Positions 1 to 64,000 of a DNA stretch of 64,000 nucleotides are shown here, one piece after another (the stretch's first letter is position 1; the number at the start of each line of letters is the position of its first letter). The notes under the pieces were generated by a model that was not told where the DNA came from, did no database searches, and saw only the letters and a list, made by a program, of their open reading frames with translations. This stretch comes from Muribaculaceae bacterium Isolate-104 (HZI) (GTDB lineage Bacteria; Bacteroidota; Bacteroidia; Bacteroidales; Muribaculaceae). Where the stretch lies: assembly GCA_003762715.1 (NCBI GenBank), contig RIBJ01000035.1:1-64000 (forward strand). The letters are read 5' to 3'. A program made the translations under genes and the position numbers.

Positions 1-1990
1 TCACATAAGCGTAGTAAGTGTCGAGCGCGCCGCCCTCAATCCGGGTGCGGTACACTCCTGTCACCCACAGCTCGCATCCGTTTGTCACGAGAATATCCTT
101 GCCGGTGTTTTCGGGCTTGATAATATCAGCCAGCGCCGAAAACGAAGTAGCGTCGATAAGCTGTATGTAAACTTGTGTGGAATTACTTTTAGTGGTTTTG
201 GTACTTTCGGTGAACACACCTGACTGCAACAACAGTTTGGCATTTGTGTAATTGTTGTTTGCAAGGTCTGTCTTGTTAATTGTATATGTGGCTCCGACTT
301 CATATAGCGACTGCCCGAAAGCAAAGCCGCAGTCAGGATCGGAGTCTTCAAGAGATGTGAACCTGCGATATGTCGGACCGTCGCTCTCTATTTTGAGGTC
401 AAGGCGGTCTACCATTTTGTACACACCACCTTCATAGGAGCCTGCACCTCCGGGAGCCAGAGATACACGGGGCGCAGCCGGAGCCTTGGTCTCGGATGAC
501 GGATTCCAGACGAGGGTAATCTGACCGAAGCCTCTGACTACTGTTCCAGAATTTGTAAAGGAACGAGTTGATTCAAAACCATTTTTGAATACAGCCTTCT
601 TATCTGTAGAGGATGGATCTCTCGTTGGTAATAATACATCTTTCTCTATAATATTGTCACAGCGTGGTACGAAATTATCTATATCCTTATAGCTGCCAAT
701 GAAATTGTCGTTACAGTTGAATATTTCATTTTTGAATTTGCTGCTGTTTTGGCTGCGTATGGTAAATGAAGTGCCTTTGGTAACAAATGCCCATATCTGG
801 TTGATGCTAAACGTTCCTTCGGTTACATCTACTATAATAGCGTCATTGTTGTTTGGCGCGGCAGGCACATAGACAATGCGCTTTACATTCATGTATGAAT
901 TGGAAGAAGAGGTTGGAGTGACATATGCCTCGCCTCGCGGATTTTTGTCGGAGTATATTGTCAGAGTTCCGTCAATATTACCTTTGTAGTCAAAGAAAGT
1001 TACCCTGTTGTTGCGTATCAGAGTGACTTTAGAGTACTCTGATTTTCTACCGTCTGATGGTTTGTATGTCCAATAATACATGTCTCCGCTCTCGCTGACA
1101 GTAAAATCGGTGGAGATTGGCACACTCTTTATTCCTGCAGCAGTGGCTGCGTCTCCGACAGGAAACTCAGTCACTTCGGTGCCGGTGGGCACTATGGTAT
1201 AATATATTGTGGTACCGTCAAGATCCGTGTTCATTCTATTTTTGAAACGCAGTTTCGCAGTGTTGTCATATTCATAAGAAGAACCATCCTCTAATGTGTT
1301 GGAACCGTTTGAAAGAGAGGTATTAACCAAAGGCTTTGGCAATCCTTCGTATATGACAGTTATTTTTTTGAAAATGGCAAGAGATACGGTATTTGGACTT
1401 GACGAATTAGAAACTTTAGTTCCAGTCGCTGCAGACAAAGCTCCTTCGTTTTTGTCTTTTATATGGATGCCAATAGATTCTGTTCCTTCCGTTATTTCGT
1501 ATGAAGAAGTGTTCTCAGTCTCATTATATACGATATTATTGTTTGATTCTTTTAGAGATAGATTCTTATTGCTATATCCCGATTTGTCATTAGCGGACTC
1601 ATCGTGATAAAATATAATTTTCTTTATCTTATAAGCGGCAGGGTCTTTTACCTCTATGTAGAAATCATATCCTCCAATATAGAATGTCCAGCGAGCTTTA
1701 AATAATGTGATAAAATTTAATGATGCGTCTGGAGTTGAGGAATGTACAAAGCGTACTCTTATGTCTCCAGCTTCCACCAACCCTACATTAGTAGGATTTG
1801 GATTCTTATAAGGAGCATCAATACCTTCCGAGTCATACTTGCCTGTCGCATCATAAGTCCAGTACTTGTAGGCAGTTGCCGAGGCGTCATCTGTCGGATT
1901 TGGAATAAACGTTACTGTTTGTGTCTTTGCGTTTGCACCGGGTGGGGCAAACATCAGTAATGCCATTAGAAATAGCAAAATCTTTTTCAT
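1..1990 (-). CDS. Large secreted protein, 3' end cut by window edge
   Basis: An open frame runs on the minus strand from an ATG at 1990 to the window edge without a stop (about 663 codons visible). It begins with a clear signal peptide (MKKILLFLMALLMFAPPGANA, cleavage probably after residue 21), so the product is exported. The body is rich in Asn, Ser, Thr and Tyr, with no catalytic motif I recognise. Residues about 290-350 (around DGTTIYYTIVPTG) and the stretch beginning PRVSLAPGG near residue 530 resemble the beta-sandwich repeats of the chitobiase/beta-hexosaminidase C-terminal type, but this is a weak impression. The missing C-terminus would show whether it carries a sorting domain like the protein at 58686-62549. 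Function unknown; that it is a real exported protein is well supported by frame length and signal peptide. Confidence 0.8.
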   Translation of the reverse strand, partial: MKKILLFLMALLMFAPPGANAKTQTVTFIPNPTDDASATAYKYWTYDATGKYDSEGIDAPYKNPNPTNVGLVEAGDIRVRFVHSSTPDASLNFITLFKARWTFYIGGYDFYIEVKDPAAYKIKKIIFYHDESANDKSGYSNKNLSLKESNNNIVYNETENTSSYEITEGTESIGIHIKDKNEGALSAATGTKVSNSSSPNTVSLAIFKKITVIYEGLPKPLVNTSLSNGSNTLEDGSSYEYDNTAKLRFKNRMNTDLDGTTIYYTIVPTGTEVTEFPVGDAATAAGIKSVPISTDFTVSESGDMYYWTYKPSDGRKSEYSKVTLIRNNRVTFFDYKGNIDGTLTIYSDKNPRGEAYVTPTSSSNSYMNVKRIVYVPAAPNNNDAIIVDVTEGTFSINQIWAFVTKGTSFTIRSQNSSKFKNEIFNCNDNFIGSYKDIDNFVPRCDNIIEKDVLLPTRDPSSTDKKAVFKNGFESTRSFTNSGTVVRGFGQITLVWNPSSETKAPAAPRVSLAPGGAGSYEGGVYKMVDRLDLKIESDGPTYRRFTSLEDSDPDCGFAFGQSLYEVGATYTINKTDLANNNYTNAKLLLQSGVFTESTKTTKSNSTQVYIQLIDATSFSALADIIKPENTGKDILVTNGCELWVTGVYRTRIEGGALDTYYAYV

Positions 1991-2264
1991 AAATAAACCT
2001 GTATAAATTAATTAAAATAAGAATAAGCGAGTCTGTGCCGCAACGCTATTCGCGCCGGCATAAATGCAGATAGTCAAAGATAAGGGAGTGGTTGTGGTGT
2101 GTGCGTGAAGTTACGCCGCCTTGGCGTAATATGCTGAAAATTAACCGTTTGTTTCGGGGGGGGGTATTCCTGTACCTCCTGTTAAGCAATCCTGTACACA
2201 TCACATTTTATATATAGAATGTCGCAAAATTATAGTAGTTTGTCTACCAATCCAAACTTTTTAA
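1991..2264. other. Intergenic region with G9 tract and a small hairpin
   Basis: No gene is visible between the secreted protein and the gad terminators. The stretch holds a run of nine G at 2156-2164 and a 7-bp perfect stem (TTACGCC at 2111-2117 with GGCGTAA at 2123-2129). Neither is followed by a T-run. Apart from the -7 box at 2075-2082 I see nothing else. Confidence 0.6.
2075..2082 (-). promoter_or_regulatory. Candidate -7 box for the secreted protein at 1-1990
   Basis: The minus strand reads TATCTTTG, a perfect match to the Bacteroidetes -7 consensus TAnnTTTG, 84 nt upstream of the start at 1990. No TTG is seen at the expected -33 distance, so this is a motif match only. Confidence 0.4.
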
Positions 2265-2338
2265 CAAAAAATGCGCCCCCGGCGCAAAAAAACATCTGCC
2301 GGAGCATAAGAGCCAAGCGCTCCCGTCTCCGGCAGATG
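2265..2338 (-). terminator. Tandem rho-independent terminators after gadC
   Basis: Two hairpins follow the gadC stop on the minus strand. The first has 12-bp perfect arms (2293-2304 with 2327-2338) and is followed by a T-run of seven (2286-2292). The second is a short GC stem (TGCGCC at 2272-2277 with GGCGCA at 2281-2286) followed by another T-run at 2265-2271. Together they should stop gad-cluster transcription efficiently. Confidence 0.85.
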
Positions 2339-2358
2339 CGGTTTATGATGTGCGGTTG

Positions 2359-3918
2359 TTACCGCTGACTGGCGGCTTTTTGTGCCTCCTGAGCCTCGTA
2401 CTGAGCCTGAGCCTCGGCGAGAAGTTTCTGCGACTCGGGGTCTTTTTGCCAGTGGAACGGCACAAAGTCCGAGTCTTTGTCAACCCAGTCGGGCTTGCGG
2501 CAGGCGTAGATTATGAACGGCAGTATGACAAACAGCGCGACACCGCCGAAAAGCACCGAGTACCACACTGTTGTGCTGCCCATCGAAATCTGGCTCGGCG
2601 GGAAGAAGCTGAGCACAAAGGCGAGGAGCGACCCCGCGAATCCCACACCGCCTACAATCCACATGAGCCAGTTGCCGCGCGCGCCGATGCGGAACGGACG
2701 CGCTGCCTTTTTCATGGAGTAGCGCAGGTATATCGCGGCGGCAAACATGAGCAGGTAGGCAATGAGGTAGAGCAGCACTGTGAGCTGCGACAGAATCTGG
2801 TAGAAGCTCTGCACCGAGGGCATCACCACAAAGAGGAGCGACAGCAGTGTTACCGCGAGTCCCTGCACGAGCAAAATGTTTTTCTGCACGCCGTTGCTGT
2901 TGGCTTTCTGGAAGAAGGGGGGCAGGTAGCCGGCTTTGCCAACTGCAAACACACCCTTGGAGGGACCGGCAACCCATGTGAGCACTCCGGCGAGCACTCC
3001 GAAAGCGAGGGCAATGGCAATGACGGGGGTGAACCACTCTATGTGAAACGCCTTGCAGTAGTTGTCAAAGCCCACAAGCAGGCTCTGCACAAGGTTGATG
3101 TCCTTTGCCGGTATGATGATGCCGAGGGCGTAGGTGCCGAGTACAAAAATGAGCACAGTGGCAAGAGCGCCGCCAAACACGGCCTTGGGGTAGTTTCGGG
3201 CGGGGTTGGATATGTCGCGCACATGCACGCCGCTCATCTCCATGCCGGCGTAGAACAGAAATATCGACGCGGCGAGAACAACGTTGTCAAAGTTGGTGAG
3301 GTCGGGAATAAAGCTGCTGTGGAAGTTCATTTCGCTGTGACCGCCCATGCAAAGGTATATCACGCCGAACACCACAAGCACTCCGGCGGGAATGATGGTG
3401 CCTATCATACCCCCGATTTTAGACACCTTGCCAACCCAGCCGAGACCCTTCATTGAAATGAGGGTGGCAAGCCAGTAGATGCCGAGTACTACGGCTATGG
3501 TGTAGTACTTGTCGGCGGCAAGATGCGAGTCGGCGGCGTGGTCCATGCCTATGAAGGCGAGCGACACGGCGCCGAAGGTCAGCACGGTAGGAAACCATAT
3601 TGTGCTCTCTACCCACTGGAGCCATATGCCAAGAAAGCCCAGTCGGGTGCCGAATGCCTCGCCTATCCAGCGGAACATGCCGCCTTGCTGGAACGGAAAC
3701 ATTGCCGCGAGCTCGGCGGCGACAAGCGACACCGGAATGAGAAACACCAGCGCGGCGAACAGATAGTAGAATGCCGAACTCATGCCGTATTCTGCCTCGG
3801 CGGGCAGCCCTCGTAGCGAAACAACGGCAACGATGTTCATTATCATCAGGGTGAATACACCCAGCTTGGCGGCAGACTTTACCTTTGTCGCCGCAGTACC
3901 TGATAATTTGGTAGCCAT
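2359..3918 (-). CDS. gadC: Glutamate:GABA antiporter
   Basis: 519-residue APC-superfamily transporter. It exchanges external glutamate (or glutamine) for internal GABA in the inner membrane, completing the proton-consuming cycle driven by the decarboxylase GadB. About twelve hydrophobic segments run from residue 20 to 470; the N-terminal part (SLRGLPAEAEYG, PFQQGGMFRWIGEAFG) is typical of GadC. A charged C-terminal tail of about 45 residues follows the last membrane segment, where the E. coli protein has its pH-sensing plug; whether this tail does the same is inference. Third gene of the gadB-glsA-gadC cluster on the minus strand, 107 nt after glsA, with tandem terminators behind it. Confidence 0.93.
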   Translation of the reverse strand: MATKLSGTAATKVKSAAKLGVFTLMIMNIVAVVSLRGLPAEAEYGMSSAFYYLFAALVFLIPVSLVAAELAAMFPFQQGGMFRWIGEAFGTRLGFLGIWLQWVESTIWFPTVLTFGAVSLAFIGMDHAADSHLAADKYYTIAVVLGIYWLATLISMKGLGWVGKVSKIGGMIGTIIPAGVLVVFGVIYLCMGGHSEMNFHSSFIPDLTNFDNVVLAASIFLFYAGMEMSGVHVRDISNPARNYPKAVFGGALATVLIFVLGTYALGIIIPAKDINLVQSLLVGFDNYCKAFHIEWFTPVIAIALAFGVLAGVLTWVAGPSKGVFAVGKAGYLPPFFQKANSNGVQKNILLVQGLAVTLLSLLFVVMPSVQSFYQILSQLTVLLYLIAYLLMFAAAIYLRYSMKKAARPFRIGARGNWLMWIVGGVGFAGSLLAFVLSFFPPSQISMGSTTVWYSVLFGGVALFVILPFIIYACRKPDWVDKDSDFVPFHWQKDPESQKLLAEAQAQYEAQEAQKAASQR

Positions 3919-3953
3919 AATAGTATGTGTGTTTTAGTGTGTCGGCGGCTTTA

Positions 3954-3973
3954 CGGCACCGTAATCGGTGCCG
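3954..3973 (-). other. Intercistronic stem-loop between glsA and gadC
   Basis: Perfect 7-bp stem CGGCACC (3954-3960) and GGTGCCG (3967-3973) with a 6-nt loop, in the 107-nt gap between glsA and gadC. No T-run follows on either strand, so it looks more like an RNA-stability or processing hairpin than a terminator. Confidence 0.5.
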
Positions 3974-4025
3974 CAGCTGCCCTGTGTGTGTTATAGTTGA
4001 TGTGAAAAGTGCGCGGTGTCGTGTG

Positions 4026-4991
4026 TCAGTCGGTGATTGTGACAAAATCGCCGTTCATGATTCCGAGCCCGAGCAGCGACATGAATTTCTTCACAGCCGC
4101 CTGTGCCTTGACAGAGTTGCCCGCCTCGTCGAGCGGTGGGGCGAAAGCTGCTATGCCAAACACTCCCGGCAGTACTCCGAGCACACCGCCGCCAACTCCG
4201 CTTTTTGCCGGTATGCCGCTGGTGTAGAGCCAGTTGCCGGTGCTCTGATAGAAGCCTACGGTAGCTATGAGCGATGTTATCTTAGGGGCTATGGATTTGT
4301 CAAACACCTGTTTGCGGGTGAGTGGATTGACCCCGTGGGCGGCTATGGTGGCAGCCATTACCGCGAGCTGTTCGCAGGTGATGCCGAGCGAGCACTGGCG
4401 GGTGTAGAGGTCGAGGCTCATCTGCGGGTCGTCGTACACGCGCTCGTAGTTTTTGAGCAGCCATGTGATGGCACGGTTGTTGAAGTTGGTGTCTGACTCG
4501 CTTTTGTACAGCTCGTCAATTAGCACCGGGGCGCTGCCGCAAAGGTCGGTTATGTTGTCGGTTATCGCTTTCCATTTGGCATCGCTGTCGCCTTTGGGTT
4601 CAATCATCGAGCATGCCGAAATGGCGCCGGCGTTGACAAGTGGAGTGGACGGCGAGTGGTTTTCAAGCAAAATGGCGAAGATGGAGTTGAAAGGCAGACC
4701 TGTGGCGTCGGCACCTATCTTTTCGAGTACTCCCTCAGGCGAACTCTGTTTCATGGCGAGGATTGCGGTAGGCACTTTCGACACCGATTCTATGCCGAAC
4801 CGGTAGGATGTGTCGCCGTAGTTGAACGCCGTGCCGTCGGGCAGCATCACGCTCAGCCCGAACAGTCCGGAGTCTATGTTTGCGAGATACGGTATGTAGT
4901 TGGCGTTGGCGCCTCCTGTCACATTTGAAGCGTAGCCGTAAGCCTGCTGCGCCGCCTGGTGAATCTGATCCTTGGTGAGAGTGATGTCCAT
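4026..4991 (-). CDS. glsA: Glutaminase A
   Basis: 321-residue serine-dependent glutaminase (beta-lactamase-like fold). It hydrolyses glutamine to glutamate and ammonia, which both binds protons and supplies substrate to GadB. The catalytic Ser-x-x-Lys motif is seen at S69-V-S-K72 (context RFGIESVSKVP), and conserved blocks such as LENHSPSTPLVNAGAI and PAKSGVGGGVLGVLPG are present. Length agrees with the family (about 310). It sits between gadB and gadC, the arrangement known for glutamine-dependent acid resistance in enteric bacteria and Bacteroides, so a role in acid tolerance rather than general nitrogen supply is likely. Confidence 0.94.
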   Translation of the reverse strand: MDITLTKDQIHQAAQQAYGYASNVTGGANANYIPYLANIDSGLFGLSVMLPDGTAFNYGDTSYRFGIESVSKVPTAILAMKQSSPEGVLEKIGADATGLPFNSIFAILLENHSPSTPLVNAGAISACSMIEPKGDSDAKWKAITDNITDLCGSAPVLIDELYKSESDTNFNNRAITWLLKNYERVYDDPQMSLDLYTRQCSLGITCEQLAVMAATIAAHGVNPLTRKQVFDKSIAPKITSLIATVGFYQSTGNWLYTSGIPAKSGVGGGVLGVLPGVFGIAAFAPPLDEAGNSVKAQAAVKKFMSLLGLGIMNGDFVTITD

Positions 4992-5014
4992 GAGTGTAGG
5001 TTATGGTGTTTGTA

Positions 5015-5063
5015 AAAAATACCGGCAGACAACCGCTGCATGTAGCAGAAGCTGCCTGCCGGT
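5015..5063 (-). terminator. Terminator-like hairpin between gadB and glsA
   Basis: ACCGGCAG (5021-5028) pairs with CTGCCGGT (5056-5063). On the minus strand the stem is followed by TATTTTTT, and on the plus strand by TTTTT, so it has terminator form in both directions. It lies within the cluster, 24 nt before the glsA start, so it may attenuate read-through from gadB. Confidence 0.6.
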
Positions 5064-5118
5064 TTTTCGGGTGCTAAGTTAGTCAAACTTATGAATAATT
5101 ATGCCTAAGTCTGAATAA

Positions 5119-6558
5119 TTATTTACCTGTGTGGTTGAAAGTCCTGGACACAAGAGGTATGTTCTTCTCCATGGCTATTCGCGTGGTAGTGGGGTACTGC
5201 AGGGCGTTTAGTTCGTTGACGGCAAATTCTATGTCGGCAATCAGCTGGTCTGCCATGTCGCGGCTGAATCCCTGTTTGCAAAGCACACGCATCACAACCA
5301 TTGTCTCTATGCTCGCGGGCATGGTGTAGGCAGGTACCATCCAGCCCTTCTGTGCGAGTTTGTCCTGAAGGTCGTAAAGTGTCCATTTGGCTGTTTTCTG
5401 GAAATCGGCTTTCATGCGCCATACGAAAATCGGGTTGGGCAGCTTGCCGGGAGCGTAAGGCTCGAACGCCGGCATTGCGCTCACCTGGTCGTCAAGGTAC
5501 TGGGCTACGGACAGGGAGTTGAACTGCACGTTTTTGTAGCCTTCGAATCCCATGCGTATGAACTGGTAGTACTGTCCCAGAATCTGAGCGGCGGGGCGCG
5601 AGTAGTTCAGACCCACCTGGGTTACCTCGGCGCCGAGGTAGTTGACGGTAAACGCCATGTCGGCGGGCAGATACTTCTTGTCTTTCCACACAACCCAGCC
5701 AAGACCGGGATATACAAGTCCGAACTTATGACCGGATGTGCTGATAGAGAGAACCCATTTCAGACGGAAGTCCCATTTCTTGTCGGGGTCGAGGAACGGC
5801 AGTATGAAACCGCCTGATGCAGCGTCGATATGGATGCACACCTCGTTGCCTGTCTCGGCGTTGTATTTGTCAAGCGCGGCGTCAAGGGCTTCAACGTCAT
5901 CGTTGAGACCGGTCCAGGTCACACCCTGGATAGGCACTACGCAGATAGTGTTTTCGTCGCACATCTTTATGGCGGCGTCTACATCAAGGGTGGGATGCTC
6001 GGCGCTCAGGGGCACAAGACGCATCTCCACATCCCAGAAGTTGCAGAATTTCTCCCACACCACCTGGTAGGCGGTAGACATCACGAGATTGGGTTTGTCA
6101 TACGGTTTTCCGGCTTTCTTACGGCGCTCTTTCCAGCGTTTCAGGGCAGCGAGTCCGCCGAGCATACACGCTTCGGACGAGCCGATGCCGAGGGCGCCAG
6201 CCTTCCATTTGTTGGTTTCGGGGGTATTCCACAGGTTTGCCAGTATGTTTATACACTTCTGGCACATCACGGCGATGCGCGGGTACTCGGTCTCGTCAAT
6301 GTAGTTGATGTCGATGGCCTCGTTCATCAGCTTGGTGGCATACTCGTCCATATAGGTGGTTACGAATGTGGCGAGGTTGAGTCGCGGCTGGGTCTGGGCG
6401 AATGTCTCGCCTTTGACCATCTGGTAAGCGATTTCAGGGGTGGTGGAACCTGCGGGAATTTTTTCTACCGGCGATGCCTGAAGCATTGCGTCTGATCCAA
6501 AAACATCGGTTTTGGCGTCTCCTTTGCGGAAATAGGGGTCTAAGCCTTGGTCGAGCAT
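5119..6558 (-). CDS. gadB: Glutamate decarboxylase
   Basis: 479-residue PLP-dependent decarboxylase converting glutamate to GABA and CO2, consuming one cytoplasmic proton. The PLP lysine is K278 in STSGHKFG, next to the conserved HIDAASGGF block (residues 243-251). The C-terminus ends FNHTGK; its His476 corresponds to the histidine that blocks the E. coli enzyme at neutral pH, so pH gating is probably kept. Length is slightly above E. coli GadB (466). First gene of the minus-strand acid-resistance cluster; 127 nt with a terminator-like hairpin separate it from glsA. I found no exact -7 promoter box upstream. Confidence 0.95.
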   Translation of the reverse strand: MLDQGLDPYFRKGDAKTDVFGSDAMLQASPVEKIPAGSTTPEIAYQMVKGETFAQTQPRLNLATFVTTYMDEYATKLMNEAIDINYIDETEYPRIAVMCQKCINILANLWNTPETNKWKAGALGIGSSEACMLGGLAALKRWKERRKKAGKPYDKPNLVMSTAYQVVWEKFCNFWDVEMRLVPLSAEHPTLDVDAAIKMCDENTICVVPIQGVTWTGLNDDVEALDAALDKYNAETGNEVCIHIDAASGGFILPFLDPDKKWDFRLKWVLSISTSGHKFGLVYPGLGWVVWKDKKYLPADMAFTVNYLGAEVTQVGLNYSRPAAQILGQYYQFIRMGFEGYKNVQFNSLSVAQYLDDQVSAMPAFEPYAPGKLPNPIFVWRMKADFQKTAKWTLYDLQDKLAQKGWMVPAYTMPASIETMVVMRVLCKQGFSRDMADQLIADIEFAVNELNALQYPTTTRIAMEKNIPLVSRTFNHTGK

Positions 6559-6707
6559 AGTACTGGAGTTTTAGAGTTAGGTTATAGATAGTAATGCTAC
6601 TTGAAGACGATTGTAAATGGTCTGGAAGCAGAATTATAACACTCCGGCGCAGCAAAAAGATTAGCAGTACTGCCATATAACCAAAACTTTAACAAACTGT
6701 AAAGCAG

Positions 6708-6738
6708 CGGAGCCATGCGCATAAAGCGCATGGCTCCG
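6708..6738 (-). terminator. Strong hairpin after the thioredoxin-like gene
   Basis: Perfect 13-bp stem (6708-6720 with 6726-6738) and 5-nt loop, 40 nt downstream of the stop of the gene at 6778-7809. No clean T-run follows on the minus strand, so rho-independent termination is probable but not certain. Confidence 0.55.
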
Positions 6739-6777
6739 TCCGGATGTCCTATATATAATATAATAAGGTGTGGCTGG

Positions 6778-7809
6778 TTATTTTGCCATTGCGGCGTCTA
6801 CATCGGCAACAAGCTCGGCGTCCTGTTTGTCGCGGCTCACAATGTTGCCTTCGGGGTCAAACAGAATGATGCAGGGAATGGCGGGAATGCCGTAGATGTC
6901 GGTGGCGATATTCCGGGTGTTGAGAATCTGCTCCCACGGCAGGGCGTGTTTCTCTACTGCCTTGAGCGTGTTTTCAGGTTCGTCCCACACGGCTACTCCG
7001 AGAAAATCCATTTTGTCGGAGTACTTGTTGTAAAGGTCCTTGATTACCGCTGTTTCTCTGATGCAGGGACCGCACCAGCTTGCCCAGAAGTCTACAAGGG
7101 TGTATTTGCCTTTGCCTACATAGTCGCTCAGGCGCTTTGTCTCGCCGTTGTAGGTTATCTCGAAATCCTTGAATTTTTTGCCTACCGAGGTCTCGGACTT
7201 GTTGATGAGACCCTGGCGCAGGGTCTGCACGCGTTTGTAGTCTGCAAACTGGGGGTGTGCGGCAAGCTGCGCGTTGAATGTGTCAAGATCCAAGTTGTAG
7301 CATTCCTGCAAAAACAGATAGTAGCCGAGGGGGTTGTTGATGTTCTGGGCAAGGGCATCGGCGCCGAGCTGCTTGTACTGCGCTACGATTTCCTCTTTCT
7401 GCTGCTGTGTGGCGCTGTCGCCAAGAGCGCGAAACTGTTCTTCAAGAGCGCTCTGCTTTTCGAAAAGCTGTGTCATGGCATCGTTGGTGGGGGTGCCCGA
7501 CGCGAGGCGGCTTGTTGCGTTGGCGCTTATGGTGCCGGGCTCGAGAACAAGCATTCCGGCGCGGTTGCCGTCAAGAATTATTCTGGCGAAAGTGGGGGTA
7601 GCTACCTCTCCGGCAAACACAGCCTTGCCGTCGGCAACTACAGTGGAGTCTATTTTTTCGCCGGTGTCAAAGCTGATGATGTAGGCGGTGAGTCCGTCCT
7701 CATCCTCGGTAAGAGGCAGGGTGACGGTGTATTTGTCTGCCGTTGAAGCTGTTGCGCAGGATATTGCGAGAGCTCCGGCGCAAAAAAAAGTTAAAAGTGA
7801 TCTTTTCAT
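6778..7809 (-). CDS. Exported thioredoxin-like disulfide protein (DUF4369 + TlpA/ResA type)
   Basis: 343 residues. A signal peptide covers residues 1-22; a cysteine at 18 (LAISC) could be a lipidation site, but the lipobox is poor. Residues about 26-105 match the DUF4369 beta-domain common in Bacteroidales redox proteins. After a helical linker, residues 205-343 form a thioredoxin fold with the active site WCGPC (C246, C249) in the block LVDFWASWCGPCIRE. The protein likely acts in the periplasm as a thiol-disulfide reductase. It is transcribed alone, divergently from the acyl-CoA ligase gene. The natural partner is unknown. Confidence 0.85.
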   Translation of the reverse strand: MKRSLLTFFCAGALAISCATASTADKYTVTLPLTEDEDGLTAYIISFDTGEKIDSTVVADGKAVFAGEVATPTFARIILDGNRAGMLVLEPGTISANATSRLASGTPTNDAMTQLFEKQSALEEQFRALGDSATQQQKEEIVAQYKQLGADALAQNINNPLGYYLFLQECYNLDLDTFNAQLAAHPQFADYKRVQTLRQGLINKSETSVGKKFKDFEITYNGETKRLSDYVGKGKYTLVDFWASWCGPCIRETAVIKDLYNKYSDKMDFLGVAVWDEPENTLKAVEKHALPWEQILNTRNIATDIYGIPAIPCIILFDPEGNIVSRDKQDAELVADVDAAMAK

Positions 7810-7835
7810 TAGTCTGATGTGTTAATGATTTAGTG

Positions 7836-7843
7836 CAAATATA
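7836..7843 (-). promoter_or_regulatory. -7 box for the thioredoxin-like gene
   Basis: Minus strand TATATTTG, exact TAnnTTTG, 26 nt before the start at 7809. It is arranged back to back with the plus-strand box at 7878-7885. Confidence 0.5.
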
Positions 7844-7877
7844 AGCACTTTTGCTCTCTCGGCGCTAACATTCTTCG

Positions 7878-7885
7878 TATATTTG
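7878..7885 (+). promoter_or_regulatory. -7 box for the acyl-CoA ligase gene
   Basis: Plus strand TATATTTG, exact TAnnTTTG, 28 nt before the start at 7914. A TTTG at 7850-7853 lies 24 nt upstream, slightly wider than the usual spacing. Confidence 0.5.
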
Positions 7886-7913
7886 CATCAAATAAATCAC
7901 TCACAAACAGTTT

Positions 7914-9572
7914 ATGCATCATCAGGACAGCCTAAACGCCTACATCCTACAGTCGCTGCGCGACAACTGGGAGCTCCTCGCTCTGACCGACTACAACGGA
8001 GCCTCATTCCAGTACAAGGATGTTGCGAGAAAGATTACCAAACTACACATATTGTTCAGAAATGTCGGGGTGAAGCCCGGAGATAAAATAGCTCTGTGCG
8101 GCAGAAATTCGGCACAATGGGCAATGGCTTTCATCGGCACAATAACCTACGGTGCTATTGCAGTGCCGGTGCTTCATGAATTCAAACCCGACAATATACA
8201 CCATCTTGTAAACCACAGCGAGGCGAGGCTCCTGTTTGCCGATGCCGGTACTTGGGAAAATCTTGACGCTTCGGTGATGCCCGCCCTTGAGGGGGTGTTG
8301 CTTATCAGCGATTTCTCATTGCTGATGTCGCGCAGTGAGCCCCTCAACGAGGCGAGAGCCAATCTGAACCTGTTCTTCGGCGAGGCTTATCCGGAGCGCT
8401 TCACGGTTGACGACGTTGAGGTGTGTGTGACAAAACCCGATGATGTAGCGCTGATAAACTACACATCGGGCAGCACCGGTTTTTCGAAAGGCGTTATGGT
8501 TACATTCGGCAACCTGTGGAGCAACATCGAGTACACTATTGACCATCTCGATTTTCTCAGTCCCGGCGACGGAATTGTAAGCATGTTGCCGCTGGCACAC
8601 ATGTACGGTCTTGTGGTTGAGATGCTGCACCCGTTTGTAAAGGGGTGCCATGTCACTTTCCTCACACGCATTCCCTCGCCGAGAATAATCATGGAGGCTT
8701 TTGCCACAGTACACCCCAAGCTGATTGTCGCGGTGCCGTTGATTTTGGAAAAAATCATACGCACAAAGGTGTTCCCGCTGCTCGAGAAACCCTATATGAA
8801 ATTTCTGCTTCATGTGCCGTTTGTGGATGACCGTCTGCTTGGAAAAATCAAGGACAGACTTACAGATACATTCGGCGGCAACCTGCAGGAGATAGTAATC
8901 GGTGGCGCGGCGCTGAACAAAGAGGTGGAGACATTCCTGCGCCGTATCGGATTTCCGTTTACAGTCGGCTACGGCATGACCGAATGCGCCCCGCTCATAT
9001 CATATGCCCCGCATGAGGAGTCGCGCCCCGGCTCTTGCGGCAGGCTTGTGGACAGAATGGAAATTAAGGTAGACTCGCCCGACCCCGAAAATGTACCCGG
9101 CATAATCTGGGTGCGCGGTGCCAATGTTATGAAAGGCTATTTCAAAAACAGCGAGGCTACGGCAGAGGCGTTCGGCGAAGACGGGTGGATGAGCACCGGT
9201 GACATAGGTTGCGTTGACTCCGACAATTTCATATATCTGCGCGGGCGCGACAAAAATATGATTCTCGGACCCTCTGGGCAAAACATATATCCAGAAGAAA
9301 TTGAGCAGAAGCTGAATAATATGCCGTATGTGGGAGAGTCCATAATACTGGAGGACTCCGGAAAACTTTTTGCTCTGGTGTACCCCGATATGGACAATGT
9401 CATGAACCGCAATCTGACAACTGCCGATGTGGAACGCATTATGGCGGAAAATCTTGTGCAGCTGAATAAAGAACTCCCGGCGTATTCGCAGGTGGCGAGA
9501 ATTGAAATAAAGAGTGAGGAGTTTGAAAAAACTCCCAAACGCTCTATCAAACGCTACCTGTATCAGCACTGA
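7914..9572 (+). CDS. AMP-binding long-chain acyl-CoA synthetase
   Basis: 552-residue ANL-superfamily adenylating enzyme, which activates a fatty acid with ATP and joins it to CoA. The phosphate-binding loop is YTSGSTGFSKG (residues 183-193); VGYGMTECAPLISY is the substrate/ATP motif and STGDIG the hinge-region motif; the C-terminal lysine region reads FEKTPKRSIKRYL. Length and architecture fit FadD-type ligases of Bacteroidales. The exact acyl substrate cannot be read from sequence. It is a single gene converging on metH, with a palindrome covering both stop codons. Confidence 0.88.
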   Translation: MHHQDSLNAYILQSLRDNWELLALTDYNGASFQYKDVARKITKLHILFRNVGVKPGDKIALCGRNSAQWAMAFIGTITYGAIAVPVLHEFKPDNIHHLVNHSEARLLFADAGTWENLDASVMPALEGVLLISDFSLLMSRSEPLNEARANLNLFFGEAYPERFTVDDVEVCVTKPDDVALINYTSGSTGFSKGVMVTFGNLWSNIEYTIDHLDFLSPGDGIVSMLPLAHMYGLVVEMLHPFVKGCHVTFLTRIPSPRIIMEAFATVHPKLIVAVPLILEKIIRTKVFPLLEKPYMKFLLHVPFVDDRLLGKIKDRLTDTFGGNLQEIVIGGAALNKEVETFLRRIGFPFTVGYGMTECAPLISYAPHEESRPGSCGRLVDRMEIKVDSPDPENVPGIIWVRGANVMKGYFKNSEATAEAFGEDGWMSTGDIGCVDSDNFIYLRGRDKNMILGPSGQNIYPEEIEQKLNNMPYVGESIILEDSGKLFALVYPDMDNVMNRNLTTADVERIMAENLVQLNKELPAYSQVARIEIKSEEFEKTPKRSIKRYLYQH

Positions 9573-9579
9573 TACAGGT
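9556..9579. terminator. Palindrome spanning both stop codons of convergent genes
   Basis: ACCTGTATC (9556-9564) pairs with GATACAGGT (9571-9579), loop 6 nt. The stop of the acyl-CoA ligase (9570-9572) and of metH (9579-9581) lie in or against the hairpin. No strict T-run follows in either direction, so termination strength is uncertain. Confidence 0.5.
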
Positions 9580-12500
9580 TACAGCAAAAACTTTTTGATT
9601 GCGTCCGTTGCCATTCCACGGCGGCGGGCGTAATCTTTTTTCTGACTATCGTCGATTGCTCCTACAAGAAAATAACGCGAACCGCTGTAGCCTATCATGA
9701 TGCCGGTTGTGGATGCCGCCGGAATCATGGCGCCGTTTTCTGTCACAGTTATGCCGCAGCTTTCATAGTCAAGCAGCCGGTCGGTCTCGAATATCAGTGA
9801 CTGGTCGGGCAGGGAAGGGTAGCCTATGGCAGGGCGTGTGCCCGGATAATAATGGCGCAGAAGGTTGTCGGGGTTGGCATCGGATGCTTCTGCCGAGTAT
9901 CCCCACAGATTCACACGCACTTCCCGGTGAAGCCATTCGGTGGCGGCCTCTGCCAGACGGTCGGCTACGCTCTGACCCACAAGCGCCATATAACTGTCGC
10001 CGGTGTCGCCCAGGCGCTTGACTTCCGCGTCGACGCTGCCGGCTGTAGTTACTGCGAAAAGAGCCGCGTGGTCATCGCCTTTATCAGACACAAAGTCGGC
10101 GAGGGCAAGGGTCTCCCTGTTGTCCTGACTGGCTTTCTGCTGCCTCAGGGTGGGTATCGTTATGGTTGTTCCGTTGGCGTTGAGTATTATGTCGTCACCC
10201 GATGATTTGGCTTCTGCAAACACAATTTTGCCTTTGACTGTGGCTCCGTGCTTGCACAGTTGCCCTATAAACTTGTCTGCGTCGCTGAACAGTCTCAGCG
10301 CTTCGAGAGCCTTTGTGCGGTGTTCCTGCGGTGTTGAGGCAAGCCATTGGTCGCGGCAGTGGTCACATCCGCCGGTTTCGGCTACGGATGCGAATGAAGC
10401 CTCAAGTTTCCATGCCGAGAAAAATGCTCGCCAGTTTATGAGAGTTCTGACTTCGGCTACAGGTATATCGAAAGTGTGTTCGCCGGGATGACGTGGCGCA
10501 CATGCTTTTTTTGAGTTGTCGAAGATGTGTCGGAGTGCCCGCGCCCGGTCGAGCGGCATGGCAGCGCAGGCATCGGCGTAGCTGTCGCGTTTTTGTTTCT
10601 GCAATTCGAGGAGTTGCGCGAACGCCTCTGCGCGGCTGCTTTCGGCTGCGAATTTCTGCACTATCCCCGGCAGCGCGGCGGCATCGCGGGTGTAGATGAC
10701 GGGTCCGCTGTACAGCGGCGCTATCTTGACAGCGGTGTGTATGTCTGATGCGGCGGCTCCCCCTACAAGCAGCGGTATAGTCATGGCGCGCTCCTCCATC
10801 ATGCTGGCGACCGTGCGCATCTCTTCAAGAGACGGGGTTATGAGGCCGCTCAGACCGATGAAGTCGGCTCCGCACTCTTCGGCGGTGTCAAGAATCTGTT
10901 CGGGAGGCACCATGACACCGAGGTCGGTGACCTCATAGCCGTTGCAGTTCATTATCACCCCCACTATATTTTTGCCTATGTCGTGTACATCGCCTTTCAC
11001 TGTCGCTATGACGAGTCTGCCTGCGCTCGCGCTCCCTCCGGAGCTCCTTTCGGCTTCTATTGCCGGAGTGAGGTGGGCGACGGCGTGCTTCATTACCTTG
11101 GCGCTGCGCACCACCTGTGGCAAAAACATTTTCCCGGCGCCGAACAGGTCACCTACGCGGTTCATGCCGTTCATAAGCGGACCGTCCACAACCGCAAATG
11201 CGCTCCCAGTTTCGTTCAGGTAAGTGTCAAGCAGTTTTTCAATGCCGTCCGAATGCCCCCTGACTACCATTTCTTCAATCTGTTCACCGGTATCAGGCGT
11301 CTTGTCGTTGTTCTTTTCGTCGCAAGGTTTGTCCGACGGTTTTGAAGCCGCCTCGGCTTCTTTTATGCGGTGGGCTGTCTCGATAAGCCGGTTGGTGGCA
11401 TTGCCGTGCCGGTTGAGAAGAACATCGTCTATGGCATTCGCGAGTTCCTCCGGTATAGTGTCGGGGTCAAGCAGGGTGGACGGGTTCACGATAGCCATGT
11501 CCATGCCCTCGGCTACCGCATGGCGTAAAAACAGTGCGTGCATGGCTTCGCGCACATAGTTGTTGCCGCGGAAAGAAAAAGACAGATTGCTCAGACCGCC
11601 GCTTACATGGGCTCCAGGTAGGTTTGCCCGAATCCAGCCGGCGGCGCGTATGAAGTCTTTGGCATAATCGTTGTGCTCCTCTATACCGGTGGCTACAGCC
11701 AATATGTTGGGGTCGAAAATAATATCTTCTGGAGGAAATCCATCTTCGGTGAGCAGCGAATAAGCTCTGCCACACACTTCTGTTTTCCGTTCAAATGTGT
11801 CTGCCTGCCCCTGTTCGTCAAACGCCATAACAACGACAGCCGCACCCATGCGTCGCAGCGTTCTGGCTTTGGCAAGCATGGTGTCGGCACCCTCTTTGAG
11901 GCTTATGGAGTTGACCACCGGTTTGCCCTGCACGCGTTTGAGAGCCTCTACCGCCACACTCCAGTCGCTGGTGTCAATCATCAGAGGCACTTTGGCTATG
12001 TCGGGTTCGGCTCCTGTAAGCGTAACGAAGGAATTCATTTTTGCTCCTGCGTCAAGCATAGGGTCATCCATGTTTATGTCGACAATGTCGGCTCCCGCTC
12101 TGACCTGGGTGGCGGCAATGCCAATGGCTTCGGCATCCGCGCCTTCTTTTATCAGGCGGAGAAATTTGCGGCTCCCCGCCACATTGCATCTTTCACCGAT
12201 TTTGACAAATGCTCCGGGGGTTAGTGTCTCCAGCCCCGCGAGAACCATTTTCATTTCCTTTTCAGGAATTGTGCGCGGCGATGCGTCTGCGGCGGCAGCC
12301 GCAATGGCAGCTATATGGGCGGGGGTGGTGCCGCAGCATCCTCCCACAATGTTGAGTTTGCCTTCTTTGAGCAAAGGGCGCAGTGTCTCCGCCATTTTTT
12401 CAGGGGTTTCCGTGTAGTTGCCGAGAGTGTCAGGCAATCCTGCGTTTGGGTGAAGGCTTACAGCGAAAGGCGCTTTGTCAAGAATCTCTATGTACGGGGC

Positions 12501-13253
12501 AAGGTCTTCGGCTCCGAATCCGCAGTTCAGACCGACCGAAAGCGGGTTTGCATGGCTGATTGTGGCAATAAATGCCTCGAGAGTCTGACCGCTGAGGGTT
12601 CTGCCGCTTTGTGTCAAAGTGGCGGAAATCATTACTGGCACTTTGCGGCATAGGTCATCCATCGCTCTCAAGGCGGCGTGTATCGTCGCTTTTGTATTGA
12701 GCGCGTCGAAACATGTTTCAAGCAGCAAAACATCTATGCCTGCGCCGATTAGGGCGCTGATTTGTTCATAGGCTGCCGACTCGATGGTGTCCCATGTCAC
12801 CGGAGTGCCTGCTTCAATATCGGTGGCGAGTGACAGAGAATGACTCCCCGGACCGACGCTTCCGGCTACCCATGCGGTTACACCACACTCTTTTATGGCT
12901 TCCTTGGCAACAGCCACAGCCGCGCTGTTGATTTCACGCACAAGGTGACTCAGTCCATAATCTGCCAGTGAAATCGAATTGGCGTTGAACGTGTCGGTCT
13001 CTATGATGCGGGCGCCGGCTTTGAGATACTCGCAATGAATGCTTTTTATTTTTTCGGGAGCGGTCAGCACCAGCACATCGTTGCATCCGCGCAAATCAGT
13101 GCGTTCAGGTGTGACTCCCTCCAGACGGAAGTCGGCATCGTTCATGTCAAGGCGCTGAATAATGGTGCCCATTGCACCGTCGAGTACCAAGACTTGGCTT
13201 TTTAGGCTGTTTATTAGAGATAGCGAAGACTCGCTTAGACAATTCGGTTTCAT
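9579..13253 (-). CDS. metH: Cobalamin-dependent methionine synthase
   Basis: 1224 residues, full length. It transfers the methyl group of methyltetrahydrofolate via cobalamin to homocysteine. Domains in order: homocysteine-binding (about 1-310; zinc ligands in GLNCGFG and [10 protein letters not shown]), pterin-binding (about 335-600; [20 protein letters not shown]), helical cap (about 660-740), B12-binding (about 745-880) with DVHDIG in which His757 is the lower cobalt ligand, and the reactivation domain (about 900-1224; ending in [13 protein letters not shown] and [12 protein letters not shown]). No cobalamin riboswitch is evident: the promoter lies only about 25 nt upstream of the start. 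Transcribed alone. Confidence 0.97.
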
Positions 13254-13278
13254 TCTGACGTTGTATCCTTAGTGGCTG

Positions 13279-13310
13279 TAAAGGTACGAATAAGTAACGG
13301 CAAAGCCAAA
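13279..13310 (-). promoter_or_regulatory. metH promoter
   Basis: Minus strand: TTTG (13307-13310), 20-nt spacer, then TACCTTTA (13279-13286), one mismatch to TAnnTTTG, 25 nt before the metH start. A 7-bp inverted repeat (GGCAAAG at 13300-13306 with CTTTGCC at 13317-13323) overlaps the -33 element and might be an operator. Confidence 0.55.
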
Positions 13311-13474
13311 AAAGCCTTTGCCCGCCACCCATTATGTCTCCACTGTGATACGGACCCTTAATTAATATTAGCCTGACGCACGACACATATACTGCCGGTT
13401 GAGCTTCTGGCGCATGTTTTAGATGCGGCTACCTTAATTTTTTATAGAATTGCAAAATAATTTTAAAAAAACTA

Positions 13475-13482
13475 TAAATTTG
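13475..13482 (+). promoter_or_regulatory. -7 box of the NVEALA operon
   Basis: Plus strand TAAATTTG, exact TAnnTTTG, with TTG 22 nt upstream at 13450-13452. Transcription from here gives a leader of about 65 nt before the start at 13552. Confidence 0.55.
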
Positions 13483-13489
13483 CATTGGC

Positions 13490-13527
13490 TTCTGAGGTCG
13501 ACTCATTAGAGTAATCTCGCCTCAGAA
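13490..13527 (+). other. Structured 5' leader of the NVEALA gene
   Basis: TTCTGAGG (13490-13497) pairs perfectly with CCTCAGAA (13520-13527), enclosing a second small hairpin ACTC-ATTA-GAGT (13501-13512). It begins close to the expected transcription start, so it may protect the 5' end or control translation. Confidence 0.5.
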
Positions 13528-13551
13528 ACGCACAATAAAACACAATCTGTT

Positions 13552-13797
13552 ATGAACAAAAAAATGTTTGTTACTGCTGCAATCGCAGCACTGATGAGTG
13601 TGGGAGCCTATTTCGGCAATACCACCACAACTCCTTCTGAAGGTCTTTCTGACCTCCTGCTTGAAAATGCTGAGGCTCTCGCAAATGGCGAAATCACCGT
13701 AGTTGGATGTATGCCCATGAGAGATGCCACATGCTATGTGTTTGATGGAAACGGACAACTTGTGGATAGACGCAAGAATCAATATCCAGGTAATTAA
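13552..13797 (+). CDS. NVEALA-family small exported peptide
   Basis: 81 residues. A signal sequence (residues 1-20) is followed by LLLENAEALANGE (about 35-47), which matches the signature of the NVEALA family, short Bacteroidetes peptides of unknown function. The C-terminal part has two cysteines (C53 and C61) and ends NQYPGN. NVEALA genes are known to lie next to 6-bladed beta-propeller proteins, exactly as here, so the two products may act as a pair outside the inner membrane; the activity is unknown. Led by a structured leader and followed by a hairpin at 13804-13834. Confidence 0.82.
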   Translation: MNKKMFVTAAIAALMSVGAYFGNTTTTPSEGLSDLLLENAEALANGEITVVGCMPMRDATCYVFDGNGQLVDRRKNQYPGN

Positions 13798-13803
13798 TTT
13801 TTA

Positions 13804-13834
13804 GGGCATGCAAAGAATAACACTTTGCGTGCCC
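13804..13834 (+). terminator. Hairpin between the NVEALA and propeller genes
   Basis: GGGCA-T-GCAAAG (13804-13815) pairs with CTTTGC-G-TGCCC (13823-13834), loop 7 nt, followed by TTATTAAG. It lies 7 nt after the NVEALA stop. It probably gives excess peptide mRNA over the propeller gene by partial termination. An ATG at 13808 lies inside the stem, so the downstream gene most likely starts at 13853. Confidence 0.6.
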
Positions 13835-13852
13835 TTATTAAGTTGCAGAAAA

Positions 13853-14884
13853 ATGAAGTCATTTAATTATACATTTCTTGCCATTGTTCTTACATTGGCA
13901 TCATGTCAATCCAATGATAAGGATAACGGCGAAGTCGATTTTTCTGAATCAGTGACATTGCAAGACGGGAATGTTTTGGTAAGTAATTGTGATCCGGTTG
14001 ATTATATGGTGCTGTGCGATTCGCTGTTATGGATTGCGGGGCAAGATCAAAATGAACTGTTGCATGTTTACGACGTTTCAGGCAAGCTTCTTGACTCCGG
14101 AATGTCCATCGGTCAAGGTGGTGACGATGTGCTCGAAGTAAGCTCAATCCGTTCCATTAATGGTAAGATATACGTTTATGATTCGCGTGGAGGCGTTATT
14201 GACGAGGTTGTATGCAGGGATGGAAAGCTGGACGCAACCGGTATTGTCCGTGATATGCGTTTTCAAGACGATGCTTTCATGCTGCCCGATTCATCAATGT
14301 TAGCGCTCCCTTTGAATAGCTCCAATGCTTATGTCATGCTTGACAGTGAGGGTAGTATTCTTGACAGTCTATCCTATTTTCCTCCCAAGCCGGATGGAAT
14401 CAGCGACGCTACCCATTATCTTGCATGCACCGGCAAGTTGGCTTATTCCCCTGCTGACACTACATTTGCAAGGACTGTGGCATATGATGGCGGCATCGAT
14501 TTCTTCGCTGTCAAGAATGGCAGGATAAGTCATACAGCGCGTTATGCTAATTTTGACATGGTTTACACTACATATCGGGATGAAGGCAAGTTTCCGGTTC
14601 CTTCCGATGAATCGAGGATTGGCTATTCACATGTCTATGCAACTCCTGATCATTTCTACGCTTCTTATTCAGTGCAGAAATGTCTTGACAATCCTACCGG
14701 GATGAGCACCGAGATACATGTGTTTGATCACAACGGAAAGCCGCAATACAAGATGCTGTTCGAGCACCCTATACAGGCATTTGCAGTAAGTGAGGATGAT
14801 GCGCATCTATATGTGGCTGAGGCGGATAATGATGATGACACAGTGATTAAACACTATATTCTGCAATCAAAGCCAAACAAATAA
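13853..14884 (+). CDS. 6-bladed beta-propeller lipoprotein
   Basis: 343 residues from the ATG at 13853, chosen because it opens a lipoprotein signal (MKSFNYTFLAIVLTLASC, lipobox LASC) and because the earlier in-frame ATG at 13808 lies in a hairpin. The body shows repeated propeller-like strands (for example LWIAGQDQNELLHVYDVSGK, INGKIYVYDSRGG, IHVFDHNGKPQYK, AFAVSEDDAHLYVAE), typical of Bacteroidales 6-bladed beta-propeller proteins. It is probably anchored in an envelope membrane. It pairs with the NVEALA peptide gene upstream; ligand and role are unknown. Codon use is more AT-rich than that of metH next door. Confidence 0.75.
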   Translation: MKSFNYTFLAIVLTLASCQSNDKDNGEVDFSESVTLQDGNVLVSNCDPVDYMVLCDSLLWIAGQDQNELLHVYDVSGKLLDSGMSIGQGGDDVLEVSSIRSINGKIYVYDSRGGVIDEVVCRDGKLDATGIVRDMRFQDDAFMLPDSSMLALPLNSSNAYVMLDSEGSILDSLSYFPPKPDGISDATHYLACTGKLAYSPADTTFARTVAYDGGIDFFAVKNGRISHTARYANFDMVYTTYRDEGKFPVPSDESRIGYSHVYATPDHFYASYSVQKCLDNPTGMSTEIHVFDHNGKPQYKMLFEHPIQAFAVSEDDAHLYVAEADNDDDTVIKHYILQSKPNK

Positions 14885-14939
14885 TAGCACATCTGTTGGA
14901 TCTTAGGAAACCAGTTGTACCGGATTGTTGACGGCGGTG

Positions 14940-17048
14940 TTATCTGGAGCTGTCTACGCAAGGTATTGTAAACAGAAACCGTGCGCCGTCGGTATAACCG
15001 GAGTCAAGAACAACCTCTCCTTTGAGCAGTGAGGCTACGGTGCGACTGATTGGCAGTCCGAGACCTACACCCTCTTTGTAGCTGTTGAGTCTTTCAAAAC
15101 GGTCAAATATTATCTCGCTTTTGTCTGCCGGAATTCCACATCCGGTGTCTGTGACAGAGAATGTTATGTGCGATTTGTCGGCATCAAGTTCCCAGTCGAG
15201 CGTTATCTGTCCGGTCATAGTGAACTTGACTGCGTTCTGAAGCAGGTTTACAAGCACCTGCTGTACTCGTTGCGGGTCGGTGTATATTTCAATGTCCTCC
15301 TGATTCTCTTTCGCATACACCATGTGTACTCCCGGTTGTAGTTTGGATGCTACGCTGTTCATGGCTACATCGCAGAGTGTCTTTACTGATATATAACTTT
15401 TGGCAATGGCGAGTTTCTTTTTGTTCAGGTCAGACATGGTCAGCACATCGTACAACATTGTGAGTACCAGTTCGGTGTTCAGCATTACAAGGTTGGAGTA
15501 TTTCTCAAGTCTCAGGCGGTCTTTGTCGTCAAGACTGTCGACAATAAGCTGCGTGTAACCGGCTATGGCACTGATAGGCTCTTGCATCTGGCAGCTCATG
15601 TTGTCAATGAATGCTGTTTTGAGTTTAGCCGCTCTGTTTGCTGCATCGCGGGCTGTAATCAGTTCGTTTTGGGTCCGTTTCAGCACATCGCGTTCTTTTT
15701 TCAGGTTCATGTTGCTTTCCGCAAGTCCTTTGCTGAGCTTTTTTGCCCGACGGTACAGTCTCAGCAGAATCATGCACAGTATAAAAAGCACAGTAAACGA
15801 AATTGCCGATATAAATATTATCGAGCTTTGTAATTTTATCTTTGACTTGTGGCTCTCTGTCGCAATTTCGTTTTTTTGCCGGTTCAGTCTGTCGACATCA
15901 TATATTATCTGTAGCTCGCGGTAGCGTTCCGCCGATTTGCTTTTTATATAATCTGACTGTATGGTTGTATAGGCAATGAGGCTTTCAAGCAACAGGTTTT
16001 TGTCGCCGGTAGCCTGCGCCGCTTCTATAAGCATTTTGTATAGTCTTGGTTTTAAAGCAGCAGAACCGGGAATATCCATGTTGGTGACTCTGGCGAGGGC
16101 CGGCAATGCCTTGTCGTATTCCTTGCGTGCCATGCGGTAGTATATTTCCGGCAGTGAGGTGCTTTCAATGTCTTCCCGTATCTCGTCGCTTTCCTCGGCA
16201 AGGGCGTTTATCCGGTTGAAGTATTCCTCTACCTCTTCAGGCGACAGCGCAGGGTAGTTGCAAAGCATTCTGCGGTAACAGATGTATCTGTTTCGGTTAT
16301 AGTTCTTGAATTCTCTTCCGTTGGCTCTGTACTCTTTCTCCATCTGATCCATGATGGTAAGCAGGTGTCGGTCGGCATTTACCGCTTTTTCAAATTGTCC
16401 GCCGGTTGTGTGAATCAAAGCGGTGTGCGCGTAGTACATGTTGCGCAGGGCGTACAGCCCGAACGGCAGGGCGTTTATCATATCCTCGCTTTCCTCAAGG
16501 TATTTTTCGAGCAGGTCGCTCTGTATAGTAGAACCGAGGTAAATGCACACGGTGTACAGCTGTTCGAGGTTTTCAAGCCGGTCGGTTCTGTTGGTGCGGG
16601 TTGAATATCTGTCAAGCGCTTCAAGCATCCATTTCTGTTTATCATCAGAGTCGGTGAACAGTGCGCGAGTGGATACAATGAGGAGTCTGAGAAATGTGAC
16701 CGTTTCTTTCTGCTCGTCGCTATGCGGCAGGGACATAGCCTCATTCAGCACAAGGGTCTGTGCGGAGTCGTTGCCAAGATAGTCGTTGCCTATTATCCGC
16801 AGTATGTCAAGCTGTGCGCGTGTATTGCCTGCCCGTCTGGCTACTTCGTAAAGGGTTGCGTTGAGGTGCTTGTTTTCATCCTTAGTGTTGAGGTCGTGTA
16901 TGTTGTACAGTATTCTCAGGCTGTCGGCGGGAGATGTGGCATTGTGCAGCAGAGTGTATAGGCTGTCGGTTTTTGTCGGGTAGGCGGCAAAAGAGACTAT
17001 CTGTGCAGCAAACAAAATCGCAAGCAGGCATGTCGCTATCTTTTTCAA
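14940..17048 (-). CDS. Histidine-kinase-like sensor without phospho-accepting His
   Basis: 702 residues. Signal-like N-terminus, then a long helical repeat region (about 35-390, TPR-like), a membrane segment at about 408-430, a coiled coil (435-478), a DHp-like helix and an HK-type ATPase domain (about 575-700). The ATP site is intact: N box LLQNAVKF, DTGCGIP, FDRFER and GVGLGLPIS. At the H box, however, the sequence is NMSCQMQEPISAIAGY: Cys486 stands where the phosphorylated His normally is (usual form SHEIRTPL). Start: the only plausible codon is TTG (17046-17048), directly giving the KK-led signal. No response regulator is adjacent. It may signal as a pseudokinase or phosphatase; that is inference. 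Confidence 0.85.
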   Translation of the reverse strand: MKKIATCLLAILFAAQIVSFAAYPTKTDSLYTLLHNATSPADSLRILYNIHDLNTKDENKHLNATLYEVARRAGNTRAQLDILRIIGNDYLGNDSAQTLVLNEAMSLPHSDEQKETVTFLRLLIVSTRALFTDSDDKQKWMLEALDRYSTRTNRTDRLENLEQLYTVCIYLGSTIQSDLLEKYLEESEDMINALPFGLYALRNMYYAHTALIHTTGGQFEKAVNADRHLLTIMDQMEKEYRANGREFKNYNRNRYICYRRMLCNYPALSPEEVEEYFNRINALAEESDEIREDIESTSLPEIYYRMARKEYDKALPALARVTNMDIPGSAALKPRLYKMLIEAAQATGDKNLLLESLIAYTTIQSDYIKSKSAERYRELQIIYDVDRLNRQKNEIATESHKSKIKLQSSIIFISAISFTVLFILCMILLRLYRRAKKLSKGLAESNMNLKKERDVLKRTQNELITARDAANRAAKLKTAFIDNMSCQMQEPISAIAGYTQLIVDSLDDKDRLRLEKYSNLVMLNTELVLTMLYDVLTMSDLNKKKLAIAKSYISVKTLCDVAMNSVASKLQPGVHMVYAKENQEDIEIYTDPQRVQQVLVNLLQNAVKFTMTGQITLDWELDADKSHITFSVTDTGCGIPADKSEIIFDRFERLNSYKEGVGLGLPISRTVASLLKGEVVLDSGYTDGARFLFTIPCVDSSR

Positions 17049-17092
17049 TGGGGCTATAGTAGATGTGTTGATGTCTATGGTGTATGTAAATG

Positions 17093-17100
17093 CAAATATA
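17093..17100 (-). promoter_or_regulatory. -7 box for the kinase-like gene
   Basis: Minus strand TATATTTG, exact TAnnTTTG, 44 nt upstream of the TTG start. Confidence 0.45.
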
Positions 17101-17168
17101 GGAATAAAAGTAGAATGTATGAAGAATCTTCATACAGTTTCATGCAGTTTTTGCGGTTTTTGCGGGGT

Positions 17169-17204
17169 AAAAAACAGAACCGCAACAAACATGTCGCGGT
17201 TCTG
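17169..17204 (-). terminator. Terminator of the glucan operon
   Basis: CAGAACCGC (17175-17183) pairs with GCGGTTCTG (17196-17204), followed on the minus strand by a T-run of six (17169-17174). It lies 30 nt after the GH57 stop. Confidence 0.8.
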
Positions 17205-17233
17205 GTATTGGGGGGTATCTTAAGCTGACTGAG

Positions 17234-18658
17234 TTATTCCGCCTTCTTTGCGGTTTTCTTTGCTGCCGATTTTTTAGCTGTGGTTTTCTTTGCTGCAGCT
17301 TTTGTGCTTTTCTCAGCGGGAGCCGGTGCCTTTTCGCGTAGAGCATGCTCTTCGTTGTAGTGCTCGAGGTTCTGACGCATCGAGGCTACTTCTTTATTGA
17401 GTGTCTCGATTTCAGCGGCCTGGTTGCGTATTGTTTTGAGCAGGGAGTTCAGCTCTTCGTTTTCTATAGACAGCGGGTATTGTTCTTCAACGCGAACAAT
17501 GAAGTCCGACAGTACATTCATGTAGTTTGTGAACGCCTGGAACGGGGTTTCGTAGGGGCTGAAGTGAGAGTGTACGGCTCCGTCGTTCATGTGTTTGGTA
17601 GCCATGTAGAACAGGTGATCCGATGCCTGAAGGTAGTACCAGTCCTGTTTGAGGCGTCTGTCATCGCAAAGTCTCACACGTTCTGCCACCGAGTACAGTT
17701 TGCTGAATGCCTCGTTTTGAAGTTTGTTTCCGAGCCATGCCGATGTGTCGCGGGCTTCGTCTGCCCAAGATATGGGGTGCATGACAGACAGTTCACCGAC
17801 GGGTTTCAGTTTGCTTATCGCCTCGCTGGGTGTCCAGAAGTCAATGCCGCGTTCTTTGGCGAAGCGGGGCAGAGCTTCAAGGAACTGGAATATGCCTGTG
17901 TCGCGGTTTTGCAGCTCGCCGAATGTCTCAAGGTTCATGAACAGGTTCACAATCTGTTCGTCGTCGGGAGTGTTTGCAATCCAATCGATGTATTTGTCGG
18001 CGGTCAGGGGGTATGCGTCCCACTCGGAGTTGCTGAAACGGAATGAAATGTCATCGCTCAGCTTAGAGTTCTTCAGCAGCATCTTGAGTTTGGGAGCGCT
18101 TGCGGCGGAGTACACATAGTTGGGCGATTTCCAGCCGAGTATGTGTTTGGCGCCTTCGGTAATTACTCCTTTGTAGCCCATGGCGGCGATTTGCGGGGCA
18201 AGGTCGTCGCAGTATATCAACTCGGTGTTGCGGAATACTTTCGGGCGAACTCCGAACAGCTCAAAAATTTTGTCGTCGTGGGCTTTAACCTGTGCGGCAA
18301 ATTCTTCCGGCTCTGCAAGCGATGCAAGCGAGTGGGCGTATGTTTCGGCAAGGAATTCCACTTTGCCGGTGTCTGCCAGTTTTTTCAGAAGGTCGATGAA
18401 TTCCGGCACATAGTGTTCGCACTGTTCGAGTGCCACTCCGGTGATAGACAGGGCGCAACGGAATGCGCCGTTGCTCTGCTCAATCATTCTCAGCAGGCTT
18501 TCGGCTGCCGGTATGTAGCTGTGGTGGGCTATTCTTGTGATTATGTCGTCATTGGCAAAGTCGTCATAGTAGTAATGGTCGTTGCCTATGTCGAAGAATC
18601 TGTATCTTTTGAGCCTGAACGGCTGGTGAATCTGAAAATAAAAACAAATTGCTTTCAT
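17234..18658 (-). CDS. GH57-family alpha-amylase/glucanotransferase with Lys/Ala-rich tail
   Basis: 474 residues from the ATG at 18658, chosen because the GH57 first motif begins at once (CFYFQIHQPFRLKRY); a longer frame exists to 18730 but overlaps the preceding gene. Family signs include HQP near the N-terminus, EFLAETYAHSLAS and FRNTELIYCDD, the region of the nucleophile Glu. GH57 enzymes cleave or transfer alpha-glucan chains. Residues about 405-440 form a coiled coil, and the last 25 residues are a Lys/Ala repeat of the histone H1 type (AAKKTTAKKSAAKKTAKK), not part of the catalytic fold. Last gene of the debranching enzyme-GT4-GH57 operon, a known Bacteroides arrangement. Confidence 0.9.
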   Translation of the reverse strand: MKAICFYFQIHQPFRLKRYRFFDIGNDHYYYDDFANDDIITRIAHHSYIPAAESLLRMIEQSNGAFRCALSITGVALEQCEHYVPEFIDLLKKLADTGKVEFLAETYAHSLASLAEPEEFAAQVKAHDDKIFELFGVRPKVFRNTELIYCDDLAPQIAAMGYKGVITEGAKHILGWKSPNYVYSAASAPKLKMLLKNSKLSDDISFRFSNSEWDAYPLTADKYIDWIANTPDDEQIVNLFMNLETFGELQNRDTGIFQFLEALPRFAKERGIDFWTPSEAISKLKPVGELSVMHPISWADEARDTSAWLGNKLQNEAFSKLYSVAERVRLCDDRRLKQDWYYLQASDHLFYMATKHMNDGAVHSHFSPYETPFQAFTNYMNVLSDFIVRVEEQYPLSIENEELNSLLKTIRNQAAEIETLNKEVASMRQNLEHYNEEHALREKAPAPAEKSTKAAAKKTTAKKSAAKKTAKKAE

Positions 18659-18710
18659 GATGTCAGTCTGGTGAATGTTTTTTGATGTTTGACTTCGTGT
18701 TGTTTTGCGG

Positions 18711-19979
18711 TCAGTGTCTGTAGCTGTCAATGACCTTGCGGTAGATGTCTATAACTTTTGCTCCGGCTTTGTCCCAGGTGATGCGGTTTACCTCGTCAAG
18801 CCCGTCCTCGCGCAGCTGGCTGTACATCGCGGGGTAGGTGATGATTGAGTTGATGGCATCTGCCATTGCGTCAATATCCCAGTAGTCTGTCTTTATGACG
18901 TTGTCAAGGATTTCAGCGCATCCGCTCTGTTTGGATATTATCGAGGGTACGCCTATCTGCATGGCTTCAAGGGGCGAAATTCCGAAAGGCTCTGACACGG
19001 AGGGCATTATGTAGACATCGCTTGCCTTTAGCATTTCATATACCTGCTTGCCTTTCTGGAAGCCGGGAAAATGAAACCGGTCGGCAATGCCTCTTTCGGC
19101 TGCAAGGAGTATCATTTTGTCCATCATGTCTCCGCTGCCAGCCATTACAAAACGCACGTTGTGATTGTTTTTCAGCACTTTGGCGGCGGCTTCCACGAAG
19201 TATTCGGGACCTTTCTGCATTGTTATTCGTCCAAGGAACGTGACGATTTTTTCTTTGGGTTTGGTTACTTCGAGGTTGAGCAGGTCTTCGCTCAGCGGTG
19301 TCACGGCATTGTGTACCGTGGTTACTTTGGCAGGGTCGATGCCGTATTTTTCAATAACGGTCTGTCGAGTAAGGTTGCTGACGGTCATGATATGGTCGGC
19401 GTGGTTCATGCCGTCCTTCTCTATGCCGAATACGGTGGGATTGACATTGCCGCGAGAGCGGTCGAAGTCGGTGGCGTGCACGTGGATTACGAGGGGTTTG
19501 CCTGTAACCTGCTTGGCGTGTATGCCGGCAGGGTATGTGAGCCAGTCGTGGGAGTGGATTATGTCGAAATCAAGGGTGCGGGCTATCACGCCGGCGCATA
19601 TTGAATAGTTGTTGATTTCTTCAAGCAGGTTGTCGGGGTAGCGTCCGGAGAATTCAAGGCATCCGAGGTCATTGGTGTGCATGTAGTTGAAGTCGGCGTA
19701 GATATGGTCGCGCAACTGATAGTACAGTTCCGGACTCATAACCGAGCCTATGCGCTGTACGACGTATTCACGGTTGACATCGCGCCAGGCTACGGGTACC
19801 TGAGAGGTGCCGATTATTCTTGCAAAACTTTTGTCCTCGTCGCCGAAGGGTTTGGGGATGACGAATGTTATGTCCATGTCGCCACACTCCCACATACCTT
19901 TTGTGAGTCCGTAGCTGGCGGTGCCGAGTCCGCCGAGGATATGAGGTGGAAATTCCCACCCAAACATTAGAGCTTTCAT
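18711..19979 (-). CDS. GT4-like glycosyltransferase (glycogen synthase related)
   Basis: 422 residues with two Rossmann halves. The N-terminal half starts MFGWEFPPHILGGLGTASYGL, the nucleotide-sugar glycosyltransferase opening of the glycogen/starch synthase group. The C-terminal half carries EPFGISPLEAMQIGVP, the E-x7-E motif of retaining GT-B enzymes, and a conserved GRITMQKGPEYF segment. It most likely extends an alpha-glucan with ADP- or UDP-glucose in the cytoplasm. Second gene of the operon, 12 nt after the debranching enzyme and 52 nt before GH57; the three together point to glycogen-type storage polysaccharide metabolism. Confidence 0.88.
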   Translation of the reverse strand: MKALMFGWEFPPHILGGLGTASYGLTKGMWECGDMDITFVIPKPFGDEDKSFARIIGTSQVPVAWRDVNREYVVQRIGSVMSPELYYQLRDHIYADFNYMHTNDLGCLEFSGRYPDNLLEEINNYSICAGVIARTLDFDIIHSHDWLTYPAGIHAKQVTGKPLVIHVHATDFDRSRGNVNPTVFGIEKDGMNHADHIMTVSNLTRQTVIEKYGIDPAKVTTVHNAVTPLSEDLLNLEVTKPKEKIVTFLGRITMQKGPEYFVEAAAKVLKNNHNVRFVMAGSGDMMDKMILLAAERGIADRFHFPGFQKGKQVYEMLKASDVYIMPSVSEPFGISPLEAMQIGVPSIISKQSGCAEILDNVIKTDYWDIDAMADAINSIITYPAMYSQLREDGLDEVNRITWDKAGAKVIDIYRKVIDSYRH

Positions 19980-19991
19980 GGAGTGCGGGGA

Positions 19992-21935
19992 TTACATGTT
20001 GAATTTTTTGAGAGTGGTGAGGGTACGGAGTATTTCCGCCACATTGGTTATATGGCTTATGGCTCCGCGTCCGCTGAAGGGCGGGTTGCCGTCGTAGAGC
20101 TGCGACAGCGAGCCGATGCAGCCTTGTGTCATTTCGTCTTCGTAGCCGATGAGCATGCGGTCGATGTAGCTTACTCCGCTCATGCCGAACACGCGCAGGT
20201 AGGCATCGGCGTAGAATCCGAACAGCCAAGGTCTTGCTGGACCGTTGTGGAGTGCCATTTCGCGTTCGTCCGGCGAGCCGAGGTAGTGGGGACGGTAGCC
20301 GAAGCTCTTGGGAGAGAGTGTGCGCAGTCCTTTGGGTGTAAGGAGCTCGCGTGTTACAACATCAAGCACTCCTTTGCGCTGTCTGCGGTCGAGCGGTGAA
20401 TAGTCAAGCCCTATTGCCACCGCCATGTTGGGGCGCACGGAGGGGTCGGCGTATGTGCCGTTGACGTAGTCGTAAAGGTAGCCGTAGTCGTTCAGGAATG
20501 TGTCTATAAACGCGGGTTTCAATTTTTCTGCGGTGTCAACCCATAGCTGGCGTTCGGCAGCGTATTCTTCTAACCCTTCGGTTAAATTTGCGGCAAACAT
20601 GAGTGCGTTGTACCACAATGCGTTGAATTCAACAAGGTAGCCGGAGCGGGGGATGAGCGGTCTGCCATATCTGGCGGCATTCATCCACGACACGGGATAT
20701 GCGGCGCCCATTGTGAATACCATGCCGTTTTCTTCGACTCTGAGGTTGGGGTGACGGTTTTCCAGTATATACGACAGTATTTCGCGTATAAACGGCAAGT
20801 AGTGTTTTCTGGCATCGTCGTTGCCGTACGCTTTTGCATACTGTTGCAAAGCCCACATGCACCACAGCGGGATGTCAGGCAAGTCGATTCCCTGTATCCG
20901 TTGCGAAAGTTCACCGGTGTTCATGAAGTGGACAAGTGCGGCTCTGCCGGTTTCCATTATTGCTTCATAGTCATCGCGGTGGTTAATGGCTATTGTGGCT
21001 CCGGGAAGAGCCATGAATGTGTTTCTAGCGAGTACTTTTCCCCAGGGGTAGCCGCTGATGAGAAATTCTTCTTCTTTGTCTTTGAGGTAGCATTGCTTGG
21101 CTGCGTTTTTAAGGCAATTGAAGAAGCTGGTGCGGCATGTGCGCGAAGCTATTTCGGTTTCGTACATTTTGCTCAGCGAGCGGGGAGACACTTCGCTTAC
21201 TCCGGCGGAGAATATGATGGATTCTCCTTTTTTTATAGGTATTTCGAATGTGCCGGGCACCCAGAGGTCTTCTGTGTATGGCACTCCGCGCTCAAGGTCT
21301 TTCAGGTATTCGAATCCTTTGTACCAGTGCGGGTCATAGTTCCATTCCGGTTTGCGGCTGAATTGCATGAATAGGGTGGGGTAGCCGTCGTAGAGCCTTG
21401 CCGAGACGCCGTTAGGCACTTCGGGACATTCGGTGTTGAGGGCTGTGTTTTCCACGCAAAGCTGGTTTGCTTCACGGAATGCGAGCATCGGTTTGAACCG
21501 CAGGGTTGTGGGGCTGTGGGCCTCGACAAGTGTGTAGCGAATCAGCAGACGGTTTTCATGGGATATGAAAATTTTTTCTTTGGTCAGGATGACTCCTCCG
21601 ACACGGTATGTTGTTCGAGGCACGCTCTCGCAGTCGAATTCACGGATGTACTTGTGTCCTGCCGGGCTGTAAACACCTCCGCTGTAGCGGTGTAACCCTA
21701 AGTTGAAGGGCGCTCCGTGCTGAATCACGGTAACGTCCATTGATGACAGGAGCACATGTGAGGAATTGTCCATTTCGGGGATAGGAATCACCAGCAGTCC
21801 ATGTTGTTTACGGGTGTTGCAATCTACCACCGAGGTACAATGATAAGCACCGCTCTGATTAGTTCTGAGCATTTCCTTCATGAGGGACTGCTCCAGATTA
21901 ATCATGAGGTTTTTATCAAATTTCAGGTAGCTCAT
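19992..21935 (-). CDS. Glycogen debranching enzyme (amylo-alpha-1,6-glucosidase family)
   Basis: 647 residues. N-terminal beta-sandwich domain (about 1-270, with NTRKQHGLLVIPIP and RYTLVEAHSPTTLRFKPML) and C-terminal (alpha/alpha)6 barrel (about 280-640) with DLPDIPLWCMWALQQYAKAY and the closing AFRYRPHYLGSPDER-like block (here SFGYRPHYLGSPDER). It removes alpha-1,6 branches of glycogen-like glucans. First gene of the three-gene minus-strand operon. No exact TAnnTTTG was found upstream. Confidence 0.9.
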   Translation of the reverse strand: MSYLKFDKNLMINLEQSLMKEMLRTNQSGAYHCTSVVDCNTRKQHGLLVIPIPEMDNSSHVLLSSMDVTVIQHGAPFNLGLHRYSGGVYSPAGHKYIREFDCESVPRTTYRVGGVILTKEKIFISHENRLLIRYTLVEAHSPTTLRFKPMLAFREANQLCVENTALNTECPEVPNGVSARLYDGYPTLFMQFSRKPEWNYDPHWYKGFEYLKDLERGVPYTEDLWVPGTFEIPIKKGESIIFSAGVSEVSPRSLSKMYETEIASRTCRTSFFNCLKNAAKQCYLKDKEEEFLISGYPWGKVLARNTFMALPGATIAINHRDDYEAIMETGRAALVHFMNTGELSQRIQGIDLPDIPLWCMWALQQYAKAYGNDDARKHYLPFIREILSYILENRHPNLRVEENGMVFTMGAAYPVSWMNAARYGRPLIPRSGYLVEFNALWYNALMFAANLTEGLEEYAAERQLWVDTAEKLKPAFIDTFLNDYGYLYDYVNGTYADPSVRPNMAVAIGLDYSPLDRRQRKGVLDVVTRELLTPKGLRTLSPKSFGYRPHYLGSPDEREMALHNGPARPWLFGFYADAYLRVFGMSGVSYIDRMLIGYEDEMTQGCIGSLSQLYDGNPPFSGRGAISHITNVAEILRTLTTLKKFNM

Positions 21936-22081
21936 GTTATATTATTGTTAAGGTATTATTTTCAATGGTATGTAAAGTGGTTTGGATTAGGTCACGAATG
22001 TAACTCAATTTCTACAAATTTCCAAAAAAAAGAGTTTTTTTCTATTATTATGCCGCTTTTTTGTTTAGGAAGCGGACAAAA

Positions 22082-23461
22082 TCAGCTGCAGGCCGGCGAA
22101 GTGCGGGAAATTTTGCGTAATTGCCAAACAATCATGAACAGGGTGACAATAGTGGCAAGGAGGTCGCTGACGGGGAACGAGTACCATACTCCGTCAAGCC
22201 CGAAGTAGCGTGGAAGCACAAGCAGCAGCGGTATCAGAAAAATTACCAGCCTGATGAGGCTCAGGAATATGGATTTTGCGGCGTTGCCGATGGATTGGAA
22301 AAATGTTGTCGCCACTACCTGAAAGCCGACAGCCCAGAATGCGAGCAGGGCGAATGAGAATGCGCGCGAGGTCTGGCTTATCAGTGAGGCATCGGTGGTA
22401 AACGCGCGGGCTATGAGCTGAGGGCAGGCGAGTCCGAACGCGCATCCTGCGGTGCATATCGCGGAGCTCCATCCTACAGCAAGCCAAAACGCATGTCGGA
22501 GTCTGTCTGTTCTGCCGGCTCCGTAATTGTAGCCGATTATCGGCTGGAGCCCCTGGCAGATTCCTATGACAATCATTACAAGCAGCGAGGTGTATGTAGT
22601 GAATATTCCGGCTGCTGCAACGGCGTTGTCGCTGCCATAGTGTATGAGAGAACGGTTTACGATTATGTTTATTGCGCTTCCGGCGATGTTGACTACGGAC
22701 GGGGCGGCGCCTATGGCGATTATACTTATAATTATGTGTTTGCGCAGGGCGTATATGCCTTTTTTGAAGCACAGGGTGCTGGAGCTCCGGCAGAAGTGTC
22801 CGAGTACAAATATTGCAGAGACTGTCATGGATATGTCTGTGGCTATGGCGGCTCCTTTTATGCCCATGTCGAGCGCAAAGATGAATATGGGGTCGAGAAT
22901 GATGTTGACTCCGGCTCCTATAAACATGGACACCATTGCTTTGACGGGGTATCCGCTTGCCCGCATGATGTTGTTGAAGCTGAATGTGACATTCATTATG
23001 AGCATGCCGGGGAGAAGGTACAGCATGAGGTCTTTTGCGTAGGGCAGCGAAGCGGCGCTGGCTCCGAAGGCGCATAGTATCGCGTCAATGAATATTGCGA
23101 ATACGCTGAGGTATATCACAGCGTTTATGATTATCATTACCAAGGCGTTGCCAATCACTTTTTCTGCTCCGGCGATGTCTTTGGCTCCGAGCATTATAGA
23201 CACTCTCGCCGATGCCCCTGCTCCGATGAGAACGCCGAGGGCTGTGCTTACATTCATAACCGGAAATGTCACGGCAAGTCCGGCAATGGCTTCTGTACCT
23301 ACCCCTTGACCGATGAATATGCGGTCGACTACGTTGTACAGCGACACAACAAGCATGCCTACCACAGCGGGGATGCTGTAGCTCCACAGCAGCCGGGCTA
23401 TGCTGCCTGTTTCAAGTCTGTTGAGTTTGTCGTTGTCGGTAGTGTGGGGGGCGTGTTTCAT
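22082..23461 (-). CDS. MATE-family multidrug/Na+ exporter
   Basis: 459 residues with twelve hydrophobic segments in two homologous halves. It is typical of Bacteroidales MATE proteins: LNRLETGSIARLLWSYSIPAVVGM at the start and IFIGQGVGTEAIAGLAVTFP after it; the second half has GICQGLQPIIGYNYGAG. It likely exports cationic compounds in exchange for Na+ or H+ in the inner membrane; substrate unknown. The start at 23461 is the first Met before the conserved block; the -7 promoter box ends only 8 nt upstream, so the mRNA probably has almost no leader. Monocistronic, just downstream of the groEL terminator. Confidence 0.9.
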   Translation of the reverse strand: MKHAPHTTDNDKLNRLETGSIARLLWSYSIPAVVGMLVVSLYNVVDRIFIGQGVGTEAIAGLAVTFPVMNVSTALGVLIGAGASARVSIMLGAKDIAGAEKVIGNALVMIIINAVIYLSVFAIFIDAILCAFGASAASLPYAKDLMLYLLPGMLIMNVTFSFNNIMRASGYPVKAMVSMFIGAGVNIILDPIFIFALDMGIKGAAIATDISMTVSAIFVLGHFCRSSSTLCFKKGIYALRKHIIISIIAIGAAPSVVNIAGSAINIIVNRSLIHYGSDNAVAAAGIFTTYTSLLVMIVIGICQGLQPIIGYNYGAGRTDRLRHAFWLAVGWSSAICTAGCAFGLACPQLIARAFTTDASLISQTSRAFSFALLAFWAVGFQVVATTFFQSIGNAAKSIFLSLIRLVIFLIPLLLVLPRYFGLDGVWYSFPVSDLLATIVTLFMIVWQLRKISRTSPACS

Positions 23462-23469
23462 ATCATTTG

Positions 23470-23477
23470 CAAAGGTA
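23470..23477 (-). promoter_or_regulatory. -7 box abutting the MATE start codon
   Basis: Minus strand TACCTTTG, exact TAnnTTTG, with only 8 nt between it and the ATG. The expected -33 region lies within the groEL terminator hairpin and shows no TTG. Confidence 0.45.
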
Positions 23478-23479
23478 CT

Positions 23480-23520
23480 AAAAAAATCGCACCGCAGACT
23501 GGTTGTGGTCTGCGGCGCGA
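23480..23520 (-). terminator. groEL terminator
   Basis: Arms 23487-23499 and 23508-23520 pair with one mismatch (core CCGCAGAC with GTCTGCGG), followed by seven T on the minus strand (23480-23486). It is 31 nt after the groEL stop and immediately before the MATE promoter. Confidence 0.85.
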
Positions 23521-23551
23521 CTGTGATATGTTTAGCTGAGGCGTGATGTCA

Positions 23552-25219
<1,668 letters not shown>

Positions 25220-25225
25220 TCAGTT

Positions 25226-25501
25226 TTACTCGGCAATGATTGCGAGAATGTCGCTTTGACGCATGATGAGGTATTTCTCGCCGTCAAATTCGATTTCTGT
25301 TCCGGCGTATTTGCCATAAAGAACTTTGTCGCCTTCCTTAACAGTCATCTCTTCGTCCTTGGTTCCTTTTCCGGCTGCAAGCACAACGCCTTTCAGCGGT
25401 TTTTCTTTTGCGGAATCAGGTATGATGATTCCTGCCATGGTAACCTCTTCAGCGGCGCAGGGCTGGATGAGTACTCTGTCTGCCAATGGTTTGATATTCA
25501 T
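25226..25501 (-). CDS. groES: Co-chaperonin GroES
   Basis: 91 residues. It caps the GroEL ring. N-terminal [14 protein letters not shown], the mobile loop around [18 protein letters not shown] (residues about 18-35) and [20 protein letters not shown] are all typical. First gene of the groES-groEL operon with a promoter at 25568-25600. A 181-bp palindromic element sits further upstream. Confidence 0.97.
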
Positions 25502-25567
25502 AATTCTGTTGGTGTTTATTGGTTAGTCGATAATATTTACTGCATTTGTTACAAGCATATTCCGTGC

Positions 25568-25600
25568 CAAAGGTGTATTTGTGACATTATTCTGCCAAAA
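25568..25600 (-). promoter_or_regulatory. groES-groEL promoter
   Basis: Minus strand TTTTGG (25595-25600), 19-nt spacer, CACCTTTG (25568-25575), one mismatch to TAnnTTTG, 66 nt before the groES start. No CIRCE-type inverted repeat is seen between it and the gene. Confidence 0.6.
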
Positions 25601-25641
25601 TGTCAAGGCGCTGTCATGTCAGCACACGTGGTATACGGTAA

Positions 25642-25822
25642 GAGTATGTTTGAATTTAACACGAATATACATTTCTGAATTTCTTTCTATCCCCTCAAAG
25701 GTCTTTTCAGTGATTTCCGTCGAGTTTCATCGGTCACGATGTCCGCATCGCTCCCTCCTCAACTCACGCAAACCTCTACGGAAATATCTTTGAGTGTGCA
25801 GAAGTGAAATCCAAACATACTC
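25642..25822. mobile_element. MITE-like 181-bp inverted-repeat element
   Basis: Perfect 11-bp terminal inverted repeats, GAGTATGTTTG (25642-25652) and CAAACATACTC (25812-25822), continue imperfectly inward (ATTT and AC also match). They are flanked on both sides by TAA (25639-25641 and 25823-25825), a possible 3-bp target duplication. Inside, further complementary pairs exist: CTCAAAG (25694-25700) with CTTTGAG (25788-25794), and ATTTCCGT (25713-25720) with ACGGAAAT (25778-25785). The whole element can therefore fold on itself. No convincing coding frame is present. It separates the groESL promoter from the plsC 3' end. It could instead be a large terminator or a structured RNA; genome copy number would decide. 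Confidence 0.55.
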
Positions 25823-25848
25823 TAAAACAAATGTGGCGGCAAAGGGGT

Positions 25849-26571
25849 TCAGGAGTTTTCGCCCGGAAGGGCTGAGGCTATAGCCGCGCGGGTGCGCTCC
25901 ATAAGGGCTTCGGTGTCATGACCTTCTGCCGGCGGGTTTACCGGCGGGTGTATGGTCAGGGTAATGTGTCCGGGGCGCGGCAGCTTTTTGAACCGGGGCA
26001 GTACGCTGAAAGCTCCGTCAATGGTAAGCGGCACTACGGGCATATTGAATTCAACAGCGAGCATGTATGCTCCTTTTTTGAACCGTCTCATGTGTCCGTC
26101 CCATGTTCGGGCTCCTTCCGGAAAAACTACAACGCTCATGCCTCCGGCAAGGAGCGATTCGGCGTCTTGCATGGTTTTGCGCAGGCGTGCAGGCGATGAG
26201 TTGTCAACATAAACCTGTTTCGCTTTTTCACATGCGTAGCCGACCAGAGGTATTTTCCGGAGTTCTTTTTTCATCATCCACCTGAAGTTGTGGTTGAGCC
26301 ATCCGTAAACGGTGAATATGTCATAGGCTCCCTGATGGTTTGCCACAAAAACGTACGATGTTTCCGAACAGATGTTTTCCCTTCCTTTTACTGTGACTCT
26401 TACCCATGCGAGCCAGCACATGACTTTGCTCCACAAGGCAGGGGGGTAGTAGCCCGCCCATTTGCCTGCTCCTAAGAAGGAGCAGACAATTACGGTCAGG
26501 GCTGTGAGGGTTGTTGCCACCAGCATGAGCGGCAGCATTATGACAATCTGGTATATGCGGTATAGTATCAT
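25849..26571 (-). CDS. plsC: 1-acyl-sn-glycerol-3-phosphate acyltransferase
   Basis: 240 residues. It acylates lysophosphatidic acid to phosphatidic acid in phospholipid synthesis at the inner membrane. An N-terminal hydrophobic segment (residues 5-30) is followed by the acyltransferase motifs NHQGAYD (H79, D84) and FPEGART (about 150), plus a later VPLTIDGAF block. Length fits PlsC. It follows prfB by 24 nt, so the two are probably co-transcribed. Other LPLAT-family acyl acceptors cannot be excluded. Confidence 0.9.
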   Translation of the reverse strand: MILYRIYQIVIMLPLMLVATTLTALTVIVCSFLGAGKWAGYYPPALWSKVMCWLAWVRVTVKGRENICSETSYVFVANHQGAYDIFTVYGWLNHNFRWMMKKELRKIPLVGYACEKAKQVYVDNSSPARLRKTMQDAESLLAGGMSVVVFPEGARTWDGHMRRFKKGAYMLAVEFNMPVVPLTIDGAFSVLPRFKKLPRPGHITLTIHPPVNPPAEGHDTEALMERTRAAIASALPGENS

Positions 26572-26595
26572 TTATGGTAGATTGTCAATTGGATG

Positions 26596-27718
26596 TCAGT
26601 CATTGTTTTCCGAGCCGGCAAACTCCATCAGGTATGCCTTGATGAAGCCGTCGAGGTCTCCGTCCATTACTCCTCCTACATCTGATGTCTGGTGTCCGGT
26701 GCGGTGATCCTTGACTCTGCGGTCGTCAAATACATAGCTCCTAATCTGGGAGCCCCATTCGATTTTCATTTTCCCGGCTTCAACCTTAGCCTGTTCCTGC
26801 AATCGGTGCTGCAGTTCCTTGTCGTAGAGAATCGAGCGGAGTTGCCTCATGGCGTTCTCTTTGTTTTTTGGCTGGTCGCGGGTTTCTGTGTTTTCAATGA
26901 GAATCTCTTCTTTTTCGCCGGTGTAAGGGTCGGTGAACTGGTAGCGCAGGCGCACGCCTGATTCTACTTTATTTACGTTCTGACCGCCTGCTCCGCCGCT
27001 TCGGAATGTGTCCCATGAAAGTAGCGCGGGGTCGACTCTCACTTCAATAGTGTCGTCGACAAGCGGGGTGACAAATACGGATGCGAAGGATGTCATGCGC
27101 TTGCCTTGAGCGTTATACGGCGATACGCGGACAAGTCTGTGTACACCGTTTTCGCTTTTGAGGTATCCGTAAGCGAAGTCGCCTTCGACATTTATGGTGC
27201 AGCTTTTGATGCCAGCTTCGTCGCCTTCGAGCAGGTTTGCAATGGATGTCTTGTAGCCGTGAGCCTCGCACCAGCGCAGATACATGCGCATAAGCATCGA
27301 AGCCCAGTCCTGGCTTTCTGTGCCGCCTGCTCCGCTGTTTATTTTGAGTACAACACCGAGCTTGTCTTCTTCCCTGCGCAGCATGTTGCGCAGTTCCAGG
27401 CGCTCGATTTTGTCTATGGCAGCGGCGTACATGGCGTCTATTTCGACTTCTTCCATTTCGCCGTCTTTGACAAATTCCCATGCAATCTGGAGTTCGTCGA
27501 CAGCGTCCTCTACTTCAGCATAGCCGTCAACCCATGCCTGAATGTCCTTGATTTTTTTCATCTGAGCCTGCGCTTCTTTCGGGTGTTCCCAGAAATCGGG
27601 CACATGTGTGCGCAGTTCTTCTTCTTCGACCTCTATTTTCTTGCTGTCGATGTCAAAGATACCTCCTCAACGCGAGCTTGCGTTCAAAAGTCTCTTTTAG
27701 CTGTTCCTGTGTAATCAT
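26596..27718 (-). CDS. prfB: Peptide chain release factor 2 (programmed +1 frameshift)
   Basis: 373 residues when decoded through the frameshift. Zero frame runs from the ATG at 27718 for 21 codons to TGA at 27653-27655; a +1 shift at CTT-TGA-C continues in the frame starting GAC at 27654 to the stop at 26596. RF2 recognises UGA and UAA and releases the finished protein. The GGQ hydrolysis motif is at about 244-246 (SGGAGGQNVNKVESG). The codon-recognition motif is SPY (about 199-201) rather than SPF of E. coli. The shift senses low RF2 at its own UGA. Followed by plsC after 24 nt. Confidence 0.96.
27652..27667 (-). promoter_or_regulatory. RF2 frameshift signal
   Basis: Minus strand reads AGG AGG TAT CTT TGA C: an internal Shine-Dalgarno (AGGAGG), 3 nt, the slippery CTT and an in-frame UGA followed by C, the classic autoregulatory site of prfB. 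Confidence 0.95.
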
Positions 27719-27756
27719 TTCGGTTACTTGGGTATTGGGTTAATAAAAATATAGTA

Positions 27757-27764
27757 CAAAGTTA
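27757..27764 (-). promoter_or_regulatory. -7 box for prfB
   Basis: Minus strand TAACTTTG, exact TAnnTTTG, 38 nt upstream of the prfB ATG; no TTG at ideal spacing. Confidence 0.4.
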
Positions 27765-27775
27765 TGTAAAAATTT

Positions 27776-28429
27776 TCAATCTCTGAATCTGCGTGTCATA
27801 TACTCACGCACAATTTCAGTAATGTCAGACATTGACAGCAGGGAGGTGTCCAGTGTAAGGTCGTAGCTTTCAGCGGCTCCCCAGGTTTTGTCGGTGTAGA
27901 AGTTGTAGTAATTGGCACGCAGCCGGTTGATTTTTTCGGCTTTTGCGCGTGCTTTCTCTCTCGACAGCTCGGGCTGGCGTTTGATTATGCGGTCTATCCT
28001 GGCTTCCATCGGAGCGTGGACAAACAGGTTTATTGTGCGGGGATGGTCGCGCAGCACATAATCGGCGCTGCGTCCCACAATAACGCAAGGACTTTCGTCG
28101 GCAAGCGAGTGTATGAAATCGCTTTGGGCACGGTAAAGGCTGTCGTCGCTTATTGCTGTAGAGCCGGCGTAAATGTTTGAAGGAGCAAGTCCGAGTGAAA
28201 AAGAGAATATGCCGTTGATGAACGAGGGTGCACGCTCGTCGTTGCGCTCAAAAAATTCCGGACTCATGCCGGCGCGTTTCGCGGCTTCGCTCAACAGCTC
28301 CTTGTCATAATATCTGAATCCGAAGGCATCGGCGAGTGTGCGGCCGAGTTCTCTGCCGCCGCTGCCGAATTGTCTGCCTATGGTAATTACCGTGTTTTGT
28401 TTCTTGTCGTTGCTTTCCATGGATGACAT
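27776..28429 (-). CDS. Cytidylate-kinase-like protein
   Basis: 217 residues of the cytidylate-kinase-like P-loop family. The P-loop-like GRQFGSGGRELGRTLAD lies at residues 18-34, then FRYYDKELLSEAAKRAG, CVIVGRSADYVLRD (Walker B region) and IDRIIKRQPELSREKARAK (lid), ending YDLTLDTSLLSM. Members are annotated cytidylate kinase-like; the true substrate is not established, and a housekeeping Cmk is probably encoded elsewhere. It begins 9 nt after the transporter gene at 28439-30103, so the two form an operon. Confidence 0.82.
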   Translation of the reverse strand: MSSMESNDKKQNTVITIGRQFGSGGRELGRTLADAFGFRYYDKELLSEAAKRAGMSPEFFERNDERAPSFINGIFSFSLGLAPSNIYAGSTAISDDSLYRAQSDFIHSLADESPCVIVGRSADYVLRDHPRTINLFVHAPMEARIDRIIKRQPELSREKARAKAEKINRLRANYYNFYTDKTWGAAESYDLTLDTSLLSMSDITEIVREYMTRRFRD

Positions 28430-28438
28430 TTTTATGCG

Positions 28439-30103
28439 TTAAACAAATAACAGTACCAGAAGCTGGGCTATGACGACCCGCAGGAACATTGCCAGGGGAT
28501 AGGCGGTGGCGTAGCAAACGGCGGCGTTGTCGCCCGGTATTGTGTCGCTTGCATAGGTAAGCGCCATAGGGTTTGCCATTGCGCCGCACACTGTTCCGCA
28601 CGCGCTGCCGAAATCGAGCCTGCTCCAGCGCATGGCTGCGTAAATCATAATCAGAGACGGTACTATTGTTATTACAAATCCGACAGCTATCCAGGTGAGT
28701 CCGTCCGCTTTCAGTATCGTGTCAAGGAAATGGGCGCCGGCATCAAGCCCGAGGCATGCGAGGTAGAGAGACAGACCGATGCCACGGAGCATAAGGTTTG
28801 CGCTTCGGGTGGTGTATGTTACAAGGCGGAATCTGGGTCCGAACGCCCCGATTAATATGCCTGCCACAATTGGACCTCCGGCAAGTCCGAGCCGTACAGG
28901 GGTGCCTACTCCCGGCACAAAAATAGGCACGGAGCCGAGAAGAAGTCCGAGAACAATGCCGATGAATATGGCAGCAAGGTTGGGGTCGCGCAGCACGTTG
29001 GCGGTATTGCCGAGTACTTTCTCCACGTTGTCTATTGCCTTGGCTTCTCCCACAACAGTGAGCCGGTCGCCGAGCTGCAGCACCAGGTCGGGGGTTGCGA
29101 GCAGTTTTACTCCGCTGCGCAGAACTCTTGAAATGTTTATGCCGTAGCTGTTGCGCAGCTTTAGGGCTCCGAGTTTCTTGCCGTTGATTTCCGGTCGGGA
29201 AACTACTATGTGACGTGATATCAAGGTGGAGTCTATTGCGTTCCAGTCAATGTCGTCGGCGTTCCAGTCGGTATGCTCCTGCTCTCCGAAAAGCACTGTG
29301 AGCGCGGGCACATCTTTTTCAGTGGCAACCACAAGCAGCCGGTCTCCTTCAAGCAGAGGCGTTTCGGAGCATGGTATGCTCACCTGCCCGTTTCGCCAAA
29401 GGCGCGATATGACAAATTTCGGTTGTATAAGCGCGGCAACCTCGCGTACGGTTTTTCCGAACACGGCGGGGTTGTGAATCTGGAATGCGGCTATGTATGT
29501 GTGTCCTATGTCATTGTCTGAGTCTCCGGAGGGTATGTCGTTTGGCTTCACCGCAAGGGCTCTTACAACGATTATTGCGAGTATAACGCCTATAACTCCG
29601 AGCGGATAGGTTACGGCACAGCTAAGAGCGGCTCCGCTTGCGCTCTGTCCGAGCTGCTGGAGTGTTTGCTGCGCTGCACCGAGCGAGGGGGTGTTTGTGG
29701 TTGCGCCGGCAATTATGCCTACCATATCTGACATGGATATGTCAAGCCCCAATGAGAAGCCGATTGCCATAAGTGTACCCAACAGCACAACGGCGAGTCC
29801 GAGAAAGTTGAGTTTTATGCCGCCAGTGCGGAACGAGCTGAAAAATCCGGGGCCGACTTTCAGACCGAGCTCGTAAACAAACAGTACAAGACCGAAACTC
29901 TCGGCGTAAGACAGCATTGCCGGGTCAATGCCGAGACCGAAATGTCCGGCAATAATGCCGGCAAAAAATACCCATGTAACACCCAGACTCACTCCACAGA
30001 TGTGGATTTTGCCAAGTCCGAGCCCTACAGCGATTATTACCGACAATACCACTACCGCCTGTAGCGGTGAGTGTGTTATAAATACGGTCTGAATCCATTC
30101 CAT
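28439..30103 (-). CDS. AspT/YidE-type transporter with two TrkA-C domains
   Basis: 554 residues. Two blocks of membrane helices (about 15-185 and 385-550) flank two cytosolic TrkA-C (RCK-C) domains (about 205-290 and 295-375), the layout of aspartate-alanine-exchanger-like carriers (YidE/YbjL/AspT duplication family). Typical repeats include GVSLGVTWVFFAGIIAGHFG and GIIAGATTNTPSLGAAQQ. The substrate is unknown, perhaps a dicarboxylate or amino acid. A paralogue of almost the same length lies at 50626-52281. The -7 box TACTTTTG ends 4 nt before the ATG. It leads the operon with the kinase-like gene. Confidence 0.88.
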   Translation of the reverse strand: MEWIQTVFITHSPLQAVVVLSVIIAVGLGLGKIHICGVSLGVTWVFFAGIIAGHFGLGIDPAMLSYAESFGLVLFVYELGLKVGPGFFSSFRTGGIKLNFLGLAVVLLGTLMAIGFSLGLDISMSDMVGIIAGATTNTPSLGAAQQTLQQLGQSASGAALSCAVTYPLGVIGVILAIIVVRALAVKPNDIPSGDSDNDIGHTYIAAFQIHNPAVFGKTVREVAALIQPKFVISRLWRNGQVSIPCSETPLLEGDRLLVVATEKDVPALTVLFGEQEHTDWNADDIDWNAIDSTLISRHIVVSRPEINGKKLGALKLRNSYGINISRVLRSGVKLLATPDLVLQLGDRLTVVGEAKAIDNVEKVLGNTANVLRDPNLAAIFIGIVLGLLLGSVPIFVPGVGTPVRLGLAGGPIVAGILIGAFGPRFRLVTYTTRSANLMLRGIGLSLYLACLGLDAGAHFLDTILKADGLTWIAVGFVITIVPSLIMIYAAMRWSRLDFGSACGTVCGAMANPMALTYASDTIPGDNAAVCYATAYPLAMFLRVVIAQLLVLLFV

Positions 30104-30107
30104 GCTG

Positions 30108-30115
30108 CAAAAGTA
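30108..30115 (-). promoter_or_regulatory. -7 box abutting the transporter start codon
   Basis: Minus strand TACTTTTG, exact TAnnTTTG, 4 nt upstream of the ATG at 30103. If used, the mRNA would start at or next to the AUG. Confidence 0.45.
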
Positions 30116-30177
30116 GTAATAAACTTACATATAGCAGCTTGTTGACCTGACATTTTGGGGCACGCCGGCTGTCGCTG

Positions 30178-31494
30178 TCAGAATGTGAACATGCAAAGAG
30201 CGCCTGCGCGCTTGCCGTAGCGACGCTCTCCGTTGAAGTTATTGCGCCATCCGAAGTCGATTTCTGCACCGAACTGTACTCTCGGGGTCGGGTTCCAGAA
30301 AACATTGACGGCGGAGGCTACTCCATATTTGTATTCGTCGCCGGCTACTGTGTGTTGAGGCAGATAGCGGGTTTGGCTGATATTTGCTGATACAAACAGG
30401 TTGTGTCTGAAATTGTATTGAACTCCGGCTCCAAGTCCGAAGGATGCTGGGGCATAAAGTGTTCCGGGTCGCGCAGGGTCTCCAACGAGGTCGTAGTTTC
30501 CGCATAGAAGGTCGCCACCGCAGCCTCCATAGCCTTTTCCATAGCTTGCCGACAAGTATAGGGTAAGCGGTGTCAGGGGGTGAGACACAGAACTTGCCAT
30601 TACGCCCCAGCCGGTTATGTTGTGGTTTTGCGAGTTTATGAGGTCGCGATAGGAAAGGGTGCGTATTATGCCGCTGAGTCTTACATGCTGTCCGCGAGCC
30701 CATTGGTATTGCGCGAACGCAGCCCAGTCAGGCATCCACGAGTCTACTTTCTTGGTGTTTGTTCCATCAACAGAAATTGCGTGTGCAGGAGTTTCGCCGG
30801 AAACCGCGAGCACCCATCGGTCTTTGATTACCGGCATGTAGCGCACAAGAACGGCGGTTGTAGACATTTTGTTGTTTGGACCCTGAGCGTCGACAGTCGG
30901 AGGCTCTGCTGCGGGGTCGGAGAATGTAGAGGTGGCGTAACCGACCGTGAAGTCGTTGATAATCGCATACGCCTTTTTCAATGCGAAGTCACGGCGATTG
31001 TAGCCGTTGAAATTAGCTTCGAGATATAGTTGGTATGTGCCTATTTTGCTATTGATGCCTAATACTCTGAAATATAGGCATGTGCCGCTCGGCGAGGTGT
31101 CAAAGTGCCTCATAGAGGCGGGGTCGGGAGTCATAGGGATGAGGTAGGACGCGAATCCCGGAGACGGCATTGCTCCGCCCCAGTCGTAGTATGCTCTCAT
31201 TCTGACGGCTCCTCCTATACCCATTGCCAAGGATGCCTCTTTGCTCAGAAACATGAAGTATGGCGCGTCAGGGTCGGAGAAGTTGCGGAACTGGTCGTAA
31301 TAAAATACGGAAATAGTACGACGTATGGAGTCCAATTCCGCAGCTTTCTGGGAGTTTTCAGGCTTGCCGTCTATATAAATGAATTTATTGCTTTTCAGCA
31401 AAGAGTCGATGTGGTCATCGACAAGGCTTTGGGCGTTGGCAGAGCCCCAAAATGCAAATAAAAATGCAAATACAGCAGAAATAGCAGACTTCAT
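30178..31494 (-). CDS. Outer-membrane beta-barrel porin (DcaP-like)
   Basis: 438 residues from the ATG at 31494, chosen because it starts a clean signal peptide (MKSAISAVFAFLFAFWGSANA); the frame is open further upstream but with no signal. A short coiled-coil-like segment (about 25-70) precedes alternating amphipathic strands (YLEANFNGYNRRDFALKKAY, WAAFAQYQWARGQHVRLSG, GAEIDFGWRNNF) and a final aromatic Phe (GALCMFTF), the signature for BAM insertion. It is reminiscent of DcaP-family porins with an N-terminal coiled coil. Substrate unknown. Divergent from the UDG-fold gene. Confidence 0.78.
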   Translation of the reverse strand: MKSAISAVFAFLFAFWGSANAQSLVDDHIDSLLKSNKFIYIDGKPENSQKAAELDSIRRTISVFYYDQFRNFSDPDAPYFMFLSKEASLAMGIGGAVRMRAYYDWGGAMPSPGFASYLIPMTPDPASMRHFDTSPSGTCLYFRVLGINSKIGTYQLYLEANFNGYNRRDFALKKAYAIINDFTVGYATSTFSDPAAEPPTVDAQGPNNKMSTTAVLVRYMPVIKDRWVLAVSGETPAHAISVDGTNTKKVDSWMPDWAAFAQYQWARGQHVRLSGIIRTLSYRDLINSQNHNITGWGVMASSVSHPLTPLTLYLSASYGKGYGGCGGDLLCGNYDLVGDPARPGTLYAPASFGLGAGVQYNFRHNLFVSANISQTRYLPQHTVAGDEYKYGVASAVNVFWNPTPRVQFGAEIDFGWRNNFNGERRYGKRAGALCMFTF

Positions 31495-31618
31495 GATGGA
31501 TGTTTTAAAAATTTGTTGCAATTTTAACACCCGATAGCACAATTTAGTTTTCTGACATGAGCTGCAAAACATATCTTTTGCGTCAAACGTTAGATTCACA
31601 AACCCGATAAGACCCGAT

Positions 31619-32215
31619 ATGGAAGACGACAAGAATATTGCAATAGAGAGTCATCCGTGGCAGCCGTTTGTGCCGCCACATACAAAGGTGCTTTTCTTAG
31701 GCACATTTCCACCCAAGCCTTCGAGGTGGAGCATGGATTTTTATTATCCGAACCGTATCAATGATTTCTGGAGAGTAATGGGTATTGTGTTCTTTGATAA
31801 TCCTGACAGGTTCTGGAACGCAGTGTCCGGAAGTTTCAGGCTGGACGATATTAAGAATTTTCTTACGGAAAGAGGCATTGCATTATGTGACACAGGCGCC
31901 CGTGTAAGGCGCCTGCGAGATAATGCTTCAGACAAGTATCTTGAGATTGTAGAGACAGTAAATTTAAGAGCCTTGCTCGGCATGATGCCGGAATGTCATA
32001 CGATTGCCGCTACTGGAGAAAAGGCTGCAACTGTTCTTTCCGAACTTGTGGGTTCTGTGCCACCTCCCTCCGGAGCCTCTGTCGAGGCAGTTTTTGAGAA
32101 CAGAAGGCTTTCTTTGTGGCGGATGCCTTCTACAAGCCGGGCTTATCCTCTTGCCGTGGCAAAGAAAGCAGAGGTGTATGCTAAGCTGTTCAGGAGCATC
32201 GGACTGGTCAGATAA
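31619..32215 (+). CDS. Uracil-DNA-glycosylase-fold protein (Mug/UDG superfamily)
   Basis: 198 residues. The N-terminal motif [31 protein letters not shown] is the water-activating/pocket region of the Mug-like branch of the UDG superfamily, followed by [17 protein letters not shown]. It probably removes uracil or a related damaged base from DNA; the exact lesion is unknown. Single gene; its 3' end overlaps the convergent GH130 gene by 8 nt. Confidence 0.75.
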
Positions 32216-33221
32216 TGCTGTTTGCTTTCGTCCATTCAACAATCTCCGGTATATAGCCGAATGCCAGCCCGGTGACGGTGTCCGCACACCCGTAGTACAC
32301 GGCAAGTCTGCCTGTGTCGGAGTCGGCGAGAGCCGCGCAAGGGAATGTGACGTTGGGCACATCTCCGGTCAGTTCGTATATTTCTTTTGGCGAAATAAGG
32401 TATGGACCGCTTCTGGCAATTACTTTCCAAGGCTGTTCAAGGTCAAGGAGCGCAGAGCCGAAAGCGTATACATAGCCGTTGCAAGAGCGTAGCACTCCAT
32501 GATATATCAGCAGCCAACCCTCGGATGTTTCGATAGGAACCGGTCCGGCTCCTATTTTCATGCACTGCCACGCGCTCTGTTCAAACGCTGCCGGTGACAT
32601 GACATGCCTGTGGTGCCCCCAGAATTCCATGTCAGGACTTTCGCTATAGAAAATGTCGCCGAACGCGGTGTGGCCCGTGTCGCTCGGTCTTGACAACATG
32701 GCGTACCTGCCGTTTATTTTCCGGGGGAACAGAACTCCGTTGCGGTTGTACGGCAAAAACGCATTTTCAAGCTGGTGAAAAGTCTCGAAGTCTGTTGTCC
32801 AGGCAACACCTATTGTGGGACCGTGGTAGCCGTTGCACCATGTAACCCAATATTTGTCATCAATTTTTGTGACACGCGGGTCGTAGCCATACTCCCAGTC
32901 TGAGATGTCCGGGTTTGCTCCGGTGAGCCCTATGTCTTCTTCATTGATGTTCCAGTTGAAGCCGTCGGGCGAAAAGCCTGCGTGCAGTCTCATGCGGCGG
33001 TTTGTGTCGTCGCATCTGAACACTCCGGCGAAACGTTTTGAGCCGTTGTCTGCAAACGGTACTACTGCCGAGTTGAATATGCTGTTTGATGTAGACAGCA
33101 GGTCGCGGCGTATTACAGGGTTGTTGCTGTAACGCCACAATATTTCTTTACTCCCTGACGGTTTCTCCTCCCACGGCATATCCGGCAGGGGCGGAGTCAT
33201 TATTTTCAGTTTCTTGTTCAT
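32208..33221 (-). CDS. GH130 phosphorylase (mannosyl-glucose phosphorylase type)
   Basis: 337 residues, single five-bladed propeller of family GH130. The block [25 protein letters not shown], then [13 protein letters not shown] and [17 protein letters not shown], resembles 4-O-beta-D-mannosyl-D-glucose phosphorylases, which act with an epimerase on mannobiose in Bacteroides. It would split the disaccharide with phosphate to mannose 1-phosphate and glucose in the cytoplasm. The start is uncertain: the ATG at 33221 overlaps the MFS gene by 74 nt, internal Met codons at 33200 and 33179 by less. No mannobiose 2-epimerase gene is in the window. Likely translationally coupled to the MFS gene. Confidence 0.85.
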
Positions 33222-34563
33222 GGTCGTTGGTTGTATTTTGGTTGTCTGTTTTTTCTTCGGTACATTCTTTATGAGAGAATGGGATGAACCATGTCATTAT
33301 AAAAGCGGGGACCGTAGCAACCATTACTGCGGTGAAAAACCAGTTGTAGCCAAGGGCATCGCTGATGTACCCGCTGACAGCGCCTGTCAGCATAACCGAA
33401 AAGTTCATTATGCCGGAAGCGAAGGCGTAATGAGCCATCTGGTGTTTGCCCGGGGCTACCTGCTGCATCATGAAAAGAGTCAGCCCTACAAACCCGAACC
33501 CGTAGCCGAAATACTCCACGGCGATAGCTCCGGCGGTAATCCATATCTGCTCCGGCTGGAACCATGCGAGCATCGCGTATGCAACAAACGGAATGTTGAA
33601 AATGCAGCACAGTGAGAACAGGCTCTTCTTCAATCCTCTGTGCGCTATGAAATAGCCGGCGAGCAGTGAGCCTATGAGAAAAGCGGCAGAGCCGAATGAC
33701 CCATAGTACAGACCAATCTCTTCATTGGACAGCTCCAGCCCTCCGCTTGCGCGGTCGCTCATCAGAAACAGCGGTACAATTTTCATTACAAATCCCTCTC
33801 CAAGACGGTAAAGGATAATGAAAGCTATGTAATACCAAATATAACGTTTTGTGAAAAAGTCGGCAATGACTTCACGCAGTTTGCCGATGCCTTGGCGCAT
33901 TGAAGCGGCATTGCTTGTAGCAGACGCAGCCTTTGAAGGCACAGCCCAGCTGTGGTATGTGCCTAAAAGCAATAGCAACAGCCCTATAGCACCAAGCACT
34001 ATCATCCATGCGTCCAGGTAGTGCGAACGGGTCGGGGTGTCGCTGCCGCTGAAGTGTCTGGCGAGTATTCCGGCAAGACCTACAAGCCCTCCTGTGGCAA
34101 CAAGTTTTGCAAGATTGTAGAAGGCTCCTTGCCAGCCGATATACTGAGACTGGTGTTTGCTGCTCAGTTCAGACATGTACACGCCGTCTGCCGCAATGTC
34201 ATGTGTGGCTCCACTGAATGCGACAGCCGCGAATATGGCTATGAGTACCGCGAAGCAGTCGGGGATATTAAGGACAAGTGCGGCAAGCCCGAACAGCGCC
34301 CCGCTTATGATTTGTGTGCTGACAACGAAAAATTTTTTTGTCTTGAAGATTTCAAGGAATGGACTCCATAGGAATTTAATGGTCCACGGCCACATAATCA
34401 GCGATGTCCAGAAAGCGATGCTGGCATTTGGTATCTCAAGATTCTTGAACATTACGGCAGCCACCATGTTCAGTACCACGAATGGTAAACCCATGGCAAA
34501 ATATACTGTGGGCACCCAGCCCAGTGGATGACTGCTTTTCTTCGTCGGCTTGCTTGAACTCAT
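33148..34563 (-). CDS. MFS sugar transporter (AmpG-like branch)
   Basis: 471 residues, twelve membrane segments from residue 15 to 430. Opening [21 protein letters not shown] and [20 protein letters not shown] resemble the AmpG/PAT-like branch of MFS carriers. The C-terminal tail (about 435-471) is polar, rich in Glu, Asn and Thr, and its coding part overlaps the start of the GH130 gene out of frame. In Bacteroides fragilis a similar symporter gene lies with mannosyl-glucose phosphorylase, so uptake of a mannose disaccharide is a reasonable inference. The -7 box TATATTTG is 2 nt before the ATG and a second copy lies 25 nt upstream. Confidence 0.82.
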
Positions 34564-34565
34564 TA

Positions 34566-34596
34566 CAAATATAGTGATAATTGCTATGCAAATATA
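34566..34596 (-). promoter_or_regulatory. Two -7 boxes before the MFS gene
   Basis: Minus strand TATATTTG occurs twice, at 34589-34596 and 34566-34573, both exact TAnnTTTG. The nearer would give a leaderless mRNA; the farther gives a leader of about 20 nt. Confidence 0.45.
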
Positions 34597-34647
34597 AGCA
34601 AAGCCAAGTTCAATGGCAAATTATCTGATAGAATATATCCGACGGTG

Positions 34648-35646
34648 TCAATCTTCAGTTATGACTTCCGATACGAGTCCGGGGGCAGATGTCAGTTTGT
34701 TGTAGATAGGGCGCAGAGACAGGCTGCAGTTGTCAAAATCAATCAATACATCCTGTAGAAACAGGTTCAGCGGGTTGAATGCATAAGGTTCTTCAAGACT
34801 GTCGTAATAATGTGCCAGTCCGTTTACAAGTCTGTCGCCCATTTCTATGTCGGCATGGTTGTCAACGAAGACGTTGAATGAGCCAAGCGCGGAAGTGACG
34901 GTTTCTTGATGCAGCCGTTGTATGGGGCGCGAGGTCTCATCGGCGGGCAGTTTGATGCGGGCGTTTCTGATGCCTGTGTCAAGGAAGAAGGAGTTGGTCT
35001 TGCCGTTGACGGAAAATTCTGAAAAATACCTTTTGCCAAGCCATATGGCTGTGAAAATATTCTTTGACGGTTCGAGAGACACGCATTTGGTGTATCCGTC
35101 CGGAGTGTTGAAATACAGAGCTATAGCGCGATTGTTGTACTGGTATTCCACTTTGAACTTTTGCAGGAAATCTATGCCTAATACACTTTGTCCTGTGCGT
35201 GACGGAGCGAAGTCTATGTTTGACAGGGTGTTGGCGGATTTCCAATGACCTATGGCGGTGCGTCTGCCGGTGCTGTCTTCTACAAAATCATACTTAAGCA
35301 GGGGCATTGACACGGTGTAGCGTTTTGTTTCCATCATCGTACTCCCGTTTCCGTCTCTGCCAAATACGGGATAAAATGATTCTTTGTAATGGTAGCCGAG
35401 AGAATCAAGCAGGGCAAGATTCTCTTCTGTGATTGTACTTATGTCGCTTCCTGTGTCAATTTTAAAACGGAGTCCGGGAATTACCTCTATTTCCAAAGGG
35501 TTGCCTCGCAGGGGCAGAAGTCCGAGTGAACCTTCTGTGCGTTCTGCGGTGAGGCTGTTTTGTGATGACAGTAAGGTTATACCGATATATGCTGTTGCTA
35601 ATATTATGGCGAAAGCCGAAAACAATATTGACAATTTCTTTTTCAT
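34648..35646 (-). CDS. Membrane-anchored retropepsin-like aspartic protease homologue
   Basis: 332 residues from the ATG at 35646; the frame is open far upstream but only because it runs through a tRNA gene, and a full promoter sits right before this ATG. Residues 5-27 form a membrane anchor or signal. FKIDTGSDIST (D64-T-G) matches the catalytic motif of aspartic proteases, and a second FLDTGIRNARI (D223-T-G) suggests two fused lobes; GIDFLQKF is the usual hydrophobic-hydrophobic-Gly-like flap partner after lobe one. Likely faces the periplasm. Substrate unknown; proteolytic activity is inferred from the motifs only. Confidence 0.72.
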   Translation of the reverse strand: MKKKLSILFSAFAIILATAYIGITLLSSQNSLTAERTEGSLGLLPLRGNPLEIEVIPGLRFKIDTGSDISTITEENLALLDSLGYHYKESFYPVFGRDGNGSTMMETKRYTVSMPLLKYDFVEDSTGRRTAIGHWKSANTLSNIDFAPSRTGQSVLGIDFLQKFKVEYQYNNRAIALYFNTPDGYTKCVSLEPSKNIFTAIWLGKRYFSEFSVNGKTNSFFLDTGIRNARIKLPADETSRPIQRLHQETVTSALGSFNVFVDNHADIEMGDRLVNGLAHYYDSLEEPYAFNPLNLFLQDVLIDFDNCSLSLRPIYNKLTSAPGLVSEVITED

Positions 35647-35651
35647 GTGTG

Positions 35652-35683
35652 CAAATGTACTATTGTGCGTAATAGGGAACAAA
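35652..35683 (-). promoter_or_regulatory. Full-consensus promoter, leaderless geometry
   Basis: Minus strand TTTG (35680-35683), 20-nt spacer, TACATTTG (35652-35659), ending 5 nt before the ATG at 35646. Both elements match the Bacteroidetes consensus, so a transcript starting at or near the AUG is likely. Confidence 0.65.
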
Positions 35684-35773
35684 TGCGATACTGAAAAGTA
35701 ATGCTCTTGTAACTTAATTGTATGATTGAAAAAAAATCGTGCTTCGCGGAAAACCGGAAACACGATTTGGTGG

Positions 35774-35848
35774 GGTGAACAGTGGGATTCGAACCCACGA
35801 CCTTCGGAACCACAATCCGACGTTCTAACCAACTGAACTATGCTCACC
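35774..35848 (-). tRNA. tRNA-His (GTG)
   Basis: Cloverleaf on the minus strand: acceptor GTGAGCA pairs with TGTTCAC, extra 5' G (-1) opposite C73 as expected for tRNA-His, anticodon GTG in the loop ATTGTGGTT, T-loop TTCGAAT. CCA is encoded directly after (35771-35773). Confidence 0.97.
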
Positions 35849-35867
35849 ATTTGGAGCTTTTGCGCTG

Positions 35868-35897
35868 CAAAGTTATAACTATTTTTTTTAATAGCAA
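35868..35897 (-). promoter_or_regulatory. tRNA-His promoter
   Basis: Minus strand TTG (35895-35897), 19-nt spacer, TAACTTTG (35868-35875), about 19 nt before the tRNA 5' end. Confidence 0.65.
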
Positions 35898-35969
35898 TGC
35901 TTTTTGGCGTAAAAAATAAGGATGTGATTATAATGGGCTGATAATTAGCGCTGTTTTGCGGTAGGAGTA

Positions 35970-36458
35970 TCAATGCGAAATCAACATGTACGACAGCGAG
36001 CCTGACCCCGGAGCTACGCGGTACCGTGTCAGCGCGTAGCCCTTGTCTGCCGCAATGCCCGAAAGAGGCGCTCCGGTGCGATAAACGTCAAATGTGCTTT
36101 GGCATACAGGGCATCGTGCTATATTAAATTCGGTGTCAATATATACACGGGTGTTTTTATTTATTTCCACGGGGCAGCTGAGATCATAGGCAAGCGGGTT
36201 ATTGTCGAAGCTGCATACTAAAAGAACTCCGCCGAAGCCTGTAGCTTCGGCGGCGGTGTATGCAAATCCTTCCGGTTGTTTTTCGGATTTAATGAAACGC
36301 CTGTAGTCCAGTGCGCCTGCTACACCATACGCTTGCCATTCGCCAATAGTGGCAAATTCTATGCGAACCGATGCGGATGGGATGCGTTCGTCATCCACGG
36401 AGCTGCATGCACTTGATAGCGTTGCTACAATCAAGGCTGCTGCCAATGCTGCTTTCAT
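35970..36458 (-). CDS. Rieske-fold-like lipoprotein with degenerate metal site
   Basis: 162 residues. Lipoprotein signal with lipobox ending SSAC (C18). The C-terminal half resembles Rieske-type proteins (DLSCPVE... RCPVCQSTFDVYRTGAPLSG...YALTRYRV), but the two histidine ligands are missing: the first pair reads C95-P-V-E98 and the second C116-P-V-C119. It could hold a different metal or none. Starts inside the stop of the SRPBCC gene (4-nt ATGA overlap), so the two are translationally coupled downstream of pyrE. Function unknown. Confidence 0.72.
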   Translation of the reverse strand: MKAALAAALIVATLSSACSSVDDERIPSASVRIEFATIGEWQAYGVAGALDYRRFIKSEKQPEGFAYTAAEATGFGGVLLVCSFDNNPLAYDLSCPVEINKNTRVYIDTEFNIARCPVCQSTFDVYRTGAPLSGIAADKGYALTRYRVAPGSGSLSYMLISH

Positions 36459-36874
36459 GCAAAGAATGTTGTAATCAGCTCTCCGAATTTGTCAGCCGCT
36501 TCCTGCATTTTTCCTCCCACCATGGGCTTTAACATAGCGGGAATCTCGACATCAATCTGGCTGACGGCATTGGTAGAGCTGTCGCTGTCGGGGGTGAGGT
36601 TTACAGAAAGAGTCAGAGGTACAGGTGATTGCTCGGCAGACAGTTTTACAGAGGAAGGTTTTATACGCTCTTTTACAGCAAAGCGTATTTCTCCTACCGG
36701 GGCTGCTGTTATGACAATAGCATCCGGCTCAAACCTCACATCGCCGAGTTTGTCTTTAACTTCGGCAGGCAATGAATCCAGCTTCTGCTGGTAGGCGCCG
36801 ATGTTACTGATTCTTTCGTAGACTTCTTCTATCGGGTGGCTGATAGTAACCTGTTTGCTTTTATAAGTTGCCAT
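36455..36874 (-). CDS. SRPBCC-fold protein
   Basis: 139 residues with the START/Bet v1-like layout: opening YKSKQVTISHPIEEVYERISNIGAYQQKLD, central beta-strands, and a long C-terminal helix (MVGGKMQEAADKFGELITTFF). Such proteins bind hydrophobic ligands; the ligand here is unknown. No signal peptide, so cytoplasmic. Middle gene of pyrE-SRPBCC-lipoprotein, 33 nt after pyrE and overlapping the lipoprotein gene by 4 nt. Confidence 0.78.
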   Translation of the reverse strand: MATYKSKQVTISHPIEEVYERISNIGAYQQKLDSLPAEVKDKLGDVRFEPDAIVITAAPVGEIRFAVKERIKPSSVKLSAEQSPVPLTLSVNLTPDSDSSTNAVSQIDVEIPAMLKPMVGGKMQEAADKFGELITTFFA

Positions 36875-36907
36875 GAACGGTGATATGCGTTTTTACAGAG
36901 AGTGCGG

Positions 36908-37546
36908 TTATCTGCGGGCTGTCCAGTTGGCAGGGTCTTTGCGCCATTCTTTCAAGGTGTCGATGTCTTCCTCGCGGATATACTCTGTTTCAAGAGCAGC
37001 CTCAAGCATTGCGTTGTAGTTGCTTAGTGTGAGGAGGTTTACGTTGGCATCTTTAAAGCGCTGTATTGCAATCGGGAATCCGTATGTGAATATTGCAGCC
37101 ATTCCCACTACTTCACATCCGGCAGCTCTTATGGCTTCTACAGCCTTGAGGCTGCTGCCGCCGGTTGATATGAGATCCTCTATGACCACAACTTTCTGAC
37201 CCGGCTTGAGGTTGCCTTCGATAAGGTTTTCAAGTCCGTGGTCTTTGGGTGTGGAGCGTACATATACATAGGGTAGTCCGAGGGTGTCGGCAACAAGCGC
37301 TCCCATGGCTATGGCTCCGGTCGCTACGCCGGCTATGGCATCGGGGGCAGGGAAGCTTTCCATTATAAGGCGACACATCTCCACTTTGATGAAGCTGCGT
37401 ACCTCAGGATAGGAAAGAGTTTTGCGGTTGTCGGTATATATAGGTGAATTCCAGCCGGACGCCCATGTGAATGGTAGTTCGGGCTGAAGTTTGATTGCGC
37501 TGATTTTCAGTAGTTTTTCGGCTAAAATTCTTTCTAACGGTTTCAT
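36908..37546 (-). CDS. pyrE: Orotate phosphoribosyltransferase
   Basis: 212 residues. It joins orotate to PRPP, giving OMP in de novo pyrimidine synthesis. The PRPP-binding motif VVVIEDLISTGGSS (about 118-131) and the substrate block FTWASGWNSPIYTDNRKTLSYPEVR (about 26-50) are clear; TPKDHG is the flexible-loop motif. First gene of a three-gene minus-strand operon with a full-consensus promoter at 37599-37630. No pyrimidine attenuator hairpin is visible in the 50-nt leader. Confidence 0.96.
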   Translation of the reverse strand: MKPLERILAEKLLKISAIKLQPELPFTWASGWNSPIYTDNRKTLSYPEVRSFIKVEMCRLIMESFPAPDAIAGVATGAIAMGALVADTLGLPYVYVRSTPKDHGLENLIEGNLKPGQKVVVIEDLISTGGSSLKAVEAIRAAGCEVVGMAAIFTYGFPIAIQRFKDANVNLLTLSNYNAMLEAALETEYIREEDIDTLKEWRKDPANWTARR

Positions 37547-37598
37547 GGGTAGTCAGATATTTATATTGTATAACTGTCCCTGTCAAGGGAATCTTTTG

Positions 37599-37630
37599 CA
37601 AAGATAATTCTTGATGTTACGAATTGCAAA
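37599..37630 (-). promoter_or_regulatory. pyrE promoter
   Basis: Minus strand TTTG (37627-37630), 20-nt spacer, TATCTTTG (37599-37606), about 52 nt before the ATG. It is back to back with the plus-strand box at 37641-37648. Confidence 0.7.
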
Positions 37631-37640
37631 TTTTTTTGTA

Positions 37641-37648
37641 TACTTTTG
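37641..37648 (+). promoter_or_regulatory. -7 box for the secreted His/Asn/Pro-rich protein
   Basis: TACTTTTG, exact TAnnTTTG, 95 nt before the start at 37744. No clear -33 element. Confidence 0.4.
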
Positions 37649-37743
37649 TGGTCAATGACAATAAGTTTTAAAATATGGTTGATAGGTGTAAACTGTTTGC
37701 CATTTTAAACGTCATATATTCAAACGTAAGTAAACTTGACCTT

Positions 37744-38652
37744 ATGAGAAACAGAATTGGTATAATGACTCTGAGTCTGATTGTTTTATTTTCGTCAGCT
37801 CCCGATATGTACGCGCAGCGGCATGATTCCCGTAGAGAACAGCGTAACGAACGCAAGGTGAACGGAAATCGTCATTCAGGAAACTCCGCAGGCAGGGATA
37901 AGAATAAAGAGGAAAAAAAAGCGAAAGACTATTCACGTCCCGGGTGCAGACCAAATTCGGGCAAGGCTCCTGCAAAACACCCGTCAGCACCGGTAGCTCC
38001 GTCTAAACCGCAGGCTCCTCCCCCGGGGCATAACAGCAATCACCATAATGGCAATAATCATAACGGCAATCACCATAATGGCGGTTATAAAAAGCCGTCA
38101 CATCAACATCGCCCAAATCGTCCTGTAGCTCCTTCACGCCCTGTTTCACGCCCGCCGATGCGTCCTTCAAGACCGGTAGTGCGTCCGTGGCATCGTCCTG
38201 TTGCACCTCATGCCTGGCGTCCGACTCGTCGGGTTCCTTTTGTAAGAGCTTTGTTCGGGCTGTCGTTTGGAATGGTTGTCAATCAGTCGCTACAGCAATT
38301 GCGCACTGCCGGATATAGCATTGACGGTTATGATGACAATTTGCTTTATCTTAATAATATCCGCGAGTTCGGCTATCTCTGGCCGGAAGGGGTTGTGAGT
38401 TATGTGGATGGCTATGTTGCCCGCACTCAGCTTTTTTATTCGACTCCGGGCTATAACCGCAGCCGATATAACTCGATTTATTCGCAACTCAGCAGGCAGT
38501 ATGGGGTGCCGTTGCGCTCGGTGTTGCCGGGCAACGGAATGCAGGCTACATGGTTTGCTTCAGACGGCAGTTATATACAGTTGGAATTCTTTGCAATGAA
38601 TACCTATGGCAGTGGCAGCCGTTATTTTACCACACTTACATTCGGAAATTAA
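37744..38652 (+). CDS. Secreted His/Asn/Pro-rich protein
   Basis: 302 residues from the ATG at 37744, which opens a signal peptide (MRNRIGIMTLSLIVLFSSAPDMYAQ); an upstream in-frame ATG at 37675 lacks one. After cleavage comes a charged Arg/Lys/Asn stretch, a Pro/Ala segment, a low-complexity HN/HHNG repeat (about 97-114), then Pro/Arg-rich repeats (about 120-165). The C-terminal part (about 168-302) is globular, with VNQSLQQLRTAGYSIDGYDDN and YNSIYSQLSRQYGVPLRSV. No catalytic motif recognised. The His cluster suggests metal binding (inference). The 3' end overlaps the convergent gene by 4 nt. Confidence 0.72.
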   Translation: MRNRIGIMTLSLIVLFSSAPDMYAQRHDSRREQRNERKVNGNRHSGNSAGRDKNKEEKKAKDYSRPGCRPNSGKAPAKHPSAPVAPSKPQAPPPGHNSNHHNGNNHNGNHHNGGYKKPSHQHRPNRPVAPSRPVSRPPMRPSRPVVRPWHRPVAPHAWRPTRRVPFVRALFGLSFGMVVNQSLQQLRTAGYSIDGYDDNLLYLNNIREFGYLWPEGVVSYVDGYVARTQLFYSTPGYNRSRYNSIYSQLSRQYGVPLRSVLPGNGMQATWFASDGSYIQLEFFAMNTYGSGSRYFTTLTFGN

Positions 38653-39191
38653 AATGAAACTCCCAACCTCACGGCTGCCATGTGTATGCCGTTGAGGTTA
38701 TGGGTTGTTTCCGAATCCGTATAGCTTTTTAGCCCGAGGTATTGATAGCTTAAAATGATGTGGGAGCTGAAATTTTTGCCTTTCGCGAGGTTTACGCCAA
38801 TGCCGGGTGATGCGTATAATGGGGTCTGATTCTGATTATCGGCAAGATTAGCAAAAGCGCATCCGATGCGGCAGTCGAAGAAGCAAAGCGATGGCTTTAT
38901 GCGGAAGTTGCTTTGAAAAAGGGCATATACGGGAAAAACTCTGTTGCTCTTGCTTACCATCATGTTTATTCCCGCTCCAATTCCAAAGAAGTTGACAATG
39001 CCGCGGCGATATCCGAACCGTGCGTCAAGATTAATGGAGGACATATCGTTGCCTGTAAGGTCTATGGCTCCGCCGAGGTCTGCGCCCCATGCGAATCCCG
39101 CGGGTAGTTTTACCGGGTCGGTCTGGGCGTGAATGTTATGTGCTGTCGCAGCAAGAACAATGGTAATGACGGTTTTTATTATCAGTTTCAT
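38649..39191 (-). CDS. Outer-membrane beta-barrel-like small protein
   Basis: 180 residues from the ATG at 39191; the signal peptide is MKLIIKTVITIVLAATAHNIHAQ. The mature part alternates short amphipathic strands (FAWGADLGGAIDL, NLDARFGYRRGIVNFFGIGAGI, ALFQSNFRIKPSLCFFDCRIGCAF, GIHMAAVRLGVSF) and ends in Phe, typical of small 8-strand barrels. It may sit in the outer membrane. Its ATG overlaps the prmA stop (ATGA), so translation is coupled although the functions look unrelated. An earlier in-frame ATG at 39221 is less likely. Confidence 0.72.
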   Translation of the reverse strand: MKLIIKTVITIVLAATAHNIHAQTDPVKLPAGFAWGADLGGAIDLTGNDMSSINLDARFGYRRGIVNFFGIGAGINMMVSKSNRVFPVYALFQSNFRIKPSLCFFDCRIGCAFANLADNQNQTPLYASPGIGVNLAKGKNFSSHIILSYQYLGLKSYTDSETTHNLNGIHMAAVRLGVSF

Positions 39192-40039
39192 GAAATAGCG
39201 GTTTTTGTGAGTTTGATGCACGCCCAGTCGTCTTTTTCTCTTGAATGAACCATGGTTAGTCCATGTTTTGTCGCTTCGGCAATGATTACCGGTATGTCGT
39301 CGGTGTAAAAACCGCTGAGAAACATGTTTCCGCCCGGCTTGAGTGCGGAAGCATAGTTTTTCAGGTCGCCGGTTATGATGTTGCGGTTGATGTTGGCGAG
39401 CAGTATGTCAGCGTCTGAAATGTCAGAGATACGGGATATATCGCCGAGGCGTATGTCGATTTCCGGGTGTGAGTTGAGTGCGGCATTCTCAAGTGCATTG
39501 GCGTGAGCTGCCGGGTCTATCTCGACACCTATAACTTCGGATGCGCCTTCCATTGCGGCGATTAAGGCGAGTATGCCGGTCCCTGTGCCCATGTCAATGA
39601 CCTTTTTTCCTTTCATGTCAGATGCCATTATGCTCTCTGCCATTTGTGATGTTGTAGCGTGATGACCGGTGCCGAAAGCCATTTTGGGATCTATTACAAT
39701 GTCAAGGCGGCATTTCGGAATGTCTTTATGAAAAGAGCTGTGTATCACACACTGGTTGCCTATGACAATTGGTTTGAAGTAATTCTTTTCCCATTCGGCG
39801 TTCCAATCGCGCCCCTCTACAAGGGTTGTTGTGGTGGAAATGTCTGCCTGCATCGGCAGCAGGTCGGAGACATCTGTGTATTCGGGGTTGAACAGCTCCT
39901 TTTTTATGTAGGCGGTGATTCCGTCGGAGTCAGGTACAAATGATTCATAGCCCCGGTCTGCAAGAATCGCGGCTATAATGTCGGTAATCACTTCGTTGCA
40001 GGGCGAAACATTGTAACGCACTTCCAAGTAATCGTTCAT
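39188..40039 (-). CDS. prmA: Ribosomal protein L11 methyltransferase
   Basis: 283 residues. It methylates lysines and the N-terminus of ribosomal protein L11 using SAM. The C-terminal class I methyltransferase domain has KVIDMGTGTGILALIAAM (SAM motif I, about 147-164), then GVEIDPAAHANALENA and DILLANINRNII, and the upstream PKMAFGTGHHATT motif characteristic of PrmA. N-terminal substrate domain about 1-100. Followed by a translationally coupled outer-membrane-type gene. Confidence 0.94.
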   Translation of the reverse strand: MNDYLEVRYNVSPCNEVITDIIAAILADRGYESFVPDSDGITAYIKKELFNPEYTDVSDLLPMQADISTTTTLVEGRDWNAEWEKNYFKPIVIGNQCVIHSSFHKDIPKCRLDIVIDPKMAFGTGHHATTSQMAESIMASDMKGKKVIDMGTGTGILALIAAMEGASEVIGVEIDPAAHANALENAALNSHPEIDIRLGDISRISDISDADILLANINRNIITGDLKNYASALKPGGNMFLSGFYTDDIPVIIAEATKHGLTMVHSREKDDWACIKLTKTAIS

Positions 40040-40087
40040 AGTGCAGTATCTATGTGGTGAAATGAATGGTGTTTAGGACTTTAAGTT

Positions 40088-40357
40088 TTAGTGCCGATGG
40101 AAAATAGAGTAGGCTTTCCTGCAAATCTTGAATGCAAGAAACGCATAATCCATGTAAGTAAGGCTGCCAAGTATCCGTCCCATTATGCCGCTTTTCTTGA
40201 TAGCTGTTCCGCTGTACAAAGATTGTGCAGAGGCGAGCATGCGTTCTTTTTCTATTTCAAGGCGAGCCTGAGCGTATGCCTGCAGGTAGCGTAGTTCGTC
40301 AATGTCATAGCCTTTCCATTCCGGGCTCTGTTCTGTTGCTTTTATTTTCTTTGTCAT
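40088..40357 (-). CDS. Small hypothetical protein, 89 aa
   Basis: 89 residues, not recognised. Charged N-terminal half (QSPEWKGYDIDELRYLQAYAQARLEIEKERM, probably helical) and a hydrophobic C-terminal half (MGRILGSLTYMDYAFLAFKICRKAYSIF) that may be membrane-associated. It follows the holin-like gene by 15 nt, so it is likely part of the same small-envelope-protein operon. Confidence 0.7.
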   Translation of the reverse strand: MTKKIKATEQSPEWKGYDIDELRYLQAYAQARLEIEKERMLASAQSLYSGTAIKKSGIMGRILGSLTYMDYAFLAFKICRKAYSIFHRH

Positions 40358-40372
40358 TGCTCGGATTATTTA

Positions 40373-40711
40373 TCAGGAGAGTATGAGTCGGGAAATGAAT
40401 CTTGAAATTGGATTCATGATAAGTGGTTTGCGGAAAATAAGCAAAACCGCAATCAATAGAAGGTACGCGAAGCTGATTAAGGCGTAAGCCCAGGCAATGC
40501 CTATGTATGGCGAAATCCACCACGCGAGTGCCAGCGACATGTAGAATATAAAAATGACTGTAAATACGAATGCTGCTATGGCAACAGCTGCTGCAGTCAA
40601 GAATACGGTCACCTTCTCTGCAAGTGTCAGTCGGGCATATCTGACATAAAGCTTTGCGTAGTCTGTCAGTTGCCTGCGCATGTTGGAATATGGTTGTTGG
40701 TTTTCAGTCAT
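40373..40711 (-). CDS. Phage-holin superfamily III-like membrane protein
   Basis: 112 residues with an amphipathic N-terminal stretch (QLTDYAKLYVRYARLTLAEKV) and two long membrane segments (about 34-62 and 70-92). This fits the Bacteroidetes holin-superfamily-III/ACT-like proteins found beside YtxH genes in chromosomes, not in prophages. A role in envelope stress or membrane homeostasis is a guess from context. Lies between the YtxH genes and the 89-aa gene. Confidence 0.72.
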   Translation of the reverse strand: MTENQQPYSNMRRQLTDYAKLYVRYARLTLAEKVTVFLTAAAVAIAAFVFTVIFIFYMSLALAWWISPYIGIAWAYALISFAYLLLIAVLLIFRKPLIMNPISRFISRLILS

Positions 40712-40754
40712 GTAAATTCAATCAGGAGGTACGGTTTCAGCTACAAGTACGGCA

Positions 40755-40804
40755 TATATAAGTGCGCTGCGGAGTAGATACCTATCCGCAGTGGCGCTTA
40801 TATA
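40755..40804 (-). terminator. Hairpin between YtxH and holin-like genes
   Basis: TATATAAG (40755-40762) and CTGCGGA (40767-40773) pair with TCCGCAG (40785-40791) and CTTATATA (40797-40804), with a small internal loop. No T-run follows on the minus strand, so it may be a processing site or weak terminator. Confidence 0.5.
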
Positions 40805-40823
40805 ATATATATGTGTGTTTGGG

Positions 40824-41021
40824 TTATTCGTCAATTTCAGTGGTGAGTTGCTCCACAAGTGCGTCAATTTCGTTGTCGCTGCAGAGAATGCCTTTTTTCT
40901 GAAGGAGTTCTTTTATTTTTCTACGGGTGGTCGCTCCTTTTTCGGGTGCGAGAAGAACGGCTGCTCCGGCGCCGACAATTGCGCCGCCAACGAATGCGTA
41001 TAATAGGCTTAGGTTGCTCAT
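40824..41021 (-). CDS. YtxH-like small protein (copy 1)
   Basis: 65 residues. One N-terminal membrane segment rich in small residues (FVGGAIVGAGAAVLLAPEKG), then a charged helix beginning TTRRKIKELLQKKGI. The APEKG motif and length match YtxH-domain proteins, general stress/envelope proteins of unclear mechanism. Tandem paralogue of the next gene upstream (41075-41272), 53 nt apart. Confidence 0.82.
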   Translation of the reverse strand: MSNLSLLYAFVGGAIVGAGAAVLLAPEKGATTRRKIKELLQKKGILCSDNEIDALVEQLTTEIDE

Positions 41022-41074
41022 AGGTTGCGGTAGTTGAAAATAATTATATATCTATTTGTTGGGAAAAACTGGAC

Positions 41075-41272
41075 TTAGCCTTTGATTTGTTCTGCTATTT
41101 CATCGGCAAGCTCTTCTATTTTGCTCTTTTTGAGCTTGATGCCTTTCTCTTTGAGAAATTTGATTATTTCGTCACGGGTTTTTTCTCCTTTTTCGGGGGC
41201 GAAGAGTAGTCCTACAGCGGCTCCGGCAACAGCTCCGCTGATAACAGCAAGTACAATGTTAAGTGGTTTCAT
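41075..41272 (-). CDS. YtxH-like small protein (copy 2)
   Basis: 65 residues, the same length and plan as the neighbour: membrane segment ISGAVAGAAVGLLFAPEKGEKT, then a very charged helix (RDEIIKFLKEKGIKLKKSKIEELADEIAEQIKG). First gene of the YtxH-YtxH-holin-89aa cluster. Upstream I see only a one-mismatch -7 box (TATCTTCG at 41375-41382). Confidence 0.82.
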   Translation of the reverse strand: MKPLNIVLAVISGAVAGAAVGLLFAPEKGEKTRDEIIKFLKEKGIKLKKSKIEELADEIAEQIKG

Positions 41273-41449
41273 TTATATTCGGTTAAATGGGTTAGTATGC
41301 TTTTATAACACCTGAGTTCGAAAAAAGTAGGATGCGGTGGCAATTTTTTTTCGGTGCGCAGGCGTATTCTTTTGCGAAGATAGCAATTACTGTCAAATAT
41401 CCGAAGAATATTGAAATAATACTGTTGAATATATGTTGCAATATATAAC

Positions 41450-41475
41450 TTGAGCGCCGCAACAGCGGCGCTCAA
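41450..41475 (-). terminator. Terminator of the ndk-M23 unit
   Basis: TTGAGCGCCGC (41450-41460) pairs perfectly with GCGGCGCTCAA (41465-41475), loop AACA, 24 nt after the M23 stop; an A/T-rich stretch follows on the minus strand. Confidence 0.75.
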
Positions 41476-41498
41476 TGTTTCAGCCGATTATTGCGCTG

Positions 41499-42314
41499 TT
41501 ATTTCTTGGAAGCGGTTTTTCTGCGTGACGCGGTTGATTTTCTGCGTGACGCGTAGCGCTTTTTCGCGGTTTTGCGTACATTGCTTTTTTCAACTTGTTG
41601 CTTGTTAAACGAGTATGTGTCCTTGATTGTCACTCCGTTTTCAAAGTCAATGAGCTCTGTGGGGTTTATTGCAAGACCAAGGTAGCGGGTTTCGAAATGC
41701 AGGTGTGGACCTGTGCTTCGCCCGGTGTTGCCGCCGAGTGCGATGGGGTCTCCGGCTTTTACAATCTGATTCGGCTTTACGAGAAATTTTGAAAGGTGAC
41801 CATATACGGTTTCCATGCCGTTTGTGTGGCGAACCACAACATAGTAGCCATATCCCCTGCGTTCGAATTTTGTGAGGCGTATCTTGCCGTCAAAAGCAAC
41901 GCGCACCGTGTCACCAATTTTCAGGCTGAGGTCTATGCCGCGATGTATTCTGCCGAATCTGGGGCGATAGCCGAACGCGGATGTGACACGTCCTGAGATT
42001 GGGTGGACATAGCCGCTTACATCAATGTCTTTAGTTTCGGGAATCGTGACTCCGGCGTAGGGGTTTACTCCGGAGCTTGCCCAGTAGTCTCCAAAAACCT
42101 CTTCTTCATCGGGTAAGGCTGTTTTCTGGAGCTCGCTCATGTAGCGCAGCACGTTGGACACTTTTATGTCGGCTGCCATAGGCTTCTGCGAGGCGAGCAG
42201 CTCTGAGTGCTGTTTGTCGTGAGATTGCGGCAGTTTGTATTGTGCGAATGCTGATGCCGAGCATAAAAGAACCGCACATGTTATCGCCGTTAATGTTTTA
42301 GAGAGAAATTGCAT
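41499..42314 (-). CDS. M23-family peptidoglycan endopeptidase
   Basis: 271 residues. Signal peptide (MQFLSKTLTAITCAVLLCSASAFAQ), a spacer, then a LytM/M23 zinc-peptidase domain (about 105-215). Zinc ligands are seen as H124-x3-D128 (RIHRGIDLS) and HLHF (H204, H206), with YGH at about 171-173. It likely cleaves peptide cross-links in the periplasm. The last 25 residues are a Lys/Arg/Ser/Thr-rich basic tail (KKRYASRRKSTASRRK), perhaps for binding cell wall or nucleic acid. It begins 18 nt after ndk and ends at a strong hairpin. Confidence 0.9.
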   Translation of the reverse strand: MQFLSKTLTAITCAVLLCSASAFAQYKLPQSHDKQHSELLASQKPMAADIKVSNVLRYMSELQKTALPDEEEVFGDYWASSGVNPYAGVTIPETKDIDVSGYVHPISGRVTSAFGYRPRFGRIHRGIDLSLKIGDTVRVAFDGKIRLTKFERRGYGYYVVVRHTNGMETVYGHLSKFLVKPNQIVKAGDPIALGGNTGRSTGPHLHFETRYLGLAINPTELIDFENGVTIKDTYSFNKQQVEKSNVRKTAKKRYASRRKSTASRRKTASKK

Positions 42315-42332
42315 TATATTCTTAAGAGAGAA

Positions 42333-42794
42333 TTAGTTTGATTCAAGGGGTGAATAAACGAACGGAGTGTTTGCCGGTGTCCAGTCAAAAATCTCACTTG
42401 GAGAGAAGAAACGGGCTATTTCCTTGTCGGCATCCTCTTTGCAGGAGGCGTGGACAATGTTTTCCTGATTGCTTAAGGAGAAGTCACCCCGAATTGTGCC
42501 GGGGAGTGCTTCGCGGCCGTTTGTGGCTCCTATCATGAGGCGCACGACATTTATTGCGTCCTTGCCGGAGAGGCATAACACAATTACCGGCGATGCCATC
42601 ATGGAATCAAGAATGAGGGGGAAGAAGTCTTTCTCGACAAGGTGAGAGTAGTGCTCGCGCAAAATCTTCTCGTCAAGCTGAATCATCTTCATGCCTGCGA
42701 TTGCCAAGCCTTTTTGCTGAAAGCGGGTCAGTATGTTGCCAACCAAGCCGCGCTGAATAGCACTTGGCTTGAAAATCACCAATGTTTTCTCCAT
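42333..42794 (-). CDS. ndk: Nucleoside diphosphate kinase
   Basis: 153 residues. It transfers the terminal phosphate between nucleoside tri- and diphosphates through a phosphohistidine. The active-site H115 is in NIVHASCKEDA, with the family block GREALPGTIRGDFS before it. N-terminal TLVIFKPSAIQRGLVGNIL is typical. It has a full-consensus promoter at 42836-42867 and is probably co-transcribed with the M23 peptidase. Confidence 0.95.
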   Translation of the reverse strand: MEKTLVIFKPSAIQRGLVGNILTRFQQKGLAIAGMKMIQLDEKILREHYSHLVEKDFFPLILDSMMASPVIVLCLSGKDAINVVRLMIGATNGREALPGTIRGDFSLSNQENIVHASCKEDADKEIARFFSPSEIFDWTPANTPFVYSPLESN

Positions 42795-42835
42795 TCGATT
42801 TTAGGTTAAAGAGGGCTTTCTGTAAGAAAGATGTC

Positions 42836-42867
42836 CAAAGTTATATATTTTTTCGGGTATGGGCAAA
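42836..42867 (-). promoter_or_regulatory. ndk promoter
   Basis: Minus strand TTTG (42864-42867), 20-nt spacer, TAACTTTG (42836-42843), 41 nt before the ATG. Confidence 0.7.
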
Positions 42868-43045
42868 TGTTATTTATTTTAAAAGATTGAAATCGTGGAA
42901 CATATTAGTGCGAATGGCGGTTAATGAACAAAATACAAGGCGGTTACGTAGGCGTGTGAAAATTTGTGAAACAATAGTTAAAGAGAATTTCTATAGAATA
43001 AGCGCCTTAAAATGTGTGAATTATTGTAATGGAGCGGGGCGTATT
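42868..43045. other. Gene-free stretch between ndk promoter and recG
   Basis: I see no gene, tRNA, hairpin with T-run or repeat here; A/T-rich intergenic sequence. Confidence 0.5.
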
Positions 43046-45136
43046 TTAACTTATTCGACTCCAGTCGTGTGATTTGTCAAATAACAGAGCCATTTCTTTT
43101 CTTATGCCATAAAGGTCTGGAGATGCAAGAGTCGGGTCGTTGTCAAGAATGGAATTGGCGCAGTTTCGGGCGAGTTGCACAATCTGACCGTCTGTTGCCA
43201 AAGACGCGATGTGTAGCTCTACAGCTATGCCGCTTTGCATTGTGCCTTCGATGTCTCCCGGTCCGCGCATACGCAGGTCGGCCTCGGCAACAACAAACCC
43301 GTCTGTGGTGGAGGTCATGACTTCAAGGCGTTTGCGTGTTTCTTTGGCTATTTTTAGCTTGGTCATGAGTATGCAATAGCTTTGGTCGGCGCCGCGACCC
43401 ACTCTGCCGCGCAACTGATGAAGCTGAGACAGCCCAAAACGTTCGGCATTTTCAATGAGCATTACTGATGCGTTGGGAACATTTACCCCGACTTCAATAA
43501 CTGTTGTCGCTACAAGTATGCGAGCCTGACCGCTGGCAAAAAGGTTCATCTGCGCCTCTTTTTCAGCCGGTTTCATGCGACCGTGCACATATGCTACGCG
43601 GTAGCTTGGAAACATCTGCCTGATGTGTTCGTAGCCCTCCTCAAGGCTTTTCAAATCGGTTTTTTCGTTATCGCTTATCAAAGGATAGACAATGTAGGCT
43701 TGTCTTCCTTCTTTAAGCTGCGCTCCGATAGCCCGGTACACTTCCATTCTTTTGTCCTCATAGCGGAGTACGGTTTTTACCGGTTTGCGCCCCGGAGGCA
43801 GCTCGTCGATAACGGATACATCAAGGTCGCCGTAAACAGTCATGGCAAGGGTGCGGGGAATGGGTGTCGCGGTCATGACCAGAATGTGTGGGGCAATGAC
43901 ATTTTTTTTCCATAGTCTGGCTCTCTGCGCTACTCCGAACCGATGTTGTTCATCAATGACAACGAAGCCGAGGTTTTTGAACTGAACGGAGTCTTCGATT
44001 ACGGCATGGGTTCCAATGAGTATGTGAAGCGTTCCTGACCGTAGCGCGTCATGTATTGAGTCGCGTTCCTTTTTGGTAGTGGAACCCGTGAGCAGTTTTA
44101 TGTTCACCCCGATTTTTGCGGCGAGTGAAGACAGTGTTTCAAAATGCTGTGCGGCAAGAATTTCGGTAGGAGCCATCAGGCAAGCCTGTGTGCCGTTGTC
44201 AAGAGCCATGAGCATGCAAAGAAGCGCAACCAAAGTTTTTCCGGAGCCGACATCGCCCTGTAGAAGTCGGTTCATTTGTTTTCCAGAGCCGACATCCTGG
44301 CGTATTTCGCGTATCACCCTCTTTTGTGCTCCGGTCAGCTCAAACGGCAGGCATTCCTTATAGAATCTGTTGAAGTAATCTCCGATTTTTGCAAATCGAA
44401 AACCGGCAATGGTTTTGGAGCGGGCGCGGCAGTAGCGCAGTATGTTAAGCTGCAGGTAAAACAACTCTTCAAATTTGAGTCTGAAGCGTGCTTTTTGCAG
44501 TTCGTCGGTGTTAGCGGGGGTGTGTATGCAGCGAAGGGCGTCTCCAAGAGACATAAGCTGCAGTCTGTTTCTCAGCTCCTGCGGAAGCGGGTCGTGAATG
44601 TCGCGGCAACGCGGCAAAAGGGCGTACACCATATTATATATGGTACGGGAGGTAATGCCACGGTTGCGTAATGTTTCTGTAAGCGGATATATACCGCGCA
44701 TTCCGGTAGATATGTCAGGGGTGTCGGAGCGGTCTATTTCCGGGTGCACCATGCTCCACCTGCCGTTGAATTCCGTAGGCTTGCCAAACAGGATGTACTC
44801 TGTGCCGGGGAGATATGAGTCGCGGATTGATTTTATGCGGTTGAACCAAACGACTTCCATGGCTTTTGACCCATCGGAAAACAGCCCGACAAGCCTCATT
44901 CTTGCACCTTCTCCGTGAGTGGCAAAAGATACGAACATGCCTTTGACCTGGACAGACGGCATGTCGCCGGAAAAATCGGCAATGCGGTATGTCTTGGACC
45001 GGTCTGCGTAGTGCGAGGGGTAATGCCGCAGCAAATCGGCGCAATTTTTTATGCCGAGCTGTTTGTTGAGCAGCTCGGCTCTTTTGGGACCGACTCCTTT
45101 CAGAAATTTTATGTCTGTGCAGCGCAGCCGCTCCAT
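43046..45136 (-). CDS. recG: ATP-dependent DNA helicase RecG
   Basis: 696 residues. It remodels stalled replication forks and Holliday junctions. An N-terminal wedge/OB domain (about 1-240, with PSHYADRSKTYRIADF and YILFGKPTEFNGRWSMVHPE) is followed by two helicase lobes. Walker A GDVGSGKT (about 292-299), the DEQH box in VIDEQHRFGVAQR, MTATPIPRT and QLRGRVGRG are all present. It lies 3 nt after ispD, so the two are co-transcribed. Confidence 0.96.
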   Translation of the reverse strand: MERLRCTDIKFLKGVGPKRAELLNKQLGIKNCADLLRHYPSHYADRSKTYRIADFSGDMPSVQVKGMFVSFATHGEGARMRLVGLFSDGSKAMEVVWFNRIKSIRDSYLPGTEYILFGKPTEFNGRWSMVHPEIDRSDTPDISTGMRGIYPLTETLRNRGITSRTIYNMVYALLPRCRDIHDPLPQELRNRLQLMSLGDALRCIHTPANTDELQKARFRLKFEELFYLQLNILRYCRARSKTIAGFRFAKIGDYFNRFYKECLPFELTGAQKRVIREIRQDVGSGKQMNRLLQGDVGSGKTLVALLCMLMALDNGTQACLMAPTEILAAQHFETLSSLAAKIGVNIKLLTGSTTKKERDSIHDALRSGTLHILIGTHAVIEDSVQFKNLGFVVIDEQHRFGVAQRARLWKKNVIAPHILVMTATPIPRTLAMTVYGDLDVSVIDELPPGRKPVKTVLRYEDKRMEVYRAIGAQLKEGRQAYIVYPLISDNEKTDLKSLEEGYEHIRQMFPSYRVAYVHGRMKPAEKEAQMNLFASGQARILVATTVIEVGVNVPNASVMLIENAERFGLSQLHQLRGRVGRGADQSYCILMTKLKIAKETRKRLEVMTSTTDGFVVAEADLRMRGPGDIEGTMQSGIAVELHIASLATDGQIVQLARNCANSILDNDPTLASPDLYGIRKEMALLFDKSHDWSRIS

Positions 45137-45139
45137 GTG

Positions 45140-45826
45140 TCAGAATGAGGTTTTAATAAACAGTTCGGCGACGGCAATGTCTAAAGGGTGGGTGATTTTT
45201 ATATTGGATGTCTCGCCGTCTACGATGTCTATTTTGCCGCCGATGCTTTCAACAACAGATGCATCGTCAGTAAAAGAGGCGGATTCCGGCTGGAGGTAAG
45301 CATGTCTCAGCAGAGCGCCGTCAAATGCCTGAGGAGTCTGTACTGCTACGGTACTGCTGCGGTCAATCGCATGGTTGCTGCCGTCTTTGCTTGTAACTCT
45401 CAGCGAATCGGTAACGGGTATTGCCGGAACAACGGCTTTGCACCCCGATTGCACGGCATCTGTCAGCCGGCGTATAAGTTGCCCGGATAAAAGAGGGCGT
45501 GCGCCGTCATGTATAGTTATAATGTCGGCGGTTGACCCGAAATGTTCAACGGCATTTCTGACAGACTGCCATCTGGTAGCTCCTCCGTATGTGAGCTCAG
45601 GGCTTTCGAAATTGTATTCTGCGCATAGGGTATACCATGTGTCTTGCATGGTCTGACTGATTACCAGAACCACGCGGCCGCGTCCATGAGCCCGCAGTGT
45701 TTCAATTGCATGCATCACAACGGGACGGTCGCCAAGCCGGCAGAACTGTTTGGGCAGGTCAGAGCCGAAGCGGCTGCCGGAGCCGGCTGCCACTACTATG
45801 TGTAGAATTTCGGGTAGCTCGTTCAT
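45140..45826 (-). CDS. ispD: 2-C-methyl-D-erythritol 4-phosphate cytidylyltransferase
   Basis: 228 residues. It joins CTP to methylerythritol phosphate in the non-mevalonate isoprenoid pathway. Nucleotide-binding opening VVAAGSGSRFGSDLPKQF (about 11-28), then IHDGARPLLS and AIPVTDSLR, match IspD. The first Met is the only sensible start; the -7 promoter box ends 5 nt before it, suggesting a leaderless mRNA. Upstream partner of recG. Confidence 0.95.
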   Translation of the reverse strand: MNELPEILHIVVAAGSGSRFGSDLPKQFCRLGDRPVVMHAIETLRAHGRGRVVLVISQTMQDTWYTLCAEYNFESPELTYGGATRWQSVRNAVEHFGSTADIITIHDGARPLLSGQLIRRLTDAVQSGCKAVVPAIPVTDSLRVTSKDGSNHAIDRSSTVAVQTPQAFDGALLRHAYLQPESASFTDDASVVESIGGKIDIVDGETSNIKITHPLDIAVAELFIKTSF

Positions 45827-45831
45827 AATTG

Positions 45832-45839
45832 CAAAAGTA
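45832..45839 (-). promoter_or_regulatory. -7 box abutting the ispD start codon
   Basis: Minus strand TACTTTTG, exact TAnnTTTG, 5 nt before the ATG at 45826. Confidence 0.5.
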
Positions 45840-45843
45840 GTAC

Positions 45844-45851
45844 TATATTTG
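45844..45851 (+). promoter_or_regulatory. -7 box for the GH16 gene
   Basis: TATATTTG, exact TAnnTTTG, 38 nt before the GH16 ATG; only 4 nt separate it from the divergent ispD box. Confidence 0.5.
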
Positions 45852-45889
45852 CAAAATAAAAAGAACAGAACTAACGTAAAATTATAGTT

Positions 45890-46696
45890 ATGAAATTAAA
45901 AAATGTAGGACTCGTGGGTGCGATGCTTTTAAGCGGCGCGGCGCTCTCGATGTGTACCCCCAAAGCCGCTGACAATGGCTGGCAGCTTGTATGGGAAGAA
46001 ACTTTTGACTCAACAGACGTGAATCCTGAAGTGTGGAGCCGGATTGACAGAGGCAATGTCGACTGGAACAATTACATGACCAAGGCAGACACTTGCTATG
46101 AGATGCGCGACGGTAACCTGGTGCTTAAAGGTATAGCCGCCTATGAAGGCGATGGCGATTCTGTGCCTTATCTCACAGGTGGAGTGTACACCAAAGACAA
46201 AGTTGCGTTTGGCAACGGCCGAATGGAAGTGTGTGCCAAGCTGCAGGGCGCAAAAGGCGCATGGCCTGCTATCTGGATGCTGCCCGACCCGAAACGTCCC
46301 GACGCTTCATGGCCTCATGGGGGTGAAATTGATATAATGGAGCGTCTGAGCCACGATTCCATTGCATACCAGACTGTACACTCATATTACACTTATGAGC
46401 TTGGTCATGAATCAAATCCGCCCCACGGATCTACCGGTGCCATAAATCCGGACGATTACAATGTCTACGCAGTGGAGATATATCCCGATTCGCTGAGCTT
46501 TTACATAAATGACAAACATACATTTACATATCCTCGTATCGAAACCGATTTGCCCGAGCAGTTCCCGTTTGACGGAGACTTCTATCTTCTGATAGATATG
46601 CAGCTTGGCGGCAATTGGGTAGGGGAGGTTGACCCTGCGCAGCTCCCCGTTGAGATGCTCATCGACTGGGTGCGTTTTTATAAGCGTAAGGAATAG
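45890..46696 (+). CDS. GH16 beta-glucanase lipoprotein
   Basis: 268 residues. N-terminal lipoprotein signal (lipobox ALSMC, C22), then a GH16 jelly-roll. The catalytic motif is GGEIDIME: E146 nucleophile, D148, E151 acid/base. The forms without a bulge are usual for laminarinases and lichenases (beta-1,3 or mixed beta-glucans). It is likely anchored in an envelope membrane. Single gene between divergent ispD and convergent nagB. No SusC/SusD pair is next to it, so it is not part of a visible polysaccharide locus. Confidence 0.92.
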   Translation: MKLKNVGLVGAMLLSGAALSMCTPKAADNGWQLVWEETFDSTDVNPEVWSRIDRGNVDWNNYMTKADTCYEMRDGNLVLKGIAAYEGDGDSVPYLTGGVYTKDKVAFGNGRMEVCAKLQGAKGAWPAIWMLPDPKRPDASWPHGGEIDIMERLSHDSIAYQTVHSYYTYELGHESNPPHGSTGAINPDDYNVYAVEIYPDSLSFYINDKHTFTYPRIETDLPEQFPFDGDFYLLIDMQLGGNWVGEVDPAQLPVEMLIDWVRFYKRKE

Positions 46697-46719
46697 TACA
46701 ATAAGTTATAACAACAAAA

Positions 46720-46752
46720 ACAGCTCCTTTCGGATATCCGCAAAGGAGCTGT
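46720..46752. terminator. Bidirectional terminator, GH16/nagB
   Basis: ACAGCTCCTTT (46720-46730) pairs perfectly with AAAGGAGCTGT (46742-46752); TTTTTG follows on the plus strand and an A-run precedes, serving both convergent genes. Confidence 0.85.
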
Positions 46753-46775
46753 TTTTGTTATTATGCGTAGCCTTG

Positions 46776-47585
46776 TTAAAGCTGTGTGGCAGGATCGAGA
46801 TTTGCCTGTTCGATATCTTTGTAATAACGGTATGTGCCGACTTTGAGCTCTTCGCATGCGGCTTCATCTGCAACAATGAGGGCTTTCTGATGCATCTGAA
46901 GGGCGGAGATGGTCCACATCTGGCTTATGCCGCCTTCCACGCCGTGGTGAAGGGCACGGCTTTTGTTGTGTCCGTTGACAATCAGCAGCACACTTTTTGC
47001 TGACATAATAGTGCCTACACCTACAGTCAGAGCGGTCTTGGGTACCAGGTCGACATTATTGTCAAAAAAGCGCGAGTTGGCAATGATGGTGTCGCGGGTA
47101 AGAGTCTTCATTCTTGTGCGTGAAGTGAGCGACGACCCCGGTTCGTTGAATGCTATATGTCCGTCCGGTCCTACGCCGCCAAGGAAAAGGTCAATTCCGC
47201 CGTAGCTCTTTATTTTTTCCTCATACCGTGCGCATTCGGCTTCCGGATCTTCGGCGTTTCCGTTGAGGATGTTTACATTTTCACGGGGTATGTCGATATG
47301 GCTGAAAAAGTTTGTCCACATGAATGTGTAGTAGCTCTGTTCATGGTCGCGGGGTATTCCACAGTACTCGTCCATGTTGAAAGTAACCACATTCTTGAAG
47401 CTGACTTTACCCTCTTTGCACAGCTTGACCAGATTGCGGTACATTCCTAAAGGTGAGCTGCCTGTGGGGCAACCGAGTACAAACGGATGCTCGGCGGTGG
47501 GGTTTGCCTCGTTGATTCGGGCTGCAACGTAATTGGCTGCCCATTGTGACACTTTGTCGTAGTCTGGCTCAATAATCAGTCTCAT
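46776..47585 (-). CDS. nagB: Glucosamine-6-phosphate deaminase
   Basis: 269 residues from the ATG at 47585 ([20 protein letters not shown]), the usual family N-terminus; the frame extends upstream to 47657 without a family match, and the -7 box at 47628-47635 lies in that extension. It converts glucosamine 6-phosphate to fructose 6-phosphate and ammonia. Motifs [30 protein letters not shown] (with the catalytic Asp) and [16 protein letters not shown] are present. Together with the GH84-like and mannosidase genes it fits amino-sugar use from host glycans. Confidence 0.96.
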
Positions 47586-47627
47586 TGTGCTTGGGTATTT
47601 TATTCGGTTAGAAATTAATAAGTAACG

Positions 47628-47635
47628 CAAACTTA
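47628..47635 (-). promoter_or_regulatory. -7 box for nagB
   Basis: Minus strand TAAGTTTG, exact TAnnTTTG, 42 nt before the ATG at 47585; supports the shorter start. Confidence 0.45.
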
Positions 47636-47798
47636 CACAAAATACATGAAATGTCATCGGAATTGCCTGTTAATTTTTTTTTGCCGAGACAGAGTTTCCG
47701 AGAGTATGACAGCAACAACCGGCGGGCAATTATAAAGAAAAATTCATCTGTTGTGAAAATTTAACCTGCATGTGCGGCAGTTTTGCTCATGTGGCGGT

Positions 47799-47806
47799 TA
47801 ATTTTG
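47799..47806 (+). promoter_or_regulatory. -7 box for the small membrane protein operon
   Basis: TAATTTTG, exact TAnnTTTG, 50 nt before the first small gene at 47857. No -33 match. Confidence 0.4.
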
Positions 47807-47834
47807 CAAATGTTAGTCATGGTGACTCTCCTTG

Positions 47835-47859
47835 AAACCTGTTAAAAATAATAGATATG
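47835..47859 (+). repeat. Repeated translation leader, copy 1
   Basis: The 25 nt running from AAACCTGTTAAAA to the start codon of the 24-aa gene are nearly repeated at 48094-48119 in front of the 152-aa gene (common ends AAACCTGT and TAGATATG). Confidence 0.55.
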
Positions 47860-47931
47860 ACTTTTATCATAGTTATTCTTTGTGTGTTCGCGTGGCTTGG
47901 TCAAGCGCTTAAAGACGGAGCTGATATATAA
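47857..47931 (+). CDS. 24-aa membrane microprotein
   Basis: 24 codons plus stop: MTFIIVILCVFAWLGQALKD then GADI. One hydrophobic helix (residues 2-16) with a short polar tail. It is supported by its place at the head of three genes, the shared leader with the gene at 48117, and a -7 box upstream. I do not recognise it. It could be an untranslated coincidence; ribosome profiling or conservation would settle it. Confidence 0.5.
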   Translation: MTFIIVILCVFAWLGQALKDGADI

Positions 47932-47944
47932 CAATATATAACCG

Positions 47945-48103
47945 ATGCATATGATTGGTGTGATTATATTGTCGGCATTGGTGCTGTTTATCGTTATCTG
48001 TACCTGTCCCGGCTTCCTTACATTCTTTTTCTGTGTTGCATTGCCGGTCGGTGCGCTGGTATATTATTTAGTTTATAAATTGCGCCAGAAATTAAACCTG
48101 TAA
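47945..48103 (+). CDS. 52-aa two-helix membrane microprotein
   Basis: 52 codons plus stop, starting MHMIGVIILSALVLFIVICT. Two hydrophobic segments (residues 3-20 and 24-44) linked by a CPGF turn, with a basic C-terminus (YKLRQKLNL). Three cysteines lie in or near the helices. It is 13 nt after the 24-aa frame and 13 nt before the coiled-coil gene. Not recognised; possibly the membrane part of a small complex with its neighbours. Confidence 0.55.
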   Translation: MHMIGVIILSALVLFIVICTCPGFLTFFFCVALPVGALVYYLVYKLRQKLNL

Positions 48104-48119
48104 AAACATTATAGATATG
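48094..48119 (+). repeat. Repeated translation leader, copy 2
   Basis: AAACCTGTAAAAACATTATAGATATG-type leader (26 nt) before the 152-aa gene, nearly identical to the leader at 47835-47859; its 5' part overlaps the end of the 52-aa gene. A third partial echo, CCTGTAAAAAC, lies at 48590-48600. Confidence 0.55.
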
Positions 48120-48575
48120 TCATTTTGGAATTTTATAGGCGGATTCGTCTTGTTCAATATGGTTTGCAACTGGTTTTCGGGCAAGCCGAGAGTATCGGCG
48201 CCACTTAATGTGCAGAGCCGCGATTTAGAGTATGAAAACCGCCTGGCGCAATTGAATAGGGAAGTGGAGGCTTCTCGGAGAAAAATAGCGGAATATGACA
48301 GGATGATAGAACGGGATTTATACGCGGATGTTGCGGATTGTGACGTGGACGAGCTGCAAACCCGCATTGACGAACTTGAAAGCCGGCTTGACAACTGTGA
48401 TGTGATGTCAGAGCATTACGATTATATACAGGAGGAAATTGATATGTTACAAGATCGTCTTGACGAACTTGAAGAGCTTGAAGATTTGACTGATTTTGAT
48501 GATTGCCCGGATTTTGACATTCACATGCATGCAAATCTGTCTAATATGGATTTTGCCGATGACGACATGTGGTAG
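48117..48575 (+). CDS. Membrane-anchored coiled-coil protein, 152 aa
   Basis: 152 residues. The N-terminus is hydrophobic (SFWNFIGGFVLFNMVCNWF, residues 2-20), then a long coiled coil (about 35-122; NRLAQLNREVEASRRKIAEYD, LQTRIDELESRLDN, QEEIDMLQDRLDELEEL) and an acidic tail ending FADDDMW. The layout is a membrane-tethered rod, reminiscent in form only of PspB-type proteins. No family recognised. Third gene of the small membrane protein operon, closed by a strong terminator. Confidence 0.75.
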   Translation: MSFWNFIGGFVLFNMVCNWFSGKPRVSAPLNVQSRDLEYENRLAQLNREVEASRRKIAEYDRMIERDLYADVADCDVDELQTRIDELESRLDNCDVMSEHYDYIQEEIDMLQDRLDELEELEDLTDFDDCPDFDIHMHANLSNMDFADDDMW

Positions 48576-48596
48576 GGTAGATTATCAACCCTGTAA

Positions 48597-48637
48597 AAAC
48601 GGCTGTGTTGTAAACTCCAGTTACAACACAGCCGTTT
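48597..48637. terminator. Bidirectional terminator, small operon/tRNA-Arg
   Basis: Perfect 17-bp arms (48597-48613 with 48621-48637), loop 7 nt, A's on the left side and T's on the right. It serves the small-protein operon (plus) and tRNA-Arg (minus). Confidence 0.85.
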
Positions 48638-48641
48638 GAAG

Positions 48642-48715
48642 TGATCCGGATGCGACTCGAACGCATGACCGTCTGCTTAGAAGGCAGATGCTCTATCCAG
48701 CTGAGCTACCGGACC
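48642..48715 (-). tRNA. tRNA-Arg (TCT)
   Basis: Minus-strand cloverleaf: acceptor GGTCCGG pairs with CCGGATC, anticodon TCT in CTTCTAA, T-loop TTCGAGT, discriminator A. CCA is not encoded. It would read AGA/AGG codons. Confidence 0.97.
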
Positions 48716-48745
48716 GTTGTTTTCGGCAATTGCCGTTTTTCGCTG

Positions 48746-48777
48746 CAAAGATACAACTTTAATTTAGTGAATCCAAA
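48746..48777 (-). promoter_or_regulatory. tRNA-Arg promoter, -33 inside dapA
   Basis: Minus strand TTTG (48774-48777), 20-nt spacer, TATCTTTG (48746-48753), 30 nt before the tRNA. The -33 element lies in the last codons of dapA. Confidence 0.65.
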
Positions 48778-49643
48778 ACCTGACGTATTTTTTCGTATGT
48801 AGTGATTCTTGTCGGCACCAGCGGCAGCCTCAGTTCGTTTTCGATAAATCCCATGGCGTGCAGCAGACATTTTACTCCCGCCGGGTTGCCGTCAATGAAC
48901 AGCAGGCTGAAAAGGTCGGTAAACTTATGGTGTATATTGCGGGCTGCATCGTAGTCACCGTTCAGCGCCAGTCGCACCATCTTCGAAAATTCTTTTGGGA
49001 AAGCGTTGCCTATTACTGAAATAACTCCGGCGGCGCCAAGGGTTATCAATGGAAATGTAATGCCGTCATCGCCTGAAATGACAAGAAAATCAGGATGTTT
49101 CTTCTTTATAATCTCATCCATTTGGCTGATGTTGCCGCTTGCTTCTTTTACTCCGATAATGTTGGGATGCTCGGCAGCAAGTCTCAACGTAGTTTCGGCA
49201 GACATGTTCACGCCAGTACGTCCCGGCACATTGTACAGTATTATAGGCAACGGCGATGACTTGGCTATTGCGCTGTAATGTTGGTAAATGCCTTCCTGAG
49301 ATGGCTTGTTGTAATAGGGCACAACGCTGAGCACCGCACCGAAATCGTCAGTATTAAGCGTTTTAAGCTCCTCGATAACGGCAGCGGTATTGTTGCCTCC
49401 GCAACCTATGACAAGAGGAACCCGTCCGGCAACCCGTTCAGCTATGAACCGTTTAAGCTCATCTTTCTCTTTGGAGCTTAGTGTGGCGGTTTCTGCGGTA
49501 GTGCCAAGGGCTACCAGATAATCGGCTCCGCTTTTTATCTGATAATCAAGCAGCTTGGCAAGGGCGTCAAAATCAATAGACTTATCTTTTTTAAATGGAG
49601 TGACAAGAGCCACCCCCATTCCTCTTAGGTCAAATCGCGACAT
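48759..49643 (-). CDS. dapA: 4-hydroxy-tetrahydrodipicolinate synthase
   Basis: 294 residues from the ATG at 49643 (MSRFDLRGMGVALVTPF), supported by the promoter at 49670-49700. It condenses aspartate semialdehyde and pyruvate on the way to lysine and diaminopimelate. The Schiff-base lysine is K166 (IIGVKEASG); Y137 is in LYNVPGRTG; GTTAETATL is the substrate loop. Length is standard. Monocistronic, upstream of tRNA-Arg. Confidence 0.96.
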   Translation of the reverse strand: MSRFDLRGMGVALVTPFKKDKSIDFDALAKLLDYQIKSGADYLVALGTTAETATLSSKEKDELKRFIAERVAGRVPLVIGCGGNNTAAVIEELKTLNTDDFGAVLSVVPYYNKPSQEGIYQHYSAIAKSSPLPIILYNVPGRTGVNMSAETTLRLAAEHPNIIGVKEASGNISQMDEIIKKKHPDFLVISGDDGITFPLITLGAAGVISVIGNAFPKEFSKMVRLALNGDYDAARNIHHKFTDLFSLLFIDGNPAGVKCLLHAMGFIENELRLPLVPTRITTYEKIRQVLDSLN

Positions 49644-49669
49644 GAGTAGGTAGAGTTTTTTTGTTGTCG

Positions 49670-49700
49670 CAAAATTAAATAAAAAAGGAATATCGGCAAA
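49670..49700 (-). promoter_or_regulatory. dapA promoter
   Basis: Minus strand TTTG (49697-49700), 19-nt spacer, TAATTTTG (49670-49677), 26 nt before the ATG at 49643. It excludes the longer start at 49763. Confidence 0.7.
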
Positions 49701-49920
49701 ATGCCCTGCCCGTATATTTGTTAAGCATGTTTGTGCAGAATCAATTTGGCGCAACAACGGCATTGCCGCTGATAGTAAACGAAGAGTCTTGCGTTAGTTA
49801 AGTGGTTGACTATGCGTTATGCCTGCATAAACTTTGAAGTAGAGATATTTGTTTTATAAGCAGACTGCAATACCCATGCAATTAAACATATTTCAACTTT
49901 TAACATACACAGATATTATT

Positions 49921-50235
49921 ATGGCAGACTTTAACGACATTATCAAGGATTCAAAGCCGACACTTGTGGATTTTTTCGCAACGTGGTGCGGTCCGTGCAA
50001 ACTCCAAGGTCCAATTCTTGAAGAGGTTAAAAACAAGTTAGGCGATTCTGTCAACATCCTTAAAGTTGATGTCGATCAGAATCAGGAATTGTCTCAGCAA
50101 TATGGCATCAGATCAGTGCCTACCTTGATTCTTTTTAAGGACGGTGAGGCTGTGTGGCGCGGTTATGGGCTTCATCAGGCAGATATGCTTGAAGAAAAGC
50201 TGCGTGAGCATATACCCGACAAATCCGATGAATAA
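49921..50235 (+). CDS. trxA: Thioredoxin
   Basis: 104 residues from the ATG at 49921 (MADFNDIIKDSKPTLVDFFATWCGPC). Classical cytoplasmic thioredoxin with active site WCGPC (C23, C26) and the cis-Pro loop SVPTLILFKDG. It reduces protein disulfides using thioredoxin reductase. The extended frame upstream to 49849 has no family match. The second thioredoxin-like gene follows after 14 nt (operon). A one-mismatch -7 box (GATATTTG) lies at 49843-49850. Confidence 0.93.
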   Translation: MADFNDIIKDSKPTLVDFFATWCGPCKLQGPILEEVKNKLGDSVNILKVDVDQNQELSQQYGIRSVPTLILFKDGEAVWRGYGLHQADMLEEKLREHIPDKSDE

Positions 50236-50249
50236 TTGGAGGAATGGCT

Positions 50250-50546
50250 ATGAAGACTATAGAACAGCTTACAGCCGGTTCCCAACCGGTGCTGATTATG
50301 TTTTATACCCCCGGATGCCCTCGTTGTCAGGCAATGGCGCCAGTAGTTGATAGACTTAAAGACAGTACAAAGGGTATCGCGGTAATACATGAGGTCGACC
50401 TGTCTGCGGATCCGGCTATGAAAACAAAGTATAGAATACCCGTGTGTCCCGGTTGGGTTCTGTTTAAAGACGGGCAGCCGGTGTGGTCATACGGCGGAGA
50501 AAAAACATATTCGGAACTGAAGGATATGATTGACCGCTTCGTATAG
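50250..50546 (+). CDS. Thioredoxin-like protein with CPRC site
   Basis: 98 residues from the ATG at 50250, preferred over 50244 because GGAGG at 50238-50242 is then 7 nt away. Thioredoxin fold with active site C23-P-R-C26 (YTPGCPRCQAMAP), a glutaredoxin-like motif, and a Cys just before the cis-Pro (PVCPGWVLFKDG). The extra Cys is unusual for the family. It is downstream of trxA in the same transcript, so it may be a reductase for a specific partner or act with TrxA. Confidence 0.82.
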   Translation: MKTIEQLTAGSQPVLIMFYTPGCPRCQAMAPVVDRLKDSTKGIAVIHEVDLSADPAMKTKYRIPVCPGWVLFKDGQPVWSYGGEKTYSELKDMIDRFV

Positions 50547-50568
50547 GAATGTTATTGCACGAATAGAC

Positions 50569-50599
50569 AGCAGGCGAGTCCGGTATCGGCTCGCCTGCT
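50569..50599. terminator. Terminator after the thioredoxin pair
   Basis: AGCAGGCGAG (50569-50578) pairs perfectly with CTCGCCTGCT (50590-50599), followed by TGCTGTTATAT. It also lies 26 nt after the convergent transporter's stop. Confidence 0.7.
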
Positions 50600-50625
50600 T
50601 GCTGTTATATATAGGGAAACGTGTC

Positions 50626-52281
50626 TTACATAAGGCACAGCACTATGCCCTGTGCCGCTACTACTCGCAAAAACATGGTCAGCGGGTAGACGGTTGAGTA
50701 TGCTACTGCCGGTGCGTCGCTGCCGGTGCTGCCGTTTGCGTATGCCAGTGCCGGGGGGTCGGTATAGCCGCCGGAAAACAGACCCATTATGGTGAGGAAG
50801 TTGATTTTATAAACTCCTCTTGCAATGCAGCCAACAATTACCAGAGGCACAAATGTTATAATGAATCCCCATATCACCCACCACATGCCGGAAGTGTTGA
50901 ACACTGTTTCTGCAAATCCTGCTCCTGAAGCTATGCCTACCGACGCGAGGAACAGGCAGATGCCCAATTCGCGCATGAGCAGCGAGGCGCTGGACGATGT
51001 GTAGGTGACAAGTTTGAATTTGTAGCCGAAGCGGCTCAGAAGAATCGCAACAACGAGCGGACCTCCTGCAAGACCCAGCTTCATGCCGAAGCCAACATTG
51101 ATAGACCCCACGATGATACCGAAAAGAATACCGATGAAGATTGTTATCATGTTGGGTTCGTTGAGTCGTTTCATCGAGTTGCCAAGTTTGTCGGCAAGGC
51201 GGGAGATGTCGTTCAGGTCACCCACAACAGTGATGCGGTCACCCATCTGAAGTCTTAGCCCCGGAGCTGCAAGCAGGTCCACTCCCGAACGGTTTACTCG
51301 GGTGGCGTTTACCTTGTAGGCAGCGTGTAGGCGGAGCGAACCTAACGCAACACCGTTGTATTCGCTTTTGGTTATCAGTATTCGGCGGCTTACAACCTCT
51401 CCGTGAACCGCTTCCCAGTCCATGTCAATCTGCGGGCCTATCACGGTTTCGAAGCGCTCGATATCCTGGGTGGATATGACAACATACAGCTTGTCGCCCA
51501 TGTGAACCTGTGTGCTGGACACCGGAATGATTACATTGCCGTCCTTGCCTATCAGTCGTGATATAACAAAATCGCACTGGATGATGTCGTGAATCTGGCG
51601 AAGGCTTTTGCCGTCAATAAGAGGATTGGTTACTTCTACAGATATGATATCCGGTTTGAGCTGGCTGTTTTCGTTCTGTTCCTCAAGATCCTTTATTTCT
51701 GCAGGAGTCTTTACCCGGAAGAGTCCCTTGATAAGGAACATTGCACCGATTATGCCGCAAACACCCAACGGATATGCAGCGGCGTAGCCCATTGACATAG
51801 TGTTGATTGCATCGGCGTTGCCGGCTGCCTGCTGTGCGGCGGCAAGGCCGGGAGTGTTTGTTACAGCTCCGCTCATTATTCCTACAAGAGCGGCAATATT
51901 GCTCTCTCCGCCGAAGTAGTAGATACAAAGAACGATGGCAACGTTCAGCGCTATGCCGAGCACCGCAAGTCCGTTAAGCCTCATGCCGCCTTTCTTGAAG
52001 GAAGAAAAGAAGCCGGGACCAACCTGTAGACCTATCGAGAAAATAAAGAGGATAAGTCCGAACTCACGGATAAAATGTAGCACCTCGCCGTTTACAATGT
52101 AGCCGAAGTGACCCATGAGTATGCCTACAAAAAGCACGAAAGTTACTCCAAGGCTTACTCCGGCGATTTTTAGCTTGCCCAGGAACACACCTGCGGCAAT
52201 CACAAACGAGTATAGGGCAATGGTGCTCGCCAAAGTCTCGTTTCCGGGGCCGATAATTTTTAATAGCCAGTTAAAATCCAT
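50626..52281 (-). CDS. AspT/YidE-type transporter with two TrkA-C domains (second copy)
   Basis: 551 residues, same plan as the protein at 28439-30103: membrane block (about 10-190), two TrkA-C domains (about 205-375), membrane block (about 380-550). The repeats GVSLGVTFVLFVGILMGHFGY and GIMSGAVTNTPGLAAAQQA, and IFIGILFGIIVGS in the second half, match the AspT/YbjL duplication family. Substrate unknown. Convergent with the thioredoxin pair. The -7 box TAATTTTG is 51 nt upstream. Confidence 0.88.
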   Translation of the reverse strand: MDFNWLLKIIGPGNETLASTIALYSFVIAAGVFLGKLKIAGVSLGVTFVLFVGILMGHFGYIVNGEVLHFIREFGLILFIFSIGLQVGPGFFSSFKKGGMRLNGLAVLGIALNVAIVLCIYYFGGESNIAALVGIMSGAVTNTPGLAAAQQAAGNADAINTMSMGYAAAYPLGVCGIIGAMFLIKGLFRVKTPAEIKDLEEQNENSQLKPDIISVEVTNPLIDGKSLRQIHDIIQCDFVISRLIGKDGNVIIPVSSTQVHMGDKLYVVISTQDIERFETVIGPQIDMDWEAVHGEVVSRRILITKSEYNGVALGSLRLHAAYKVNATRVNRSGVDLLAAPGLRLQMGDRITVVGDLNDISRLADKLGNSMKRLNEPNMITIFIGILFGIIVGSINVGFGMKLGLAGGPLVVAILLSRFGYKFKLVTYTSSSASLLMRELGICLFLASVGIASGAGFAETVFNTSGMWWVIWGFIITFVPLVIVGCIARGVYKINFLTIMGLFSGGYTDPPALAYANGSTGSDAPAVAYSTVYPLTMFLRVVAAQGIVLCLM

Positions 52282-52332
52282 AATTTCAGTTAGATATCGT
52301 TGGGATTAGAGCGTCTGCTCTGAATTTGGCTG

Positions 52333-52340
52333 CAAAATTA
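52333..52340 (-). promoter_or_regulatory. -7 box for the second AspT-type transporter
   Basis: Minus strand TAATTTTG, exact TAnnTTTG, 51 nt before the ATG at 52281. Confidence 0.4.
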
Positions 52341-52491
52341 CTCATTTTTGTCAAAATATATGTTGATGAGCTGTCAATCTTTTCGGGCTATTTTCGTTAA
52401 TGTGATGATAGAGCCTGATTATTAGTATGAAATGATTTCGTAAACATAGGTCATCAGCGTAGGGATAATGAAATGGCAACTGCCAGCGCCA

Positions 52492-52523
52492 TTTGCATAA
52501 TCTCGCTATCTTTATTATTTTTG
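52492..52523 (+). promoter_or_regulatory. Promoter of the GH92 pair
   Basis: TTTG (52492-52495), 20-nt spacer, TATTTTTG (52516-52523), 36 nt before the ATG at 52560. It shows that the in-frame ATG at 52473 is upstream of transcription. Confidence 0.7.
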
Positions 52524-52559
52524 CATCATATTGCCAAAAAAAATCAATACCAGATACAA

Positions 52560-54827
52560 ATGAATCTCTTTAGAACATTGTCCGTTTTCGCGATTGCTTG
52601 TGCGGCAACCGCTTTTGCCGGTCAGCGTGAAGACTACACTTCCTTTGTCAATCCGTTTGTCGGAACAACTAATTATGGCACCACCAATCCCGGTGCCCTT
52701 GTGCCCAACGGCATGATGCAGGTGGTTCCGTTCAATGTAATGGGCTCCAAGGAAAACCGTTTTGACAAGGACTCCCGTTGGTGGAGCACTCCTTATGAAA
52801 TCAATAATAAGTTTTTCACAGGCTACGCCCATGTTGCATTGAGCGGTGTGGGCTGTCCGGAACTCGGCTCTCTGCTGACAATGGCCACCACCGGAAACAT
52901 TGCCCCTGACTATCATGACTACGGGTCGGCTTATGCCTCTGAACAGGCTATGCCGGGATATTATTCCAACAAACTTACAAAATATGACATCCTGACTGAA
53001 GTCACGGCAACTAAGCGCACTTCAGCTGAGCGCTATACATTCCCCAGAGGTAAAGGCAACATTCTCATCAATCTGGGCGAAGGTCTCACCAACGAGAGCG
53101 GAGCGACAGTGCGGAGAGTGAGCGACACTGAAATAGAAGGTTCTAAACTCCTTGGCACTTTCTGCTACAATGCTCAGGCGGTATTTCCTATTTATTTCGT
53201 CATGAGAGTCAGCCGCAAGCCTGACGTATGCGGCTACTGGAAAATGCAGCCGGTAATGGAAGGTCCCGAAAAGAACTGGGATAAAGACAACGGCACTTAT
53301 AAAATATACACCCGCTACGGGCGCGAGCTCTCAGGTGATGATATAGGCTATTTCTTTACTTACGACTCGCTTGCTCCAGGCGAGCAGGTAGAGGTGCGTC
53401 TCGGAGTCAGCTTTGTGTCAATTGCTAACGCAAGAGAAAATCTTGACAAGGAGCAGATGTCTTTGTCTTTTGATGACATACGCGCCGCCGCTCATGACAA
53501 ATGGAATGCAGACCTCGGACGCATCCGTGTAAAAGGCGGTACCGAAGAACAGAAAAAAGTATTCTACACCGCATTATATCATGCTCTGATTCATCCTAAT
53601 GTAGTGAGCGATGTCAATGGAGAGTATCCGTTGATGGAATCTTTCGGCGACGGGAAAAAAGACTATGACCGTTATACGGTGTTCTCTTTATGGGACACAT
53701 ACCGTAATGTTCACCAGCTGCTTACGCTTGTGTATCCTGAAAGGCAACTTGATATGGTGCGTTCAATGGTAGATATGTCCAAAGAATGGGGCTGGCTGCC
53801 GAAATGGGAGCTTTACGGACGAGAAACCTTTACTATGGAGGGCGACCCTGCCATTCCTGTAATAATAGACACATACAGAAAAGGTATTACCGATTTTGAC
53901 ATAGATTCCGCCTACATAGCCATGAAGCGGAGCGCCACTACCCCCGGCGCATTCAACCCCATGCGTCCGGACATCGACCCGTACCTCGAATTGGGCTATG
54001 TACCCCTCGGAGCTTATGCGGCAGACATGAGCGGTGACAACTCTGTCAGTCATGCGTTGGAATACTATGTGGCAGATGCGGCGTTGGCATGGCTCGCAAG
54101 ACAAAAAGGCGATGAGGAATTTGCAAATCAGCTGCAGTCGAGGGCTGCCGGCTACAAAAATTATTATTCAAAAGAGAGCGGCACGCTGAGGCCCAAATAT
54201 GCCGACGGTAAATTCCTGACCCCTTTTAATCCGCGGCAGGGTGAAAACTTCGAGGAGGTTCCAGGCTTTCATGAAGGCAGTGCGTGGAACTACACATTCT
54301 TTGTTCCGCACGATGTCGAAGGGCTGGCTAAACTTATGGGCGGCAAAAAGAAATTCGTAGACAAATTGCAGATGGTGTTTGATACAGGGCTTTACGACCC
54401 CGCTAACGAGCCCGATATTGCGTATCCCTACCTGTTCAGCAGGTTCAAAGGCGAGGAGTGGCGCACTCAGCGCGAGGTTAACCGGCTTCTCGAAAAGTAC
54501 TTCACAACCAAACCCGACGGCATTCCCGGAAATGACGACACCGGCACAATGTCTGCGTGGGCATTGTTCTCTATGATGGGGTTGTACCCCGATTGTCCCG
54601 GAGAGCCATACTACACTCTGACTTCACCGGTGTTTGACGAGGTGGAGATTGACCTTGGCAATGGAAAAACACTGTCGATTGATGCCCGGCGCAAGTCTCC
54701 GGACGACATCTATATCAGGTCAATGACACTCGGCGGAAAACCCTTGAAAAAATACAGGATTTCGCATGATGAACTTATTAATGGCGGCAGACTCTCTTTT
54801 GAACTGACTTCAACTTTACAAAAATAG
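52560..54827 (+). CDS. GH92 alpha-mannosidase (secreted)
   Basis: 755 residues from the ATG at 52560, with a signal peptide (MNLFRTLSVFAIACAATAFAG). GH92 exo-alpha-mannosidases are Ca2+-dependent enzymes releasing mannose from yeast mannan or host N-glycans. Family signs: YTSFVNPFVGTTNYGTTNPGA near the start, SLWDTYRNVHQLL (about 375-390), TMEGDPAIPVI and the C-terminal NDDTGTMSAWALFSMMGLYP, which holds the catalytic Asp region. Which linkage (alpha-1,2, 1,3 or 1,4) is cut cannot be read. First of a GH92 pair, 7 nt before the second. Confidence 0.93.
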   Translation: MNLFRTLSVFAIACAATAFAGQREDYTSFVNPFVGTTNYGTTNPGALVPNGMMQVVPFNVMGSKENRFDKDSRWWSTPYEINNKFFTGYAHVALSGVGCPELGSLLTMATTGNIAPDYHDYGSAYASEQAMPGYYSNKLTKYDILTEVTATKRTSAERYTFPRGKGNILINLGEGLTNESGATVRRVSDTEIEGSKLLGTFCYNAQAVFPIYFVMRVSRKPDVCGYWKMQPVMEGPEKNWDKDNGTYKIYTRYGRELSGDDIGYFFTYDSLAPGEQVEVRLGVSFVSIANARENLDKEQMSLSFDDIRAAAHDKWNADLGRIRVKGGTEEQKKVFYTALYHALIHPNVVSDVNGEYPLMESFGDGKKDYDRYTVFSLWDTYRNVHQLLTLVYPERQLDMVRSMVDMSKEWGWLPKWELYGRETFTMEGDPAIPVIIDTYRKGITDFDIDSAYIAMKRSATTPGAFNPMRPDIDPYLELGYVPLGAYAADMSGDNSVSHALEYYVADAALAWLARQKGDEEFANQLQSRAAGYKNYYSKESGTLRPKYADGKFLTPFNPRQGENFEEVPGFHEGSAWNYTFFVPHDVEGLAKLMGGKKKFVDKLQMVFDTGLYDPANEPDIAYPYLFSRFKGEEWRTQREVNRLLEKYFTTKPDGIPGNDDTGTMSAWALFSMMGLYPDCPGEPYYTLTSPVFDEVEIDLGNGKTLSIDARRKSPDDIYIRSMTLGGKPLKKYRISHDELINGGRLSFELTSTLQK

Positions 54828-54834
54828 CCCTGAA

Positions 54835-56955
54835 ATGAAAACGCTTCCGGTTGTAGTGGCTGCAATAGCGGCTATGTCATGCGTGTCGCCGAGGCAGGAG
54901 ACGGATTCTTCGTTTACTCGATTTGTCAATCCGCTTATTGGCAGCGGAGGGCATGGGCATGTGTTTGTCGGCGCGAGCGTGCCGTTCGGCATGGTGCAGC
55001 TCGGTCCAACTTCTATACCTCAGGCTTGGGACTGGACTTCAGGTTACCATGAACGCGACAGCACGATAATCGGGTTTTCTCATACACACCTTAGCGGTAC
55101 CGGAATCGGCGATTTGTTTGACATAACCGTTATGCCGGTCATAGGCAGCGTAAAGTATGCCCGTGGCAATCAGAATGATTCGTTGTCAGGGCTTTGGAGC
55201 TACGGAGTCCGGTCAAAGCAGGTAGTGCGTCCGGGCTACTACAGTGTGCCGCTTGAACGGTATGGGATAAACGCGGAGTTGACAGCGACTTCAAGAGTCG
55301 GATTTCACCGTTACACATTTCCGGCTACAGACTCGGCGGCGATTGTGTTTGATTTGCAGAACGGCGGCTGTTGGGACAGACCGGTGTCTACATATATCAA
55401 AGCCGATGGCTCGGATATGGTCAGCGGACACCGCTTCTCGTCTGGCTGGGCTGCCGATCAGAAAGTCTATTTTGCAGCGCGGTTCTCGGAGCCGTTTGAT
55501 TCAATAAGTTTTCATGGTCGCGACAGTATGTTCTGCCGTTTGGATTTTCCGCCCGGCAAGGAGCGGGCTATACTGGTCAAAGTAGCTTTGTCTCCCACAT
55601 CAGAAGAGGCTGCAAAGGCAAATCTTGAGGCAGAGATTCCCGGCTGGAATTTTGATTCGGTAGCTGAATCGGCAGACATGGCATGGAACAGAAGCCTTGC
55701 TAAAATCCGAATTGAATCATCTGACAGTGCTGAACTTGTCAAATTTTATACAGCGCTATTTCACACCATGATTTGCCCGGCAGAACTATACGATGTCGGC
55801 GCAACTCCCGCATACACAACCTATTCTCTTTGGGATACATATAGGGCGGAGATGCCTCTTCTGTCAATCATTGAGCCGGAAAGAAGCGTGGAAATGATTA
55901 ACGACATGCTTGCTATATTTGACACCCAGGGTCGATTGCCTGTATGGCATCTGTGGCGCAATGAAACAGACTGCATGGTCGGCAACCCCGGCATTATCGC
56001 GGTTGCGGATGCGGTAGTAAAGGAGTTGCCCGGCATAGACGGAGGCAGGGCTTTGAAAGCTATGGTCATCACTGCAAACGACACTGCGAGAGGCGGAGGG
56101 CTGAGACAGCGTTACGGATATATACCGTGCGATATGTTTAATGAGGCGGTGGCATATGATATGGAATACGCAATTGCCGATGCCGCGGTGGCTAATGCGG
56201 CTTTGGCTCTCGGTGACAGCGTTACGGCAACCGATTTTATAAGTCGCAGCCATTCCTACCGCAATTATTTTGACCCGGCTACCGGCTTTATCAGAGGAAG
56301 ATACAGCGACGGCGGATGGAGAACTCCTTTTGACCCGTTTTCCACAACACACCGCATGGACGATTATTGCGAAGGCAACGCATGGCAGTACACATGGCTT
56401 GCGCCTCACGATGTCGCCGGTCTCGAGGCTTGTTTCGGCAGCCGCGAGTCAATGCTCGAAAAGCTCGATTCGTTGTTTATGGCACCGTCGGTTCTTACCG
56501 GAGACGCGTCACCTGACATAACAGGGCTTATAGGACAGTATGCCCACGGCAACGAACCGGGACACCATACACCTTATTTATATACGATGCTGGGTCATCC
56601 AAGACGCACATCTGAACTTGTTCGTCGCATACTTGACGAAATGTACACCACCGGAACCGACGGATTGTGCGGCAATGAGGATGCCGGGCAGATGTCAGCC
56701 TGGTTTGTTCTTTCCTTTCTTGGATTCTATCAGGTAGAGCCGGCGGGTGGACGTTATTGGTTTGGGTCGCCGCGCTATGAAAAAGCGGAGGTGGAGGTCC
56801 CCGGCGGCACATTTGTCATAGTGGCAAAAGGCGCTTCGGAAAAACGGTGTCACATTGCCTCGGTAAAACTCAACGGCAAACCCTATGATTTGCCGTACAT
56901 TACACATCGTGACATTGTCAAAGGTGGAGTCCTTGAGTTTGAAATGTCGGAATGA
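54835..56955 (+). CDS. GH92 alpha-mannosidase (lipoprotein)
   Basis: 706 residues with a short lipoprotein signal (lipobox AMSC, C16). Conserved GH92 blocks: SGGHGHVFVGASVPFGMVQL, GFSHTHLSGTGIGDL, SLWDTYRAEMPLLS, DDYCEGNAWQYTWLAPHDV, GNEPGHHTPYLY and GNEDAGQMSAWFV, with the catalytic Glu/Asp region. Ca2+-dependent exo-mannosidase on the cell surface or in the periplasm. The HTHLSGTG block is typical of enzymes acting on alpha-1,2-mannosides (inference). It follows the first GH92 by 7 nt, so the two are co-expressed. No SusC/SusD pair adjoins them in this window. Confidence 0.94.
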   Translation: MKTLPVVVAAIAAMSCVSPRQETDSSFTRFVNPLIGSGGHGHVFVGASVPFGMVQLGPTSIPQAWDWTSGYHERDSTIIGFSHTHLSGTGIGDLFDITVMPVIGSVKYARGNQNDSLSGLWSYGVRSKQVVRPGYYSVPLERYGINAELTATSRVGFHRYTFPATDSAAIVFDLQNGGCWDRPVSTYIKADGSDMVSGHRFSSGWAADQKVYFAARFSEPFDSISFHGRDSMFCRLDFPPGKERAILVKVALSPTSEEAAKANLEAEIPGWNFDSVAESADMAWNRSLAKIRIESSDSAELVKFYTALFHTMICPAELYDVGATPAYTTYSLWDTYRAEMPLLSIIEPERSVEMINDMLAIFDTQGRLPVWHLWRNETDCMVGNPGIIAVADAVVKELPGIDGGRALKAMVITANDTARGGGLRQRYGYIPCDMFNEAVAYDMEYAIADAAVANAALALGDSVTATDFISRSHSYRNYFDPATGFIRGRYSDGGWRTPFDPFSTTHRMDDYCEGNAWQYTWLAPHDVAGLEACFGSRESMLEKLDSLFMAPSVLTGDASPDITGLIGQYAHGNEPGHHTPYLYTMLGHPRRTSELVRRILDEMYTTGTDGLCGNEDAGQMSAWFVLSFLGFYQVEPAGGRYWFGSPRYEKAEVEVPGGTFVIVAKGASEKRCHIASVKLNGKPYDLPYITHRDIVKGGVLEFEMSE

Positions 56956-57053
56956 CACACATTAGGCTATCTTATTTAATAGTTTTGGCAAATATTATTA
57001 TTTGTGACACCCAATAATTTTAATCGGTGGATTACCAAACGAAAAAAAGTGAG

Positions 57054-57061
57054 TAATTTTG
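57054..57061 (+). promoter_or_regulatory. -7 box for gpmI
   Basis: TAATTTTG, exact TAnnTTTG, 30 nt before the ATG at 57092; no -33 match. Confidence 0.45.
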
Positions 57062-57091
57062 TGGCTCAGAAACTAACTAACATATAATATA

Positions 57092-58609
57092 ATGGCTAAG
57101 AAAGCGTTACTAATGATTCTTGATGGATGGGGCATAGGCAACCATTCAAAAAGCGACGTCATTTACTCTACACCTACACCTTACTGGGATTATCTGATTA
57201 AAAACTACCCCAACTCGCAGCTTCAGGCGAGTGGCGAAAATGTGGGCTTGCCCGACGGTCAGATGGGAAACAGCGAGGTAGGACACCTCAATATAGGAGC
57301 CGGCAGAGTGGTCTATCAGGATCTGGTCAAGATAAACAAAGCATGCAAGGACGGCAGCATTATGGATAACCCCGAAGTGAAAAGCGCCTTCTCGTATGCC
57401 CGTGACAACGGCAAGGCTATCCATTTCATGGGGCTGACCTCTGATGGAGGAGTGCATTCTTCTCTTGATCACCTGTTTGCACTTTGTGATATTGCAAAAG
57501 CGTACGGACTGGAGAAAGTGTTTATCCATTGCTTCATGGACGGTCGTGACACAGACCCCCGCAGCGGCAAAGGTTTCATAGAGCAGCTTTCGGAGCATTG
57601 CAGTAAAAGCGCCGGCACTATCGCTTCAATTGTGGGTCGATACTATGCCATGGACCGAGACAAACGTTGGGAGCGTGTGAAAGTCGCTTACGACCTTCTT
57701 GTACACGGAGAGGGCAAGCAGGCGACAGACATGGTAAAGGCTATGCAGGAGTCGTACGACGAGGATATTACAGACGAATTTGTAAAGCCCATAAACAATT
57801 CTACTGTAGACGGCACCATTAAAGAAGGTGACGCGGTTATTTTCTTCAATTACCGCAACGACCGTGCAAAAGAGCTTACAGTCGCTCTCACTCAGCACGA
57901 CATCCCCGAAGCAGGCATGAAGACAATTCCAGATTTGCAGTATTATTGCATGACTCCGTACGATGCATCGTTTACCGGCGTACACATTTTGTTTGACAAG
58001 GAAAATGTGGGCAATACACTTGGCGAATACCTTTCGTCTCTGAATAAAAAGCAGCTGCACATAGCCGAGACAGAAAAATACGCTCATGTGACATTTTTCT
58101 TCAACGGCGGTCGTGAAGCACCCTTTGAAGGAGAGGAGCGCATCCTTGTGGCTTCGCCCAAAGTGGCTACTTATGACCTCAAGCCTGAAATGAGCGCTTT
58201 TGAAGTGTGTGACAAACTTGTCGAGGCAATAAAATCGCAGGAATTTGATTTTATCGTAGTCAATTACGCCAACGGCGACATGGTAGGTCATACCGGAGTA
58301 TACGAAGCGATTGAAAAAGCGGTGAAAGCAGTAGACACTTGTGTTGAACGCACCGTAGAGGCTGCCAAAGCTGCCGATTATGAGGTTATAATAATAGCCG
58401 ACCATGGCAATGCCGACAACGCGGTCAACCCCGACGGTACTCCCAACACAGCGCATTCTCTGAACCCCGTGCCTTGTGTGTATGTCACAGAAAACAAAAG
58501 TGCGAAGGTGGAAGACGGTAAACTTGCAGATGTGGCTCCCACCATTTTGAATATAATGGGTCTTGAACAGCCCGCGGAAATGACCGGACACTCTTTGATT
58601 TCAGAGTAA
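57092..58609 (+). CDS. gpmI: 2,3-bisphosphoglycerate-independent phosphoglycerate mutase
   Basis: 505 residues of the alkaline-phosphatase superfamily. It interconverts 3- and 2-phosphoglycerate in glycolysis with two Mn2+ ions. The phosphoserine is S61 in [14 protein letters not shown]; metal ligands are in LMILDGWG (D11) and [10 protein letters not shown]. Standard length. Single gene with its own -7 box and a strong terminator. Confidence 0.97.
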
Positions 58610-58623
58610 CAACAATCTATATT

Positions 58624-58664
58624 AAAACCGGCTGTGACTTCAATGACGAGTCACAGCCGGTTTT
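58624..58664. terminator. Bidirectional terminator, gpmI/secreted repeat protein
   Basis: Arms 58624-58639 and 58649-58664 are perfectly complementary (16 bp) with A's and T's at the ends, loop 9 nt. Confidence 0.88.
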
Positions 58665-58685
58665 GTTTTCAGCCCATAGGTGTTT

Positions 58686-61600
58686 TTACATGCGTGCAAT
58701 CTTGAGAGTTTTTCCGTTAATCCTGACAATGTATATACCTTTGGCGGCAGGAACGGAAGTGCCAAGGTAGCGTCCGTGCAAATCGTAAACCGCCTCTATT
58801 TCATTGCTGTCAATGCGTTCGGCGGCAATAGAGCTTGTTGCGGTGAATACCGGCTCTATACATATATGACTGTCGAGAGTGTGCTTGATATAGCTTTCGC
58901 CCTTCTCCGGAAGCATAACCTTATCATTGACTTTCACGGCTGTTAGAGTGTATTCCGAATCGGGAGTGGCGAAAATATAAAGCGTTGTCGAGTAGGGCGC
59001 TCTGTCGTTGCTGCCGAAAGGAGTTCCTGAGCCGCGTCCGAACGAATCCAATTCCCGATACACCTCAAGATTGCCGTGTACAGCCTGTTTGACAACAATA
59101 GAATAGTGTACCGGCGCGAATACGGCGCGGATGTCAAGCCTGTCGGATATGTTTATCCGTATGGGCAATAGGCTCAGGTCTGTTTCCGAGCCGTTTACGT
59201 TTAGTGCGGTCAGTTCATGGTGTTCATCCGCTACGGCATTTATGATTAAGGTTGCCCCGTCAGGCAAAGACTCTCCGGGTACTATTTCTTTGGAATCGGA
59301 ATCTGAAACAACCGACAGGTTTCCGTTGCCTTCCGCGCTATAGTATATCGGGTATGATGATTTGAAATTTGCGGTAAGTTCAATATCGGCTTCTCCCGAA
59401 TATACAAACAAAGGCTGTCGGCTCAACTCCACGCCGTTGGCATCAGTCCAGCAGACAAATTTGTCGTATGTGGAAGCCGGGGATGCTTCAACCGATACAT
59501 ACCGCTGAGATGTTATGCTCAATGTATTACAGTCTTTTATTGACACGCTTCCTTTAGTCGGGTCGGAAGATTTTACTGTGACAGTGCGGGGAGTCTGGAT
59601 TCTATAGTCAAACACTCCTGTGTAGTGACAGTCATTCAGTGCAGCCGGCACGGTATACACCGCTCCCGGTATTCTCGCAGAAGAATTGCCGAGCTCCCAC
59701 CCGGAAAATACGCAGTCAATGGCTGGCTCGGCGTGCAATATTGTGAGGTCGTCAGTAGATGCCTGCACGGATGTTGTACCCGGTGTGTTGATATATACAA
59801 TGCCTTTTTCTATGTCGGAAGACACAACTGAAATCTGTCGCGTGCCGGAGGTATTTGAGTCAAGAGTACCTTTTATGGTAATGGGCTTGGTTACAGTGGT
59901 GCGAAATTTAGTGGATTCATGGTGCACTGCAATGTCATTTATGTACAAAGTGTTTACACGGTAGCCTGCGTTGGCTTTGAAAAGAATTATTATCTCAATG
60001 CCCTCTTCGACCGTACTTCCCGAAAGCAACGTGGAGCCGTTGTCGGCACGAATTACCGAAATGACCCCGTTTGACGGAGATGTGAAAGATACAGAGTATC
60101 TGCTTGAGAATACAGCAGTAAACGAGGCTGATTCAGCCCCTGTATATGTGAACGGATTCTCTGTAAATGTTTCACCGTTCGAAATCCAGTGGACAAAATA
60201 GTCATTGTCGCTTGTCGGTTCTGCGATTATAGTGACATCAGAGCCAGTTTCAATTATGTCGGAATCAAAATCCCTTGCACGCACCGAGCCTTTTGACGGG
60301 TTTGAGGAGGATATGGTTATTGTCCGGGTTTGCGGTGTTTCCGGTTTTTCATTCTCAACAAAAATGGCTTTCAGTGATGTGTCCCCGGTAATATTTAATG
60401 TGTAGTCGGCGGCAGTAGACACCGAGACTCCGTTGCTGACCCATCCTAAGAAACCCCAACCCTCATCAGCATCGGCATGGACTGTGGCTTGAGTGTCATG
60501 CGTGAATCGTCCTGTGGTGTTGGACTTGTTTTCGCCAATCCATACGCTACCCGAACCTTCTGCTGATACAGACAGAGTATATGAGTCGGCGACCTCGTCA
60601 ACCGGTTCTATTGAAGTGGCAATCAGAGCAGGCTCATCGCGATCGCTGAAATATTCGAGAAAGCCGGTTACCGTGCAGTATGTACGTTTGCCGACGGTAT
60701 AATCGTATGATGAAGGCTTGATGTCTCCAAGCACCTCTGCGGGAGCGTATATGTACACCGGTTTTGTGAAAGTACCGCTTGTGTACGCGTTGTCGCCGAG
60801 CCGGTAGAAATCATCGCCTACGTCATTTTTTGTTATTTGAAGAAAAACATCCGTCAGCCTCAGGCATTTGTACATACTTGTCGGGCTGTACATGTCAGAC
60901 AGCCCGATGTCCGACATTTGAATGTTGACCGGCTTGTTGTCTATGATTTCTGGCAGGGCTGCGCCTGCCAGAACAGTGCCATATTTTCCGCCCTTGATAT
61001 CCAGTATGTTAAACGAAAGACCGCTGATTATATCTCCCTGACTGAAATTAGTCAGTTTCTGAAACCAGCATTTGAAAACATTTGTGCCGTCTGTTAAGTA
61101 TATCTGATTGCCAAGCCTGTCCCATAGCGCTATCTGATAAGTGCCTGTCAGTGATATTTCTCCGCTCTCGTCAAGCCTGCCGTCCAAAAGTTCCTGTAGG
61201 GTTCCCGATGCCGTGGGCGAAACTGATTTTGAAAAACGACCCACTAATGCCGTATTGCTGTTGACAGTAAAAGAGTAAGGGTTGTCTTCGGAGATGAGAG
61301 TTTCATTTTCAAACCAGCCTGAGAAAGAGTAGCCGTTGTCGGGAGTGGCTGAAAGTGATACGGAGGCGGGAGTATTGACAGTAATACAAAGCTCATTGTG
61401 TCCGGCAATTGCGACGGAGCCTCCTGAGCCGGCTGTAAGGCTTAAAGTGTAAGTTTCAGATGCTTGAATGGCGGAAAATTTCGCGTAGACAGATGTATTT
61501 GCGGTTATGTTAAAAGTGTATGTCTCTGATTTTGATTCAAGCCTGTCTGTAGAGTTGTCAAACCAGCCGTCAAATACATAGCCGGGTTCGGCGACAGCCC

Positions 61601-62549
61601 GCACTGTGACTTCTGTACCGGCTTCAAACATGTTGACATCCCCTTCAATCATAGCAGAGCCGCCGGCGGAGCTATTTACTTCAAGGGTGAATAATTCAGG
61701 TTCAGTGGCTTCGACGAAACGGGCGGTGTATGTGCCTTGTGAAGTTACGGTTATATCGGCATCCTTGTCGTTGCTGAAAAACGTTTGATTGTCACCGAAA
61801 GTCCATTCTAAAAAACGAAATCCGGGAGCCGGGGCGGCATGTATGGTTGTCCGGGAGTTTTTTTCAAAACTTTTCTGATTCTCATTCCGGTCGTCGCCAA
61901 TCCATGCTTTGCCGCCATCATTCGGATCTGATGTCACCAGAATTAATACCGGGTTCATATCCTCGTATCCCAATATGTCTATGTAATATATATTATCGTA
62001 TTCATCATAATTCACAAAGCCTGTAAATCGGTATTTTTTGTTGTTTGTCAAGTTGCCGGTTGAAATATCCATACGATACTTTTTGCCGGCGGCATTTGTT
62101 ATCACACTATTGGTTTTCTGATAAGTCGCGGTAATGGCGACATAGTGCATATTGATATTCAGGTCGCTCGTGGACTCGGATATGTCTGTCGGTTCGGGGA
62201 CTGCTATTTCGGCATTAACCTCCTCGCCGGGCACGCCGGAAGTTATCTCATGTTTCTTTGAAGAATTATAAATGCCTTTAAGCCCGTTGAAGGTATAGCC
62301 CGGAGACTTTGAAAACAAAGGAGATCCGGATTCAACTATAATAAAGTCATTGCCGTCGGTAATGTAGCAATGTAATCCTTTGCCTATGAGTTTAAGATTG
62401 GTATTTAGAAAAATATTATCTTTATTGGCGGCGCTGCTTTTCAATTCGCTTATTGATGAATAACCCGAACTGTTTTGTGCTGGAAGTAAGAATGGTACAC
62501 AAATTGAGAAGAACAATGACAGGATACGTCGAAACAGACGGGTAGACAT
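58686..62549 (-). CDS. Giant secreted repeat protein with type IX-like C-terminal sorting domain
   Basis: 1287 residues from the ATG at 62549 (signal MSTRLFRRILSLFFSICVPFLLPAQ); an ATG at 62594 is possible but adds 15 residues before the signal. N-terminal region about 35-200 and a second one about 475-685 look like OB-fold nucleic-acid-binding-type domains seen in Bacteroidales surface proteins. Between and after them run many copies of an InlB B-repeat-like unit (GGSAMIEGD... GYVFDGWFDNS; GGSVAIAGH... GYSFSGWFEN; GSVWIGENK... GWGFLGWVSNG). The end (IEAVYDLHGRYLGTSVPAAKG IYIVRINGKTLKIARM) is a type A C-terminal sorting domain of the type IX secretion system. Probably a surface adhesin. Confidence 0.85.
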   Translation of the reverse strand: MSTRLFRRILSLFFSICVPFLLPAQNSSGYSSISELKSSAANKDNIFLNTNLKLIGKGLHCYITDGNDFIIVESGSPLFSKSPGYTFNGLKGIYNSSKKHEITSGVPGEEVNAEIAVPEPTDISESTSDLNINMHYVAITATYQKTNSVITNAAGKKYRMDISTGNLTNNKKYRFTGFVNYDEYDNIYYIDILGYEDMNPVLILVTSDPNDGGKAWIGDDRNENQKSFEKNSRTTIHAAPAPGFRFLEWTFGDNQTFFSNDKDADITVTSQGTYTARFVEATEPELFTLEVNSSAGGSAMIEGDVNMFEAGTEVTVRAVAEPGYVFDGWFDNSTDRLESKSETYTFNITANTSVYAKFSAIQASETYTLSLTAGSGGSVAIAGHNELCITVNTPASVSLSATPDNGYSFSGWFENETLISEDNPYSFTVNSNTALVGRFSKSVSPTASGTLQELLDGRLDESGEISLTGTYQIALWDRLGNQIYLTDGTNVFKCWFQKLTNFSQGDIISGLSFNILDIKGGKYGTVLAGAALPEIIDNKPVNIQMSDIGLSDMYSPTSMYKCLRLTDVFLQITKNDVGDDFYRLGDNAYTSGTFTKPVYIYAPAEVLGDIKPSSYDYTVGKRTYCTVTGFLEYFSDRDEPALIATSIEPVDEVADSYTLSVSAEGSGSVWIGENKSNTTGRFTHDTQATVHADADEGWGFLGWVSNGVSVSTAADYTLNITGDTSLKAIFVENEKPETPQTRTITISSSNPSKGSVRARDFDSDIIETGSDVTIIAEPTSDNDYFVHWISNGETFTENPFTYTGAESASFTAVFSSRYSVSFTSPSNGVISVIRADNGSTLLSGSTVEEGIEIIILFKANAGYRVNTLYINDIAVHHESTKFRTTVTKPITIKGTLDSNTSGTRQISVVSSDIEKGIVYINTPGTTSVQASTDDLTILHAEPAIDCVFSGWELGNSSARIPGAVYTVPAALNDCHYTGVFDYRIQTPRTVTVKSSDPTKGSVSIKDCNTLSITSQRYVSVEASPASTYDKFVCWTDANGVELSRQPLFVYSGEADIELTANFKSSYPIYYSAEGNGNLSVVSDSDSKEIVPGESLPDGATLIINAVADEHHELTALNVNGSETDLSLLPIRINISDRLDIRAVFAPVHYSIVVKQAVHGNLEVYRELDSFGRGSGTPFGSNDRAPYSTTLYIFATPDSEYTLTAVKVNDKVMLPEKGESYIKHTLDSHICIEPVFTATSSIAAERIDSNEIEAVYDLHGRYLGTSVPAAKGIYIVRINGKTLKIARM

Positions 62550-62632
62550 GAGCGGATTTCTGTGGGCGAAACCCAGACAGGAAAATAGAGTCATGGTAAT
62601 GAATGGTAATTATGTTAGGTAATGCTTTTTAA

Positions 62633-62663
62633 CAAAAGTATAATTTTTAATATGGCTACGCAA
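62633..62663 (-). promoter_or_regulatory. Promoter of the giant repeat protein
   Basis: Minus strand TTG (62661-62663), 20-nt spacer, TACTTTTG (62633-62640), 83 nt before the ATG at 62549. Confidence 0.6.
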
Positions 62664-62769
62664 TTAATATTAAGTAAAAAATTATGATTTAACTAAATAT
62701 TGGCAATTTGTGGCTATTCACAGCGTGCGGAGGCGCGCAAGGGTGTATGAAATCGGAAGGTTTCCGGAT

Positions 62770-62809
62770 AAAAAAACTCCGGAATGAAGCGCGATGTCCA
62801 TTCCGGAGT
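62770..62809 (-). terminator. Terminator of the GH84-like gene
   Basis: ACTCCGGAATG (62776-62786) pairs with CATTCCGGAGT (62799-62809), followed by a T-run on the minus strand (62770-62776). It lies 37 nt after the stop at 62846. Confidence 0.85.
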
Positions 62810-62845
62810 GTAACTTAAAATTTATTGAGCTGATAGCTTACAGCT

Positions 62846-64000
62846 TTATTTTTGTAGAATTTCAAATACGTTGGTTTTGCCCTTTAGCGCAACTTTTCGT
62901 GCCTCGGGTACAAATGTCACGTTTGAGTAAGCGCTGTCAATTTTGCGGCTCTCTACCAGTTTGCCGGCTGAATCATATTGTTCTACAACTATGTTTTCAG
63001 CAGGCGAGTCAAGCAGGAGTACAACAGAATTGGCATCGCCTTTACGTTCGAATTCGAGCTTGCCGTCAAGAGCGTATGTTGTCAGCGGGTTGTTGTCAAA
63101 AGCGAGTAATGCGGAGTCAATGTTGTCGGCAATAATTTCCAGACCGACGTTTTGGGCTGTAACCGGATTAACCCGGAATTTGCGGAATGCCGCCCAGTTT
63201 GATTTTTTGCTTTGCAACTTGCGAAGACGGACATAGCGGGCTTCGATAGGCTCTCCGTTCCAGTCAATCACATATACTCCTGAAAGTGAATCGGTGAGCT
63301 GTTTCCAGTCTTTGCCGTCCAATGATGCTTCAAGAACTGCGGCGTCAAAATAGTCGACATCGTCAACAGAATTGCGTCCCTGATAGATGCTGATGCTGTT
63401 TACTGCTGTGGGCTGACCGAGGTCAAGACCTACCCAGTGACCGGCTTTTTGTGCGGTGCCGGAGGTGTAGAAAGTGGTTGTGTCGTTGTCGAGCATCAGT
63501 TTGGACTGTGTGGATGACAGATTCCGGTAGCTTCCGACAGGGGTGTATATGCTCGGCAGTTTGCCTGCTATGCCTTTGTAGAACTCGTAGAGCATTCCGT
63601 CCATGGCATTCTCATAGAAAGGCTGTAGCTTCATGGTGCCGATTTTATGGGCGTCATAGGCTGCGCGGTCTCCGTTGCTCATGAGGTTTGCAACATAATC
63701 GTTCCAGAATTGTGCGGTGTTGCCGCTTTCGTATACCTTTATCAGGTCAAGGGTGCGTTCGCCACGTTCGCCGAGTTTGCCGAATTCCACCAGCCAGGGG
63801 CGAAGCTCGTTAAGCAGCCCTTTGTTTGAAACAGCCTCCATTTGAGCAGGCACCTGTTTAATTTTTCCAAACTCTTCGCGTAGCGCGTTGAACTGTTCAG
63901 GGGTATAGTCGTTGAACGGGAATGTCGTTGTTCCCCAGGATTCGTCTCGGCGGTAACCTGTCTGGGTGTCTGCCGAGTGAATTGCGAAGAGACGGTAAGC
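62846..64000 (-). CDS. C-terminal part of probable GH84-type hexosaminidase with F5/8 C domain (5' end outside window)
   Basis: The frame is open to the window edge at 64000 (about 384 residues visible). A helical segment (YRLFAIHSADTQTG..., then EQFNALREEFGKIKQVPAQM, WNDYVANLMSNGDRAAYDAHK) is followed by a discoidin/F5-8 type C carbohydrate-binding domain (about 165 residues: SSTQSKLMLDNDTTTFYTSG, HWVGLDLGQPTAVNSISIYQG, LEASLDGKDWKQL, ARYVRLRKL) and a short beta-rich end. This helical-plus-discoidin order is that of GH84 O-GlcNAcase/hyaluronidase-type enzymes, but the catalytic domain is not in the window, so the family call is tentative. Confidence 0.6.
   Translation of the reverse strand, partial: AYRLFAIHSADTQTGYRRDESWGTTTFPFNDYTPEQFNALREEFGKIKQVPAQMEAVSNKGLLNELRPWLVEFGKLGERGERTLDLIKVYESGNTAQFWNDYVANLMSNGDRAAYDAHKIGTMKLQPFYENAMDGMLYEFYKGIAGKLPSIYTPVGSYRNLSSTQSKLMLDNDTTTFYTSGTAQKAGHWVGLDLGQPTAVNSISIYQGRNSVDDVDYFDAAVLEASLDGKDWKQLTDSLSGVYVIDWNGEPIEARYVRLRKLQSKKSNWAAFRKFRVNPVTAQNVGLEIIADNIDSALLAFDNNPLTTYALDGKLEFERKGDANSVVLLLDSPAENIVVEQYDSAGKLVESRKIDSAYSNVTFVPEARKVALKGKTNVFEILQK

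Follow-up and report, generated by a model that had tools for sequence, protein, structure and literature searches.

A conserved 24-codon gene, preceded by an operator-promoter that is common to recA of the same bacteria and by a hairpin with covarying arms, opens a small operon in Muribaculaceae bacterium Isolate-104 (HZI). The operon lies in the window analysed here, i.e. the whole stretch of 64,000 nucleotides at the start of contig RIBJ01000035.1, and its features are collected in Table 1. Chances appear about even that it belongs to a recA-linked regulon of Muribaculaceae, most likely SOS-like, in which the microprotein acts as a membrane arrest peptide of the SidA or TisB kind.

Table 1. 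Features of the microprotein operon and of its control region (positions of the window)
Feature	Coordinates	Strand	Remarks
TTAAC element (upstream portion of the common control site)	47761..47765	+	6-8 nt before the palindrome at the microprotein and most recA promoters
Palindromic operator GTGC-N9-GCTC	47772..47788	+	same element at recA and other genes
-7 promoter box TAATTTTG	47799..47806	+	fits Bacteroidetes TAnnTTTG; fixed 10-11 nt after the palindrome
5' leader hairpin	47812..47830	+	47812-47819 paired with 47823-47830; the five inner pairs are intact in this copy
24-aa microprotein MTFIIVILCVFAWLGQALKDGADI	47857..47931	+	own-genome profile E 4e-16; pN/pS 0.34 versus 0.95 and 2.09 in the other frames
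50-aa protein (gene 2)	47951..48103	+	two hydrophobic stretches; start and CPG motif shared by relatives
Leader copy before gene 3	48095..48119	+	resembles 47835-47859; 0/2000 shuffles
152-aa protein (gene 3)	48117..48575	+	N-terminus hydrophobic (MSFWNF), helical coiled coil, tail acidic
17-bp hairpin	48597..48637	.	100% complementary; -26.1 kcal/mol, z -6.1

Three ORFs follow each other in tandem, separated by 13-nt gaps (47857-47931, 47945-48103 and 48117-48575; 24, 52 and 152 aa). An earlier note on this DNA had described them so, and rechecking of the ORFs returned the same frames; the -7 box reported there is present as well. The operon is real and uncatalogued, as had been proposed, and its products are small and probably membrane-bound. 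In Pfam, NCBIfam, PHROGs and PADLOC, all matches were of the coiled-coil or chance type and stayed below the cut-offs, those of protein 3 being to generic coiled coils, and Rfam returned tRNA only, plus chance microRNA matches on the terminator hairpin. Membrane segments had been assigned to all three products; for proteins 1 and 2 it is probable, as judged from hydrophobicity and not by a dedicated predictor, and protein 3 has a low-confidence N-terminal helix (residues 4-20). The earlier note would have dismissed the 24- and 52-codon frames on finding stops, frameshifts or a lack of conservation in relatives; both frames passed this check.

Conservation and substitution pattern both show that the 24-codon frame is a genuine gene. 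Its relatives were reached through the 152-aa protein, a search with which led to upstream frames of 24-25 aa sharing the core WLGQALKDG; the fuller consensus reads M..II..LC.FAWLGQALKDG..IK. About 19 clear loci were detected in the genus by a profile made of nine peptides, with E-values down to 7e-17. The extended profile found relatives in 78 of the 297 Muribaculaceae genomes sampled and in 16 of 30 genera, counts that rest on pattern matching in genomes of mixed completeness, one per species. Some three quarters of the family genomes are without the microprotein, which is therefore not a core checkpoint, a point against the damage reading proposed below. Among 393 Bacteroidales genomes sampled across the order, only four gave a match, and all four are Muribaculaceae. 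A degenerate DNA pattern run over GTDB genomes retrieved about 30 short frames, nearly all in records of Muribaculaceae or other Bacteroidales; Paramuribaculum intestinale is among these GTDB records, and the single one assigned to Pseudoflavonifractor is perhaps a wrongly binned contig. Strain DSM 100749 of P. intestinale carries the L002/L063 operon together with a second microprotein (L083). Two subclasses have been distinguished, class A (LC.F.WLGQALKDG), to which the present operon belongs, and class B (LLILP.WLLQALKDG). The microprotein is regarded as coding because substitutions are mainly synonymous in its own frame alone: pN/pS is 0.34 in the coding frame versus 0.95 and 2.09 in the other two, where the sequence pairs are non-independent and ascertainment explains part of the low value for WxxQALKDG, a pattern used in the search. 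Constraint is weaker outside the search pattern (0.53, versus 0.74 and 1.71 in the shifted frames). Of 37 sequences, 30 and 11 are interrupted by stops in the other two frames. One locus (L103, G018:C27:29570) encodes a divergent peptide of 23 aa, MSLIVVALCLFGWVGLTLSDKVE, which is devoid of the KDG motif and still has the operator, the leader and the initial portion of the family sequence. A CydX/CydS oxidase subunit was considered and rejected: the best Pfam match, PF22282, has an E-value of 0.067 and 13.5 bits versus a cut-off of 25, and no cyd genes were seen near the microprotein in the loci read.

Both the covarying 5' hairpin and the palindromic control element upstream of the operon had escaped the earlier note; together with the -7 box, the control region reads TTAAC-N6-GTGC-N9-GCTC-N10-TAATTTTG. 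The palindromic element is common to recA, and thus points to the likely role of the operon. About 35 aligned upstream regions exhibit TTAAC, GTGC-N9-GCAC (or GGGC...GCCC), about ten nucleotides, TAATTTTGC, the hairpin and CTTGAAAC. The operator pattern occurs once in the whole window, versus 0.02 occurrences expected. The strict palindrome-plus-box pattern was identified in 199 of 297 Muribaculaceae genomes, versus 2 with the reversed control; in 34 genomes of the genus, palindrome plus box was found at 39 places, versus one with the reversed control. A general housekeeping promoter was rejected on account of such rarity, the strict pattern occurring at about one site per genome and almost never in the reversed control, and a sigma-54 reading of GGCAC..TTGC on account of the unfit GG-GC spacing. 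Being GTGC-N9-GC(A/C)C, the operator is neither a known nor a non-canonical LexA operator, and the published Bacteroidetes LexA motifs (CTAA-N5-TTAG and GGA-N5-TCC) are not what is conserved here. Lying over the upstream promoter region, the site fits a repressor, but an activator would also be compatible with its near-fixed distance from the -7 box. No paper on the operator motif or the peptide was found among those open in PubMed Central, which is weak evidence of novelty.

In the genus, the operator precedes recA at 25 of 27 loci, that of the present genome included; the figure is made up of 23 of 25 recA promoters read directly, the own recA (L170/L148) and that of genome G031 (L156). It is also found at recA of two other Muribaculaceae genera (L200, L202), is lacking at L196 and at a second recA copy (L201), and is absent from all 22 recA promoters taken from other families of Bacteroidales. 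L201 and L202 are two full-length recA genes of one genome (G035), only one of which is preceded by the operator. Among 30 sites read in the family-wide strict scan, 10 lie before recA, 3 before a bcp-recA pair and 9 before one family of 69-96 aa proteins. The genes found behind the operator in the genus scan include recA (L115, L116, L128), umuD (L129), the microprotein family and small uncharacterised families. As in an SOS-type regulon, one operator is shared by recA, by bcp-recA operons of another genus and by umuD at 3 of 13 readable genus loci; umuD of the present genome is without it. Located by pattern only, the operators of this genome precede recA, two cytosine methyltransferases, a 132-aa protein, rtcB and the present operon. 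The sites before the two DNA cytosine methyltransferase genes and the rtcB-like gene (L167, C5:20522; L171, C18:926; L175, C65:75096) suggest that restriction-modification or RNA-repair genes are under the same control.

The list of targets invites a different reading, in which the operator would serve another stress regulator (redox, envelope, competence or DNA uptake), recA would be incidental and the microprotein would tune a membrane enzyme or transporter. Cytosine methyltransferases, rtcB and the small uncharacterised families are not classical SOS targets, in one genus the peroxiredoxin gene bcp stands between the site and recA, and a spacing that would suit an activator fits as well. 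However, no other recognised target is as frequent as recA in any of the samples read, and umuD, a Y-family polymerase and rarA are also linked; we deem this reading quite unlikely. A damage regulon gains from the occurrence, after microproteins, of rarA (L054, L078) and a Y-family polymerase (L250), which are replication or damage-tolerance genes. Against it speak the umuD genes, mostly devoid of the operator, and a conserved HTH-S24 protein, with DV(T/V)AG before the S24 domain (L162, C8:48125-48466 in the present genome; L221-L236). By its sequence, the protein looks like a self-cleaving repressor; no operator lies upstream of genes of this type, which makes it a less likely autoregulated repressor of the regulon. 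On balance, a family-specific damage regulon is the best reading, because the operator is shared, rare and centred on recA, in an order from which the known SOS regulators are reportedly absent.

Other small families reside behind the operator. One, of about 68-96 aa ('..TDIxFATxxxRGR..LRNxTQGWS..'), directly follows a recA-type operator in many Muribaculaceae (L107, L113, L114, L117, L121, L125, L130, L260, L262, L264, L265, L268, L269, L272, L273, L276), and one member gave no match in NCBIfam and PHROGs. A second, of 130-160 aa ('..AAASPAPxYYIxxxYALR..'), was found at L105, L110 and, in the present genome, L169 (C9:51769), and a third, of about 56-81 aa ('..SxRTVERVKALPxxxRxAIA..'), at L112, L127 and L279.

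The 5' leader hairpin, of the type GAAAGYCA-NNN-TGRCTTTC, sits presumably at the 5' end of the mRNA. Changes on both sides were observed at 7 of 8 pairs in 27 sequences, and 33 both-side-change cells were counted versus 10.6 expected, a value reached in 0 of 500 shuffles; sequences with no evident hairpin (e.g. L053, L083, L095, L091 and L054) had been left out of the alignment, which favours structure. The signal is abolished by shifting the partner arm. Two of the eight pairs are broken in the copy of the window. By eye, some recA leaders (L141, L142, L144 and L152) also seem to open with a hairpin after the -7 box, and hairpins at the 5' end may be more widespread in the recA-linked regulon.

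A structured leader is also found in the type I toxins TisB and DinQ, and the microprotein might be a damage-induced peptide which depolarises the membrane in their manner, is held by an antisense RNA and is under translational control by the 5' hairpin. Size, hydrophobicity and the link to the recA regulon fit; a peptide of 24 aa is within the limits of type I toxins, defined as short hydrophobic peptides of <60 aa, and TisB is both SOS-induced and controlled by its 5'UTR (PMC8309996). Yet, the terminator hairpin aside, no stretch complementary to the leader exists in the 1.2 kb around the operon, nor was a conserved antisense promoter noticed; WLxQALKDG is conserved more strictly than a generic pore needs, and an operon shared with two further proteins is unusual. 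An antisense antitoxin near the operon was rejected on the same 1.2 kb, and an overlapping or distant antisense RNA might still exist. Taken together, a type I toxin is rather unlikely.

Two further elements of the leader and terminator had been described before. The leaders preceding genes 1 and 3 are indeed alike: their local alignment, with one gap, scores 19, a value that was not reached in 2000 pairs of dinucleotide-shuffled sequences or in the 1378 pairings of other leaders before start codons of the window. The repeat is real here and is not kept in relatives; it is discarded as a conserved signal and taken for the standard leader copied locally, because at L009 a gene 3 homologue, with no microprotein, comes straight after the same promoter and leader. 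A supposed third echo, at 48590-48600, proved to be the A-rich flank of the 17-bp hairpin. The stem of the latter is present as described, followed by TTT on the plus and TTTTT on the minus strand; on the minus side it stands directly after tRNA-Arg (48642-48715, minus strand). Its role as operon terminator is less secure, since the T-run on the minus strand suits tRNA-Arg at least equally, and the hairpin is probably the terminator of tRNA-Arg, perhaps also shared with the operon.

Genes 2 and 3 are optional companions. Gene 2 has the pattern M(I/V/A)G.IL....C.CPG and, at ten loci or more, comes directly after the microprotein; the frame is real, and its start is most likely not 47945, as first assigned, but the second ATG at 47951 (MIG...), because five relatives begin there, with M(I/A)G or GTG-IG. 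Gene 3, the relatives of which are 35-49% identical, is found behind many class A microproteins, with or without gene 2. In the AF2 model protein 3 is helical (helices 4-20, 32-73, 77-92 and 99-129; mean pLDDT 73), with a pTM of 0.43 that makes the global fold not useful. Class B microproteins have other neighbours, named by eye from the protein sequences and not by family scans: besides rarA and the polymerase mentioned above, type III methylase genes lie downstream at L077, L083, L095 and L099, and a DUF1016-like gene at L061. L095 and L099 are IMG/VR viral contigs, and at L123 the operator alone, with no microprotein, is ahead of a type III methylase gene. Such variable partners argue against an obligate three-protein complex, and the fixed small envelope complex of the earlier note is not sustained, the microprotein being often alone or ahead of other genes.

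The same neighbours could denote a phage-defence or restriction module, in which the microprotein would guard, or signal for, restriction-modification and stop growth on attack. Class B copies do precede type III methylase genes, twice in viral or mobile contigs, or the DUF1016-like gene, and own-genome sites precede two cytosine methyltransferases; but class A copies reside amid housekeeping genes (nagB, tRNA-Arg and dapA, with tRNA-Arg/dapA also kept at L023/L071 in relatives) and PADLOC gave no meaningful match, which leaves this possibility very improbable.

In the damage regulon that we favour, a candidate regulator, probably dimeric, would act at GTGC-N9-GC(A/C/T)C, overlapping the upstream part of the promoter. 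DNA damage would trigger transcription from just after the TAATTTTG box, and the mRNA would open with the hairpin and encode first the microprotein. The peptide would insert in the inner membrane, and its conserved WLxQALKDG end would bind a specific membrane partner and halt division or growth during repair, as SidA does in Caulobacter or, less likely, TisB in E. coli. Binding of a partner, as for SidA, is favoured because WxxQALKDG is strict and no antitoxin is visible. Genes 2 and 3 may be accessories stabilising, placing or limiting the microprotein. A bolder version, to which we assign slightly less than even chances, is that Muribaculaceae have an SOS system of their own, with a new operator (TTAAC-N6-8-G(T/G)GC-N9-GC(A/C)C-N10/11-TAnnTTTG) and several small effectors, and that the microproteins are new, unrelated damage-induced membrane arrest peptides. 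If true, this would make the microprotein the first candidate for an arrest or checkpoint peptide in the Muribaculaceae damage response. Genes of 24 codons are easily overlooked by automatic annotation.

Among known peptides, SidA is an SOS-induced division inhibitor of Caulobacter crescentus, 29 aa long, which interacts with FtsW (PMC4211646). The microprotein is likewise very small (24-25 versus 29 aa), hydrophobic and apparently part of a recA-linked damage regulon. No sequence relation is evident, however, the two being likened by size and context and not by alignment; the phylum differs, the microprotein has optional genes behind and a covarying hairpin ahead, and binding to FtsW/FtsN with a block of division is a feature of SidA. 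TisB, an SOS-induced type I toxin of E. coli, is also 29 aa long (PMC8309996). TisB and DinQ share with the microprotein a short membrane-type peptide, damage-type control (predicted for the microprotein) and a structured mRNA leader; in contrast to them, the microprotein has no antisense RNA that could be seen, is strictly conserved in its residues and is in an operon with two other proteins. It shows no evident relation to either SidA or TisB, and membership of their families is not claimed. As for regulation, LexA-like SOS regulators recognizing CTAA-N5-TTAG and GGA-N5-TCC operators have been described in Bacteroidetes in 2021, and both groups were reported to be absent from Bacteroidales (PMC8565304); according to an earlier paper, Bacteroides fragilis had no known SOS-like response at the time (PMC3025348). 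With a recA-linked operator conserved in Muribaculaceae, one of the major families of the gut, the question of SOS in Bacteroidales becomes directly testable. As in the non-canonical LexA regulons of the same phylum (PMC8565304), a palindromic operator is found at recA and umuD. The Muribaculaceae operator differs from theirs in both sequence and spacing (GTGC-N9-GCAC). Mycobacterial PafBC controls activator-type damage promoters, in which the motif is at a fixed distance from the promoter box and recA is among the targets. Though different in sequence, the Muribaculaceae motif is likewise at a fixed distance from the box, and likewise counts recA among its targets.
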